A stretch of 42,144 nucleotides of DNA from a virus, in the IMG/VR virus record IMGVR_UViG_3300025929_000028, positions 1-42,144 of that record; one strand, given 5' to 3'. Of this stretch, positions 1-42,144 are shown one piece after another. Each line of letters starts with the position of its first letter. Positions within the stretch are counted from its first letter, which is position 1. Under the pieces are notes generated by a model. That model was given only the letters and a program-made list of their open reading frames with translations. It did no database searches and was not told where the DNA came from. A program made the translations under genes and the position numbers.

Positions 1-1518
1 GGGTACGAGCTCTTTCCCTACCAGGACGAAGCGCTGAAGAAGTTCGCCGACCAGGACTACGGGCTCTGTGGCGACGACATGGGTCTGGGCAAGACGCTCG
101 AGGCCATCGCTATCGACCGTGAATGGCGGTTGCGTAGCGGTACGATGCAATCGAAGACGTTGGTCATCGCACCGCTCACAGTCCTCAGTAGTTGGGAGGA
201 ACACTACGCTTGGGCTCTTCCTGGCCTCAAGGTGTACTGTATCGACCCGAAGAATCGTCCCGCATTCATTCGGGCTCTCCAAGAGGACTACCAGGTCTAC
301 CTCATTCATTGGGACGCCCTTCGTCTGATGCAGACGCAGTTGAAGGAGACGCGTTGGTTCAACGTCATCGCTGATGAGTGCCACCGAATGAAGAACCGCA
401 AGACGCAGATGACGCGAGCCGTCAAGCTAATGCGGCCGCAGTTTAAGTTCGCAGCCTCGGGTACTCCTGCAGATAGTAAGCCGCACGACCTGTGGAGTGT
501 GTTGAACTGGCTCCAGCCACGGAAGTACAGTTCGTACTGGCGCTTCTACAAGGAGCACGTGTCCTATGAAGTGACTCCACAGGGCTATCACAAGATCACA
601 GGCGTCAAGAATGTCGACGAGCTCCTGACGGATATCGAGCCCTTTTACCTTCGTAGGCGCAAGGAAGAGGTTCTGAAGGATCTTCCGGAAAAGTACTACA
701 CTACACAGTGGGTCGATCTGACACCTGCGCAGCGTAAGGCCTATGACGAGCTGCGAAAGAAGCAGCTTACCTGGGTCATGAATAACATGGGCGAAGAAGA
801 GGCTCTGCCCGCGCCTCTGGTTATTCAGCAGCTGACCCGACTTCAGCAGTTCGCCGTCGGTTCGATTGAGGCCGAACACTTCCGAAAGAGGGAACTGAAC
901 AAGCAGTGGAATCCCAGTAAGCCCACGGAACTGTACGACAAGACACGTGCCTTCGACAAGACACACAACTGGAAGTGGCGAATCGTTCCGGCCATTCGCT
1001 ACAACATTATCGATCCGTCCATCAAGATCACAGCTGCTATGGACCTTATCGAGGATAGCAACGAGCCTGTGGTCGTCTTTTCCCAGTTCAAGTCTGCGAT
1101 CAACTTGCTCGCACAGCATATGAAGAAGGAGAAGATGCCCTTCGGTATCATCACAGGCGACGTGGACAATAACACCCGAACCAACCACCGTATTAACTTC
1201 CAGGCAGGTCGGTACAAGTGCATTGCTGGCACGATTAGTGCTGGTGGTGTTGGTATCACTCTGACACGATCCTCGCATGTTGTGTTCATCGATCGTTCCT
1301 GGAAGCAGGCAATTAACCGCCAGGCCGAGGACAGACTCCACAGGGTGGGCCAGAAGAATGCGGTGCAGGTCACTGACCTAATGGCTCGAAACACTGTTGA
1401 CCTTGGTAGGCACCAGCAGCTTCAGGAGCAGTGGGGTTGGCTACAGCAAATCCTGGGCGACTCCGTCTTGGATTACCAGCAACATGGAACGTTCGGAAAC
1501 GTGAAGGGAATTCTGTGA
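1..1518 (+). CDS. SNF2/DEAD-like helicase, 5' end cut by the window edge
   Basis: Superfamily 2 (SNF2-like) DNA-dependent ATPase. The frame is already open at base 1; only the initiator is missing. The N-terminus carries the FPYQ Q-motif-like segment, then motif I DDMGLGKT, motif II ADECHRMKN, motif III SGTPADS, and in the C-terminal RecA lobe GGVGITLT and the motif VI stretch NRQAEDRLHRVGQ, so both lobes are complete. At about 505 residues it is the compact phage form without accessory domains. Such proteins remodel or translocate on duplex DNA during replication or recombination. The last three bases of the window (42142-42144, ATG) would supply its start codon in frame if the molecule is circular. 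The stop overlaps the next start by three bases (GTGA). Family assignment is sure; the exact role is inferred. Confidence 0.93.
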   Translation, partial: GYELFPYQDEALKKFADQDYGLCGDDMGLGKTLEAIAIDREWRLRSGTMQSKTLVIAPLTVLSSWEEHYAWALPGLKVYCIDPKNRPAFIRALQEDYQVYLIHWDALRLMQTQLKETRWFNVIADECHRMKNRKTQMTRAVKLMRPQFKFAASGTPADSKPHDLWSVLNWLQPRKYSSYWRFYKEHVSYEVTPQGYHKITGVKNVDELLTDIEPFYLRRRKEEVLKDLPEKYYTTQWVDLTPAQRKAYDELRKKQLTWVMNNMGEEEALPAPLVIQQLTRLQQFAVGSIEAEHFRKRELNKQWNPSKPTELYDKTRAFDKTHNWKWRIVPAIRYNIIDPSIKITAAMDLIEDSNEPVVVFSQFKSAINLLAQHMKKEKMPFGIITGDVDNNTRTNHRINFQAGRYKCIAGTISAGGVGITLTRSSHVVFIDRSWKQAINRQAEDRLHRVGQKNAVQVTDLMARNTVDLGRHQQLQEQWGWLQQILGDSVLDYQQHGTFGNVKGIL

Positions 1519-1817
1519 GCGACATTGGTATGCGTCAGGCGCTCCTCGAACAGCTTGACGATGCAACGACCGAACTGATCGAAGCTCCTCTCATGGACGG
1601 CAGGGGAAACACCGATCAGGGCAAGATGCAGCGTGCTCTGCAGACCGTACAGGTAGTCTTCAAGGCATACGAGGACCTGGTAATCCTGACTAAGGAAAAG
1701 CACAACGTAGGCTTTGCCTTCAAGGACCTGCCTAGCAACGAGCTCTCCAAGTACCGTTCTGTCAGTCACAAGATGAAGCTCCTGAGGTCTCTGTACGGCG
1801 AGAAAAGTGAGGCTTGA
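1515..1817 (+). CDS. Small conserved-looking protein, function unknown
   Basis: A 100-residue protein with no family I recognise. The GTG at 1515 is chosen because it overlaps the helicase stop (GTGA), the usual coupling in this operon; the upstream ATG in this frame lies well inside the helicase gene. The sequence is soluble, alpha-helical in character and mixed in charge, with no cysteine motif or membrane segment. Cotranscription with the helicase suggests a DNA-metabolism accessory, but nothing in the sequence shows it. Its last bases overlap the -35 box of the next promoter. Confidence 0.7.
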   Translation: MSDIGMRQALLEQLDDATTELIEAPLMDGRGNTDQGKMQRALQTVQVVFKAYEDLVILTKEKHNVGFAFKDLPSNELSKYRSVSHKMKLLRSLYGEKSEA

Positions 1818-1843
1818 TAACCCACGAGGAGACCATATATAAT
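1814..1843 (+). promoter_or_regulatory. Sigma70-type promoter giving a leaderless transcript
   Basis: -35 TTGATA (1814-1819), an 18-base spacer and a perfect -10 TATAAT (1838-1843). The expected start of transcription, seven bases after the -10, falls on the A of the ATG at 1850, so the mRNA would have no leader. The same layout is found at five other recognisable promoters in the window. Confidence 0.8.
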
Positions 1844-1849
1844 AAAAGT

Positions 1850-2113
1850 ATGAAGCAGATGAGCAAGCGCGAAGAGAACCCCGAGCTACCTGCGATCCCT
1901 ACGGATCAGCTACGAACAGTCCGTAGGTACTACGTCTACAACCCGGACCACATCAACAAGGCCGAGTGCGTGAGACAGGGACGAGAGTCGATCAGCAAGG
2001 GCGACTGCAAGTTTGTTGAGCTGCACAAGCACAGTGCAGGGGTCGAGTGTCCTGGTGTGTACCTGAAGGACCGTGGTGACAAGTGCTTCCGCTTCGGAAA
2101 GGGGATTCAGTAG
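1850..2113 (+). CDS. Small basic protein, function unknown (probably leaderless)
   Basis: An 87-residue charged protein with cysteines at CVRQG, GDCKF, VECPG and DKCFR. Four scattered Cys plus His could bind a metal, but there is no CxxC pair, so this is only a possibility. The ATG at 1850 is preferred over the TTG at 1814, which lies inside the promoter -35 box. There is no Shine-Dalgarno sequence in front of it, which fits a leaderless start seven bases after TATAAT. The stop TAG overlaps the GTG of the next gene by one base. I do not recognise the family. Confidence 0.72.
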   Translation: MKQMSKREENPELPAIPTDQLRTVRRYYVYNPDHINKAECVRQGRESISKGDCKFVELHKHSAGVECPGVYLKDRGDKCFRFGKGIQ

Positions 2114-2337
2114 TGCCGAAGGTTCGCATTCAGGCTACCATCACGATCGACACAGACGAGGTTGGTATCGATATCCGCGGCGTCGTTGATGACCCGGATG
2201 AGACCGACGTTGAGGACGTCGTCTACGCATACTTTTCGAAGCATGCCGACGAGCTCGCAGACCTGATCAAGCAGGAGTGCGACGAAGAGAAGAACTACCA
2301 GGACACCGTTGAAGTCGAATTCGAGGAGTGGGAATGA
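2113..2337 (+). CDS. Small acidic protein, function unknown
   Basis: 74 residues, strongly acidic (many Asp/Glu, ending VEFEEWE), starting at a GTG that shares its G with the previous stop. Acidic mini-proteins in phage early regions are sometimes DNA mimics or inhibitors of host enzymes, but nothing here proves that. No cysteine motif or membrane segment. It overlaps the next gene by four bases (ATGA), so translation is probably coupled. Confidence 0.7.
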   Translation: MPKVRIQATITIDTDEVGIDIRGVVDDPDETDVEDVVYAYFSKHADELADLIKQECDEEKNYQDTVEVEFEEWE

Positions 2338-2510
2338 TCGCGCTGGTTTTAGTTCTCGTGTCGCTGATCGCGGGTGGCGTCGGCTACATGGAATGGGACA
2401 ACCGTAAGCACTGGCAGGACGGTCGCAAGCTGTCCAGGACGGAACTGGCGCACCGTAAGCTCGCGGAGAACAACCCGTTCCTGGAGCACATGCTGGTGGT
2501 GACGGCGTGA
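2334..2510 (+). CDS. Small single-pass membrane protein
   Basis: 58 residues starting at ATG 2334, which overlaps the preceding TGA. The first 20 residues form a hydrophobic helix (MIALVLVLVSLIAGGVGYM) followed by a charged cytoplasmic-type tail, so a signal-anchor protein is likely. It is one of several tiny membrane proteins in the early arm (see 3604, 6174 and 12821). Function unknown. Confidence 0.68.
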   Translation: MIALVLVLVSLIAGGVGYMEWDNRKHWQDGRKLSRTELAHRKLAENNPFLEHMLVVTA

Positions 2511-3076
2511 AGGTCGCGCAGGCGTACGACTTCGACGGCAAGAAATACTACTGGCAGTGCAAGAACGATGGCACCAAGTTCGAGTATGCGATCCTGAACG
2601 AGGGAAGCATCTCGATCTCGAACGTGGAGTTCGTTCCCGATGGCACGAAGAAGTGCTGGGGTGACGTTGCTCGTGCCATGGGCAAGGAGGTCGTCGACTG
2701 CAAGGAGTGTGGTCTCCCGGGCGAGCTGGACTGGTCACCTCCCTATCCTGAGCTCATGAAGCAGAAGCAGGTATGCTTCGGGTGTCTCATCTGGGTAGAG
2801 AAGCTCGAAGCAATCGAACGCGGCGAGCAGTACTACATCACGAACAAGTGGGACTGCTACTCATTCGGACCGGAGCCTGCCGAGCAGTCGTGGAAAAACC
2901 ACAAGGGTGGCCTCGGCTACGGCGGCGCACGCTTCGAGTTCGAGATGCACGAGGACCAGGAACGGCGAATCAGCCACAACGTCTGGTACGGCGGAACGGT
3001 CCCCGAGCACTTCCGAAGCAGGCTTCCGATCAACTGCACGATCATCCCGCGTGCAGGCAACGACTGGGGATACTGA
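2507..3076 (+). CDS. Zinc-ribbon-like hypothetical protein
   Basis: 189 residues from a GTG start that overlaps the previous stop by four bases. Near the middle are two CxxC pairs, DCKECG and VCFGC, about 25 residues apart, which would make a treble-clef or zinc-ribbon site. The C-terminal half is rich in Trp, Tyr and Gly (YGGARFEFEMHED, WYGGTVPEHF). I do not recognise the family. A nucleic-acid-binding role is a reasonable guess from the zinc site. Confidence 0.72.
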   Translation: MKVAQAYDFDGKKYYWQCKNDGTKFEYAILNEGSISISNVEFVPDGTKKCWGDVARAMGKEVVDCKECGLPGELDWSPPYPELMKQKQVCFGCLIWVEKLEAIERGEQYYITNKWDCYSFGPEPAEQSWKNHKGGLGYGGARFEFEMHEDQERRISHNVWYGGTVPEHFRSRLPINCTIIPRAGNDWGY

Positions 3077-3240
3077 TGGCGAAGTACGTTCTGGTCAAGT
3101 TCGAGAGCGACGAAGAGGGTGACGAGTTCCGTCAAAGTGTCAAGAACGGTAACTGGGATGCCGTTGCACCTGACGAGGTCATCTACTACACCGAGAGCCT
3201 GACTGAGATGTGGCAGAAGCTGGTGGAGAATCATGGCTAG
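3076..3240 (+). CDS. Small protein, paralogue of the next gene's N-terminus
   Basis: 54 residues, ATG overlapping the previous stop by one base (TGATG). It begins MAKYVLVKFESDEEGDEF, which lines up with the N-terminus of the next product (MARYVLLAFDENEKADAF). The pair probably arose by tandem duplication followed by fusion of the second copy to extra sequence. The pattern looks like a small alpha/beta fold (strand YVLVKF, then an acidic helix). Function unknown. Confidence 0.7.
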   Translation: MAKYVLVKFESDEEGDEFRQSVKNGNWDAVAPDEVIYYTESLTEMWQKLVENHG

Positions 3241-3607
3241 GTACGTTCTACTCGCCTTCGACGAGAACGAGAAGGCCGATGCCTTTGTCGAAGCCTGTCA
3301 GGAAACGGGCATTGTCGCAGCGGTGTCAAACGAAGACGCTTCCTTGAAGCACTTCGCTCCTGAGGTTCGCGCAGTGTACCAGATGCCGACCAAGTTCTGC
3401 GACTGCGCTGTGAGCAAGGGGGGTCGTGGCTTCACTCGTGGCAAGAAGTACGGCTGGTGGGTTCACAGTACGTGCGGTAGGCCAACGCGTGCATGGGCTC
3501 GAGGCGAACACTGGTTCCAGGCACTTGGGCGAAACCTTCTGGCAAGGACTCCACAGGCCCCTGAGTATCGCGGCGACGGCGACTTTAGCTTAGTGAGGCA
3601 GCAATGA
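3233..3607 (+). CDS. Hypothetical protein with duplicated N-terminal module
   Basis: 124 residues. The first 30 or so repeat the module of the preceding gene; the rest contains FCDCAVSKGGRG, a basic Gly-rich stretch, and THSTCGRP-like Cys/His positions (VHSTCGRPTRAW). The paired CxC and the later H..C could form a zinc site, and the C-terminal half is basic enough to bind nucleic acid. The start overlaps the previous gene by eight bases. No known family recognised. Confidence 0.7.
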   Translation: MARYVLLAFDENEKADAFVEACQETGIVAAVSNEDASLKHFAPEVRAVYQMPTKFCDCAVSKGGRGFTRGKKYGWWVHSTCGRPTRAWARGEHWFQALGRNLLARTPQAPEYRGDGDFSLVRQQ

Positions 3608-3690
3608 CATCCACGGACTGGATCATCGTCGGTGCTGTTGTCTTCATCCTCGCAGGCCTGGGATTCATCTACTGGGCGGAAACGCGATGA
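3604..3690 (+). CDS. 28-residue membrane mini-protein
   Basis: ATG at 3604 overlaps the preceding TGA by four bases. The product starts MTSTDW and continues with one hydrophobic helix (IIVGAVVFILAGLGFIYW), ending AETR. It in turn overlaps the next gene by four bases (ATGA). The double coupling and a clean transmembrane helix argue it is real despite its size. Function unknown. Confidence 0.6.
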   Translation: MTSTDWIIVGAVVFILAGLGFIYWAETR

Positions 3691-3896
3691 GTAGACTTGA
3701 CACTGCCATTGCAGTTGTCTTCGAGGAACGAGGCGGCGAGGCACTTGCCTTCGATGAAGAAGACCTGGCCGCGCAAGTAGCGCACCATACCACACGTGGC
3801 CGTAAGGTCTGGATATTCAGAAAGGCGGAAACATGTCCTGGCGTAGTGCAATCACCACCTACGGTCCCCAAGCCCGATACGAGGACCCTTCCCTGA
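3687..3896 (+). CDS. Small hypothetical protein, 3' end deeply overlapped
   Basis: 69 residues from ATG 3687. The first 48 residues look natural (acidic helix, then RGRKVWIFRKAE). The last 21 are coded by DNA that is also the start of the next gene in another frame, a 64-base overlap that is unusually long for this genome, and that tail is Pro/Thr-rich. The tail may simply be run-through to the first stop. No family recognised. Confidence 0.58.
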   Translation: MSRLDTAIAVVFEERGGEALAFDEEDLAAQVAHHTTRGRKVWIFRKAETCPGVVQSPPTVPKPDTRTLP

Positions 3897-4108
3897 GGAA
3901 GCACAACGGACCAGCAACTCCGGGTCGCATCGTCATGGACTTCCAGAACGGTTCGCTGCAGCAGGAGCACCTCAGCGAGCACGTCGCCGACCATGACATC
4001 ACGGTGGACCAGAGCGGTGCGCTGCAGTACATCCAGTTGCTGCACCATGACGGTTCGGTCCAGATCATTCGTTCCGGCTTCATGAACATCCGCTTCTACC
4101 CTGACTAG
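3833..4108 (+). CDS. Hypothetical protein upstream of queE
   Basis: 91 residues starting MSWRSAITTYGPQ, with a ribosome site of the AAAGGCGG type six bases upstream. It contains a His-rich centre (QQEHLSEHVADHDI) and a strand-rich C-terminus. It sits seven bases before queE, so it is probably cotranslated with the pathway. Whether it takes part in deazaguanine synthesis is unknown. Confidence 0.68.
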   Translation: MSWRSAITTYGPQARYEDPSLRKHNGPATPGRIVMDFQNGSLQQEHLSEHVADHDITVDQSGALQYIQLLHHDGSVQIIRSGFMNIRFYPD

Positions 4109-4115
4109 GAGTCCT

Positions 4116-4835
4116 GTGGACCTCACGCTTCCGCTCAACGATGTCTTCGGGCCTACGATCCAGGGCGAGGGACCGTACATGGGCCGAGTGGTCAACTTCG
4201 TGCGACTGGGTCTCTGTAACTTGCACTGCAAGCAGTGTGACACGAAGCAGACCTGGGACACGTCGCAGTATGATTTGAAGAAGGAGAACCCTGCGACCGA
4301 TGTTAGCGAGATCGTCAACCGTGTTAAGGCACTGCATGGCAACCAGGCGATCGTAGTCATTTCTGGTGGAGAGCCTCTCATGCACCAGGATAAGGCAGGG
4401 TTCAGGCAAATGCTTAGGGAACTGAACATGCTCGACTACAACGTACACATCGAGACCAATGGTACGCGAATGCCTCGTACCGAGGTAGCGAACCTGGTCC
4501 AACACTTCTCAGTATCCCCTAAGATCACCTCAGCGCTTATCTCCTCGAAGGACGAAGAGTCGAAGCGCATCAAGATGGCAACGCTGCACCAGTTCGCACA
4601 GTATGCCAAGCTGGACAAGGCTTGCTTCAAGATCGTCTGCGCGACACCTGAGGACGTCGACGAGGCTAACGCGTTGCGCCTGGCGCTGAACCTGTTCGAA
4701 GAGGACTTCTGGATCATGCCTGCGGGTCAGGGAGCAGGAGTTCTCGACTACAATACGAAGAAGATCCTAGATCGTGTTCTGCACCACGGCATGAACTTCT
4801 CGCCGCGCCTTCACATCTTGACTAGGGTTAAGTGA
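4116..4835 (+). CDS. queE: 7-carboxy-7-deazaguanine synthase (radical SAM)
   Basis: QueE converts 6-carboxy-tetrahydropterin to 7-carboxy-7-deazaguanine (CDG), the third step of preQ0 synthesis. The 239-residue length fits the family. Residues 11-25 hold the FGPTIQGEGPYMG signature. The radical-SAM cluster motif is C34-x3-C38-x2-C41, followed by DT, and the SAM-binding SGGEP is at 83-87. All expected residues are present, so the enzyme should be active. The start is GTG 4116, just after the previous stop. With queC, queD and folE further downstream the phage encodes the whole route to preQ0. The gene lies at the end of the first early transcript; the next gene has its own promoter. Confidence 0.93.
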   Translation: MDLTLPLNDVFGPTIQGEGPYMGRVVNFVRLGLCNLHCKQCDTKQTWDTSQYDLKKENPATDVSEIVNRVKALHGNQAIVVISGGEPLMHQDKAGFRQMLRELNMLDYNVHIETNGTRMPRTEVANLVQHFSVSPKITSALISSKDEESKRIKMATLHQFAQYAKLDKACFKIVCATPEDVDEANALRLALNLFEEDFWIMPAGQGAGVLDYNTKKILDRVLHHGMNFSPRLHILTRVK

Positions 4836-4850
4836 CTAAGAAAGTCACCG

Positions 4851-4880
4851 TTGTTTTCCCTAGATGAGACCCTATATAAT
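4851..4880 (+). promoter_or_regulatory. Sigma70-type promoter before the nuclease-recombination operon
   Basis: -35 TTGTTT (4851-4856), 18-base spacer, -10 TATAAT (4875-4880). The spacer end GAGACCCTA resembles the promoter at 1814 (GAGACCATA). Transcription would begin near 4887 and give a leader of about 40 bases. Confidence 0.8.
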
Positions 4881-4926
4881 AGATGTGTAAGTAAGTCAGT
4901 GAACCAAGTGAAAGGTTCGAGCGCAC

Positions 4927-6177
4927 ATGCTCCTGACTGTTCAGGACTATATCGACAAGAAGCTGGTACATTCGCTGCACACCAGTGAGTCGAAGTCCTT
5001 CCGCGGTTGCCGACGTAGGTGGAACTGGATCTTCCGAGAGTTCTGGTACCCTCGTACGACTGCGAAGCCTCTCGAGTTCGGCACGGCATACCACGTGGCA
5101 ATGGAAAAGTTCTACGAGCCCGAACTGTGGGACAAGCCACGTGATGTCGTAACGACCCTAGCTGTTCAGGCCTTCCGTAAGAAGTGCCGCGAGCAGCTAC
5201 TGGATTACTGCACTGCAAACAACATCACTCTCGACAGCGTCGATCCTGAGGTCAAGTCCGACTACGAAGAGCGTATGGCTCTAGGTGAAGGTATGATTCA
5301 GTACCACGCCGAAGAGGTCTCACCCGCTCTGGACAAGGACTTGATCCCTCGCAAGGTCGAGATCGCCTTCGAAGTCCCAGTTGTCAATCCTGACACGGGC
5401 GACCAGCTCTGGTGCAAGTGCAACACGTGCTGGACGCGGTACATCGCCTACTGCGAGATGTACTACCCTCCCACGCGCGATGGCATGTGGCATCGAAACA
5501 ACTTCAAGGGCCTGCCCGTCACTTACGGTGGTCGAATCGATGCCATCTTCGAGGGTGTTGACGGTCGCTACTGGATCGTGGACTGGAAGACCGCTGCCCA
5601 GCTCGCCGGCGACAGGGATGAGTTCCTGCTCATCGACGACCAGATCACTCGCTACTGCTGGGCCCTGTGGAGTATCGGCATTCGCATCGCCGGCTTCATC
5701 TACCACGAGCAGAAGAAGGCCTTCCCCGAAGAGCCCGAGCCCATGTCACGCCGTCGTCTGGGATGCCTCTACAGTGTGTCGAAGTCGCAGAACGTCAACT
5801 ACGACACGTACCTGAGGACGGTACAGGAAAACGATAACGGCGCGTATGTCATGGGCGCATACGACGAGTTCCTGGAGTGGCTGAAGGAGAACGGTGGCGT
5901 CTTCCATCAGCGGTACGTCGTCCACAGGAACGAGACCGAGCTGAAGCAGGCCGCTCGGAATGTGTACATGGAAGCGGTCGAGATGACGAATCCCGACCTG
6001 CTGATCTACCCCAACGCTGGCCGCTTCGGTTGTAACACGTGCGCGTTCAGGCAGCCATGCATCGGCGTTAACCAAGGCGAAGACTTTCTGTACACCCTGT
6101 CGACGATGTTCGACAAGCGTCGATACCACTACTGGGAGGACAAGGTGCCCAGTACTGAGTCCAAGGGTAATGAGTGA
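4927..6177 (+). CDS. Cas4/RecB-like PD-(D/E)XK nuclease with four-cysteine cluster
   Basis: 416 residues. The nuclease core is seen as FGTAYH (51-56), RIDAIFEG with D205, IVDWK with D219 and K221, and QITRY (Q239/Y243), which are motifs I, II, III and IV of the RecB/Cas4 family. One Cys near the N-terminus (C28) and three at the C-terminus (C369, C372, C378) match the 4Fe-4S staple of Cas4, AddB and Dna2. An extra Cys-rich insertion (LWCKCNTCW, about 161-169) is not typical. Likely a 5'-3' or end-processing exonuclease that makes ssDNA for recombination, working with the Sak4-like and DUF669-like proteins next to it. There are no cas1 or cas2 genes, so a CRISPR role is unlikely. Confidence 0.88.
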   Translation: MLLTVQDYIDKKLVHSLHTSESKSFRGCRRRWNWIFREFWYPRTTAKPLEFGTAYHVAMEKFYEPELWDKPRDVVTTLAVQAFRKKCREQLLDYCTANNITLDSVDPEVKSDYEERMALGEGMIQYHAEEVSPALDKDLIPRKVEIAFEVPVVNPDTGDQLWCKCNTCWTRYIAYCEMYYPPTRDGMWHRNNFKGLPVTYGGRIDAIFEGVDGRYWIVDWKTAAQLAGDRDEFLLIDDQITRYCWALWSIGIRIAGFIYHEQKKAFPEEPEPMSRRRLGCLYSVSKSQNVNYDTYLRTVQENDNGAYVMGAYDEFLEWLKENGGVFHQRYVVHRNETELKQAARNVYMEAVEMTNPDLLIYPNAGRFGCNTCAFRQPCIGVNQGEDFLYTLSTMFDKRRYHYWEDKVPSTESKGNE

Positions 6178-6260
6178 GTCATAAGCTCTACCGGGTGTAT
6201 TGCATCCTCTGCGTTATCGTAGCAGTCCTCGTCTTTACCTACGGAGCGTATCGTGCCTGA
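6174..6260 (+). CDS. 28-residue membrane mini-protein
   Basis: GTG at 6174 overlaps the nuclease stop (GTGA) and the stop TGA at 6258 lies inside the start of the next gene. The product begins MSHKLYRVY and has one hydrophobic helix (CILCVIVAVLVFTY). It fills the only gap between two tightly packed genes and is coupled on both sides, which supports it being real. Function unknown. Confidence 0.55.
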   Translation: MSHKLYRVYCILCVIVAVLVFTYGAYRA

Positions 6261-7026
6261 AGTGTTAACACCGTCCAGTTTCGCTGGCCTGAAGGTAGTG
6301 AAGGCAGGCCAGCGAGAGTCAAACCTGAACATCATGATCTACGGTGACAGCGGTGTCGGTAAGACACGCCTCGCCGGATCAGCTGATGACGTCCCTGAGA
6401 TGCGTTCTGTAGTGTGCGTCGACTTCGAGGGTGGAACCGAAACCCTCAAGCACAGCTACCCCAACGTCGATACCATTCGTGTGACATCTTGGAAGGATGT
6501 CCAGAACGTCTACAACGAGCTGTATGCAGGCAATCACAAGTACAGAACGATCATTCTGGATTCGTTGACTGAGATCCAGAAGTTCAACATGTACAACGTC
6601 ATGCAGCGGCTCATCGAGAAGGATTCGAACCGCGACGAAGACGTTCCGTCCATGCGCGAGTGGGGCGTCAACCTCGAGCAGATGCGGAAGTTCGTTCGAG
6701 CCTTCCGTGACTTGCCCTATAACACTATCTTCACCTGCCTGATGAAGTCCGAGAAGGACGCACGTACTGGTAAGCTCGTCAAGGAGCCTTACCTATCAGG
6801 CAAGCTGTCCAAGGAGGTCGCTGCCTTCCTCGACATCGTCGTCTTCCAGTACATGCGTGAGATGGAAGTTGACGGAGAGATGAAGCAGCAGCGTCTCCTC
6901 CTGTCGCAGGCAACGGACACATGTACTGCGAAGGACCGTACCGGCAAGCTTCCGCAGGTTATGGTCGAACCGACCATGGCGGAGATCATGAAGTACATCA
7001 ACGGTGAAAACGAAACGGGAAACTAA
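6253..7026 (+). CDS. Sak4-like RecA-fold ATPase (recombination)
   Basis: 257 residues, P-loop ATPase of the AAA_24/Sak4 type. Walker A is GDSGVGKT at 31-38, an acidic strand CVDFEGG follows at 55-61, and Walker B is IILDSLTE at about 100-107. Members are RecA-like single-strand annealing or ATPase proteins of phage recombination systems and are commonly found, as here, between a RecB/Cas4-type nuclease and an ssDNA-binding-type protein. The start is GTG 6253. Family assignment is strong; that it promotes annealing rather than ATP-dependent loading is inferred. Confidence 0.85.
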   Translation: MPEVLTPSSFAGLKVVKAGQRESNLNIMIYGDSGVGKTRLAGSADDVPEMRSVVCVDFEGGTETLKHSYPNVDTIRVTSWKDVQNVYNELYAGNHKYRTIILDSLTEIQKFNMYNVMQRLIEKDSNRDEDVPSMREWGVNLEQMRKFVRAFRDLPYNTIFTCLMKSEKDARTGKLVKEPYLSGKLSKEVAAFLDIVVFQYMREMEVDGEMKQQRLLLSQATDTCTAKDRTGKLPQVMVEPTMAEIMKYINGENETGN

Positions 7027-7027
7027 C

Positions 7028-7492
7028 ATGGATCTCAGGGTCAACTTCTCCTCCGAAGAGGCTGCCAGCGAGGCGCGCAAGCCCATCCCTCGAGGCGAGT
7101 ACCACGTCAAGATCACGGACATCGAGTTGAAGGAGTCGCAGTCCGAGAAGAACTTCGGCAAGCCCTACTGGGGCATGGAGTTCACTATCCAGGACGGTGA
7201 GTACAGTGGCAAGAAGGTCTGGACGAACTGCATGCTCTTCAACGGTGCACTCTACACCTTCTCGCAGCTGATGAAGGCTCTGGGCTACGACGTCAGCGCC
7301 GGTGAGTTCGAGGTTCCCGACCCTGAGGACCTGATCGGTCAAGACGTCATCGTGCGCGTCACGATCCGCCCTGAGCGCACGGTCGGCGACAAGACCTATG
7401 ACGAGAGCAACGAGGTCAAGTCCATCAAGGCCTGGACCGAGAGCGTCAAGGTCGGAGGCACGACCAAGAAGTCCGACTCGCTCCTGCCGTAA
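7028..7492 (+). CDS. DUF669-like, probable ssDNA-binding/recombination partner
   Basis: 154 residues from ATG 7028, chosen over the GTG at 7004 because 7004 lies within the previous gene and lacks a ribosome site. The pattern (PRGEYHVKITDIELKESQ, then GKPYWGMEFTI, GKKVWTN, LMKALGYDV and VIVRVTIRPER) matches the beta-rich DUF669 family that accompanies Sak4-like ATPases in phage genomes and is thought to act like an SSB. The gene directly follows the ATPase. The biochemical role is inferred from context. Confidence 0.8.
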   Translation: MDLRVNFSSEEAASEARKPIPRGEYHVKITDIELKESQSEKNFGKPYWGMEFTIQDGEYSGKKVWTNCMLFNGALYTFSQLMKALGYDVSAGEFEVPDPEDLIGQDVIVRVTIRPERTVGDKTYDESNEVKSIKAWTESVKVGGTTKKSDSLLP

Positions 7493-7499
7493 CCGTCCT

Positions 7500-7566
7500 G
7501 AAGTGGGTGGGGGCTCTCCCCGTTAGCGGATTCCTCAAACGACCGAATATGGTGCCCACCCACTTC
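7500..7566 (+). other. Long inverted repeat between recombination and replication genes
   Basis: A perfect 12-base inverted repeat, GAAGTGGGTGGG (7500-7511) and CCCACCCACTTC (7555-7566), encloses a 43-base loop that begins with a second small G/C stem (GGGG-CTCT-CCCC). It is followed by TTATAG, not a U-tract, so it is a poor intrinsic terminator. It ends 24 bases before the primase start and could be an attenuator, an mRNA stability element or a structured leader. Confidence 0.6.
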
Positions 7567-7589
7567 TTATAGTCCGAGAGGGATGGTAA

Positions 7590-9785
7590 GTGCCAATCTT
7601 CACAGCTTTCTTTTCCCATCTCTTCGGGCAGGCGGAAGGGTATCTCTGCATCGCGTTCATCAAGGCTGGGATGAAGGGCTTCCAGGAGGAATACCACGCC
7701 TGGCCTGCTGAGAAGGAGAAGGTCGAACAACGTATCGACCTGATGTTGGGAACGCACAACGTCTACTTCTGTCCTCAGTTGCTATCCCGCCCCAAGAGAA
7801 TTAAGGACAGCGTTGCGGTCTGTACCAGTGCCTGGTCCGATCTGGATGAGTGCCACCCTAGCAACTGCATTGTTAAGCCAACATTCGTCGTAGAGTCTTC
7901 GCCCAATCGTTACCAGGCGTTCTGGGCATTTGAGGACCCCGTTGATCCGTTTGATGCAGAGAGTATCAGCAAGCGGATCGCGTATTACCATGCCTTCCAG
8001 GGGGCTGACAAGTCAGGCTGGGATCTCACCCAGTTGATGCGCGTACCTGGTACCTACAACAGGAAGCCAGAGTACGACAACGTCCCTGTCAAGCTCATCG
8101 AGCATAGGTCGAACAAGTACCGTATTGACGACTTCGGCAAGTATCCGGCCCTCGCTGAGACTTCAGGTGTAGAAGAGCAACTCCCCGAAGCCCTACCCAA
8201 CCTGACAGGCGAAGAGCTTCTGGAGAAGTACGACAACGAAGTTGCACCACAGGTCTTCGTACACTTCTCCATGGAGCCGGACAGAGGCGTCGACTGGAGC
8301 AAGACCCTATGGGCGCTGGAAATGCAGTGCTTCGAAGCAGGAATGAGTAAGGAGGAAGTATTCATTGTTGCTCGTGATTCCGCGTGCAACAAATTCAGAC
8401 GTGACGGCCGACCGGAACTACAACTCTGGAAGGACGTTTGTAAGGCATGGCAGAGGCACCAGGAGAACCAGAAGCTTCTAGCGCCTGCTGAGATCCACCT
8501 CGGCCCGCTTCTTATCGACCGCGAACGAGAAGAGCTCCAGGGCTTCACTACGTTCGTGGACGACTACATCGAATGGGCCAGCTCGCTCGGTGACGCTGCC
8601 AAGCAGTATCACCAGGCGGGAGCGTTTGTAATCCTGTCAGCCTTACTAGGCGGCGCTGTGAGGTTGCCCACCTCATTCGGCACGTTCAAGCCAAACCTGT
8701 GGTTTATGATCCTGGCAGATACCACGTTGACCCGCAAGTCAACAGCGATGGACATTGCTATGGATCTGCTCGAGGAGGTAGACAGCAGTGCCATTCTTGC
8801 GACCGATGGCTCGATCGAGGGACTGATGTCTTCCCTCTCTACCAGGCCTAGCCAACCGTCGATCTTTCTTCGTGACGAGTTCAGTGGCCTACTGGACGCG
8901 TTGAACAAGAAGGACTACTACGCGGGCATGGCGGAGACTCTTACCAAGTTGTATGACGGTAAGATGCAGAAGAAGATCCTACGGAAAGAAACAATCGAGG
9001 TCAAGGATCCTGTTCTAATCCTGTTTGCAGGAGGCATTAAGAATAAGATCTGTAGCCTACTTACGAGTGAGCACGTCAGTTCGGGTTTCATCCCCCGCTT
9101 CGTGTTCATCACGGCAGAATCAGATGTGACACGTGTCCAGCCGCTAGGCCCTCCTACGGCTAAGGATTCCACAGGGCGCGACACTATTCGTGATGCTATG
9201 AAGCGAATGCGTGAGCACTACTACACAGAGCCGACTCTTAAGCGGGAAGGCTCGAGAATCGTGTATCAGGGTGCGCAGACGTGGAATGCACAGCTGACGC
9301 CTGAAGCCTGGGCACGGTACAATCTGCTAGAGCAGGACATGATGAAGGCAGGTCTTAAGGCACTACAGCCTGAGATCATGACGCCTACATACGACCGTTT
9401 GTGCAAGTCAGGTCTGAAGGCAGCAGTACTAGCTGCTGCAAGTCGGAAGCTTGTGGATCCGAGTCAGACCATTGAGGTAGAACTCATCGATGTCCTGTAT
9501 GCAATCCGGTTCGTAGAAGAGTGGCGCGACTATACTAACCAGGTCATCAATGGCGTCGGCAGCACAACCAACGAACGTGAACTGGAAAAGGTGTTGGCCT
9601 CGATCAAGGCTACGCCCGGCATCTCACGTTCGCGGCTAATGCAGGCACACCACCTACACTCAACAAATGCAGGTAATATCTTCCAAACCCTCATGCAGCG
9701 TGGCCTAGTCGAAATGAAGAAGGTCGGGAAGGGAGAACGTTACTTCCCGACCGAAAAGAAGAAGGTGAAGGTTACCCTTGACTAA
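7590..9785 (+). CDS. Primase-polymerase fused to SF3/DUF3987-like helicase
   Basis: 731 residues. The N-terminal 170 look like a RepB/AEP primase: HNVYFCP (57-62), catalytic DLD at 84-86, SSPNRYQAFW (103-112) and the signature RVPGTYNRKP (151-160). The C-terminal half resembles DUF3987-type helicases, with a Walker A position at 376-385 that is degenerate (ADTTLTRKST instead of GxxxxGKS) and a Walker B-like SIFLRDEFSG at 424-433. It probably primes and unwinds at the phage origin. The weak P-loop glycines make ATPase activity less certain. Start is GTG 7590 with GAGGGATGG upstream. It overlaps queC by eight bases. Confidence 0.82.
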   Translation: MPIFTAFFSHLFGQAEGYLCIAFIKAGMKGFQEEYHAWPAEKEKVEQRIDLMLGTHNVYFCPQLLSRPKRIKDSVAVCTSAWSDLDECHPSNCIVKPTFVVESSPNRYQAFWAFEDPVDPFDAESISKRIAYYHAFQGADKSGWDLTQLMRVPGTYNRKPEYDNVPVKLIEHRSNKYRIDDFGKYPALAETSGVEEQLPEALPNLTGEELLEKYDNEVAPQVFVHFSMEPDRGVDWSKTLWALEMQCFEAGMSKEEVFIVARDSACNKFRRDGRPELQLWKDVCKAWQRHQENQKLLAPAEIHLGPLLIDREREELQGFTTFVDDYIEWASSLGDAAKQYHQAGAFVILSALLGGAVRLPTSFGTFKPNLWFMILADTTLTRKSTAMDIAMDLLEEVDSSAILATDGSIEGLMSSLSTRPSQPSIFLRDEFSGLLDALNKKDYYAGMAETLTKLYDGKMQKKILRKETIEVKDPVLILFAGGIKNKICSLLTSEHVSSGFIPRFVFITAESDVTRVQPLGPPTAKDSTGRDTIRDAMKRMREHYYTEPTLKREGSRIVYQGAQTWNAQLTPEAWARYNLLEQDMMKAGLKALQPEIMTPTYDRLCKSGLKAAVLAAASRKLVDPSQTIEVELIDVLYAIRFVEEWRDYTNQVINGVGSTTNERELEKVLASIKATPGISRSRLMQAHHLHSTNAGNIFQTLMQRGLVEMKKVGKGERYFPTEKKKVKVTLD

Positions 9786-10470
9786 CATCGCAGTCGTGAG
9801 CGGCGGCATGGACAGCGTGACGATGCTGTACGCGCTCGCGGAAATGGGTCAGCCCGTGGAGGCTCTGTCTTTCAACTACGGGCAGAAGCACAAGAAGGAA
9901 CTCGACTATGTTCAGTTCCACGTCGACAACCTCGGCAGCCTGGACTGGAAGATCATCGACCTGACCAGCGTGGCACAGCTGCTGACGAGGTCAGCTCTGG
10001 TCGGTGAGCGTGAGGTGCCCGAGGGTCACTACGAGCACGAGACCATGAAGCAGACGGTCGTACCCAACCGCAACATGATCATGGCCAGCATCGCTGCTGC
10101 CGCCTGCATCAACGAAGGTGGGCGACTCCTCGGTCTGGGTGTGCATGCAGGTGACCACGCCATCTATCCAGACTGCCGACCGGAATTCATCAGGTCGCTC
10201 GAGGTCACGCTGCATGTGGCAAACGCTGGCTTCATCCACCCGCAGTTCGAGATCTACTCGCCGTTCGTGCACATGACCAAGGCTGAGATCGTGCGCATGG
10301 GTCAGCAGTACGATATCGACTATTCACAGACGTGGTCGTGCTACAAGGGAGGAGAGGTGCACTGCGGCAAGTGTGGTACCTGCGTCGAACGCAAGGAAGC
10401 GTTCGCGATTGCACGAGTCGAGGACCCGACCAAGTACGAGGACGACCTTCGAACGGACGAGGCGTACTGA
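9778..10470 (+). CDS. queC: 7-cyano-7-deazaguanine (preQ0) synthase
   Basis: QueC turns CDG into preQ0 with ATP and ammonia, the last step of the pathway. 230 residues, full length. The PP-loop SGGMDS is at 8-13, VPNRNMI lies mid-protein, and the zinc site is C188, C196, C199 and C202 in the CGKCGTC region. There is no glutamine amidotransferase extension, so this is plain QueC, not the Gat-QueC fusion that makes the archaeosine-type base. Start TTG 9778 is chosen because it is preceded by AAGGTGAAGG and gives the canonical short N-terminus; it overlaps the primase gene by eight bases. Confidence 0.94.
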   Translation: MTNIAVVSGGMDSVTMLYALAEMGQPVEALSFNYGQKHKKELDYVQFHVDNLGSLDWKIIDLTSVAQLLTRSALVGEREVPEGHYEHETMKQTVVPNRNMIMASIAAAACINEGGRLLGLGVHAGDHAIYPDCRPEFIRSLEVTLHVANAGFIHPQFEIYSPFVHMTKAEIVRMGQQYDIDYSQTWSCYKGGEVHCGKCGTCVERKEAFAIARVEDPTKYEDDLRTDEAY

Positions 10471-10763
10471 TGACCGCACCGCTGAACGTGACGCAGAAGC
10501 TCGCCACTGCGAAGAGCATGCAGAACACTGGAAGCAACCTCAGTGACTTCCAAGCGTGGCTGGGTACCATTCCGGAGACTTCGGGACAGTACCCGGGACA
10601 GCAAGTGGCGATCGACGGTCCGACGACCGGCAGCATCTACATCCGACGTCCCTACCAGATGACGCTACTGCTGAATCAGACCGACTGGCTAGTTATTACC
10701 AACGCTTCGGTCCCGCTGATGAGTAAGATGGTTGACCAGGACTACCAGGCATCCTGGGGATGA
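10470..10763 (+). CDS. Unknown protein between queC and queD
   Basis: 97 residues, ATG sharing one base with the queC stop (TGATG). The sequence is beta-rich and uncharged in its centre (DGPTTGSIYIRRPYQMTLLLNQ), with no cysteine, P-loop or membrane motif. It is cotranscribed with queC and followed by a hairpin that ends the unit. A structural or accessory role in the modification pathway is possible only by association. I do not recognise the family. Confidence 0.68.
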   Translation: MTAPLNVTQKLATAKSMQNTGSNLSDFQAWLGTIPETSGQYPGQQVAIDGPTTGSIYIRRPYQMTLLLNQTDWLVITNASVPLMSKMVDQDYQASWG

Positions 10764-10767
10764 CAGG

Positions 10768-10814
10768 AAGCGCGGACAATCGAGAGGTTAAGCAAGTAGC
10801 GATTGCCCGCGCTT
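10768..10814 (+). terminator. Probable terminator or attenuator after the queC unit
   Basis: Inverted repeat AAGCGCGGACAATCG (10768-10782) and CGATTGCCCGCGCTT (10800-10814), 15 bases with a single A/C mismatch and a 17-base loop, followed by TTGTCC. It is a stable GC-rich stem with only a short T run, so partial termination is likely. Confidence 0.6.
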
Positions 10815-10824
10815 TGTCCATAGC

Positions 10825-10907
10825 TAGACTTTACATAGACAGCTTTTGTCCAAGCTCTGCGTAGAGAGCTAACGGCTGAAGTTGATCTTGATTAGACTTA
10901 AGGAGAC
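10825..10907 (+). repeat. Phased TAGAC array with shared core, copy A
   Basis: TAGAC at 10825-10829 and 10836-10840 (11 bases apart), then the core GATCTTGATTAGACTT at 10884-10899, whose TAGAC (10893) is followed by GAGAC at 10903, 10 bases on. The same core and spacing occur at 16687 and 27215. It lies between the hairpin at 10768 and queD. A protein-binding (operator-like) site is inferred. Confidence 0.7.
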
Positions 10908-10913
10908 TTGCTG

Positions 10914-11441
10914 ATGCAAGGGCAGGTGACTCTCGCTGTAGAACACAACTTCGAGACCGCACACAGGTTGCCTTTCCTGGGCGGCAAGTGTGAGAACTTG
11001 CACGGTCATTCGTGGAAGGCGAAGTTCCATCTTCAGGCCTACGACATGCCTGGTGGCATGGACGAGAACGGCATCAGCGTCGAGTACGGTTCGGTCAAGA
11101 AGGTCATTCGCCAGTGGATCGATACGTACCTGGACCATGGCATGATGATCGGGCACGACGACCGTCTGATCGACGCCATCTGGAATGATGGCTGCAAGAT
11201 CTTCGTATTCGGTACTGGTACCAATTCCGAAGACGTCGACAACTATGAGATCGTCTCTGGATACAAACAGAGGCCCTGGCCCACTGTGGAAGCTGTGGCC
11301 GAGATGCTCTGTGTCAAGATCCAGGAACAGTTCGGTGAGGCCTTGTGGGTTATAGGAGTGGAGGTACAAGAGACATCAGTGAACTCGGCAACCTATACCC
11401 AGGCAGTCCCCTACAACAAGACTGTAGAGGTTGGTGCGTAA
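10914..11441 (+). CDS. queD: 6-carboxy-tetrahydropterin synthase
   Basis: QueD converts dihydroneopterin triphosphate to 6-carboxy-5,6,7,8-tetrahydropterin, the second step to preQ0. 175 residues. Zinc ligands H17, H30 and H32 (NLHGHSW) and catalytic C26 are present, as are the family's PTVEAVAEML and EVQETSVNSATY near the C-terminus. Start ATG 10914 is preferred over TTG 10908 because AGGAG at 10901-10905 is eight bases upstream of the ATG and only two from the TTG. A central insertion (about 85-110) makes it longer than the usual 120-140 residues. The stop overlaps folE (TAATG). Confidence 0.92.
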   Translation: MQGQVTLAVEHNFETAHRLPFLGGKCENLHGHSWKAKFHLQAYDMPGGMDENGISVEYGSVKKVIRQWIDTYLDHGMMIGHDDRLIDAIWNDGCKIFVFGTGTNSEDVDNYEIVSGYKQRPWPTVEAVAEMLCVKIQEQFGEALWVIGVEVQETSVNSATYTQAVPYNKTVEVGA

Positions 11442-12181
11442 TGGCTGACTACGTAGACCCAGAACCGATTCAGGCAACCCTTTTCGGGGAGCAGATGCCT
11501 GTGACGGATTACACCCGCAACCTGGAACGTATCGTAGAGATGCGTGACAAGATTCCTACCTCCCACAAGGCGCCAGTGACCTTGCAGGACCAGCTGCGCG
11601 AAATCAATTCGCACGAATGGAACCCTGAGCGCACGAAGCGGTGGCTCGAAGATCCGGAGCAGCAGGCCGCTTCTTTCCTGCGTAGCATCGGGGTGGATCT
11701 CGCTTCAGAGCACCACAGGGACACACCTCGGCGTCTGGCGAACGCGATGCGTGAACTGACGGCACGTGAAGAGTTCAAGTTCACGACCTTCGAGGCTAAG
11801 TCGCAGAACATGATCACACTGGGTCCGATTCCGTTCTACACTCTCTGCGCTCACCACGTTCTGCCATTCCATGGGCATGCCTGGGTCGGATATGTTCCCG
11901 AGCAGCGCATCGCTGGTCTGTCCAAGTTCGCGCGTGCTGTGGAGTATGTGGCAAAGGGGTTCCACGTCCAGGAGGAACTCACTACTGAGATCCACCAGTT
12001 CCTGAGCGAACGGTTGGAACCCAAGGGCCTCGCAGTCGTACTGAAGGCGCAGCATATGTGCATGGAGATGCGCGGTGCTAAGGTGCCTGACGTGATCACT
12101 ACAACATCCGAAGTGTCTGGCGTCTTCGCAGACCACGACCGTACTGCGAAGCTCGAGTTCCTGGAGTGGATTCGTGACTAA
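11441..12181 (+). CDS. folE: GTP cyclohydrolase I
   Basis: FolE opens GTP to 7,8-dihydroneopterin triphosphate, the entry to both folate and deazaguanine synthesis; next to queD it clearly serves the latter. 246 residues, with about 70 N-terminal residues before the catalytic domain. Zinc ligands C136 and H139 are in LCAHHVLPFHGH, and C207 is in the HMCMEMRG motif. AGLSKFAR (158-165) is also conserved. All active-site elements are visible. ATG 11441 shares a base with the queD stop, so translation is coupled; an in-frame upstream ATG at 11345 lies inside queD and was rejected. Confidence 0.93.
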   Translation: MADYVDPEPIQATLFGEQMPVTDYTRNLERIVEMRDKIPTSHKAPVTLQDQLREINSHEWNPERTKRWLEDPEQQAASFLRSIGVDLASEHHRDTPRRLANAMRELTAREEFKFTTFEAKSQNMITLGPIPFYTLCAHHVLPFHGHAWVGYVPEQRIAGLSKFARAVEYVAKGFHVQEELTTEIHQFLSERLEPKGLAVVLKAQHMCMEMRGAKVPDVITTTSEVSGVFADHDRTAKLEFLEWIRD

Positions 12182-12536
12182 CCCTGAAGAAGTATATGAA
12201 GCGTTCCACCAGAAGGAACGCGAGACCACTGTGGAAATGCTTCTCAGTATTCTCGCACGGGACAGCCACGAAGCTTCACATCGCTGGTTCCCTGAGACCG
12301 CCGACAGTCTCGCGCATCATACGCTCGCACTCTGTGGTGAAGCTGGAGAGGTTGCGAACCTCGTCAAGAAGATCCAGCGCGGAAGCTTGGACCCCGACGA
12401 CCCTGCTGTTCGTCGCGACTTGGAGAACGAGGTCGCGGATGTCTTCATCTACCTACTCAACCTCGTAGCTATCCTCAAGATGAATCTCGGCAAGCGATAC
12501 ATGGACAAGCAGAAGTTCAACCAGAAAAGGTTCTGA
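12174..12536 (+). CDS. MazG-like nucleotide pyrophosphohydrolase
   Basis: 120 residues, all-alpha NTP-PPase fold. The metal-binding pattern is seen as CGEAGEVANLVKK (EAGE) and ENEVADVFIYLLNL (ExxxD), as in MazG-type enzymes that hydrolyse (d)NTPs to monophosphates. Phage MazG proteins are thought to lower ppGpp or trim nucleotide pools during infection. GTG start overlaps folE by eight bases, so it is part of the folE unit. Which nucleotide it uses cannot be told from sequence. Confidence 0.83.
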   Translation: MTNPEEVYEAFHQKERETTVEMLLSILARDSHEASHRWFPETADSLAHHTLALCGEAGEVANLVKKIQRGSLDPDDPAVRRDLENEVADVFIYLLNLVAILKMNLGKRYMDKQKFNQKRF

Positions 12537-12537
12537 C

Positions 12538-12831
12538 ATGGCTGACGAACAGACCCCGATGGGTATCGGCGAACTCGTGAACATGATCAGTAACGAGTTC
12601 GACCACCTCGTGATCACTCGACACAACGAGGGTGCAGACAAGTACGGACCCTTCTCCTTCATGGGCAAGAACATGTACGAGGAGGCCGCTGCCGAGTTGG
12701 CTGACCTGTGCAACTACGCACGCTACGCCTACATCAAGCTCCGCATGCTCGAGATGCAGATGGCCGACGCGATCTCTGATGCTCCGCCGGAGGAGAAGCT
12801 TCTGCACGGGTTCAAGGCTCATGGAGAATGA
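12538..12831 (+). CDS. Second MazG/NTP-PPase-like small protein
   Basis: 97 residues with a helical pattern and NMYEEAAAELADLCNYARY in the centre. The E..A.EL.DL.NY arrangement, after a KYGPFSF segment, resembles all-alpha NTP pyrophosphohydrolases that deal with dNTPs. The family link is moderate and the acidic pattern is less complete than in the gene just upstream. It starts one base after the previous stop. Together the two genes form a nucleotide-pool module inside the deazaguanine cluster. Confidence 0.62.
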   Translation: MADEQTPMGIGELVNMISNEFDHLVITRHNEGADKYGPFSFMGKNMYEEAAAELADLCNYARYAYIKLRMLEMQMADAISDAPPEEKLLHGFKAHGE

Positions 12832-12955
12832 CAAGGGAACCGGTCCGAATCCTAGTCGCTGGGGCAAGATTGTCGGACTGTGGATCACGCTTCTGGTCAT
12901 GGTACTGTTGACCGCTTTGGTCATCAAGGCAGTTCAGTACATCAACCTCTGGTAG
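12821..12955 (+). CDS. 44-residue single-pass membrane protein
   Basis: ATG 12821 overlaps the preceding gene by 11 bases. A short polar N-terminus (MENDKGTGPNPSRWG) is followed by one strong hydrophobic helix (LWITLLVMVLLTALVIKAV) and a short end. Function unknown. It sits directly before the DpdA-like gene. Confidence 0.6.
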   Translation: MENDKGTGPNPSRWGKIVGLWITLLVMVLLTALVIKAVQYINLW

Positions 12956-12961
12956 GTAACA

Positions 12962-13702
12962 GTGAAACTCGCTTTGATTCCTCCCTATAGCCAGGTGAAC
13001 TCCATCTTCAGAACCGACTATCAATTGGTTCTCCCGGAACATCTGTCGAACAAGGACTACCAGGACGCCTACATCGCTGCGCGACGGAATGGCGACTACC
13101 TGATCATGGACAATGGTGCCGCTGAGGGAAGGCTACTGTCACCTGGTGAGCTCCGTTCGATGGCACTCGGCCTGATGGTCAACGAGATCGTAGTGCCTGA
13201 TGTCCTTGGTGACATGTACGCTACGCTGCGAATGGCCAAGGAGTTCTTCCAGTTCGGTGTCGACACTCGCTTCAAGTACATGGGCGTCGTTCAGGGCCAG
13301 ACACTCGATGAATGCTGCGCCTGTGTGGAAGCCTACTACAGTGATCACGGCAACATCACCGTACTGGGCCTACCACGACATCTGATCAGTACTACCAAGA
13401 ACAAGAAGGCGCGAGCCGAACTGGCTGCGTACATCTACAGCAACTACCCTGGGTACCAGATTCACCTCTTGGGTACGAACCCTTCGTACATCAGAGAGCT
13501 GCGCGAGAACGCATACGACTTCCATGCGGCCAACGTTCGAGGCGTTGATACTTCGGCACCCTTCAACTACGCCTGGGGTGCGAAGAGTATGTTGAAGGGC
13601 GATTACTGTGGTCGTCCCGAATACTACTTCGAGATGAGCCTGCCTACTACCCAGACGCTCGACCATAACATTCAGCTACTGAAGGCATGGGTCAATGGCT
13701 GA
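12962..13702 (+). CDS. dpdA: DpdA-like DNA-guanine transglycosylase (TGT fold)
   Basis: 246 residues. It keeps the order of motifs expected for a tRNA-guanine-transglycosylase TIM barrel: DNGAAEG (50-56), EIVVPDVLGD with D80 in the position of the first catalytic Asp, GVVQGQTLDE (108-117) like the IVQGG loop, VLGLPRH (134-140) like the substrate-binding GGL loop, LLGT (169-172), and VRGVDTSAP with D196 where TGT has its nucleophile (GxD). It lacks the C-terminal zinc domain of tRNA enzymes, as DpdA proteins do. With FolE, QueD, QueE and QueC present it should replace guanine in phage DNA with preQ0. Start is GTG 12962. The identification rests on motifs and context, not on a database match. 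Confidence 0.82.
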   Translation: MKLALIPPYSQVNSIFRTDYQLVLPEHLSNKDYQDAYIAARRNGDYLIMDNGAAEGRLLSPGELRSMALGLMVNEIVVPDVLGDMYATLRMAKEFFQFGVDTRFKYMGVVQGQTLDECCACVEAYYSDHGNITVLGLPRHLISTTKNKKARAELAAYIYSNYPGYQIHLLGTNPSYIRELRENAYDFHAANVRGVDTSAPFNYAWGAKSMLKGDYCGRPEYYFEMSLPTTQTLDHNIQLLKAWVNG

Positions 13703-16058
13703 ACGTCGTCATCGGCTAGCACGGTGCGAGGACTGCGACCTCCGCGAGGGAGGTCGCTATGTCCCGTCCTCTATTCCGGAGGAACCCAATGGCATCGCAG
13801 TGGTCGGAGAAGCACCCGGAGCGCAAGAAGCAAGGGGAGGTGTTCCTTTCGTTGGACCCAGCGGGAAACTCCTCAACAGGGTCCTTACTTATTACGACAT
13901 TAGTCGACGGAATACTCTACTTACCAACACCACCTCCTGTCGACCCCCTGATAATGCTACGCCTTCCAAGCGAGCGGTGGAGTGCTGTAGACCGCGACTA
14001 CTTGATGAACTGGCTGGATCGAAGCAGCTACTGGCGCTGGGTAACACTGCCGCCCAAGCCATCCTCAACACGGGTCAGGGTATTACGGCTCTTAGAGTCG
14101 GACCGCCAAAGCCGTGCCCCACAGTGGCAGGGGCAGAAGTTGTTGCTACGTTCCACCCTGCATTCTGTCTCCGCAACGGAGATGCCTTCCCTTCATTGGT
14201 CAACGACGTGGGAAAGCTTGTGCGACAGATGCAGCCATGGCATCCCCCTCAGTATGTGGTAGCAGACGATGAAGAGTTCGCTCTTCGAGCTCTCAGGGAA
14301 GTCGAGACTAGAACAGACCGAGTTGTCGTCGACATCGAGTGTGGTATCGACAAGGACAACAGCTTCGACCACCCTAATCGGTACCAGATGCTCTGCGTGG
14401 GGCTGGGGTACGCTAAGGGTAAGGCACTGGTCGTTGGGGAGAATGCACTTAAAATACCCTCAGTAGTCGAGGCACTTAAGCGCCTTCTTCAGAAGCTGAA
14501 GATCATTGCACACAATGGCAAGTTCGATCTCGCTGGTCTGTATCCCTTGCTGGGTGACCTGAAACTCTGGTTCGATACAATGTTGGCGCATTACTGTCTT
14601 GACGAGAGGCCAGGATACCACAGGTTGAAGGACCTGGGTGTGGAGATCTTGGGCACTCCACACTGGGAACACGAGATCGATAAGTATCTCGGAGCAGGGA
14701 AGAACTATGCCACCATTCCTCGACCTATTCTGTACAAGTACAACGCCTATGACCTCGCTGTCACGTGGGACTTGGCTGAATACTTCGAAGTCGAACTCCT
14801 CAGGGAGAGGAATATCAGTCCTTCCTTCCTACCTGATGTCCCCGGTTCGACGCTCCGCGACCTGCACGACTTCCTTGTCTCTGCGGCTAATGAGCTCAAG
14901 TTCCTAGAGCTCAACGGCATTCACATCGATAGGGACTACTCACTTCAGCTTGAGGCGCAGTACATCGAGTCTCTTGATGATCGCCGAAAGGTATTCGATG
15001 CCTTTGCTGGTGACCGATGCTATGACAAGAAGGGGGGAATCAATCCGAATTCGCCTAAGCAACTCAAAGAGTACTTCGCCGACAATGGTGTGAGGACAGC
15101 TTCGACAGACGTGGATCACTGCGAAGCCATCCTCGCAAAGTTGGACTCTGACAGTGAGCTTCACAAGTTCATTACGCTCCTGCTGGAGAACCGTAAGGAA
15201 GCCAAGAAGTACGGAACATATGTCAAGGGGATCCGTGAACGTACGTATCGTGGGCGCGTATATACGACGTACTCACTTCACGGTACAACCTCAGGACGCT
15301 TGGCTTCCAAGAACCCCAACCTTCAGAACATCGACCGCGACAAGGTTATTCGACGGCAATTCAATGTGTCGAAGCCTGAAAACGTCTTCGTGCACGGCGA
15401 CTTCGCACAGGCCGAGGGCCGCGTTATCTGTACGCTGGCACGTGACGAGTACCTTCAGAGCGTCTTCGCTAACCCTGAAGCTGACCTCTTTACAGAGCTG
15501 GGCAAGAAGCTCTACCGCGGCATCACACTGAATAAGGATCAACGTGTTCGTGTGAAGGCGTACTTCTACGGACTGAGCTATGGACGTACTGCGTATACGA
15601 TCGCACAGGAGTACGGTTGGTCCGTTAGGGACACGGAACAGGATCTCGAGAACTTCCTGGATACGATTCCGGATGTTCGTAGGTGGCAGAGCGAGGTGAA
15701 GCGTCTTGTCCTGGAAGGTAACGACCTGGTTACAACGTTTGGTCGCCATCGACGTTTCGCCCTCATCACTGAAGAGAACCGAACCGATGTACTTAACGAG
15801 GCGCTGTCCTTTCTGCCTCAGTCGACTGCCAGTGACATCTGTCTGCGTGCGTTCATTCGACTCCGACCTCGTCTGCGAGGCATGGCCCACATCCGTCTCA
15901 CCATCCATGATGCCTTGGTTGCGGAATGCCATGAGGGCGATCGCGAAGCAGTTGCTGCGATCATGCAAGAGGAAATGACCCGTTCAGGTGCCGAGTGGAC
16001 GGACTACGTACCCTTCGCTGTCGACGTGAGCTACGGGAAGCACTGGGGCGAACTGTGA
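13695..16058 (+). CDS. Uracil-DNA glycosylase / 3'-5' exonuclease / DNA polymerase A fusion
   Basis: 787 residues, three domains. Residues 1-180 are a family 4-type UDG: C11, C14, C82 and C97/C98 for a 4Fe-4S cluster, GEAPGAQEA (38-46), PFVGPSGKLL, and HPA at 154-156. Residues 205-360 are a DEDDy exonuclease with D213/E215, N274-D278 and Y349/D353. Residues 385-787 are polymerase A: TTSGRL (531-536), motif A with D569, motif B with R617, K621, Y625 and YG 629-630, and motif C IHDA with D739. The Glu after the motif C Asp is Ala740, and Tyr625 stands where E. coli Pol I has Phe762. This is the main replicative polymerase. ATG 13695 overlaps dpdA by eight bases. Confidence 0.92.
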   Translation: MAERRHRLARCEDCDLREGGRYVPSSIPEEPNGIAVVGEAPGAQEARGGVPFVGPSGKLLNRVLTYYDISRRNTLLTNTTSCRPPDNATPSKRAVECCRPRLLDELAGSKQLLALGNTAAQAILNTGQGITALRVGPPKPCPTVAGAEVVATFHPAFCLRNGDAFPSLVNDVGKLVRQMQPWHPPQYVVADDEEFALRALREVETRTDRVVVDIECGIDKDNSFDHPNRYQMLCVGLGYAKGKALVVGENALKIPSVVEALKRLLQKLKIIAHNGKFDLAGLYPLLGDLKLWFDTMLAHYCLDERPGYHRLKDLGVEILGTPHWEHEIDKYLGAGKNYATIPRPILYKYNAYDLAVTWDLAEYFEVELLRERNISPSFLPDVPGSTLRDLHDFLVSAANELKFLELNGIHIDRDYSLQLEAQYIESLDDRRKVFDAFAGDRCYDKKGGINPNSPKQLKEYFADNGVRTASTDVDHCEAILAKLDSDSELHKFITLLLENRKEAKKYGTYVKGIRERTYRGRVYTTYSLHGTTSGRLASKNPNLQNIDRDKVIRRQFNVSKPENVFVHGDFAQAEGRVICTLARDEYLQSVFANPEADLFTELGKKLYRGITLNKDQRVRVKAYFYGLSYGRTAYTIAQEYGWSVRDTEQDLENFLDTIPDVRRWQSEVKRLVLEGNDLVTTFGRHRRFALITEENRTDVLNEALSFLPQSTASDICLRAFIRLRPRLRGMAHIRLTIHDALVAECHEGDREAVAAIMQEEMTRSGAEWTDYVPFAVDVSYGKHWGEL

Positions 16059-16216
16059 AAATCAGTTTGCATGTCAGGTACTTTGACAAGACAGATGCGC
16101 TGGACAGGTACGACCACTTCACCGATCCCTTAGAGGCCTTCGAAATGGGTTTGGAACTTCTCTGTACTGATCTTGTTGAAGGTATCCAGCTGTCAGTAGA
16201 CAAAGATCGACACTAA
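16055..16216 (+). CDS. Small hypothetical protein after the polymerase
   Basis: 53 residues from GTG 16055, overlapping the polymerase stop (GTGA). Begins MKISLHVRYFDKTDAL and looks like a small alpha/beta protein (strand, then helix FEMGLELL, then strand IQLSV). No family recognised. It ends the transcript; a new promoter starts 10 bases later. Confidence 0.62.
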   Translation: MKISLHVRYFDKTDALDRYDHFTDPLEAFEMGLELLCTDLVEGIQLSVDKDRH

Positions 16217-16225
16217 AATTGTCTC

Positions 16226-16255
16226 TTGTAGACATTGAGAGGTTCGCTATATAAT
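16226..16255 (+). promoter_or_regulatory. Sigma70-type promoter before the HNH-like gene
   Basis: -35 TTGTAG (16226-16231), 18-base spacer, -10 TATAAT (16250-16255). Transcription from about 16262 would leave a 13-base leader holding GAAGGGAG, a good ribosome site for the ATG at 16275. Confidence 0.78.
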
Positions 16256-16274
16256 AGAAGTAGAAGGGAGAGTT

Positions 16275-16604
16275 ATGAGTGCCATTGCGACCATCGGTGC
16301 CACACGTGTTTCCCAGAACGGCTACAGCTACACCAAGGTCAAGGACAAGGGCGCGAGACAGTGGCGCCTGACACACCACCTGCGTATGGAACAGAAGCTC
16401 GGTCGTCCGATCGATACTTCTGTCGAACGAGTGATCTTCAAGGACGGCAACCGTACCAACCTGAGCTTCGACAATCTGGATGTGGTACCCAAGCGTCAGG
16501 GACCACTCACTCGTCGGCGAGCTGACATCGAAGACAGAATTCGAGAGCTGCAGGCGCAGCTCGACGACGTCAACGCGAAACTCAAAGCTCAAGGTATCGA
16601 GTAG
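16275..16604 (+). CDS. Degenerate HNH-like DNA-binding protein with coiled-coil tail
   Basis: 109 residues. The middle part follows the HNH_3 layout: W...THHLRMEQKLGRPID, then VIFKDGNRTNLSFDNLDVV, where active homing-type nucleases have hHiDGnk.NN...NLel. Here the catalytic His is replaced (IFKD) although the DGN..N...NL frame is kept, so cleavage is unlikely. The C-terminus (about 78-109) is a heptad-rich Arg/Glu/Leu helix, a probable coiled coil. It has its own promoter and is followed by the phased TAGAC array. A DNA-binding regulator derived from an HNH nuclease is the best guess. Confidence 0.66.
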   Translation: MSAIATIGATRVSQNGYSYTKVKDKGARQWRLTHHLRMEQKLGRPIDTSVERVIFKDGNRTNLSFDNLDVVPKRQGPLTRRRADIEDRIRELQAQLDDVNAKLKAQGIE

Positions 16605-16616
16605 TGGAATTTTAAA

Positions 16617-16720
16617 GTCTAGGCTAGGTCTACGTGGGTCTAATTGAAGTCTACTGAAGCCTGATAGCATTACATAGGGCTTAAAAGATCTTGATTAGAC
16701 TCACGTAGACTTGGTGAGAC
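16617..16720 (+). repeat. Phased GTCTA/TAGAC array with shared core, copy B
   Basis: GTCTA at 16617, 16628, 16638 and 16649 (spacing 11, 10, 11), then the core GATCTTGATTAGACTC at 16687-16702 with TAGAC at 16696, TAGAC at 16706 and GAGAC at 16716 (spacing 10, 10). All copies lie on one face of the helix within each block, and the two blocks point in opposite directions. It lies upstream of the P-loop gene. This is the most complete of three arrays. Confidence 0.75.
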
Positions 16721-16737
16721 AGAGAAGGGAGACCACA

Positions 16738-17076
16738 GTGCGTTACATATTTGGTGAACGTGCAACGGGTAAGACGGCGGGTTGTGTGGAGTGGGTGCGG
16801 GCAGGTATCCAGGACATGCGCTGGCCTTACTGGAACAGGATCCTGATAACGTTCGCTGAGGCAGAACGCAGGCGCCTTATCGACCAGTGCAATCTGAACC
16901 CACGACAGGTTTTCACCTGGGAGGACTGGTACTACTCCCGAGGTATGGGACGTACGGATGTGCAGGTGATGTTCGACAACGCCGACCTGATTCTCCGTGC
17001 CATTGCCAGGATGCACCCAGTAGCAGGAGCGGTGTTCAACAAGAACCCAGACGACACGGTCAAGAGGTTACCATGA
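16738..17076 (+). CDS. Small P-loop NTPase-like protein
   Basis: 112 residues from GTG 16738, which has AGAAGGGAG six bases upstream; the GTG at 16711 lies within the TAGAC array and was rejected. A Walker A motif GERATGKT is at residues 6-13. Further on there are WPYWNRILITF and TWEDWYYSRG, but no clear Walker B Asp-Glu. It is too short for a full helicase or packaging ATPase. It overlaps the resolvase gene by four bases, so a recombination accessory is plausible. Confidence 0.68.
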   Translation: MRYIFGERATGKTAGCVEWVRAGIQDMRWPYWNRILITFAEAERRRLIDQCNLNPRQVFTWEDWYYSRGMGRTDVQVMFDNADLILRAIARMHPVAGAVFNKNPDDTVKRLP

Positions 17077-17591
17077 AGGACGGACATCTTTCGATCACAG
17101 CGCTCGACCCTGGTGGCACGACTGGCGTAGCGTTCTACGACGCAGATGTCATCTTCAACGTCGACGACCAGATCGAGTACCTCAACCCTAGCTGGGATAC
17201 ACTGCAGCTTGTCGAGCCCGACCATCACAAGACGCTGAGGGCTATACTCGAGCGTCGACACGTAGCGAATACCATCGTCGTCTGTGAATCGTTCCAGTAC
17301 CGACGCCCTGTGGATGCCCCAGCAGTGGAACTCATCAGCTGCGAATACATCGGAGTAGTGAAGCTTGTCGCACAGGAACGTCCAGACATCCAGGTGGTCT
17401 GGCAAACGCCTGGTAAGGTTATTCCTCCTAAGAACAGGAACCGCGCAGGAGGATTCTGGACAGACGAAAAGCTCAAGCAGGTCGGCAAGTACAGCCCAGG
17501 ACGCAAGCATGCCAACGACGCCATGCGACACCTCCTCCACTTCATGGCCTTCTCTATGGGCCGCCGAGACCTTCTGGAGCCACTCCGATGA
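17073..17591 (+). CDS. RuvC-like Holliday junction resolvase
   Basis: 172 residues, RNase H fold. The conserved acidic residues lie in TALDPGGTTGVAFYD (first Asp, about residue 12), VVCESFQYR (Glu, about 71) and KHANDAMRHLLHF (last Asp, about 151), the pattern of phage RuvC-like resolvases. It would cut branched intermediates before packaging or during recombination. ATG 17073 overlaps the previous stop (ATGA). An in-frame upstream ATG at 16887 lies inside the P-loop gene and was rejected. Confidence 0.84.
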   Translation: MKDGHLSITALDPGGTTGVAFYDADVIFNVDDQIEYLNPSWDTLQLVEPDHHKTLRAILERRHVANTIVVCESFQYRRPVDAPAVELISCEYIGVVKLVAQERPDIQVVWQTPGKVIPPKNRNRAGGFWTDEKLKQVGKYSPGRKHANDAMRHLLHFMAFSMGRRDLLEPLR

Positions 17592-17776
17592 AGTGTATCG
17601 TCTGCTACCTGAGTTACGCGGACAGTCAGAAGCCGCTGGAAGTGAATGCAGTAACGATCGTGAACGGACACTCCGTCTGTCAAGACCACATCCCCGCGGC
17701 CAGGAAGTCAGTGGCAATCAACGTTGTAATGAAGAGGCGCGCGAGCCAGCGACAGTTCGGTATGGACGTGCAGTAG
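17588..17776 (+). CDS. Small zinc-finger-like protein
   Basis: 62 residues from ATG 17588 overlapping the resolvase stop by four bases. MKCIVCYL at the start and VCQDHI in the middle give CxxC and CxxH, a likely single zinc site. The C-terminus is basic. It is the last clear gene of the plus-strand arm before the terminator. Confidence 0.66.
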   Translation: MKCIVCYLSYADSQKPLEVNAVTIVNGHSVCQDHIPAARKSVAINVVMKRRASQRQFGMDVQ

Positions 17777-17781
17777 GCCTT

Positions 17782-17871
17782 CTGGGGTACATTCTTATCT
17801 CAACCATCCTTGGGATCGCAGCACTTCTGAGTGGACTGATCCTCGCAGGCTTCTTTCTGACCTACATCTGA
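17782..17871 (+). other. Transmembrane-coding stretch without a normal start codon
   Basis: Frame 1 codes a clean hydrophobic helix (GYILISTILGIAALLSGL, then ILAGFFLTYI, stop at 17869-17871). No ATG, GTG or TTG lies between it and the GTG at 17593, which would read through the zinc-finger gene in another frame. It could start at CTG 17782, be joined to the zinc-finger gene by a -1 shift, or be a relic. The position and hydrophobicity resemble the other mini membrane proteins of this arm. Confidence 0.4.
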
Positions 17872-17877
17872 GCAGAC

Positions 17878-17933
17878 GAAAGCCCCCCACCTAGGACTAC
17901 TCCGACCCGCAACGGAGAAGGTGGGGGGCTTTC
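17878..17933. terminator. Bidirectional terminator between the converging arms
   Basis: A perfect 15-base inverted repeat, GAAAGCCCCCCACCT (17878-17892) and AGGTGGGGGGCTTTC (17919-17933), with a 26-base loop. Read from either strand the GC stem ends in CTTTC. It lies between the last plus-strand gene and the last gene of the minus-strand late operon, exactly where both transcripts must stop. Confidence 0.9.
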
Positions 17934-17952
17934 TTACTCCCTAGACGCCCGA

Positions 17953-18270
17953 CTAGGGAGCGTTCGGAGGGTTGCCCACGATAGGACCAGGCGTGGTCAC
18001 GACCTGAACCTGCGTAGGCGCGGGCGGGTTGTACTGTGGCTGCACCGGTGCACCCAGGAGCCAGCCCAGACTCGGCCACTTGCCCTCAAGGAAGCGCACG
18101 AGCAAGTAGTACAGATAGCCGACGCCGAAGGTCAGTACAGCAGTCAGCCAGCTCTGTACACTGTCAGGAACAGTGAAGCCGAAGTGTACGACCAGGTAGC
18201 TGATCAGGAGTCCTACCGCGTACGGAACGCCCGTACGGACAGCACTAAGAACCTTGTCGTTCAGGTTCAT
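17953..18270 (-). CDS. Probable holin
   Basis: 105 residues, the last gene of the late operon. Two hydrophobic segments (about 15-33, GVPYAVGLLISYLVV, and 43-62, LTAVLTFGVGYLYYLLVRF) are followed by a Pro/Gln-rich polar tail. This fits small actinophage-type holins that open the membrane for the endolysin. It overlaps the next upstream membrane gene by 26 bases. Holin rests on topology and position only. Confidence 0.7.
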   Translation of the reverse strand: MNLNDKVLSAVRTGVPYAVGLLISYLVVHFGFTVPDSVQSWLTAVLTFGVGYLYYLLVRFLEGKWPSLGWLLGAPVQPQYNPPAPTQVQVVTTPGPIVGNPPNAP

Positions 18271-18586
18271 TACGTCGTGCCTCCTTCAGATCCTTGCGAT
18301 CCTTAATCATGACCCGGATAAAGATCCAGGTACGCTGTAGTACGACCAAGAAGACCAGGGTAATGATAACGTACGTGGTCTCCACCTTGTACGGCAAGTC
18401 AGGAAAGAATGTGCGCACAACACTGTTGAGATAGGTCACCGTGACCACAATGGAAAACCACATCAAGTGCCGACCCAGACGACTCCTGTACCAGCTGGCA
18501 TATAACCCGTACAGGATCACAAAGACTAGCGAGGCACAGAAGGTAGCTACAATAATAACTAACCCATATACCTGTAGAGCAGTCAC
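18245..18586 (-). CDS. Multi-pass membrane protein of the lysis region
   Basis: 113 residues with three hydrophobic helices (about 6-27, 41-58 and 70-90) and a charged C-terminal end (MIKDRKDLKEARRNEPERQ). GTG start. Located next to the holin, so a second holin, antiholin or accessory lysis protein is likely. No further motif is visible. Confidence 0.66.
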   Translation of the reverse strand: MTALQVYGLVIIVATFCASLVFVILYGLYASWYRSRLGRHLMWFSIVVTVTYLNSVVRTFFPDLPYKVETTYVIITLVFLVVLQRTWIFIRVMIKDRKDLKEARRNEPERQGS

Positions 18587-18798
18587 CGTCCACCGTCCAA
18601 CATTGCACGGTAAATGTCAAGTGCGAAGTGGTTAGCTTCGCGCTGCACTTCGAGATCGTGCATTACAGGTTTGACCTCATCGGCAAGGCGCTCCGCACGC
18701 TGAAGCTTTTCGTCTGCACGCTTAAGCGCTGCGTTGGCCTTTGCTTGGTCTGCCGCTGAAACGACGGGCTTCTTCTTAACCCTTCTAATTCGCTTCAT
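18583..18798 (-). CDS. Small basic, coiled-coil-like protein
   Basis: 71 residues from ATG 18798, beginning MKRIRRVKKKPVVSAAD. The longer upstream start (18894) would lie inside the neighbouring gene. The body is a continuous charged helix (ALKRADEKLQRAERLADEV). Overlaps both neighbours by a few bases. Function unknown; it could assist tail or lysis complexes. Confidence 0.58.
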   Translation of the reverse strand: MKRIRRVKKKPVVSAADQAKANAALKRADEKLQRAERLADEVKPVMHDLEVQREANHFALDIYRAMLDGGR

Positions 18799-19120
18799 TG
18801 GTACGTCCCGAGGGTAGTTCGACGTGCCCTTGCGAGGCCCTGCGAACGGCTTCGAGAATCGCCAAGGAGGCCCGCCCAACTTCGAGACATTCACGAAGTG
18901 CCTCCTCTTGTTTGTCGCCGCGAATCTCTAGGCGGTTGAATGCGTCTTCCCAAATCTTTGCCACTCTGAGGGCCTCCGCAACCCTCTTGTCGGTTTCTTC
19001 CCGAAGCTGCTTCAGCGACGTATCCGGAACGAGCTTGCCGCGAAGAATGTAGATGACAACAAATAAGAGCGCAGCACCGGCGCCCCCTTGGGTTAGCCAA
19101 CCAATGAGCGCCTCGTTCAC
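18785..19120 (-). CDS. Membrane-anchored coiled-coil protein
   Basis: 111 residues, GTG start at 19120 with AGGGGG upstream. An N-terminal hydrophobic helix (about 10-26, GGAGAALLFVVIYIL) is followed by a long charged helix (about 35-95). The topology resembles small spanin-like or holin-accessory proteins of actinophages. Part of the lysis end of the operon. Confidence 0.64.
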   Translation of the reverse strand: MNEALIGWLTQGGAGAALLFVVIYILRGKLVPDTSLKQLREETDKRVAEALRVAKIWEDAFNRLEIRGDKQEEALRECLEVGRASLAILEAVRRASQGHVELPSGRTNEAN

Positions 19121-19129
19121 GGCTACCCC

Positions 19130-19297
19130 CTAATGCGTGTTGATCTGTGCTTCCAATCGCTCGACGCGCTTCCGCAAGTCTCGAATCATATCGAGCAGGT
19201 CGCCCTGAGGCGTTACGCGTGTGCGGAAGTTGTGAGAGTCGGCCATTGCTTGCCGCGACATCACTTGGTTGGGATGCTGTACGGGTTGTTCGTTCAT
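19130..19297 (-). CDS. 55-residue coiled-coil protein
   Basis: ATG 19297 overlaps the stop of the upstream tail gene by four bases (ATGA) and the stop is at 19130. It starts MNEQPVQHPNQ and ends with a short heptad helix (IRDLRKRVERLEAQI). Tight coupling and a good helix support it as a real gene. Possibly a small structural or chaperone partner; no family recognised. Confidence 0.62.
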   Translation of the reverse strand: MNEQPVQHPNQVMSRQAMADSHNFRTRVTPQGDLLDMIRDLRKRVERLEAQINTH

Positions 19298-20454
19298 GAC
19301 GTACCTGCCAAGTTCGAAATAGTATCGATGGTGAGGTTGACAGTTTCGGGACCATTCTCACTAGACGGAGTCAAACTGTAACCCACGATCCTCGTCACAC
19401 CTGTAACAGGTCCGTTAGGGAACCTGTAAGAATCGTCGATCACTAGCTTGACGTTGTCACCGAGACTCCAGGAGCCGAATGCACCCTCGACCGTTCCATC
19501 GAGAATAATGGTGGGCGTGATAATCGGTGGCGTCTGGTTAGTAAGCTGCGTAGACGCTACGGCTTGCAATGCACCCAGGTTGTCAATGTCGCTCAAGGTC
19601 AAGCGGTTATCCAGACCAGGGTAGCCTTGTGACAGGTTAGACGTATTCGTATAGATCTGGTGCGGTGTCGATGCGCCGTTAGCCTTACCGATGGCCAGGA
19701 CCTTGTTTGCTGCCTGCACAGCATTCTCAGGCCACCAGTATTCCGAAATGCCTGTAGGGTACTGAAGATCGACACCCGACTGTAATGCCTGAGCGACAGG
19801 AACACCAATGCGCCAGTACGTCGTAGGGGGATTTTCGACAAGGTCCCACCTACCTACAACTAGTTGCGGGACCCTATTGCCGTTAACATCCTTAGTCGGC
19901 TTGATGTAAAACTCGGCACCTGAAGCTGCCATACTATCGATAAAGTCGCCCCAGGAGTTGTAGTCCGTACCTACAAAGGACCTGGTAATAGTACTACCAG
20001 TTCCCTGTAGAGGCGGTACTGCAACTCCTACGTTGTATGCCGAGGCACCCTGAATAGCACCCCAAGCGATAGAGACGAAGTCCTGACACGGTTCAGTAGC
20101 AGAGGAGTCCGCACTGTTGTAGACGTTATGCGGATACGACTCGAAAGTCTGCGCACTGAGCTCGTACGTACGACCTGTCGCCTGATAGGTACGACTCCAC
20201 ACGATCCCACACCACACAGGTACGTCATCGCGATCGATCCACAGGGCGGTCTTGCCCGGTGTGGTAGCGGCCAGGAGGTCGGAGACTGTCCAACCAGGAC
20301 TATCTGCTCTGAACGTACCGGTAAACTGGCCGACCTTGCTACCAATCTTTCCCGATAGGAACATCGAGAAGTTGACACCGAACATATTGCCGCCGAACTC
20401 ATCCAGGAGGGTATGCGTTAGTAGGTCGTAGAAGTAGTACTTGTATGTTGCCAC
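19294..20454 (-). CDS. Minor tail protein (probable tail-tip/Tal-like)
   Basis: 386 residues, GTG start at 20454 with AGGAGG seven bases upstream. The N-terminal half (YKYYFYDLLTHTLLDEF, then GKIGSKVGQFTGTF and LWIDRDDVPVWCGIV) looks like the baseplate-hub-type proteins of actinophage siphoviruses (Gp37-like family); the C-terminal half is beta-rich. It follows the distal tail and lysin genes in the tail module. Exact position in the virion is inferred from order. Confidence 0.68.
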   Translation of the reverse strand: MATYKYYFYDLLTHTLLDEFGGNMFGVNFSMFLSGKIGSKVGQFTGTFRADSPGWTVSDLLAATTPGKTALWIDRDDVPVWCGIVWSRTYQATGRTYELSAQTFESYPHNVYNSADSSATEPCQDFVSIAWGAIQGASAYNVGVAVPPLQGTGSTITRSFVGTDYNSWGDFIDSMAASGAEFYIKPTKDVNGNRVPQLVVGRWDLVENPPTTYWRIGVPVAQALQSGVDLQYPTGISEYWWPENAVQAANKVLAIGKANGASTPHQIYTNTSNLSQGYPGLDNRLTLSDIDNLGALQAVASTQLTNQTPPIITPTIILDGTVEGAFGSWSLGDNVKLVIDDSYRFPNGPVTGVTRIVGYSLTPSSENGPETVNLTIDTISNLAGTS

Positions 20455-20478
20455 GCCACCCTCCTGGATGAGTCGGAA

Positions 20479-21276
20479 TCAGCTACCGGTAACGTTCGTA
20501 GTAACCGCGTCGGCCTGCACGACCTGCCAGTTCTTGGGAAAGTCCAGAGCCAGCTGCGCGTTGTTGAACGTGACCTGCGGCGCCACGGGGTTATTGATCG
20601 CGTCCTCCTTGGCTGCCTGAAGAGCACGCAGCGCAGCCTCGCGATCGGTAGTCAGCTTACCAATGGGCAGGCCATTGAACGTCGCACCGTTGGGAACCTG
20701 CACCTGTGTATCCTCGATGCGGTAATCCTCCGACACCCACAGGAGCCAACCACCCATGGTCGAGTAGGGAATCCACATGTTGTCCTCCACTACATTGTTA
20801 GGCGTAAAACGGGTTTCGACACCAGGCCAGACATCAACTACGACAGACTTATCGTACGCACCTGTGTCGGTGAACTGGTGCGCAATTGATGTGAAGCCAC
20901 GAAGCGTTTGCTGTACTTCACCTGCACCAGGGTATGCAGCGATCCAGTAGTGAGGCTGTGCAACGCCTGCGTTGTTGAAAGCATCGATCACCTGGCCCCA
21001 CTCTGCCAAGCTCGTGTACACAGTAGGATCGATACCAGCCGCGCGACGCATTTCAGCCCATCCAGGACACTGCGACGGGATAGCATCACCGGGCTCGCAG
21101 TCCAGAATGTGACCGTCGTTAGTACTGGGGAAGACTGCAATGCGCAGCTTCAAACCAGTGAAGCGTGCCCAGTCACCAGGCGACCAGGCAAAGCGTCCAT
21201 CGACGTAGCCGAACACCACAGGGGCGTTTGTGGGAATGTTCGACGGAGTAACTGAATCGTATCCGTAGCGGGTCAT
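20479..21276 (-). CDS. Glycoside-hydrolase-like lysin (DUF1906/GH25-type barrel)
   Basis: 265 residues from ATG 21276 with AAGGAAA upstream; an earlier in-frame start at 21309 lacks a ribosome site. MTRYGYDSVTP, VVFGYVDGRFAW, ILDCEPGDA and YWIAAYPG follow the strand ends of a TIM-barrel lysozyme-like hydrolase, with acidic residues in DCEPGD as likely catalytic ones. No signal peptide. It sits inside the tail genes rather than beside the holin, so it is either the endolysin or a tail-associated hydrolase. Confidence 0.68.
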   Translation of the reverse strand: MTRYGYDSVTPSNIPTNAPVVFGYVDGRFAWSPGDWARFTGLKLRIAVFPSTNDGHILDCEPGDAIPSQCPGWAEMRRAAGIDPTVYTSLAEWGQVIDAFNNAGVAQPHYWIAAYPGAGEVQQTLRGFTSIAHQFTDTGAYDKSVVVDVWPGVETRFTPNNVVEDNMWIPYSTMGGWLLWVSEDYRIEDTQVQVPNGATFNGLPIGKLTTDREAALRALQAAKEDAINNPVAPQVTFNNAQLALDFPKNWQVVQADAVTTNVTGS

Positions 21277-21286
21277 AGGCGTTTCC

Positions 21287-22369
21287 TTACGAGCTAGGCC
21301 AGGTCGCAACCTGCTTCACATGAATGAAGGATGCGCGAACACCGGCGTCGATTGCCAAGTTGCCAGAACCACTCTGCCTCTCTGCCATGACGTAGATGTT
21401 ACGTGCGCCGGTCAGAGGCCCGTACCAACTCGTGTACGATGTCATAGTGGTGAAAAAGTTGGTTCCAACAGGCCCTTCGATGGAACAGATTTCAGAGCCA
21501 CCAGTACCATTGTCACGAGCAATGAAGTCGAACCGAGTACCTGTATCCAGTGCGAACGTGAGGTTGAACACGACTTCAAGCATGTAAGGCCAGCCAGGGT
21601 CGCTGACCGAGGTAATGTCCAACGTAACAGGGTTCGCACCGTTTGTAGGATAGCCGCTGGGGAACCAGTTGCTGTCCGTCTTCACAGTATAGGCGTTGTT
21701 CAGACCATGCCAAGAACTACCAACAGTGTCGTATCCCTGAAGGACACCCTTATAGTAACGCAGGTCGCCATTTTGAATACCTGCATCGCCTGCCTCGAAA
21801 GACTGTGTGACCTTCACACCACCATTGGCCGTCAGGAACCTTCGCCGGTCAACAATGTCAGTGCTCAGGATCTGGGTAGTGTTCGCACGGACGTTCACAT
21901 ACCCCAGGACCATCGAGTTGGTAGGCAGTACCGATTCATCTGCCGTACCTGTAGCAGGGTTGCCCGTTGCTACCAGAAGACGCACGTCGTTGTTTGAACC
22001 CGTGTACGCGGCATCTCGAACGTTGACGTAAACAATGTCAACGCGGAGGCGCGTAGGGTCCGAGGTAGCGATCGCAAGTGTAACGTCGGCATCGTTGAAC
22101 ACACCGTAGCTAGCTTGTGTCAGGCCATCAGTACCTTCGACGACACCCTTGCCTCGGTGCACAAGGACGGACATGTTAGGCGAGGACTGCGCTGCAACCT
22201 GGAAGCTGTTGGCCTGCATGACAACGCCGCTAGCACACTGCAGTGAGGTGAGCGTGTTCGATCCTGTGGTGCGCGGCTTGTAGGGCAACGTTGTAGAAGC
22301 GAGCCGCAGTAGCTGTGCCGAGTGGTTCGACAAGTTCTGAAAGTACCCACCAGGGGCAACGATAGCCAT
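21287..22369 (-). CDS. Minor tail / receptor-binding-type protein
   Basis: 360 residues. ATG 22369 is chosen because it overlaps the previous TAA (TAATG). The sequence is beta-rich, with Gly/Thr/Asn-heavy repeats and a C-terminal domain (FDFIARDNGTGGSEI, then MAERQSGSGNLAID) of jelly-roll character, as in phage minor tail and adhesin proteins. No enzymatic motif. Placement after the distal tail protein suggests a tail tip or side-fibre role. Confidence 0.64.
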   Translation of the reverse strand: MAIVAPGGYFQNLSNHSAQLLRLASTTLPYKPRTTGSNTLTSLQCASGVVMQANSFQVAAQSSPNMSVLVHRGKGVVEGTDGLTQASYGVFNDADVTLAIATSDPTRLRVDIVYVNVRDAAYTGSNNDVRLLVATGNPATGTADESVLPTNSMVLGYVNVRANTTQILSTDIVDRRRFLTANGGVKVTQSFEAGDAGIQNGDLRYYKGVLQGYDTVGSSWHGLNNAYTVKTDSNWFPSGYPTNGANPVTLDITSVSDPGWPYMLEVVFNLTFALDTGTRFDFIARDNGTGGSEICSIEGPVGTNFFTTMTSYTSWYGPLTGARNIYVMAERQSGSGNLAIDAGVRASFIHVKQVATWPSS

Positions 22370-23235
22370 TACTGCCACCCGTCGTAGTTGAGAACCGTTG
22401 CCGAGATGGTACCGGTGTCTGTCTGAAGCTGAAGGACTGTCTGTCCTGGGCTGAACTTGAACCAGTTCTCCTGCGTCACCGAACCTCGTCGGCTAACGCC
22501 ATTCAACGTGACCCTACGGTAGCTAAGGTCGAATACCAGGTTGTCTCCTGAGCCCACTGCGATACTAGTTGCAAGGGTCTTACCTGTAGTGACATTGATA
22601 ATACGGACGTTGGTACCACTACCTGTAATAGTAATGGTACCACCAACTTCCTTATTACCCGAATTGACTACGGTCAGGTTGGCTGGGAAGAACGCACCGC
22701 CGAACCCGAAATTGAAGCCTAGGTTGAACCCGAAGCCTGTAAAGGCGCTCGAGTTATTCGACCCCATCGCCTGGTGCTGCACCGTTCCATACACCACAGG
22801 GTCTGCTGCAACTAGCGTAATCTGGAATTGTGCACAGTTGGTTCGGTATAAGGTTTCCCAGTCGTACTTGAAGCCGAGGCTTTTGCAGAAGATCTGACGC
22901 TGAGGGTTTCCAGGTTCCTTGATGTACAAAGGCGTATCGACCTTAGACGGCGCGAAGTTAGCCTTGGCCAAGTCAAGGTAGGGACCGATAGGGTTGCTCT
23001 GTCCGTAAACTGTACCGCTGATCACGATGGTTCGTACGTTGAGGAACTCCGCTTCGACGATACCACCATCACGTCCGTCGAGTGCCTTGGTCGACGAGCG
23101 AAAGGGTGCTGAGTCGAAGCCGGTAACCTTCTCGACGTCAAAGAACGGATCGACGGTATTGGTAGGGTTACCATTGAGCAGGACGCCACCTACACCGAAC
23201 TGGAAAGTGAAGTCGCTAAGAACTGGTGCTGTCAT
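22369..23235 (-). CDS. Distal tail (Dit-like) protein
   Basis: 288 residues, directly after the tape measure, where siphoviruses keep the distal tail protein. The N-terminal FTFQFGVGGVLLNG and GFDSAPFRSS resemble Dit family starts. A Phe/Gly-rich loop (GFGFNLGFNFGFGGAFF) lies mid-protein, and the C-terminal half is a beta domain ending VLNYDGWQ. It would join the tail tube to the tip. Confidence 0.72.
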   Translation of the reverse strand: MTAPVLSDFTFQFGVGGVLLNGNPTNTVDPFFDVEKVTGFDSAPFRSSTKALDGRDGGIVEAEFLNVRTIVISGTVYGQSNPIGPYLDLAKANFAPSKVDTPLYIKEPGNPQRQIFCKSLGFKYDWETLYRTNCAQFQITLVAADPVVYGTVQHQAMGSNNSSAFTGFGFNLGFNFGFGGAFFPANLTVVNSGNKEVGGTITITGSGTNVRIINVTTGKTLATSIAVGSGDNLVFDLSYRRVTLNGVSRRGSVTQENWFKFSPGQTVLQLQTDTGTISATVLNYDGWQ

Positions 23236-23236
23236 G

Positions 23237-23658
23237 TCACGACCTCTTCGCCAATTCCCAGCCCAGATCGGCTGCGTGCCGAACGGGATCGATCTCCTGT
23301 GTGGTGATGTAGAAGTTCTGCGACACCTGCTGACTGCTCTTCTTGTGGTTCAGGAGACCGGCCAACTGCTCCTGCGTAAATACCGCTTCGGGCTTCGATG
23401 TCTCGTTGTAACCCAACTGCCCAGGCTTCAGCCACCCACCGTTCTTGTAGCCGCCGGGCTTGTCCATAGCTGCCTGAATGCTACCGTAGGTGTGGAGTGC
23501 ATAGTTAAGGCCAGCGTAGATATTCGCCAGCGGATTCATAATACCCAAGCTGGCAAACGGTCCCGCATAGGCAGCGAACGTCGAAGGAATGACCTGCATC
23601 AGACCCTGTGATGGATCGCCACGCTGTGCGTTGATGTCGTACTTGTTGATGGCAGTTA
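23237..23658 (-). pseudogene. Tape measure C-terminal transglycosylase domain, out of frame
   Basis: The frame one base off from the tape measure stop codes INKYDINAQRGDPSQGLM, then QVIPSTFAAYAG and NPLANIYAGLNYAL, which is the end of a soluble lytic transglycosylase (SLT) domain. The tape measure ends NQESGGT, the start of the same motif. Adding one A near 23661 would restore ESGGNVTAINKYD in a single frame. So this is the broken 3' part of the tape measure gene, by mutation or sequence error. Internal ATG 23599 could not give an active domain. Confidence 0.82.
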
Positions 23659-26493
23659 CGTGCCACCAGACTCCTGATTCATCCTTCGAAGCACATTCGG
23701 AAGCAGACTTGCAGGCTGCCCAAGCATGGCCAGAACTTGTAGAACCAATGGCGAGTACTGATCGACGTTGCCTCCGGACCCACCCAGATTCAGAAGTGAC
23801 TTCGCAAAGTCTTCTGCCTTATGAACGGCACCATCAAGCACCTTACCAGGAACAGCCGCTAGTGCCTGGCCCCACTTCGTGCCAGCAATCTGCTTGACCT
23901 GGTCAATTGGCCCCTGGAACATCTTCTTAACAGACCCCACAGGGTCGGAGAAGAAGTCGGCGATGCTGGATCCGATTCCTGCGAGCCAGCTGCCTGCGCT
24001 GCTAAAGAAGCTGCCGATGTCTCCGACTAGTCCGCCGTCAGCAAACCTTCCAGCGCGCATAGCTTCCAGAGCGCCAAAGTACCGTGACGTCTTGTCGGCA
24101 GGCATGACATACTCACCGTTAGACAACCATGCAGGGATAACGTCATCGCGAGGGCCTCCAGGACCGTTGACGTGGCCACCATCTGCCAAGTGCAGAGGAT
24201 CAAGTTTACCAAGGCCGAACAGACCAGCGATACCGTTCCACAGGGGCACAATGCCGTTGTTGTAGACGACGTCGATCACGAACTGAACCGGCTTCTTAGC
24301 GATGTCCATCAAGCCGTTCCAGATCTGCGTGATCTTGTCAATTACCCAGGAGAAGCTGTCACTGACTGCCTTGGTGAAACCATTGATCACGTCCATGATC
24401 CAGCTGACAGCGTCGTTCCAAAGCTTCTTCAACCAGTTCCAGAAGTTCGTCCAGAGGTCGACAGCAGTAGTCGAAATGACGTTCCAGACGCCTGCGAGCA
24501 ACTTACCGAAGTCGCCTGCAAGGTTGACAACGAAGTCAACACCTGCAGAGAAGACACCCTTGATCAGGTCCCAGAGGCCTTGAACAATGCCGTCGAGAAT
24601 ATCGACGATACCACTGAAGATCTCCTTGATGCCGTTCCAAGCCCTACCCCAGTCACCTGAAAGCACACCGACGATGAAGTCGATCAGACCCTGGAAGATG
24701 CTCACAAGGCCTGAGACAACACCCTTGATGACGTCCCAGATAGCTGTGAAGACTGCCTTGATAATGCCCCACAGGAACGTCAGTGCGTCAGCCATTGCAT
24801 TCAGGTTGGCACTGACAATATCCTTAACGTAGGGCCAGATGTCCTTGAACCACTGGATGATCGGGTCGATGATCTTCTTGACGTCAGGCCAGATCTTGTT
24901 TGCCCAGTCAGCGATCTTCTGCCAGATCCCTCCGATGAAGTCAGCAACTGGGCTCCAGGCAGCACGAATCGTATTCGTGATGTCCTTCCACAGGGCCGCG
25001 AGCTTGTCACCGATCTGGGACTTGATCCAGTCGTAGACCTGCTGCAGCTTGGCAAGAACGGCATCCCAGATAGGAATGACAGCATTCTTGATTTCAGTCC
25101 AGTGCTGAACAACTAGAACAACGACTGCAACAATAGCAGCAATACCTACAACAACTGCAGCAAAGATTCCTAGCAGTGCACCTAGGCTGATACCTAGCAG
25201 GGCCGCTACGCCACCAAGAGTGACGAAGGCGCCAGCGATCATCACCAGGACACCGAGTACAACGAGGATTGCAGCACCGATAGCAACCCAGCGAACGATG
25301 TTCTGCTTGAGACCGTCGTCGAGGTTATTCCACCACTCGAGTACGCCGGTCAGGATCTTAATCAATTCCTGCATAACAGGAATCAATGCCTGACCGATCT
25401 TGATCTGCATAACCTGCCACTCGTTCTCCAGCTGCTGTGACTGGTTCTGAGTGGTATCAGCCATTTCGTTGTACGCGTCGGTGAAGGCCCCAGTGGAGTT
25501 CTTCATGTCGTCGACGAAGCCTGTGAACTGCTTCGCACTCTCGGTACCCGAGGTGACCATGTCGAAGAACCTGCGTGCCTGGATCGTACCACCAGCACCC
25601 AGGAACAAGTCATGCAAGGCCTGCGAACGTTCAGGAGCAGTCAGTCCTGCCAGCTTCTGTTGCAACTGCTCCATGACGACAGACATGTCATTGAAGCCGC
25701 CCTTGGAGTCAAGGACAGCAACACCCATAGCCTTTAGGCGGTCAACAACCTTAGGGTTGGAGAAAGCATCTAGTGAACGACCGGCCGCTGCAGCCGCAGC
25801 TCCTGCGCTCAGACCATTTCGGGTCAGGAACGCCATCATGCCAGCGAGGGTCTCGTACGACTGACCAGCACGAATGGCAGAGGGTACCGACTGACCCATT
25901 ACAGCTGCGAACTCTTGATACGTACCAACACCCACGCGGTGCAACTGGAAGTTGATGTCCAGGACCTTATTGACTTGGTCAATAGGGATGTGGTACGCAT
26001 TCATGACCGTCATGGTCGCACGGCCTGCGGTCTGAAGGTCTAGCTGACCAGCAACGGCTTCCTTTGCGAAGGCGGTCAAGAGCTCTTGTGACTGTGGAAC
26101 GTTGACATCAATGGTGGAGAAGATATCGAACAGACCACTAGTCAGGTCCTTAATAGGTACTGCAGTATTCTTAGCAACGTTAAGAATCGTATCGCCAAGT
26201 TCCTGATTACTTGCCTTAGTAGTGGTAACCTGGGTAGCGACCGATGCAACGCCTTGCTCGAATTCCTTTGCTGCATCGGTTGCAGTCTTCATACTCTCGA
26301 GTGTCTTAGCACCTACAGAGGCCATACCAAGGCCTACGCCTGCAATCGCAACACCCGTAGCCATCTGCGACTTAGCTGCAGACTGCGCTGCCTTATCTAC
26401 GCTACCCAGGCTACCAACCAGCTTACTGAGCACACCAGAAATTTCGTCCTGTGCACGCATGACAAGGAGGATCTCGCGAGTACTAAGAGCCAC
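23656..26493 (-). CDS. Tape measure protein (C-terminus frameshifted)
   Basis: 945 residues as read, about 1,085 if joined to the out-of-frame end; at 1.5 angstrom per residue the latter gives a tail near 160 nm. The N-terminal part is a helical tape measure domain (TREILLVMRAQDEISG, then VPIKDLTSGLFD). Hydrophobic helices cluster at about 405-470 and Trp-rich amphipathic repeats follow (IWDVIKGVVSGL). The end, VLRRMNQESGG, is the first part of an SLT peptidoglycan hydrolase, used to open the wall during DNA entry. GTG start with AGGAGG, overlapping the frameshifted chaperone end. Confidence 0.92.
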   Translation of the reverse strand: MALSTREILLVMRAQDEISGVLSKLVGSLGSVDKAAQSAAKSQMATGVAIAGVGLGMASVGAKTLESMKTATDAAKEFEQGVASVATQVTTTKASNQELGDTILNVAKNTAVPIKDLTSGLFDIFSTIDVNVPQSQELLTAFAKEAVAGQLDLQTAGRATMTVMNAYHIPIDQVNKVLDINFQLHRVGVGTYQEFAAVMGQSVPSAIRAGQSYETLAGMMAFLTRNGLSAGAAAAAAGRSLDAFSNPKVVDRLKAMGVAVLDSKGGFNDMSVVMEQLQQKLAGLTAPERSQALHDLFLGAGGTIQARRFFDMVTSGTESAKQFTGFVDDMKNSTGAFTDAYNEMADTTQNQSQQLENEWQVMQIKIGQALIPVMQELIKILTGVLEWWNNLDDGLKQNIVRWVAIGAAILVVLGVLVMIAGAFVTLGGVAALLGISLGALLGIFAAVVVGIAAIVAVVVLVVQHWTEIKNAVIPIWDAVLAKLQQVYDWIKSQIGDKLAALWKDITNTIRAAWSPVADFIGGIWQKIADWANKIWPDVKKIIDPIIQWFKDIWPYVKDIVSANLNAMADALTFLWGIIKAVFTAIWDVIKGVVSGLVSIFQGLIDFIVGVLSGDWGRAWNGIKEIFSGIVDILDGIVQGLWDLIKGVFSAGVDFVVNLAGDFGKLLAGVWNVISTTAVDLWTNFWNWLKKLWNDAVSWIMDVINGFTKAVSDSFSWVIDKITQIWNGLMDIAKKPVQFVIDVVYNNGIVPLWNGIAGLFGLGKLDPLHLADGGHVNGPGGPRDDVIPAWLSNGEYVMPADKTSRYFGALEAMRAGRFADGGLVGDIGSFFSSAGSWLAGIGSSIADFFSDPVGSVKKMFQGPIDQVKQIAGTKWGQALAAVPGKVLDGAVHKAEDFAKSLLNLGGSGGNVDQYSPLVLQVLAMLGQPASLLPNVLRRMNQESGGT

Positions 26494-26502
26494 GTCATCC
26501 TC

Positions 26503-27095
26503 CTAACTCTGCTGTTGCTTTACTGCCTGCGCATTAATTACTACGCCCATTGCTTCGACCCAAAACGGATCCTGGTCGAGCAATCCACCTGCATTTGGCA
26601 AACAGTAAAAGCTTTGACACAGGGATACCACAGACAGAACGGTTGCTACATCGTCGTCGCCATCAGCGCCGCGGCCATCTCTTAGGACTGCGAGGTGGAC
26701 GCGTTGCCAGAGTTTCCCAGGGCCTCTTCGTCTTCGAAGTTGTTCATCTGGTCGATGTAGGTCGAGATCTCCTCGCCCACACGCGGGTCCAGACGCGACA
26801 CGTCGAACTCGGTAGCCAGGTTCAGCAGCTGCCCGCCGTCGTCAGTCAGGTTGTGCTCGATGACACAGTTCCTGAAGTCTGTGATGGTAGTCTGCAGCGA
26901 CTCCATTTCCATGTTGGCCTTAGTGTTGCCACTCTTGCGCCCGCGCTGCATCTCCATCTGGATCTTCATGGCATTCTGCTGACGAACCAGCTTCTGCCCA
27001 TAGGTCATCTTGCGCAGGACAACGTACCCGTCCGGAGGAGCCGACTTGAGGTCGAACCGCTCTGTGGAGCTCATGTTCACAACAGCTGCGGGCAT
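26503..27095 (-). CDS. Tail assembly chaperone gpGT-like, -1 frameshift product
   Basis: The upstream frame (27095 to about 26712) is joined by a -1 slip at GGGAAAC (26718-26712) to a second frame that stays open to TAG at 26505-26503. After the slip the protein reads GKLWQRVHLAVLRDG and ends NAQAVKQQQS, about 68 residues, replacing the last 11 residues or so of the short form. The layout (G frame, slippery site, T frame, tape measure) is the standard siphovirus arrangement. The longer product recruits tail tube and tape measure proteins. Confidence 0.88.
26682..27095 (-). CDS. Tail assembly chaperone gpG-like, unshifted product
   Basis: 137 residues. ATG 27095 is preferred over 27104 because AAGGA lies about seven to nine bases upstream of it but abuts the other. 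It begins MPAAVVNMSSTERFD and is a helical, charged protein (KLVRQQNAMKIQMEMQRG), normal for this family. It stops at TAA 26682 just after the slippery heptamer. Made in excess over the shifted form, it coats the tape measure during tail assembly. Confidence 0.85.
   Translation of the reverse strand: MPAAVVNMSSTERFDLKSAPPDGYVVLRKMTYGQKLVRQQNAMKIQMEMQRGRKSGNTKANMEMESLQTTITDFRNCVIEHNLTDDGGQLLNLATEFDVSRLDPRVGEEISTYIDQMNNFEDEEALGNSGNASTSQS
26712..26718 (-). other. Slippery heptamer GGGAAAC for -1 frameshifting
   Basis: Read on the minus strand in the chaperone frame as G GGA AAC, it fits the X XXY YYZ rule exactly. It lies 11 codons before the zero-frame stop, and the -1 frame is open from there to the tape measure ribosome site. 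Confidence 0.9.
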
Positions 27096-27134
27096 GTGGC
27101 ACATCCTTCTCTAAACTAAGAGCTCACGAGCTTA

Positions 27135-27238
27135 TAGACTAGCGATAGACTCAAGTCCCTTTGAGTCTAAGCTAGGGAACCTGTAAGTCACGTAGAGCTC
27201 TAAGGGGCGTTGTTGATCTTGATTAGACTTGCTTAGAC
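27135..27238. repeat. Phased TAGAC array with shared core, copy C
   Basis: TAGAC at 27135 and 27146 (11 apart), a perfect hairpin TAGACTCAA/TTGAGTCTA (27146-27169), then the core GATCTTGATTAGACTT at 27215-27230 with TAGAC at 27224 and 27234 (10 apart). It lies in the 150 bases between tail tube and chaperone genes. Relative to transcription it is reversed compared with copies A and B, so it is not simply a promoter. Confidence 0.72.
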
Positions 27239-27245
27239 TCTAGTG

Positions 27246-28544
27246 TTACGGAGTCATGTTTTCTGTAGTGGTGATAGTGGCCACCCAGGCATTACCCGTA
27301 CTAGGGTCCAGCGTTCCCTGGTAGACAATCTTGGACTGCAGCAGGTCACCCTGGTTGGCCAAGTTAGCAGCCTCGAAGGTATCCTTCACACCTGCAGGGA
27401 TGTCGAGCTGGAAAATCTCCCCGGTAACGGCCTTCTGTGCCTTGATCCTGAGGGCCTGTGCCGTGAGCGCCTTGAAGGCATCGTAGTCAGTACGATCCTG
27501 GAAGTCACGAGTCAGGTTCAGCGTCACAGTACGCTCCTTGAAGGAGACGAACTGCGCGCCTCGACCAGTGTTCTTCATGCGGTAGTTCGGCGTCGCGTTG
27601 TCGGTAGACGTGAAGTCGAACGTTGCCGTGTCGAAGACCTGCGTACCCAGCGGGATCTCGACGTCGTACTCGCCAGCACCGAACGGCTGCAGCTGGTTCG
27701 TGTTCCACACAGGGGTGGGCAGGCTCTGCACGGTCTCGTCCATACCGATGATGCTGTACGTCGCAGTCAGCATACCGTTGGAGATACCGAACTTGACCGT
27801 ACCGACAGTGCAGCCAGTGTAACCGAACACTACGCCATTACGAACAACGGTCAACGAAAGCGTGCGGCCAGCAGTTGCAGCAGCCGTAGGACTGAACACG
27901 TACTGGTACTTGCCCGAGACCGGACCAGTCTTAACCACGTTCTGCCGCATACACCTGTGGAAGTAGACCATCATGTCCGTCAGGCCTTCGATGGCGACAT
28001 CGCCCTCGGTGTGAACGTCACCCGGTACGCCACCAAGGTTGTCGACCGACTGACGAATCGAACGACGCCACTGCGAGCTCTGAACGTACTTGAGCGTCTC
28101 GGACGTGATCGGACCGTACTTCGTCGGAGGAGTATACACGCCGGAAGCGATGGCGGTGTTGGCAACAGGCTGAGCACCCGAAGGAGTAAGTGCGCCCGTG
28201 TCCACGTAGCTCACAGTGGAGCCGCCAGTAACCGTAGCCAGCAAGAGCTCAGTACCAGTACCACCACCTGCAGCAGTACGATAAATCTTGTAGCCTGAGG
28301 CACCATTCACGATGGCCCAGTTGACCGTGTTGGAGTTGGTCGAACCTGCGCCAGTGGTGATGGTCTGCTCGTTACTAACTGTGGTCTCACCTGCAGCGTT
28401 GGTTGCCGTGAGTACGTACTTGTACGTGGAAGTCGCAGGAAGCGTACCACCTGACGTCGAGCTCGTTGCAGCTGCCTGCACAGGTGCTTGGAGCTGCTCG
28501 AGCGCCAATCCCAGGAAGCCGCCACCACCAATACCGTATCCCAC
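27246..28544 (-). CDS. Major tail (tube) protein with N-terminal Ig-like domain
   Basis: 432 residues, GTG start. After a Gly-rich start (MGYGIGGGGFLGLALEQ), residues about 30-130 form a fibronectin/Ig-like module (GTLPATSTYKYVLTATN, SGYKIYRTA, VSYVDTGALTP). The rest (about 150-432) is the beta-sandwich tail tube region, just upstream of the chaperones. A decorated tube protein is common in phages that bind mucus or cell-surface glycans. The same type of module appears in the product at 35241-35762. Confidence 0.78.
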   Translation of the reverse strand: MGYGIGGGGFLGLALEQLQAPVQAAATSSTSGGTLPATSTYKYVLTATNAAGETTVSNEQTITTGAGSTNSNTVNWAIVNGASGYKIYRTAAGGGTGTELLLATVTGGSTVSYVDTGALTPSGAQPVANTAIASGVYTPPTKYGPITSETLKYVQSSQWRRSIRQSVDNLGGVPGDVHTEGDVAIEGLTDMMVYFHRCMRQNVVKTGPVSGKYQYVFSPTAAATAGRTLSLTVVRNGVVFGYTGCTVGTVKFGISNGMLTATYSIIGMDETVQSLPTPVWNTNQLQPFGAGEYDVEIPLGTQVFDTATFDFTSTDNATPNYRMKNTGRGAQFVSFKERTVTLNLTRDFQDRTDYDAFKALTAQALRIKAQKAVTGEIFQLDIPAGVKDTFEAANLANQGDLLQSKIVYQGTLDPSTGNAWVATITTTENMTP

Positions 28545-28555
28545 TTCACACCACC

Positions 28556-29020
28556 TTACTGGTTGTAGTTCGGCTGCATGGGAAGGAGCGTAAGAGACTC
28601 CGCCTGAACAGTTAACCGTGCTGCCCTGTACTGCGTAGAGCTACGAGTAGCAACACCAAACTCGGTACGTACCACAAGACAGTTAATGCAGATACCCCCG
28701 AGTGTAGGATCTGCGTGGAGTACTGCCTCGATGGACTCAGACAGCTGTCCCGCAAGGTGCAAGTTCAACTGAGTGTCCTGGACCTGACCTGCTAGGACCA
28801 TCACGAAGGCTTCGAACGAGTTCTTGACTCGCCTAGGTGCGCCAGCAGGATTGCGTACCTTCTGTCCAGGAATCACTTCCACTTCAGGCGTACGCGGAAC
28901 CTTGTGCTGTTCACCATACCACACGTCCGCGATGCTGAGTGCAGACTGCTGTGCAGTGATTAGGTTCTGGATCGTGGCTGTAAAGGTTTCGAGGCTATCA
29001 GTAGGTGTACTCACAGTCAC
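28556..29020 (-). CDS. Tail terminator-like protein
   Basis: 154 residues, GTG start overlapping the upstream stop. Position between the morphogenesis-type protein and the tail tube gene is that of the tail terminator or completion protein. The sequence (LITAQQSALSIADVWYG, then SFEAFVMVLAGQVQDT and ESIEAVLHADPTLGG) has the alpha/beta pattern of this fold. No closer family can be named with confidence. Confidence 0.66.
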   Translation of the reverse strand: MTVSTPTDSLETFTATIQNLITAQQSALSIADVWYGEQHKVPRTPEVEVIPGQKVRNPAGAPRRVKNSFEAFVMVLAGQVQDTQLNLHLAGQLSESIEAVLHADPTLGGICINCLVVRTEFGVATRSSTQYRAARLTVQAESLTLLPMQPNYNQ

Positions 29021-29682
29021 CCCCTAAACCCTGCGGCAGCGATACGCATGTCAATCCACTTCGTGAATTCTTCGTCGATCTTAGGTAGGTCTTCGTCCTG
29101 AAACATCACGAAGGGGCGCGCAGGGATTGGGTGTGCTCGGTCGGAACTGGAACCTACCGACTTACCTGTGGCCATCGCTGACTTGAGCTTAGCGTCAAGA
29201 TCGCCCATGACCTGCTTGGCAGCCGCACCGGGACTGAGCTTGATACCCTTCTTAGCTGCAAGCTTGATCTTGCTCTGGATCTGTGCACCTGTAGTGCCGT
29301 AACCTGCCTGGTGAACAGCGCCATACCAAATACGGTCGGGCAGCTGCTTCACGATTGCGTAGCTGTCCGTGATGTCCCACATGGTCATATAGCCCATGTT
29401 GCGCTTCAGTGCACCCGAACGAATTAGGGTAGGACCACTCTGACCTGCACGTTCACGAATAAGCTGCGTAGACTCAGACAACGGCTCCCAGGCATCAGGA
29501 CGTCCGCCCGATTCAAAGTTTTGCTGGAAGGAAGGAATCATGACGTTGCGGACAGCATTTGTCAACGGCACACGCCACGAACGAATGTCGACGCCCATCT
29601 TGTCGAGGTCTCGAGCCAGGATACCAATCGTCGGCGAGAAGTCGAAGGCGAGGATTCCAGAGTCTTTGCGGGGAGCTGTCAT
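29017..29682 (-). CDS. Tail completion / virion morphogenesis protein (gp10/gpG-type)
   Basis: 221 residues. NFESGGRPDAWEPLSEST and LIRSGALKRNMGY match the signature of the phage virion morphogenesis/HK97 gp10 family (F.sg..P.W.pls..T....L..sG.L), followed by YGAVHQAGYG and IPARPFVMF. It links the head connectors with the tail. ATG overlaps the previous stop (TAATG). Confidence 0.76.
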   Translation of the reverse strand: MTAPRKDSGILAFDFSPTIGILARDLDKMGVDIRSWRVPLTNAVRNVMIPSFQQNFESGGRPDAWEPLSESTQLIRERAGQSGPTLIRSGALKRNMGYMTMWDITDSYAIVKQLPDRIWYGAVHQAGYGTTGAQIQSKIKLAAKKGIKLSPGAAAKQVMGDLDAKLKSAMATGKSVGSSSDRAHPIPARPFVMFQDEDLPKIDEEFTKWIDMRIAAAGFRG

Positions 29683-30131
29683 TAGAACACCTTCCCCATG
29701 GAGAACGACGCATCGCCCAGAGAGGTGTCAGTGTCTGTAGGCTGCTGCGCCGAAGAAGAGTCGGTAGGGTAGAACGTAGGAGCCTCGGAAGAGGGAGCAA
29801 TCTGGCCAGGCATGATGATCGAGCCATCGAGAATGCCTGTAATCAGTGCCTCTGCCTCCGCACGCAAAAGCGTTGCGTAGACGTTAACATGCTCCTGGTC
29901 TTCAGAATATTGCCGGTTGTAAAACCACGAGACGTACAGCATAGCCATAGCCTGCTGTACCATCGGAGGCGTATTCGTAGTATCGGTCCAGGTGCTGACG
30001 TCGAAGCCTTCCGACAACGTCGCCAGCACCTGGTTCTCGATCTGCGTAAGCAGGGGCACATCAAGGTTGTTGACCGGCAGCTTGGTAGTCTCAGACCAAG
30101 CCTGCGCTTGCTGTACCGTGATGTGCACCAT
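29682..30131 (-). CDS. Head-tail connector, adaptor type
   Basis: 149 residues, mostly helical (VPLLTQIENQVLATLSEGF, then AMAMLYVSWFYNRQY) with a Ser/Thr/Pro-rich acidic tail. This is the pattern of HK97 gp6/SPP1 gp15-like adaptors, placed in the right order after the capsid protein. Family link is by order and helix pattern. Confidence 0.7.
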   Translation of the reverse strand: MVHITVQQAQAWSETTKLPVNNLDVPLLTQIENQVLATLSEGFDVSTWTDTTNTPPMVQQAMAMLYVSWFYNRQYSEDQEHVNVYATLLRAEAEALITGILDGSIIMPGQIAPSSEAPTFYPTDSSSAQQPTDTDTSLGDASFSMGKVF

Positions 30132-30139
30132 ACTTCACC

Positions 30140-30499
30140 TCACTCCTGAGTGTCAGCGTCCTCGTCGACAGCCTTCTCTTCCGGCGTACGCTCGTCGACG
30201 ACCTCGGCCGGCGGAACGGACTCCTCCGCGTTCACGTCTTCCTCGTCGACAGGCTCGGGAGCACCGGAGGGAAGGCTGGAGCCCTCGACACCTTCGGCGA
30301 CGGTTACACGCTGCAGCGGGCCCACAGGGGTCTCGCCCGAGAACTCGTCGGACTCCTCGATGGAATCCGAAGCGAGCAGGGTAGCGATGTCGTTGTCGTT
30401 CAGGCCGTGCTCTGCGGTGATCTCGTCGCCGGGCTGGATCGTGACAGCAGTGCCGTCGTCGAGCCCGTGCTGGATCTGGGTCTTGGCGAAGTAAGCCAT
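30140..30499 (-). CDS. Acidic head-associated protein
   Basis: 119 residues, starting MAYFAKTQIQHGLDDG and then becoming very acidic and Pro-rich (EEDVNAEESVPPAEVVDE). It sits directly after the major capsid gene, where phages of this type have a small gene whose N-terminus binds the head. The codons end mostly in G or C, as in the capsid gene. Function unknown. Confidence 0.64.
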   Translation of the reverse strand: MAYFAKTQIQHGLDDGTAVTIQPGDEITAEHGLNDNDIATLLASDSIEESDEFSGETPVGPLQRVTVAEGVEGSSLPSGAPEPVDEEDVNAEESVPPAEVVDERTPEEKAVDEDADTQE

Positions 30500-30512
30500 A
30501 CTTCCTCCTTCC

Positions 30513-31541
30513 TCAGGCCACCGCGTTCTGGATGAGGTAGCCGGTGATGAGCAGGTTGTTCTCGATGCCGACCAGCTTCAGGTCGTAGCGCCGACGAACG
30601 CGGACGATGTCCGACGCACGTGGGTCTTCACGCCACCGATCGATGACCTGCGACTGCGAAGAACCACCCGTCTTGCCGTTGTCGCGCGCCTGACCTCCAC
30701 CGAAGCCCCACACGAATTCGTAGCCGAACCCGAGCTTCTTGATGCCGGGAGCACCAGGCACGTAGGCGAGGATAACATCCTTGCCCCACATGTAGGTCAT
30801 GTTCGCCGAAGTGACGGACACGCCCGCACCAGCAGTGGAGTAGCCGACACCTGGGACCAGGACGCGATCGATGCCCAGAACTGAGGAAATGATCTCCGGC
30901 GTCAGGATCGCGCGCTCGGAGTACTTGATGCGCTCGATGAAGTCCGGGTGGTCCTCGAGCTGTGTCATCACCTGGTACGGGAAGATAGCCAGGTTCGGGT
31001 TCTTGAAGATCTTCGCGTTGATCGCTCGGATGCCGGTCTTGATGTCCGAGATCGGGTTGGACGTCGAGTAGTTCGCGCTGTTCCACTGAGCAGTACCCGA
31101 CAGCGTGACACTGTTGCCCGACGCGTAGTTACCGATCGTACGGGCCATGTTCATCATGTTCAGTTCGCGACTGAACATGATGCGATCGGTGATCAGCTCC
31201 GTAGCGTCCTGGTCCGGCTGCAGAGGGATGTCGGCGTTCTGCCGCTCTTCATCCGTGACCGCGATCTGAAGGGCATGCTCGGAAGCGTAGTACGAGTCCG
31301 TGCTGACCTTGAGACCAGGGATCTCGTTCGCGACCGTACCAGGTGCACGAACGTCGTTGGCCTCGACCTTGAAGAACTCACGGTCGAAGATGTAGTACTT
31401 GTTGGACTGCTTCGCCACAGGCACGGCCGGAAAGAGCTCCGGCCCGACGAAGCCCATGTCCATCGGCCACTGGATCGAGATCTGGGTGAGGACTAGATCG
31501 ACGTGGACTGAGCCGGACCCCGAAGGGCTGTAAACTGCCAT
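30513..31541 (-). CDS. Major capsid protein (HK97 fold, gpE-like)
   Basis: 342 residues with a good ribosome site (GGAGGGAG). N-terminal QWPMDMGFVGPELFPAVPV, then YYIFDREFFKVEAND and KVSTDSYYASEHAL are typical of the gpE-like major capsid family; the C-terminus ends RRRYDLKLVGIENNLLITG. It follows the decoration and protease/scaffold genes. Its codons are more G/C-ending than most of the genome, consistent with high expression. Confidence 0.88.
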   Translation of the reverse strand: MAVYSPSGSGSVHVDLVLTQISIQWPMDMGFVGPELFPAVPVAKQSNKYYIFDREFFKVEANDVRAPGTVANEIPGLKVSTDSYYASEHALQIAVTDEERQNADIPLQPDQDATELITDRIMFSRELNMMNMARTIGNYASGNSVTLSGTAQWNSANYSTSNPISDIKTGIRAINAKIFKNPNLAIFPYQVMTQLEDHPDFIERIKYSERAILTPEIISSVLGIDRVLVPGVGYSTAGAGVSVTSANMTYMWGKDVILAYVPGAPGIKKLGFGYEFVWGFGGGQARDNGKTGGSSQSQVIDRWREDPRASDIVRVRRRYDLKLVGIENNLLITGYLIQNAVA

Positions 31542-31560
31542 GATTCACTCCCTCCGAGAA

Positions 31561-31962
31561 TCAGCTGGAAACTGTCGCACCCGGCGTCAGCAGCACATCG
31601 ATGACCTGACCAGAACCGGAAGCACCCGTGAGGGCGATGCCAGCCTGCTTGGTGCCCGCAGCACCTGCGGTGACGAAGTTGCCAGACGCGTCACAGAACA
31701 CGGGCGTGTAGATGGTGATCGCACCGCCGGTCACACCACGAGTGATACCCATGATGCGCACGTCAACGGTCGCCTTGCCCGTCGAGACCTTGGCCGCATC
31801 CAAGGTCTCCTGGTACACCCCTAGAACACGCGTGCTGGTACCAGCAGTGGTGACGGAACCGCCTGAAGCATCCGTAGTGTCCAGCGTGGCACACGTGAAC
31901 GCATTGACGGTAGCGGAGGCGTTGACCTTGAAGCCCTTGTCGAGAACGAAGTTCGGACCCAT
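31561..31962 (-). CDS. Capsid decoration-like protein (DUF2190 type)
   Basis: 133 residues with GGAGGAGG upstream. The sequence is small-residue-rich and beta-rich (VLDKGFKVNASATVNAFT, then RVLGVYQETLDAAKV and ITRGVTGGAITIYT), like head decoration or DUF2190 proteins found between scaffold and capsid genes. It would stabilise the mature head. Confidence 0.76.
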   Translation of the reverse strand: MGPNFVLDKGFKVNASATVNAFTCATLDTTDASGGSVTTAGTSTRVLGVYQETLDAAKVSTGKATVDVRIMGITRGVTGGAITIYTPVFCDASGNFVTAGAAGTKQAGIALTGASGSGQVIDVLLTPGATVSS

Positions 31963-31977
31963 GACTTACCTCCTCCC

Positions 31978-32466
31978 TTACTCGCCAGCCAGAGTGGACA
32001 GACGGTAGTTCTCGTACAGCTGCGGATCGTTCGCAGCGACCGTGCGAACAGCGTCGGTGTACGACAGCGTCTTGTCCTCGGCACGAACCCGTGCGACAGC
32101 GTCGCTAAAGGCCTTGACACCCGTCAGTTGCTCCTCAGCACTGATGTGCTGCCGAGCGATGCCACGCTCACCCAGTTCGACGATACCCTTACGCTCGACG
32201 AAGAGACGCAGGATCTCAGAGAACTTCAGGCACGCCTCGGCAGGGAGCGTGAGCATGAAGGGCTCAGCCAGCTCCCTAACCGCAGGGGTGAGAACGTAGT
32301 TGCCCTCGCTCAGTTCGGTCAGCTGTCGCTGAACCTCGGCGAGCCTATTCGCTGCCTCCAGCACAGCCAACTTCTCGCTCATCTGCTTGAAGACCGGGTG
32401 CTCCATCAGCTGCTGGTCGGACAGGGTCACCGCAGGTGCCCCGCCGCCCTTGTCCTTATCGGACAT
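31978..32466 (-). CDS. Internal-start scaffolding protein (Nu3-like)
   Basis: In frame with the protease gene, ATG 32466 is preceded by AAGGAG with six bases between. The product, 162 residues, begins MSDKDKGGGAPAV and contains the helical, charged scaffold region. This copies the lambda C/Nu3 arrangement, where the scaffold is the C-terminal part of the protease gene made from its own start. Confidence 0.74.
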   Translation of the reverse strand: MSDKDKGGGAPAVTLSDQQLMEHPVFKQMSEKLAVLEAANRLAEVQRQLTELSEGNYVLTPAVRELAEPFMLTLPAEACLKFSEILRLFVERKGIVELGERGIARQHISAEEQLTGVKAFSDAVARVRAEDKTLSYTDAVRTVAANDPQLYENYRLSTLAGE

Positions 32467-33195
32467 CTGCGTCTCCTTGTCGTTGCCCTGCCCGGGCTCC
32501 TTGGTTTCGTCATCACCCTCGGATGCCTCATCCTTGGTGAGCATACTAACCGCACCCAGGATCTGGTTGTGGTCAGCGTTGTGATCGAGACCCAGAAGAT
32601 CCGCCATCCTACCGAGCGCATCGTCAACGCTCAATGGTGCAACGGAACTGCTCTGGGGATCAGTACGCGTACCCGTACCATCGTTGGGTGAAGTAGGAGG
32701 CGCTGACGTCGCGAGAAGCTTCGTCATTGCTTCCGAGAGATTGACCGGCTGGATGTTCTTCAGGAAAGGACGGTTGGTGAGTGCACCACCGAACAGAACG
32801 TCAGTGTGAGTCACACCCTGATTGTCCGTCCAGGAGTCCGTGTACTCAGGCGAGAAGTAACGGTACTCCTTGTCCATGATCTTCTTCGCAGCAGCAGGCG
32901 TCCAGTCCACATGAAGGTACAGACCGTCGGGTCGCGCCTCTGCCTGCTTGACCCATCCGGCAGCGATCTGCGTCTGCGCCTTGTGGTCGTAGTCGATGTC
33001 AAGATCCGTACCACGAACCTTGTTGTTGACGCTCGCTGCGAAGGCCTTCACACGCTCTGGCGTCACATTGATCTCGCCATACGTGGGATGCTGGTACTTG
33101 CCGACGGGGAAGGCCTGGATCCAGCTCGATGTGGTATTGTCATCGAACTGAATACCCGAGAGGTCGTACAGGTAGCTAAAGGTCTGCGTCGTCAC
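31978..33195 (-). CDS. Prohead protease-scaffold fusion (Mu I-like)
   Basis: 405 residues, GTG start. The first 150 or so look like the Mu gpI-type prohead protease: WIQAFPVGKYQHPTYGEI, then VRGTDLDIDYDHKAQT with the DYDH segment, AGWVKQAEARPDGLY and FSPEYTDSW. A Pro/Ser linker and a helical scaffold part follow (KLAVLEAANRLAEVQRQL). It cuts itself and the scaffold during head maturation. A strong internal start at 32466 should give the scaffold alone. Confidence 0.84.
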   Translation of the reverse strand: MTTQTFSYLYDLSGIQFDDNTTSSWIQAFPVGKYQHPTYGEINVTPERVKAFAASVNNKVRGTDLDIDYDHKAQTQIAAGWVKQAEARPDGLYLHVDWTPAAAKKIMDKEYRYFSPEYTDSWTDNQGVTHTDVLFGGALTNRPFLKNIQPVNLSEAMTKLLATSAPPTSPNDGTGTRTDPQSSSVAPLSVDDALGRMADLLGLDHNADHNQILGAVSMLTKDEASEGDDETKEPGQGNDKETQMSDKDKGGGAPAVTLSDQQLMEHPVFKQMSEKLAVLEAANRLAEVQRQLTELSEGNYVLTPAVRELAEPFMLTLPAEACLKFSEILRLFVERKGIVELGERGIARQHISAEEQLTGVKAFSDAVARVRAEDKTLSYTDAVRTVAANDPQLYENYRLSTLAGE

Positions 33196-33422
33196 TTCCC
33201 GTAGCCACCGCCCTTCCCCTTCGAAGGAACCTTCTTGGGTACGGGCTTCTTAGCCGCAACCTTCTTGAGGTTCGGATTGGCTGCCTTAGCAGCAGGAGAC
33301 GCATTGCGCGCGCCTGCTGCAATGATGGCCTTCGCGGCTGCAGGAGACTTGCCCTGCGCCTCAACCTTCTTGGCAGCGGCCGCAAAGCCCATGCCCTTCT
33401 TGGCAGCAGGCTTACCTGCCAT
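33192..33422 (-). CDS. Lys/Ala/Pro-rich basic protein
   Basis: 76 residues, almost only Lys, Ala, Gly and Pro (KPAAKKGMGFAAAAKK, then KKPVPKKVPSKGKGGG). Such histone-tail-like small proteins are found in actinophage head modules and probably bind DNA or the portal interior. Overlaps the protease start by four bases. Confidence 0.68.
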   Translation of the reverse strand: MAGKPAAKKGMGFAAAAKKVEAQGKSPAAAKAIIAAGARNASPAAKAANPNLKKVAAKKPVPKKVPSKGKGGGYGK

Positions 33423-33496
33423 GGCGCGCCCCTTTCCCTTGTCTTAATGATAACACAGTGACCCAAGGGTACACAACTGATTCGTATATACGTGTA

Positions 33497-35041
33497 CTAC
33501 TTACCACTCCTGTCAACGCCCGCGTTCCCGCGAGGAACAGATACCACAGGGCGCCTGCTTTGCCTTGGGAGCTGTGCGGGCGAAGGGGCTGGCGCGCTGG
33601 GAACGTTCGCGCCAGAGGGACCTCGCTGCTGGTTCGCAGGAGTAGGACGTGCGGTTCCACCACCTTGAGGCGCGGTTGCCTGACCCTCGATCGGGGCACC
33701 CTGCGGGTTAGCGATGTCGCGAGAGGTCGTGGGGTCACGCGGCGGAAGGTCGGTCTCTTCGCGAAGGGCATCTTCCAGGTCATCATCAGGTGTAAGAGCG
33801 CCTGCACCGACCAGGTTGCGAACCGTGAAGGAGAGTGTACGCCAGTCTTCCTGTTCACCGATCCGTCGTGCCTTGAGTTCAGGATAGCCATTGGGTGTCC
33901 GCGCGAAGTTGAAGTTGACCAGGTCAGGAATGCAGTACGAGTTGAAGACGTCTTCAACACACGAGGCCAGGAACCTAGTACTGCGCATGAACATCGTGTG
34001 GTCTTCATCCTTGCCACGACTGGATTCGACGTCGATGAAGTTGCCCAGGACGTTCATTTCGATCTGGTCATCGTGGTAGTTGAGGGAGTCTAGCGCATTG
34101 ACCGGCTGGCCCTCGAGCTTGGCGAAGACGATGTCCCAGTTGGGAGGAAGAACAATGTGTGCACGCTCGTTGGTACGCAGATTACGTCCGAGGTTGTCTG
34201 CAACTGTGCGATCGTCCTTAGAGAAGCCCGGAGGAAGCTTAATGATCGGGATGCCAATGCCGTGACGTTCCTTCTGGATGGCATCGATCTTCTCCAGTTG
34301 CTGCTTGTAGTACCAGGGCTTGTACGCAGACCTCAGGAGGGAGAGGCCGGTCATGTCGCCGCCCTCCTTCTCGAAGGTGAAGACGGCAAGCTTGTTGATG
34401 GGGATGAAGATGGTATTCAGGATACTGTAGTTGTACATCTGGACACCTGCAGGACCGCCCTTGTCGTCAAACTCCCAGTACAGAACATCGAGAGGGTGGC
34501 GAGGAGCGAACTTCTGCCAACACACCATTCCAGGGCGCTCAGGGTGCTTGTTGGTCCAGACCTTCTCGAACATGTAGTAGCCGAACTCGAGGCACAGCAG
34601 CGTCTCAGTCAGCAGCTGTGGCCAGGAGTTGGTCATGCCCTTGAAGAGGTTCCACGACACGAAGTCGGCGATCTTCTTGTCCCGTGCGGAAGGGCTCGCA
34701 GGCTTGATGAACCAGCGAGCACTAAGGACAGGGGTCTTCATCAGACGCAGAGTCGAGCGGACCGTCGAGTCGGACCTACGCATCTTGTCATAGGTCCGAA
34801 GACCTTGCTGTTCACGAAGGTCAGGATTGTATTCCTGCCTGAGGAAGCTCAGGTAGGTCGACGGGCTCGTGGTGCCAATCTCATTCAGGTCAGGGCGCCC
34901 AAGTGTATTGTTCGCAGCAAGCGTATTACCGCGCTCAGCCATGATGACTACTGACTGACCATCAGGATCGGTAACACGATCGATGAACTCGTACTTCTCA
35001 AGCGCCTCAGCCCACGTGAGGCCCGACTCTGTAGTGGTCAT
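33497..35041 (-). CDS. Portal protein
   Basis: 514 residues from ATG 35041, which overlaps the preceding stop (ATGA); the upstream in-frame start at 35080 lies in the previous gene. MRRSDSTVRSTLRLMKTP, then FGYYMFEKVW, FAPRHPLDVLYW and GGDMTGLSLLRSAYKPWYYK are the helical core of a phage portal (DUF935-like type). The C-terminus is Pro/Gln-rich and disordered. It forms the ring through which TerL packages DNA. Confidence 0.87.
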   Translation of the reverse strand: MTTTESGLTWAEALEKYEFIDRVTDPDGQSVVIMAERGNTLAANNTLGRPDLNEIGTTSPSTYLSFLRQEYNPDLREQQGLRTYDKMRRSDSTVRSTLRLMKTPVLSARWFIKPASPSARDKKIADFVSWNLFKGMTNSWPQLLTETLLCLEFGYYMFEKVWTNKHPERPGMVCWQKFAPRHPLDVLYWEFDDKGGPAGVQMYNYSILNTIFIPINKLAVFTFEKEGGDMTGLSLLRSAYKPWYYKQQLEKIDAIQKERHGIGIPIIKLPPGFSKDDRTVADNLGRNLRTNERAHIVLPPNWDIVFAKLEGQPVNALDSLNYHDDQIEMNVLGNFIDVESSRGKDEDHTMFMRSTRFLASCVEDVFNSYCIPDLVNFNFARTPNGYPELKARRIGEQEDWRTLSFTVRNLVGAGALTPDDDLEDALREETDLPPRDPTTSRDIANPQGAPIEGQATAPQGGGTARPTPANQQRGPSGANVPSAPAPSPAQLPRQSRRPVVSVPRGNAGVDRSGK

Positions 35042-35241
35042 GGTGTGTATGTCCCTGCCCTTGAGCCCGTGCGTGACCACTTAGGAACGCCGACAGAAGC
35101 AGTTCCGAAGGTAGTACCAGTATGGCCGAGCCTTACGATCGGTGCGGTGTCCGTTGCGAAGCTGGTAACCGTACCCGGAAGCAGCTTGCCACCGCTGAAC
35201 ACATTGACGTGGCTGTTTACCTTCAGCTTCCGGGTCGCCAT
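35038..35241 (-). CDS. Small protein between Ig-like gene and portal
   Basis: 67 residues, starting MATRKLKVNSHVNVFSGG. Beta-rich and Gly/Thr-rich, with the look of a small structural or decoration protein. Overlaps both neighbours. Function unknown. Confidence 0.62.
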   Translation of the reverse strand: MATRKLKVNSHVNVFSGGKLLPGTVTSFATDTAPIVRLGHTGTTFGTASVGVPKWSRTGSRAGTYTP

Positions 35242-35762
35242 CAGAGCCCCCGGTTCTGGTAAGCACCAGTCTGCTTGACGCTAGTAGCGAGAGGAACGCC
35301 ATGAATCAGGCGCCCACCCTGCAGCTCCGGAAAGAGCAGCGTCGCAGTTGCAGTGGAGGCAGGAGCAGTGACGCCCGTCTGAGGCGTGACGGAACCAGTG
35401 TCAACGAACACGTTACTGGTCTGCTGTGACATTAACAGCTGTGATCCGGACGTGCGTCCGTAGAAGCGGTAGGCAGTAGCACCAGGTGTCACGGGTGCAG
35501 TGACGGTCACGGTGGAGGTGCTGCCAGTGGTGACCTGGGACGCTGTGGCACTTCCCACAGTCTCGACGCCATTCACGAGCGCAGTGCAGCTGTACGCGTA
35601 GGTACCCGCGGCCAGAGTACCGCCAGTAGTCGCAGTCCCAACGCCAGGTGTGGCCAGCGCTGAACCTGCAAACCCCAGATGCGCGGCCGACATGCTCCGT
35701 CCATTGGCGAAGATATACCGCACTGCGTGCTGGAGAGCAGTCTTAGCGGCCCTAAGTGGCAT
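35241..35762 (-). CDS. Ig-like/fibronectin-domain virion protein
   Basis: 173 residues with GGAGGG upstream. A short helical start (KTALQHAVRYIFANGRSM) is followed by an Ig-like module at about 45-130 (GGTLAAGTYAYSCTAL, YRFYGRTSG, VFVDTGSVTP) close in pattern to the one in the tail tube protein. Probably a displayed domain on the head. It lies between TerL and portal, an uncommon place for a virion decoration gene. Confidence 0.7.
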   Translation of the reverse strand: MPLRAAKTALQHAVRYIFANGRSMSAAHLGFAGSALATPGVGTATTGGTLAAGTYAYSCTALVNGVETVGSATASQVTTGSTSTVTVTAPVTPGATAYRFYGRTSGSQLLMSQQTSNVFVDTGSVTPQTGVTAPASTATATLLFPELQGGRLIHGVPLATSVKQTGAYQNRGL

Positions 35763-35807
35763 GTTCCCTCCTCTACTTCCACGTTACATAAACGTGAACG
35801 GTTGAAG

Positions 35808-37259
35808 CTAGAAGATTAGTTCAGATGCCACGAACATGCCGTGGTCGAGTTCGGAGCTGGCAAGTCCTCGCATACCGGACAGCCTGTTGAGATCGCCCGG
35901 ATCAGGGTCGCGGTAGAACGACGTCGGACCCATAACCTCACTCAGGTGGTGGCTAGCACCCAACGTAAACAGGTGTACAAGGCCATACCTGATTGCATCC
36001 ATAGCATGGTCTTCGACCTTCTGACCCATCTCGGGCACATTCGAACCGTTGACAGGTTCCTTGGACTTGTAGTTGTTGAACTCCTTGATGACGTTCTTGC
36101 AGGAATGATCAACATACAGTCCAGGGCGCTCAATGGGCCGCTCGTGCTCGTCGTATAGGCCTGTCTCGCGCATCTTCAAGAACTTCTTGACGGTCATTAC
36201 ACCGTCGCGCCAGTTCTCCTTAGCCTTCGGGTCTGCATAGCACCCGACTAACTTCTCGCTGACCGTAATAGCTGCCTCAGGATCGGCAGCGTCGCCAAAG
36301 GCCATATCCAGCCTATAGCCCTTAGGCTGTTCACGTGCCTTCATCTCACGTAAGGCAGTGTCTAGAGTTACGAAGGCCTTGTAGTACTCACGCCAGATGT
36401 AGATAGTGTCATCAGGTGCGACCTGGAACTCGATCGCAGCCATAGGGTTCGTGAAGCCCCAGTCAAAGGCAACGTAGTTAGGCCAGGCAGGGTTGAACGT
36501 ATGCTTCTTAACGTGAACGGTTTCTCGCCACTCGCCGTAAATCTTACCGACAAAGGCTGAGAACTGTGCACCGATTTCTTGGTCGAACCACTCCGTAATG
36601 GTACTAGCCTTGAGTTCCTGAATCTCAGGGTCGTCGTACCCTGTCGGATAGATCGCCGTGTTAGACCAGGAAGGAAACTGCCACGACTCGTACAGCGGAC
36701 GATCAGGATCCTGGCCATACTGCCACATCTTGTGCAGCCAGTTATAACCCTCAGGCGTAGTCGGGAAGGTAGCGAACCCGCGGAAGTCAGTCAGCGCGGG
36801 TCGAATGTACTTCTTCCACGTCTGTTCCTTCTGCTTGGCCGCCTCGGACATAATGACGCCGTTGAGCGCATCACCGACCAAGTTTTCAGGGTGCTCAGCC
36901 GAGCGAACCTCTAGGCGCGTCTGCCAGGGAAACTCAATGTACATGTCCCCTTGCTTCTTGTTGTACGCCTTCTTGATTCGCTTGTCCCTACCAAACCCCT
37001 TACCGATCATTAGGTCATCCCAGATGACCCGAAACTCCTTCTCACCCAAGTCGTAGGTCGGACCTACAATCCAGTACCGCGTCTTGGGAATGAACAGGTG
37101 AGGCTCGAGGTCCCGCGCAGCCATTGTGGACTTACCAAACCGCCGACCACAGCAGGGGACTCGAAACCGTGCCTGGGAGTTGTGGAACTTCCACTGCTCA
37201 GGGTGAGGAGTGTAGTTAATGGACTTGAAGTACTTACGCTTATCCACTACCAGACTCAT
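35808..37259 (-). CDS. Terminase large subunit
   Basis: 483 residues, the packaging motor. The ATPase has Walker A CCGRRFGKST (about 36-45) and a Walker B-like GVIMSEAA, in which Ser stands where Asp is usual, and the coupling motif FPTTPEG. The RNase H-type nuclease has Asp residues in YVAFDWGFT, MAFGDAADPE and DHAMDAIRYG. It begins where the tail-fibre gene ends (TAATG). Confidence 0.93.
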   Translation of the reverse strand: MSLVVDKRKYFKSINYTPHPEQWKFHNSQARFRVPCCGRRFGKSTMAARDLEPHLFIPKTRYWIVGPTYDLGEKEFRVIWDDLMIGKGFGRDKRIKKAYNKKQGDMYIEFPWQTRLEVRSAEHPENLVGDALNGVIMSEAAKQKEQTWKKYIRPALTDFRGFATFPTTPEGYNWLHKMWQYGQDPDRPLYESWQFPSWSNTAIYPTGYDDPEIQELKASTITEWFDQEIGAQFSAFVGKIYGEWRETVHVKKHTFNPAWPNYVAFDWGFTNPMAAIEFQVAPDDTIYIWREYYKAFVTLDTALREMKAREQPKGYRLDMAFGDAADPEAAITVSEKLVGCYADPKAKENWRDGVMTVKKFLKMRETGLYDEHERPIERPGLYVDHSCKNVIKEFNNYKSKEPVNGSNVPEMGQKVEDHAMDAIRYGLVHLFTLGASHHLSEVMGPTSFYRDPDPGDLNRLSGMRGLASSELDHGMFVASELIF

Positions 37260-38656
37260 TAGCTCACCCCACAGAGGTAGCCGTAGCCAGATTCCGTACC
37301 GTAAGCTGTAGGGTCGAAGCTAGCAGGAAGCGCATTACCGCCCGCATAGCCGCAACGGCGGTTGGTCTGACCAGGTCCACGAGTAGCGAAGGTATGCGCG
37401 TCGACAGGCGAGTTAGGGAAGCAGAGCTGAGGGTTACCACCAGCGAACCCGCGAATCAATGCTAACAGGTAGAAATACGACGTACCAACAGTAACAGCGC
37501 CGCCAGTAATGGCGCCACCCTTCCAGCCTGTCGAGGTCCACAGAGTGTTGTCGTTGGCTGTGGTACCCTTCTGTGCACCTGTGTCGTCATAAATGCCGAG
37601 CTGGTTGGGAGTGGTAGTGTTGTCGTAAGTGCCTGCGACACCACATGCAGCCCAGAGGTTAGTTACGATGCCGCTCGAAGGGGTCGGCAATCGCATGTAC
37701 CAGATCGTGTTGTTACCGCCCGGCTGCGTGAACTGGTACGTAAGTGGATCGCCCGTAATTGCAGTAAGTCCGTAGCCAGCAGGAAGGTATAGGTTCGGAC
37801 CCGACCCACCACCTGAAGGCGTTGCCCACTTGATGCCTGATGTCTGTGTATGGTCCGCTGTAGGTACCTGACCGTCGGAGCCTACGCCTAACCGTACAAC
37901 AGTGCTAGCACCAGTAGCAACGAGGATGTCACCCTTAGTGGTAGCCACTGACTTCGGAATAGCATTGCTAGCCGTAGTCTGCGCATTAGACGCAGCCGTC
38001 GAAACACTAGACAAGTCATTCTGCAAGTTGGCAACGTCAGCTTCGGAGTGCGTATGGCTTAGCGCAGCCTTGCCCGCAAGGGCCGGTACCGTAGGCGAGG
38101 CGGCCGTGCCAGCAAGGTCCCCCGCAAGCTGGATCTTGCCCTTCGACGTCGTAGTCGCATCAGGCGTCCCAGATGCAGCAAAGCTGTCCACGTACTGCTT
38201 GGTCGCTGCACCCAGTGCAGTAGTCGGATCAGCAGCAAGAGTCAAGGCACCAGTCATGGTGCCACCGGTCTTCTGCAAAAACGCTGACAGGTCAAAGCCA
38301 GGCGCAGAAGGAACTGCTACGTGATCCAACAGCTGCGATAACTTCGCACCCGATCCAGCCAATGCAATCAGCACAGGCATGTAGAACGTCTGGTTCCACT
38401 CCTTGGTACGAACCTGCACCTGGTAGAACCACGATGCAGGAGTCAGGCTAGGATCGTCGCTAGCAGGCAGAGACACTGAGAACGAACCATCTACAGCCGA
38501 CACCATAACAACCCAGGTGGTCGGCGACAACACAACCGTGCCAGCTTTGTGGATCTGCTGCGTGAGTCGAAACTCAATGATGCCCGAGTCGAAGGAACCG
38601 TCCCCGCGATAGAGGACGTCACTGACTGTTACGTACGTAACACCAGGCGCAGGCAC
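37259..38656 (-). CDS. Tail fibre / receptor-binding protein
   Basis: 465 residues, GTG start with GGAGGG. The middle has phage fibre repeats (KTGGTMTGALTLAADPTT, then ATKQYVDSFAA and GKIQLAGDLAG), followed by a Ser/Thr-rich shaft and a Gly-rich C-terminal head domain (WYMRLPTPSSGIVTNLW, YLLALIRGFAGG). It binds the host surface. It lies at the start of the late operon, upstream of TerL, instead of with the tail genes. Confidence 0.8.
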   Translation of the reverse strand: MPAPGVTYVTVSDVLYRGDGSFDSGIIEFRLTQQIHKAGTVVLSPTTWVVMVSAVDGSFSVSLPASDDPSLTPASWFYQVQVRTKEWNQTFYMPVLIALAGSGAKLSQLLDHVAVPSAPGFDLSAFLQKTGGTMTGALTLAADPTTALGAATKQYVDSFAASGTPDATTTSKGKIQLAGDLAGTAASPTVPALAGKAALSHTHSEADVANLQNDLSSVSTAASNAQTTASNAIPKSVATTKGDILVATGASTVVRLGVGSDGQVPTADHTQTSGIKWATPSGGGSGPNLYLPAGYGLTAITGDPLTYQFTQPGGNNTIWYMRLPTPSSGIVTNLWAACGVAGTYDNTTTPNQLGIYDDTGAQKGTTANDNTLWTSTGWKGGAITGGAVTVGTSYFYLLALIRGFAGGNPQLCFPNSPVDAHTFATRGPGQTNRRCGYAGGNALPASFDPTAYGTESGYGYLCGVS

Positions 38657-38692
38657 GGTCCCTCCTCACTCAAGATTCCACAGAGCCCTTGG

Positions 38693-39022
38693 TCAGCTCT
38701 GGGTGTCCGGACCAGCCTGCTGAGGAACGTCGGTGTTGACCGGAGTCTGCACAGCGTCGGGCTTGGCCTGCGGGACCCAGTGACTGTGCACCTCGAGGCT
38801 GAAGCTGACGCTGTTACTGTCGCCATGACCATTGCCTGTGACGACGTACTTCACGGCCCACGCGTCTGCCGAATGCGCTGCCTGTCCGCTCGTGGCTTCC
38901 AGGTTGGAAACGACGAGGTCGCGGACCGCCTTACCCAGGTCTCCGTAGTTGGTGTCGTCGCAGGCCTTGAGCTGTGCGACGACCTCGTCCCTGGAACCGA
39001 TTGCCTTGAAACCGAACGTCAT
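38693..39022 (-). CDS. Small hypothetical protein, late operon start
   Basis: 109 residues from ATG 39022 with GGAGAG upstream; the in-frame GTG at 39055 has no ribosome site. MTFGFKAIGSRDEVVAQL at the start, a beta-like part (SNSVSFSLEVHSHW) and a Pro/Gln-rich tail. Function unknown. Placed between the TerS-like gene and the tail fibre. Confidence 0.66.
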   Translation of the reverse strand: MTFGFKAIGSRDEVVAQLKACDDTNYGDLGKAVRDLVVSNLEATSGQAAHSADAWAVKYVVTGNGHGDSNSVSFSLEVHSHWVPQAKPDAVQTPVNTDVPQQAGPDTQS

Positions 39023-39068
39023 GATGTCTCTCCAGTGACTGGTGTATAACACCATCGGGCGTGACGGG

Positions 39069-39359
39069 TTAGTTCGAGCTGTGTGAAACGATTCCGCGAA
39101 CGAAATCCTCCAGAGCGTCCTTCGCCTCTCCGCCCTTCATACCAGATGCCTTCGCAGGGCCGAGGACGCGGTCACAGATGTACGTGGCTGCTCTGAACTG
39201 AAGCGAGTCGCTACTGCCGTTCATGGCGATGTCCGCAATCTTCAGCGCCGCACGTGCTGCGTTCTGCTTGAAGATGGTCTCCGTCAGCTCAGCATCGGTA
39301 GCCTCAGTAAGCTGCTTCTCCATGCTGAGGGCGTCCAGCGCGTCCGGATCGTAAGCCAT
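39069..39359 (-). CDS. Probable terminase small subunit
   Basis: 96 residues from ATG 39359 with AAGGAGG upstream. The centre (NAARAALKIADIAMNGSSD, then FRAATYICDRVLGPAK) matches the pattern of actinophage small terminases (A..AL.IA..A..g.s...R..A..Y..DRvLG). First gene of the late operon. It would recognise the packaging site for TerL. Confidence 0.74.
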   Translation of the reverse strand: MAYDPDALDALSMEKQLTEATDAELTETIFKQNAARAALKIADIAMNGSSDSLQFRAATYICDRVLGPAKASGMKGGEAKDALEDFVRGIVSHSSN

Positions 39360-39401
39360 TTGGACGCCTCCTTGTGCTTTTGGGTACAAGCTCCTTCCTA
39401 T

Positions 39402-39431
39402 ATGATAGCTTATGACCAGTAATGTACGCAA
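39402..39431 (-). promoter_or_regulatory. Late promoter for the whole minus-strand operon
   Basis: On the minus strand, -35 TTGCGT (39431-39426), 18-base spacer, -10 TATCAT (39407-39402). It is the only good promoter before the operon that runs to 17953. The -10 differs by one base from the early ones, which may give weaker basal expression. Confidence 0.72.
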
Positions 39432-39573
39432 CTTATTGGTAAATACGAGTAAATCAACGCTTTTGGTTGAAATTTTCGTATGTATATTATATGGTCTTAG
39501 GGGCGGCCTTATGTACGGTATTTACGTGTAACACATGCGAAAATGCTTCACCTCTATGTGAGACCCAGGGAGA

Positions 39574-39603
39574 TTGCATCACACCAAGATCCTCTTGTAT
39601 AAT
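39574..39603 (+). promoter_or_regulatory. Right-arm promoter 1
   Basis: -35 TTGCAT (39574-39579), 18-base spacer, -10 TATAAT (39598-39603). The spacer contains CAAGATCC and the transcript start is followed by AGCAAAACAAAA; both are shared with the next promoter at the same spacing. It starts 171 bases from the late promoter, in the opposite direction. The 300-base gap 39360-39687 otherwise holds only an AT-rich leader. Confidence 0.78.
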
Positions 39604-39687
39604 ATAGTTACAAGCAAAACAAAAACATAACAAAAAAGAAAAAGGAAAGGTCCAAAAACCATACTACCAGTCTGGAAAGGAACGGTC

Positions 39688-39882
39688 ATGTCCTATCAGG
39701 ACCTGAACGGTACGGTACGGAACGACTTTCGGTTCATGAAGGACGGTGCATATACGGACCGTGCAGCTATTCCACGTACCATTCGTCGGACCGGAACGGC
39801 CGGAACGATCCGGTCAGGCAAGACCTGTCCGAGTTGTGGTATGAAGCGTAGTGTCATGAACAAGTGCGAGTGCAACAGTTAG
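39688..39882 (+). CDS. Small zinc-ribbon protein
   Basis: 64 residues with GGAAAGGAACGG upstream. The C-terminus carries TCPSCGMK and KCECNS, i.e. CxxC plus CxC, a probable zinc knuckle. N-terminal part is basic (RTIRRTGTAGTIRSGK). Function unknown, possibly a regulator. First gene of the right arm. Confidence 0.68.
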   Translation: MSYQDLNGTVRNDFRFMKDGAYTDRAAIPRTIRRTGTAGTIRSGKTCPSCGMKRSVMNKCECNS

Positions 39883-39902
39883 GAACGGGACGGTCTTGTA
39901 CC

Positions 39903-39945
39903 GTCATATATAGTACCGTCTATATAGGACCGTGCTATATATGAC
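39903..39945. repeat. AT-rich inverted repeat between right-arm genes
   Basis: GTCATATATAG (39903-39913) and CTATATATGAC (39935-39945) form a perfect 11-base inverted repeat around a 21-base loop that itself contains TACCGTC...GGACCGT. Weak terminator but good operator or structured element; followed by the second right-arm promoter. Confidence 0.6.
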
Positions 39946-39993
39946 CATACAATATCGGTCAAAAAGATCTTGTCAAATAGCGCCATATAGCGC

Positions 39994-40023
39994 GTATGTA
40001 ACAGCAAGATCCCGCTATATACT
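39994..40023 (+). promoter_or_regulatory. Right-arm promoter 2, homologous to promoter 1
   Basis: -10 TATACT (40018-40023). The element CAAGATCC before it and AGCAAAACAAAA nine bases after it are placed exactly as at 39598. The -35 position (GTATGT, 39994-39999) is poor, so activity may depend on an activator or on the upstream TTGTCA at 39970. Confidence 0.62.
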
Positions 40024-40064
40024 AATATCAACAGCAAAACAAAAAGCACACAAAGGAGCAGATC

Positions 40065-40346
40065 ATGTCCGAGCAGACCGTCACCTACAGCCCGTACCAG
40101 GCCCACAAGATCGTGAACAAGTGGATCGCGGACAAGGGCTTCGAGAAGAAGGTGCCCCCGCAGATGCTGTACACCTACGTCGGGAAGGGTTACATCGAGT
40201 CGGTCGAGGTGGACGGGAAGAAGCGCGTCACCGTCGAGCAGTTGTCGGAGTGGTTCGTCCGGTACGAGCGCAAGAACCTGGTCAGGGTCACGGACGAGAC
40301 GGTCGTGGACGAGAACCAGCTCACGATCGACGACGTCGAGGCCTGA
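40065..40346 (+). CDS. Small DNA-binding-like protein
   Basis: 93 residues with AAAGGAG upstream. The order YQAHKIVNKWIADKGF, then QMLYTYVGKGYI, EVDGKKRVTV and EQLSEWFVRYERK resembles the winged-helix excisionase-like/MerR-type small proteins of actinophages (helix-turn-helix, wing, helix). Most likely a regulator of the right arm. Codons mostly end in G or C. Confidence 0.66.
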   Translation: MSEQTVTYSPYQAHKIVNKWIADKGFEKKVPPQMLYTYVGKGYIESVEVDGKKRVTVEQLSEWFVRYERKNLVRVTDETVVDENQLTIDDVEA

Positions 40347-40359
40347 TCTGGTACGGTGG

Positions 40360-40388
40360 GTGGGGTACGGTAGGGGGACCGTACCCAC
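40360..40388 (+). terminator. Hairpin between right-arm genes
   Basis: GGGTACGGT (40363-40371) pairs with ACCGTACCC (40378-40386) across a six-base loop, with GTG/CAC extending the stem past a bulged G. No U-tract follows, so it is either a weak terminator or an mRNA-stabilising element. Confidence 0.58.
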
Positions 40389-40416
40389 TCCTTCCATACC
40401 ATGAAGGGTGAGTGAC

Positions 40417-40575
40417 ATGAAGAAGCTGATCTTGGTCGTCGCAATCCTGATCGCGCCCCTTACCGTGCACTACGGGGACCAGACGACCCAGAACGAGGGC
40501 TGGACGATCGTCGGCGTCGGAGGGTACGAGACGCGGGGTACGGTCGGCTGGTTCGTGTGCGACGGACAGTGCTGA
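40417..40575 (+). CDS. Small secreted- or membrane-type protein
   Basis: 52 residues. Basic start MKK, then a hydrophobic segment (LILVVAILIAPLTVHY) as in a signal peptide, then a polar part ending WFVCDGQC with two Cys. The ATG at 40417 lies after AAGGGTGAG. Function unknown. It could be exported and disulfide-bonded. Confidence 0.6.
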   Translation: MKKLILVVAILIAPLTVHYGDQTTQNEGWTIVGVGGYETRGTVGWFVCDGQC

Positions 40576-40586
40576 AGGGACAGGTC

Positions 40587-40772
40587 ATGGAATTCGTCTT
40601 CACGTGCCGCAAGCACGGTACGGAGCTGTCAGGGTCGCCGGAAATCGTCAGGGACGAGAAGGGTATGTACCAATTGGACCAGTCGATGATGTGGTGTCTG
40701 GCAGGCAACAACGAGTACACGGACACGGAGCACTACTGCCTGAATGACTGGAAGGTGACGGTCACGTTCTGA
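40587..40772 (+). CDS. Small Cys/His-containing protein
   Basis: 61 residues from ATG 40587 with AAGGGACAGG before it. MEFVFTCRKHG at the start and later MWCLAG and HYCLND give three Cys and two His, a possible zinc site. No family recognised. Part of the right-arm set. Confidence 0.62.
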   Translation: MEFVFTCRKHGTELSGSPEIVRDEKGMYQLDQSMMWCLAGNNEYTDTEHYCLNDWKVTVTF

Positions 40773-40778
40773 CGGATG

Positions 40779-40809
40779 GGTGCGGTAGGGTTGGGGGCCC
40801 TATCGTGCC
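40779..40809 (+). terminator. Second right-arm hairpin
   Basis: GGTGCGGTAGGG (40779-40790) and CCCTATCGTGCC (40798-40809) pair over all 12 positions as RNA, using G-U pairs where the DNA is not a perfect repeat. The compensated pairs suggest the RNA structure matters. Related in sequence to the hairpin at 40360. Confidence 0.58.
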
Positions 40810-40831
40810 TTCCCGACAGAAAGGGATCACA

Positions 40832-41164
40832 ATGAAGGGTACCATCTCGGGTACCATCGATCCGGTTGCCGCACCGTCAGGGGCGGCCAAGCCGAGTTGG
40901 TGGAAGCGTAAGCACACCTTCACCCGGCGTACGCTGGCTGGCCTCGCATTAGGGGCGGCCCTGCTGGGCGGGGTCATGGAGAAAGGGGCGGCCGACCAAC
41001 AAGTGGCGGACCTCCAGGCGCAGGTGTCGGCGATGCAAGATGCGAGCACCACAGGGGCTTCAGGAGCGGGAGGGACGGTGACCGTGAGCAAGAACCTGTC
41101 ACACGTGTCGCACCCGAAGGCTCTGAGTCCGTCGCAGCACAAGTACACCTGCACTAAGAACTAG
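40832..41164 (+). CDS. Membrane-anchored protein with coiled-coil part
   Basis: 110 residues from ATG 40832 with AAAGGGA upstream. A basic N-terminus (SWWKRKHTFTRR) leads to a hydrophobic helix (TLAGLALGAALLGGVM, about 45-60), then a short coiled coil (DQQVADLQAQVSAM) and a Ser/Thr-rich end. The topology is a signal anchor with the C-terminus outside. The end overlaps the opposite-strand gene by 11 bases. Confidence 0.64.
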   Translation: MKGTISGTIDPVAAPSGAAKPSWWKRKHTFTRRTLAGLALGAALLGGVMEKGAADQQVADLQAQVSAMQDASTTGASGAGGTVTVSKNLSHVSHPKALSPSQHKYTCTKN

Positions 41165-41489
41165 GAGCACGAAGGGGGTCCGTCGCGGCCAGCTCGGCCA
41201 TAATTGCGTCGTGACGGACCGTCTTCTCCTCATCAGTGAGGTGTTCCAACACAACGTCTGGAACCTCTTCAACGGCGGCCCAGGGGGCCTCTCCGGCCTC
41301 GACCATGAGGGGTAACCAATAATCCCGGAACTCCTCCATGGTGACCGAGCGATTTTCGGAACGGTCGACCTTAGCTCGGATGGACTGGTAGGCATTGTAA
41401 CAGGAACGGCAGTAGGGTTTCCTATACCTTCCGTTCCTTGCAAAGAAGCCTTCCGGACGGGTCCTGGCACAAAGCTTACAAGTCCTCAT
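41154..41489 (-). CDS. Zinc-finger protein with leaderless start
   Basis: 111 residues beginning MRTCKLCART, then RYRKPYCRSCYNAYQS, a CxxC...CxxC zinc ribbon as in HNH-type and small regulatory proteins of actinophages; no HNH histidines are seen. ATG 41489 is chosen because it lies seven bases after TATAAT; the longer frame to 41615 runs through the promoter and the G-rich repeat. Only minus-strand gene of the right end. Confidence 0.72.
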   Translation of the reverse strand: MRTCKLCARTRPEGFFARNGRYRKPYCRSCYNAYQSIRAKVDRSENRSVTMEEFRDYWLPLMVEAGEAPWAAVEEVPDVVLEHLTDEEKTVRHDAIMAELAATDPLRAPSS

Positions 41490-41495
41490 AGTCTT

Positions 41496-41525
41496 ATTAT
41501 ATAGGGGACCACGAGATGTAAACAA
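41496..41525 (-). promoter_or_regulatory. Minus-strand promoter giving a leaderless transcript
   Basis: -35 TTGTTT (41525-41520), 18-base spacer, -10 TATAAT (41501-41496). The expected start of transcription is the A of the ATG at 41489. It abuts the G-rich repeat at 41527. Confidence 0.8.
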
Positions 41526-41526
41526 T

Positions 41527-41563
41527 GGGTAGTATTGGGATTGGGTTTGGGTTTGGGAGTGGG
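41527..41563 (+). repeat. G-rich tract with six GGG runs (G-quadruplex potential)
   Basis: GGG at 41527, 41537, 41543, 41549, 41555 and 41561; the last five are separated by three bases each (ATT, TTT, TTT, AGT), an ideal G-quadruplex and telomere-like sequence. Its part GGGATTGGGTTTG (41537-41549) is repeated inverted at 41989-42001. Confidence 0.85.
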
Positions 41564-41972
41564 TTTGAGCTCTCTTAAAATAAAGCTCAATGATACTAGT
41601 ATGACTAGAAAACAATATAACTATTATATCTATATACCATTTTTATACTTTATAAGAACACTAAATTCGTATTGTATGCAACCGTACTTATAGAACCGCT
41701 TTGTAAACTAGCACTTGTTTCTTCTATGAGGACTTCAAGGACTTGTCATTGAAGTCCGCTTGAGGACACAATTGCCAAGACATAAAATGACACAAAAAAT
41801 TCGTACACAGAAAACGTCACAGCCAAAAAGGAACTTAAAAGGGCGTTGGGTTACCTGTGTAGGCAAATCAAGACTCTCTCCAGGAGAACCATAAAATCCT
41901 TATTAACCATGATAGTACGTCTCATTTTTCCTCAATTTGAATCCGACACGAGACAGTTGGCGCGTGGGCATA
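41564..41972. other. AT-rich intergenic region, candidate replication origin
   Basis: No supported gene. It is AT-rich with runs such as CTATTATATCTATATACC near 41630, a perfect 9-base inverted repeat near 41730, and G-rich inverted repeats at both edges. Promoters point away on the left (41525) and towards the helicase on the right (42062). An origin or packaging locus is the likely content; neither is proven. Confidence 0.5.
41730..41757. repeat. Perfect 9-base inverted repeat
   Basis: GGACTTCAA (41730-41738) and TTGAAGTCC (41749-41757) with a 10-base spacer, so the half-sites are 19 bases centre to centre. It lies in the middle of the noncoding region and looks like a binding site for a dimeric protein. 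Confidence 0.65.
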
Positions 41973-42017
41973 CAAACCCAATCCAACTCAAACCCAATCC
42001 CAAACCAAAACCGACCC
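41973..42017 (-). repeat. C-rich repeats, inverted copy of the G-rich tract
   Basis: CAAACCCAATCC occurs at 41973-41984 and again at 41989-42000 (16-base period), continuing with ACCAAAACCGACCC. The second copy with its next C is the exact inverted repeat of GGGATTGGGTTTG at 41537-41549. The minus strand is G-rich here. Confidence 0.8.
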
Positions 42018-42061
42018 AGTAAGTACCGAGGGGCACTTAGAGAACAACCCTTTACTGGGGC

Positions 42062-42091
42062 TTGATATCAGCTTAGGGCATCATATATAAT
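42062..42091 (+). promoter_or_regulatory. Sigma70-type promoter reading out of the window into the helicase
   Basis: -35 TTGATA (42062-42067), 18-base spacer, -10 TATAAT (42086-42091). The leader contains GCAAAACAAAA, shared with the two right-arm promoters, and GAGGTGG before the terminal ATG. Confidence 0.8.
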
Positions 42092-42141
42092 AAAATCAGC
42101 ATGCAAAACAAAAGCCTCGTGAGAAGGGTGAGGTGGAAACC

Positions 42142-42144
42142 ATG
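42142..42144 (+). other. Start codon at the window end, in frame with position 1
   Basis: The last three bases are ATG, with GAGGTGG seven bases or so upstream. Joined to base 1 they give MGYELFPYQDEALKK, a normal SNF2 helicase start. Confidence 0.75.

Follow-up and report, generated by a model that had tools for sequence, protein, structure and literature searches.

Does a phage that encodes its own preQ0 pathway use it to alter its DNA, and at what stage would the altered base enter the genome? The question is raised by a 42,144-nucleotide virus record (IMGVR_UViG_3300025929_000028), called the window here, which is linear and cut within a helicase gene at its left end, so that every absence reported here holds for the window only.

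A complete preQ0 pathway in a conserved gene block

An earlier note on this DNA had listed folE, queD, queE and queC as present with intact catalytic residues, and family matches (Table 1) together with motifs bear this out: QueE retains CxxxCxxC (at residue 34; a relative in contig L006 is 74% identical), QueC retains SGGMDS and all four zinc-binding cysteines (Cys4), QueD retains CxxxHGH, and FolE retains CxHH and HxC. The longest FolE frame begins with GTG at 11345, but the ATG at 11441, which overlaps the QueD stop, is the more likely start because homologues align from it.

Table 1. Features of the preQ0 and transglycosylase genes and their neighbours in the window
Feature	Position	Strand	Basis
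QueE (7-carboxy-7-deazaguanine synthase, radical SAM)	4116..4835	+	phrog_2076, E 2.6e-55
QueC (preQ0 synthase)	9778..10470	+	PF06508, E 1.3e-59; TIGR00364, above cut-off
97-aa protein between QueC and QueD, function unassigned	10470..10763	+	sequence; overlaps QueC stop
QueD (6-carboxytetrahydropterin synthase)	10908..11441	+	PF01242, E 2.2e-23
FolE (GTP cyclohydrolase I)	11441..12181	+	PF01227, E 3.6e-50
MazG-type NTP pyrophosphohydrolase	12174..12536	+	PF03819, 4.5e-5; phrog_229, 4.9e-8
97-aa conserved protein (p12538) between MazG and DpdA	12538..12831	+	42% identity in five related contigs
Short DpdA (TGT barrel), 246 aa	12962..13702	+	structure model, profile match, alignment, tree
Family-4 uracil-DNA glycosylase, 3'-5' exonuclease and PolA fusion	13695..16058	+	PF03167, 1e-23; PF01612, 5e-9; PF00476, 6e-61

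These genes had been described as spread among replication genes rather than gathered in one cassette, a picture that needs correction: QueC, QueD, FolE, MazG, DpdA and PolA form one compact block, the order QueC-QueD-FolE-MazG-p12538-DpdA-PolA is conserved in five related contigs over whatever part of it each one covers, and only QueE stands alone elsewhere. The QueC and primase genes share 8 bases. Within the block, MazG has an intact ExxE...ExxD motif and, among solved structures, comes closest to dCTP pyrophosphatase 1 (E 1.1e-5). Neither 97-aa protein could be assigned, the one after QueC finding no match in Pfam even in its longer frame and p12538 none among families or structures; p12538 was also considered as a second MazG and rejected, as comparison gave no demonstrable relation.

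The chemical identity of the product can be predicted from what accompanies the four enzymes. QueC has no glutamine-amidotransferase extension, and homologue searches of the window's open reading frames found none of the QueF proteins of Dp-1, immuto and R5C, no counterpart of the GAT domain of 9g and none of the formyltransferase of immuto, in agreement with the earlier proposal of a plain QueC without QueF. The enzymes that mark the dPreQ1, dG+ and formyl-dPreQ1 pathways (QueF, a GAT-QueC or a formyltransferase) are thus all missing from these frames, and because they are, unmodified preQ0 (dPreQ0 in DNA) is the supported prediction.

A short transglycosylase with a TGT barrel

By itself, the product of 12962-13702 has no significant match in Pfam or NCBIfam, and a PDB search likewise returned nothing useful; its family profile, however, does match a solved structure, the DNA-guanine transglycosylase 7ui4 (E 8.7e-7). 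A structure model built from six close sequences reached a pLDDT of only 45, whereas a 40-row alignment raised it to 79, with a pTM of 0.82. The resulting model is a TGT barrel whose top solved matches are 7ui4, archaeosine TGT and bacterial TGT, the best being the bacterial DNA preQ0 insertase DpdA 7ui4 (Z 17.7, 225 residues aligned, VIA-align). The comparison with TGT and DpdA that had been suggested as a check thus comes out in favour of the assignment, and a fold other than TGT, which would have spoken against it, does not apply.

The catalytic and base-pocket motifs occur in TGT order, and D50, N51, D80, T88, Q111-G112, H168, L170, G171, D196 and N236 are invariant in the 40-sequence alignment, among them the two aspartates (D80 and D196) singled out in the earlier note. 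D196 aligns with the Asp of the SIDSTTP motif of 7ui4; we propose D196 as the predicted nucleophile, with D80 and D50 as the predicted base-pocket acids. The protein has three features of a phage DpdA in the broad sense, namely a TGT-type barrel, motifs in order and a preQ0 pathway in the same genome, and its homologues adjoin preQ0 genes in other phage lineages. One apparent homologue, in Gordonia phage WhoseManz, was ruled out because it lies antisense to annotated genes.

FolE, QueD, QueE and QueC are also common to the queuosine pathway, and the model matches tRNA-guanine transglycosylases nearly as well as DpdA, which raises the alternative that the preQ0 genes serve queuosine supply for host tRNA, or some other use of preQ0, and that the TGT-like protein acts on RNA. 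We regard this as highly improbable: the enzyme has 246 residues against about 350-390 in most matched TGT chains, it groups with phages that have modified DNA, its gene shares 8 bases with that of the DNA polymerase, and QueF, needed for queuosine, was not found among the window's open reading frames.

Placement with the CP220, immuto and BSP7 enzymes

The earlier note took 9g and CAjan as its points of comparison, and here it was off the mark. The tree places the enzyme in one clade with the DpdAs of Campylobacter phage CP220 and immuto (support 100/100), apart from the 9g/CAjan branch, and it shares neither a clade nor active-site motifs with the 9g DpdA that typifies DpdA1. The two kinds do have in common a TGT barrel, a preQ0 pathway and a nearby DNA polymerase, and they are homologous by profile comparison (E 1.5e-7), but the 9g/CAjan enzymes carry DSGAF where the window enzyme has LDN and GG[LM]V where it has GxP, are about 280-317 aa long, and are adjoined by a clamp.

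Judged by branch, active-site motifs and gene neighbours, the right comparison is with the phages CP220, Flavobacterium immuto and Bacillus BSP7, whose short DpdAs resemble the window enzyme in length (246-266 aa across the branch) and in the motifs LDN[GS], PD, H-x-LG and D[ST], and in which, as in the window, preQ0 genes lie near most DpdAs. This branch is presumably the DpdA3 of Cui et al. 2023. The window enzyme is only about 19-28% identical to members outside its own lineage, and its setting differs from theirs in the absence of an adjacent kinase, in the plain QueC, and in that no QueF or further modifying enzyme was found. The best solved match by fold and by sequence profile, 7ui4, is a much longer protein (413 modelled residues of a 436-aa chain, against 246 aa), and the partners found in the bacterial dpd islands of such DpdAs were not seen in the window.

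Placement bears on the extent of replacement. In 9g replacement is partial, up to 27% (PMC6884629), whereas 100% dADG in place of dG has been reported for CP220 and CPt10 DNA (PMC8306585). Because the window enzyme lies on the CP220/immuto/BSP7 branch and not on the 9g/CAjan branch, complete replacement of dG is, by analogy, the better prediction.

From the observed genes, intact motifs, fold, branch and conserved operon we infer that in this phage dPreQ0, made by its own pathway and its short TGT-fold enzyme, probably replaces much or all of the dG, and that its DNA would thereby be shielded from restriction. FolE, QueD, QueE and QueC would make preQ0 from GTP, the short DpdA would replace guanine by preQ0 via a covalent intermediate formed at D196, and the resulting dPreQ0 DNA would protect against restriction. 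The earlier interpretation of 7-deazaguanine-modified DNA thus gains support from the complete preQ0 pathway and from the TGT fold of an enzyme that, among solved structures, is closest to a DNA preQ0 insertase.

Possible exchange in the nucleotide pool or in finished DNA

Gene neighbours differ between the two kinds of phage DpdA, and this opens a testable alternative to the insertion of preQ0 into finished DNA: guanine might be exchanged at the dGMP stage, before replication. Genes resembling dNMP or thymidylate kinases adjoin the short DpdA in BSP7/Youna2, CP220, CC_R7, immuto and phi13:1/MA9V-3, and a kinase-like gene is present in 73 of 80 immuto-related contigs and, in StAshley, 6.9 kb from DpdA. 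This amounts to six of seven short-DpdA lineages against none of five controls (one-sided Fisher 0.008, or 0.027 with StAshley scored as negative, computed by hand on lineages grouped after the data were seen). MazG/PRA-PH neighbours occur in the window, immuto (77 of 80), phi13:1 and L107, and an HD-domain protein adjoins the CP220 DpdA. Among the control neighbours, an AAA_18 match probably stems from the Dda-like helicase of R5C.

Base replacement in the nucleotide pool would call for an NTP pyrophosphohydrolase beside a base-altering enzyme, and the window has MazG beside its predicted one. A modified-dGTP route has been proposed for Campylobacter phages (PMC6884629), and in S-2L MazZ supplies dGMP for PurZ (PMC8342488). 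By analogy with MazZ-PurZ, the short DpdA branch may consist of mononucleotide transglycosylases: MazG would convert dGTP to dGMP (with a specificity that we assume, the closest solved structure being a dCTP pyrophosphatase), DpdA would form d(preQ0)MP from dGMP, kinases, host-borne in this phage, would raise it to the triphosphate, and PolA would incorporate d(preQ0)TP in place of all dG. The DatZ-MazZ-PurZ cluster of Z-genome phages like S-2L likewise sets a MazG-type enzyme beside a base-altering one and brings about complete base replacement, which for the window is predicted by analogy; it differs in that no PurZ or DatZ is seen in the window and in that a base would be exchanged rather than a purine synthesized, and the window MazG is likened to MazZ by family only, with no dGTP specificity implied.

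The same product would arise if the enzyme flipped guanines out of finished DNA after replication, as 9g and CAjan DpdAs do, with MazG and the kinases being ordinary pool genes. TGT and DpdA homologues of known substrate work on nucleic acids, the nearest solved structure (7ui4) is a DNA insertase, and in CAjan DpdA is essential for modification (PMC6884629). The window's own inventory points the same way, since none of its open reading frames convincingly matches the relatives' kinases. Kinases of dNMPs are common in large phages in any case. Moreover, we know of no TGT-fold enzyme that acts on a mononucleotide, and Cui et al. in 2023 reportedly concluded that insertion is post-replicative, including for the short branch.

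Against insertion into finished DNA, a sliding clamp or ParB gene lies near DpdA in nine of nine control loci, which carry other DpdAs, and none was found in short-DpdA loci (searched with four query proteins only, in 4-10 kb of flank), whereas dNMP kinases show the reverse pattern, present in short-DpdA loci and absent from controls; complete replacement, as in CP220, would also be difficult for a site-selective DNA enzyme. On balance we lean slightly towards exchange in the nucleotide pool, as a tentative reading, with exchange in finished DNA only a little less probable.

Our findings place a deeply diverged lineage in the short DpdA branch and show that two kinds of phage DpdA are cleanly set apart by their gene neighbours, a contrast that turns an open question, why every guanine is replaced in some phages and only part of them by 9g-type enzymes, into an assay of dGMP or DNA as substrate, for which Bacillus phage BSP7 offers a culturable relative. 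If exchange does take place in the nucleotide pool, short-DpdA phages would replicate with a 7-deazaguanine nucleotide as building block throughout the genome, with no later editing of the DNA, and a free-nucleotide transglycosylase would be a new activity of the TGT fold, useful for the enzymatic synthesis of 7-deazaguanine nucleotides.

Further observations

Neither a megablast search of the first 25 kb of the window against phages nor scans for relatives seeded with BSP7, Youna2 and StAshley proteins returned a match. Four-base palindromes containing G are not markedly avoided in the window, which weakly favours the proposed dPreQ0 DNA. Protein charge was dropped as a sign of DNA binding for the short DpdAs, whose predicted pI (median 5.35, against 6.32 for controls) overlaps the control range. 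The fusion of uracil-DNA glycosylase, exonuclease and PolA was ruled out as a marker of DpdA phages, occurring elsewhere too, among others in phages that encode a pyrimidine hydroxymethylase or a dCMP deaminase; the same fusion adjoins the short DpdA in BSP7, Youna2 and StAshley.

Results and Discussion

As the earlier note had proposed from motifs, the 246-aa transglycosylase (short DpdA) of the window is a TGT barrel in its predicted structure, so the note's claim survives the fold check that could have refuted it. The protein had no significant match in Pfam and two weak matches in PHROGs, both to families of unknown function, and its distant relatives (~21-28% identical) occur in phages of Bacillus, Weizmannia, Chryseobacterium, Brevundimonas, Flavobacterium, Cellulophaga and Campylobacter, the Flavobacterium phage protein being annotated as DpdA. 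A nine-sequence profile matched the solved DNA-guanine transglycosylase 7ui4 (E 8.7e-7) and aligned D196 with the Asp of SIDSTTP. The structure model, built from 40 sequences (pLDDT 79, pTM 0.82), consists of eight strands with alternating helices and best matched 7ui4 (Z 17.7, 225 residues, rmsd 3.5), followed by archaeosine and bacterial TGTs, and Foldseek gave concordant matches (E ~1e-6). We assign roles to D50, D80 and D196 from established TGT enzymology (D102, D156 and D280 of Z. mobilis TGT) and from the order of the motifs.

The preQ0 genes folE, queD, queE and queC were all present with intact diagnostic motifs, as claimed earlier (table), and two further claims also stood: QueC lacks an amidotransferase extension, the GAT-QueC of phage 9g aligning to it through its QueC part only, and no window ORF is similar to phage QueF. 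Nor is there a homologue of the immuto formyltransferase among the window ORFs. On the simplest reading, the DNA of this phage contains dPreQ0, the predicted product. The description of these genes as spread out applies to QueE only; QueC, a 97-aa protein, QueD, FolE, MazG, a second 97-aa protein, the transglycosylase and the polymerase form a compact block with overlaps or short gaps and a single larger gap of 144 bases upstream of QueD, in an order kept in five related contigs (42-88% protein identity) within each contig's reach. MazG gave a modest family match, its best solved relative being a dCTP pyrophosphatase. The phosphoribosyltransferases that adjoin FolE in StAshley and immuto could convert a free deazaguanine base to its nucleotide.

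Features of the window and of related phage loci
Feature	Record	Coordinates	Direction	Basis or remark
QueE	window	4116-4835	rightward	Pfam, PHROGs, NCBIfam; diagnostic motifs intact
QueC	window	9778-10470	rightward	Pfam, PHROGs, NCBIfam; diagnostic motifs intact
97-aa protein	window	10470-10763		
QueD	window	10908-11441	rightward	Pfam, PHROGs, NCBIfam; diagnostic motifs intact
FolE	window	11441-12181	rightward	Pfam, PHROGs, NCBIfam; diagnostic motifs intact
FolE N-terminal extension	window	11441-11750		~70 residues, precedes catalytic domain
MazG	window	12174-12536		
Second 97-aa protein	window	12538-12831		
Possible 44-aa protein	window	12821-12955		one membrane span, predicted from sequence; between the second 97-aa protein gene and DpdA
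Transglycosylase (short DpdA)	window	12962-13702		
UDG-PolA fusion	window	13695-16058		
Phosphoribosyltransferase	StAshley	15302-15775		
Phosphoribosyltransferase	immuto	2840-3235		
Short DpdA	CC_R7	4989-5729		between QueC and thymidylate kinase
HD phosphohydrolase fused to polynucleotide-kinase-like domain	CP220	7616-8647		immediately upstream of short DpdA

Compared with nine phage DpdAs that are 9g-type or otherwise annotated as DpdA, the short DpdAs are homologous by profile comparison (E 1.5e-7) but differ in motifs, having LDN[GS] instead of DSGA[FY], PDxL instead of LDxI, and GxP or similar where the controls have GG[LM]V or SPxN. A maximum-likelihood tree with long branches and an arbitrary root set them apart from the controls with 100/100 support and placed CP220 DpdA in the window's set. 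This branch is probably DpdA3, a subfamily reportedly named by Cui et al. in 2023 and said to give complete replacement. In CP220 DNA, dADG is reported for 100% of dG in a passage of PMC8306585 citing Crippen et al. 2019, and in 9g up to 27% of dG is replaced (PMC6884629). Campylobacter phage CC_R7 is a close CP220 relative, yet their short DpdAs are only 27% identical, an apparent gene replacement.

Thymidylate-kinase-like proteins adjoin the short DpdA in BSP7 and Youna2 (phrog_761) and in CC_R7, CP220 and immuto (phrog_2107). In phi13:1 and MA9V-3 the adjoining proteins are P-loop kinase-like and belong to a single family (phrog_19196), and StAshley encodes a dNMP kinase 6.9 kb away. NTP pyrophosphohydrolases of MazG or PRA-PH type lie nearby in the window, phi13:1, immuto and a further short-DpdA locus (L107); among immuto-related contigs, 77/80 have the pyrophosphohydrolase and 73/80 the kinase. 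Annotated records with 4-10 kb of flank, searched with a handful of query proteins, showed no kinase of these kinds at any of nine control loci chosen from matches to 9g DpdA (9g, RHEph26, Yong-L2-223, Dp-1, R5C, phiSM, Vibrio 2.117, Finch and PSTCR7); a sliding clamp or ParB-like protein was near DpdA at all nine and at none of the short-DpdA loci within that scope. Counting lineages instead of genomes, by our own grouping set post hoc with the data in view, kinases accompany six of seven short-DpdA and none of five control lineages (one-sided Fisher 0.008, worked by hand; 0.027 with StAshley not scored positive). The exception is the window lineage, which has MazG and no recognisable kinase in the window.

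These neighbours favour exchange of guanine in dGMP, in the nucleotide pool, which we regard as a tentative possibility, somewhat short of even. The layout resembles that of the Z-genome cluster, in which MazZ produces dGMP and PurZ alters it (PMC8342488), and a modified-dGTP route has already been mentioned as proposed for Campylobacter phages (Hutinet et al., PMC6884629). Published homologues with known substrate use nucleic acids, which argues for exchange in DNA itself, a reading to which we give slightly less weight.

The window comes from a tailed phage and is a linear IMG/VR virus record of 42,144 bases (~55% GC) that lacks terminal repeats of more than 10 bases. Its left 17 kb carries rightward replication and preQ0 synthesis genes, and most of the remainder is taken up by leftward genes for head and tail proteins (terminase, portal, protease, capsid, tape measure); compared with the GenBank phage set, its first 25 kb gave no close match. 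Because its left end interrupts a SNF2-type helicase gene, part of the phage sequence is missing. In the polymerase, a family-4 uracil-DNA glycosylase with intact GEAPGxxE, HPA and CxxC is fused to exonuclease and PolA. Since relatives of this fusion adjoin the short DpdA in BSP7, Youna2 and StAshley and also occur in MW202455, PMBT14 and Serbin, which encode a pyrimidine hydroxymethylase or a dCMP deaminase, it may be a marker of phages with altered bases. The Manatee Spring phage MW202455 has no preQ0 genes within the stretch covered; its replication genes resemble those of the window (SNF2-type ATPase, PD-(D/E)XK, AAA, UDG-PolA), and it carries thymidylate kinase, an NTP-PPase-like protein, thymidylate synthases and pyrimidine hydroxymethylase, so that the two phages possibly differ by an exchanged nucleotide-modification module.
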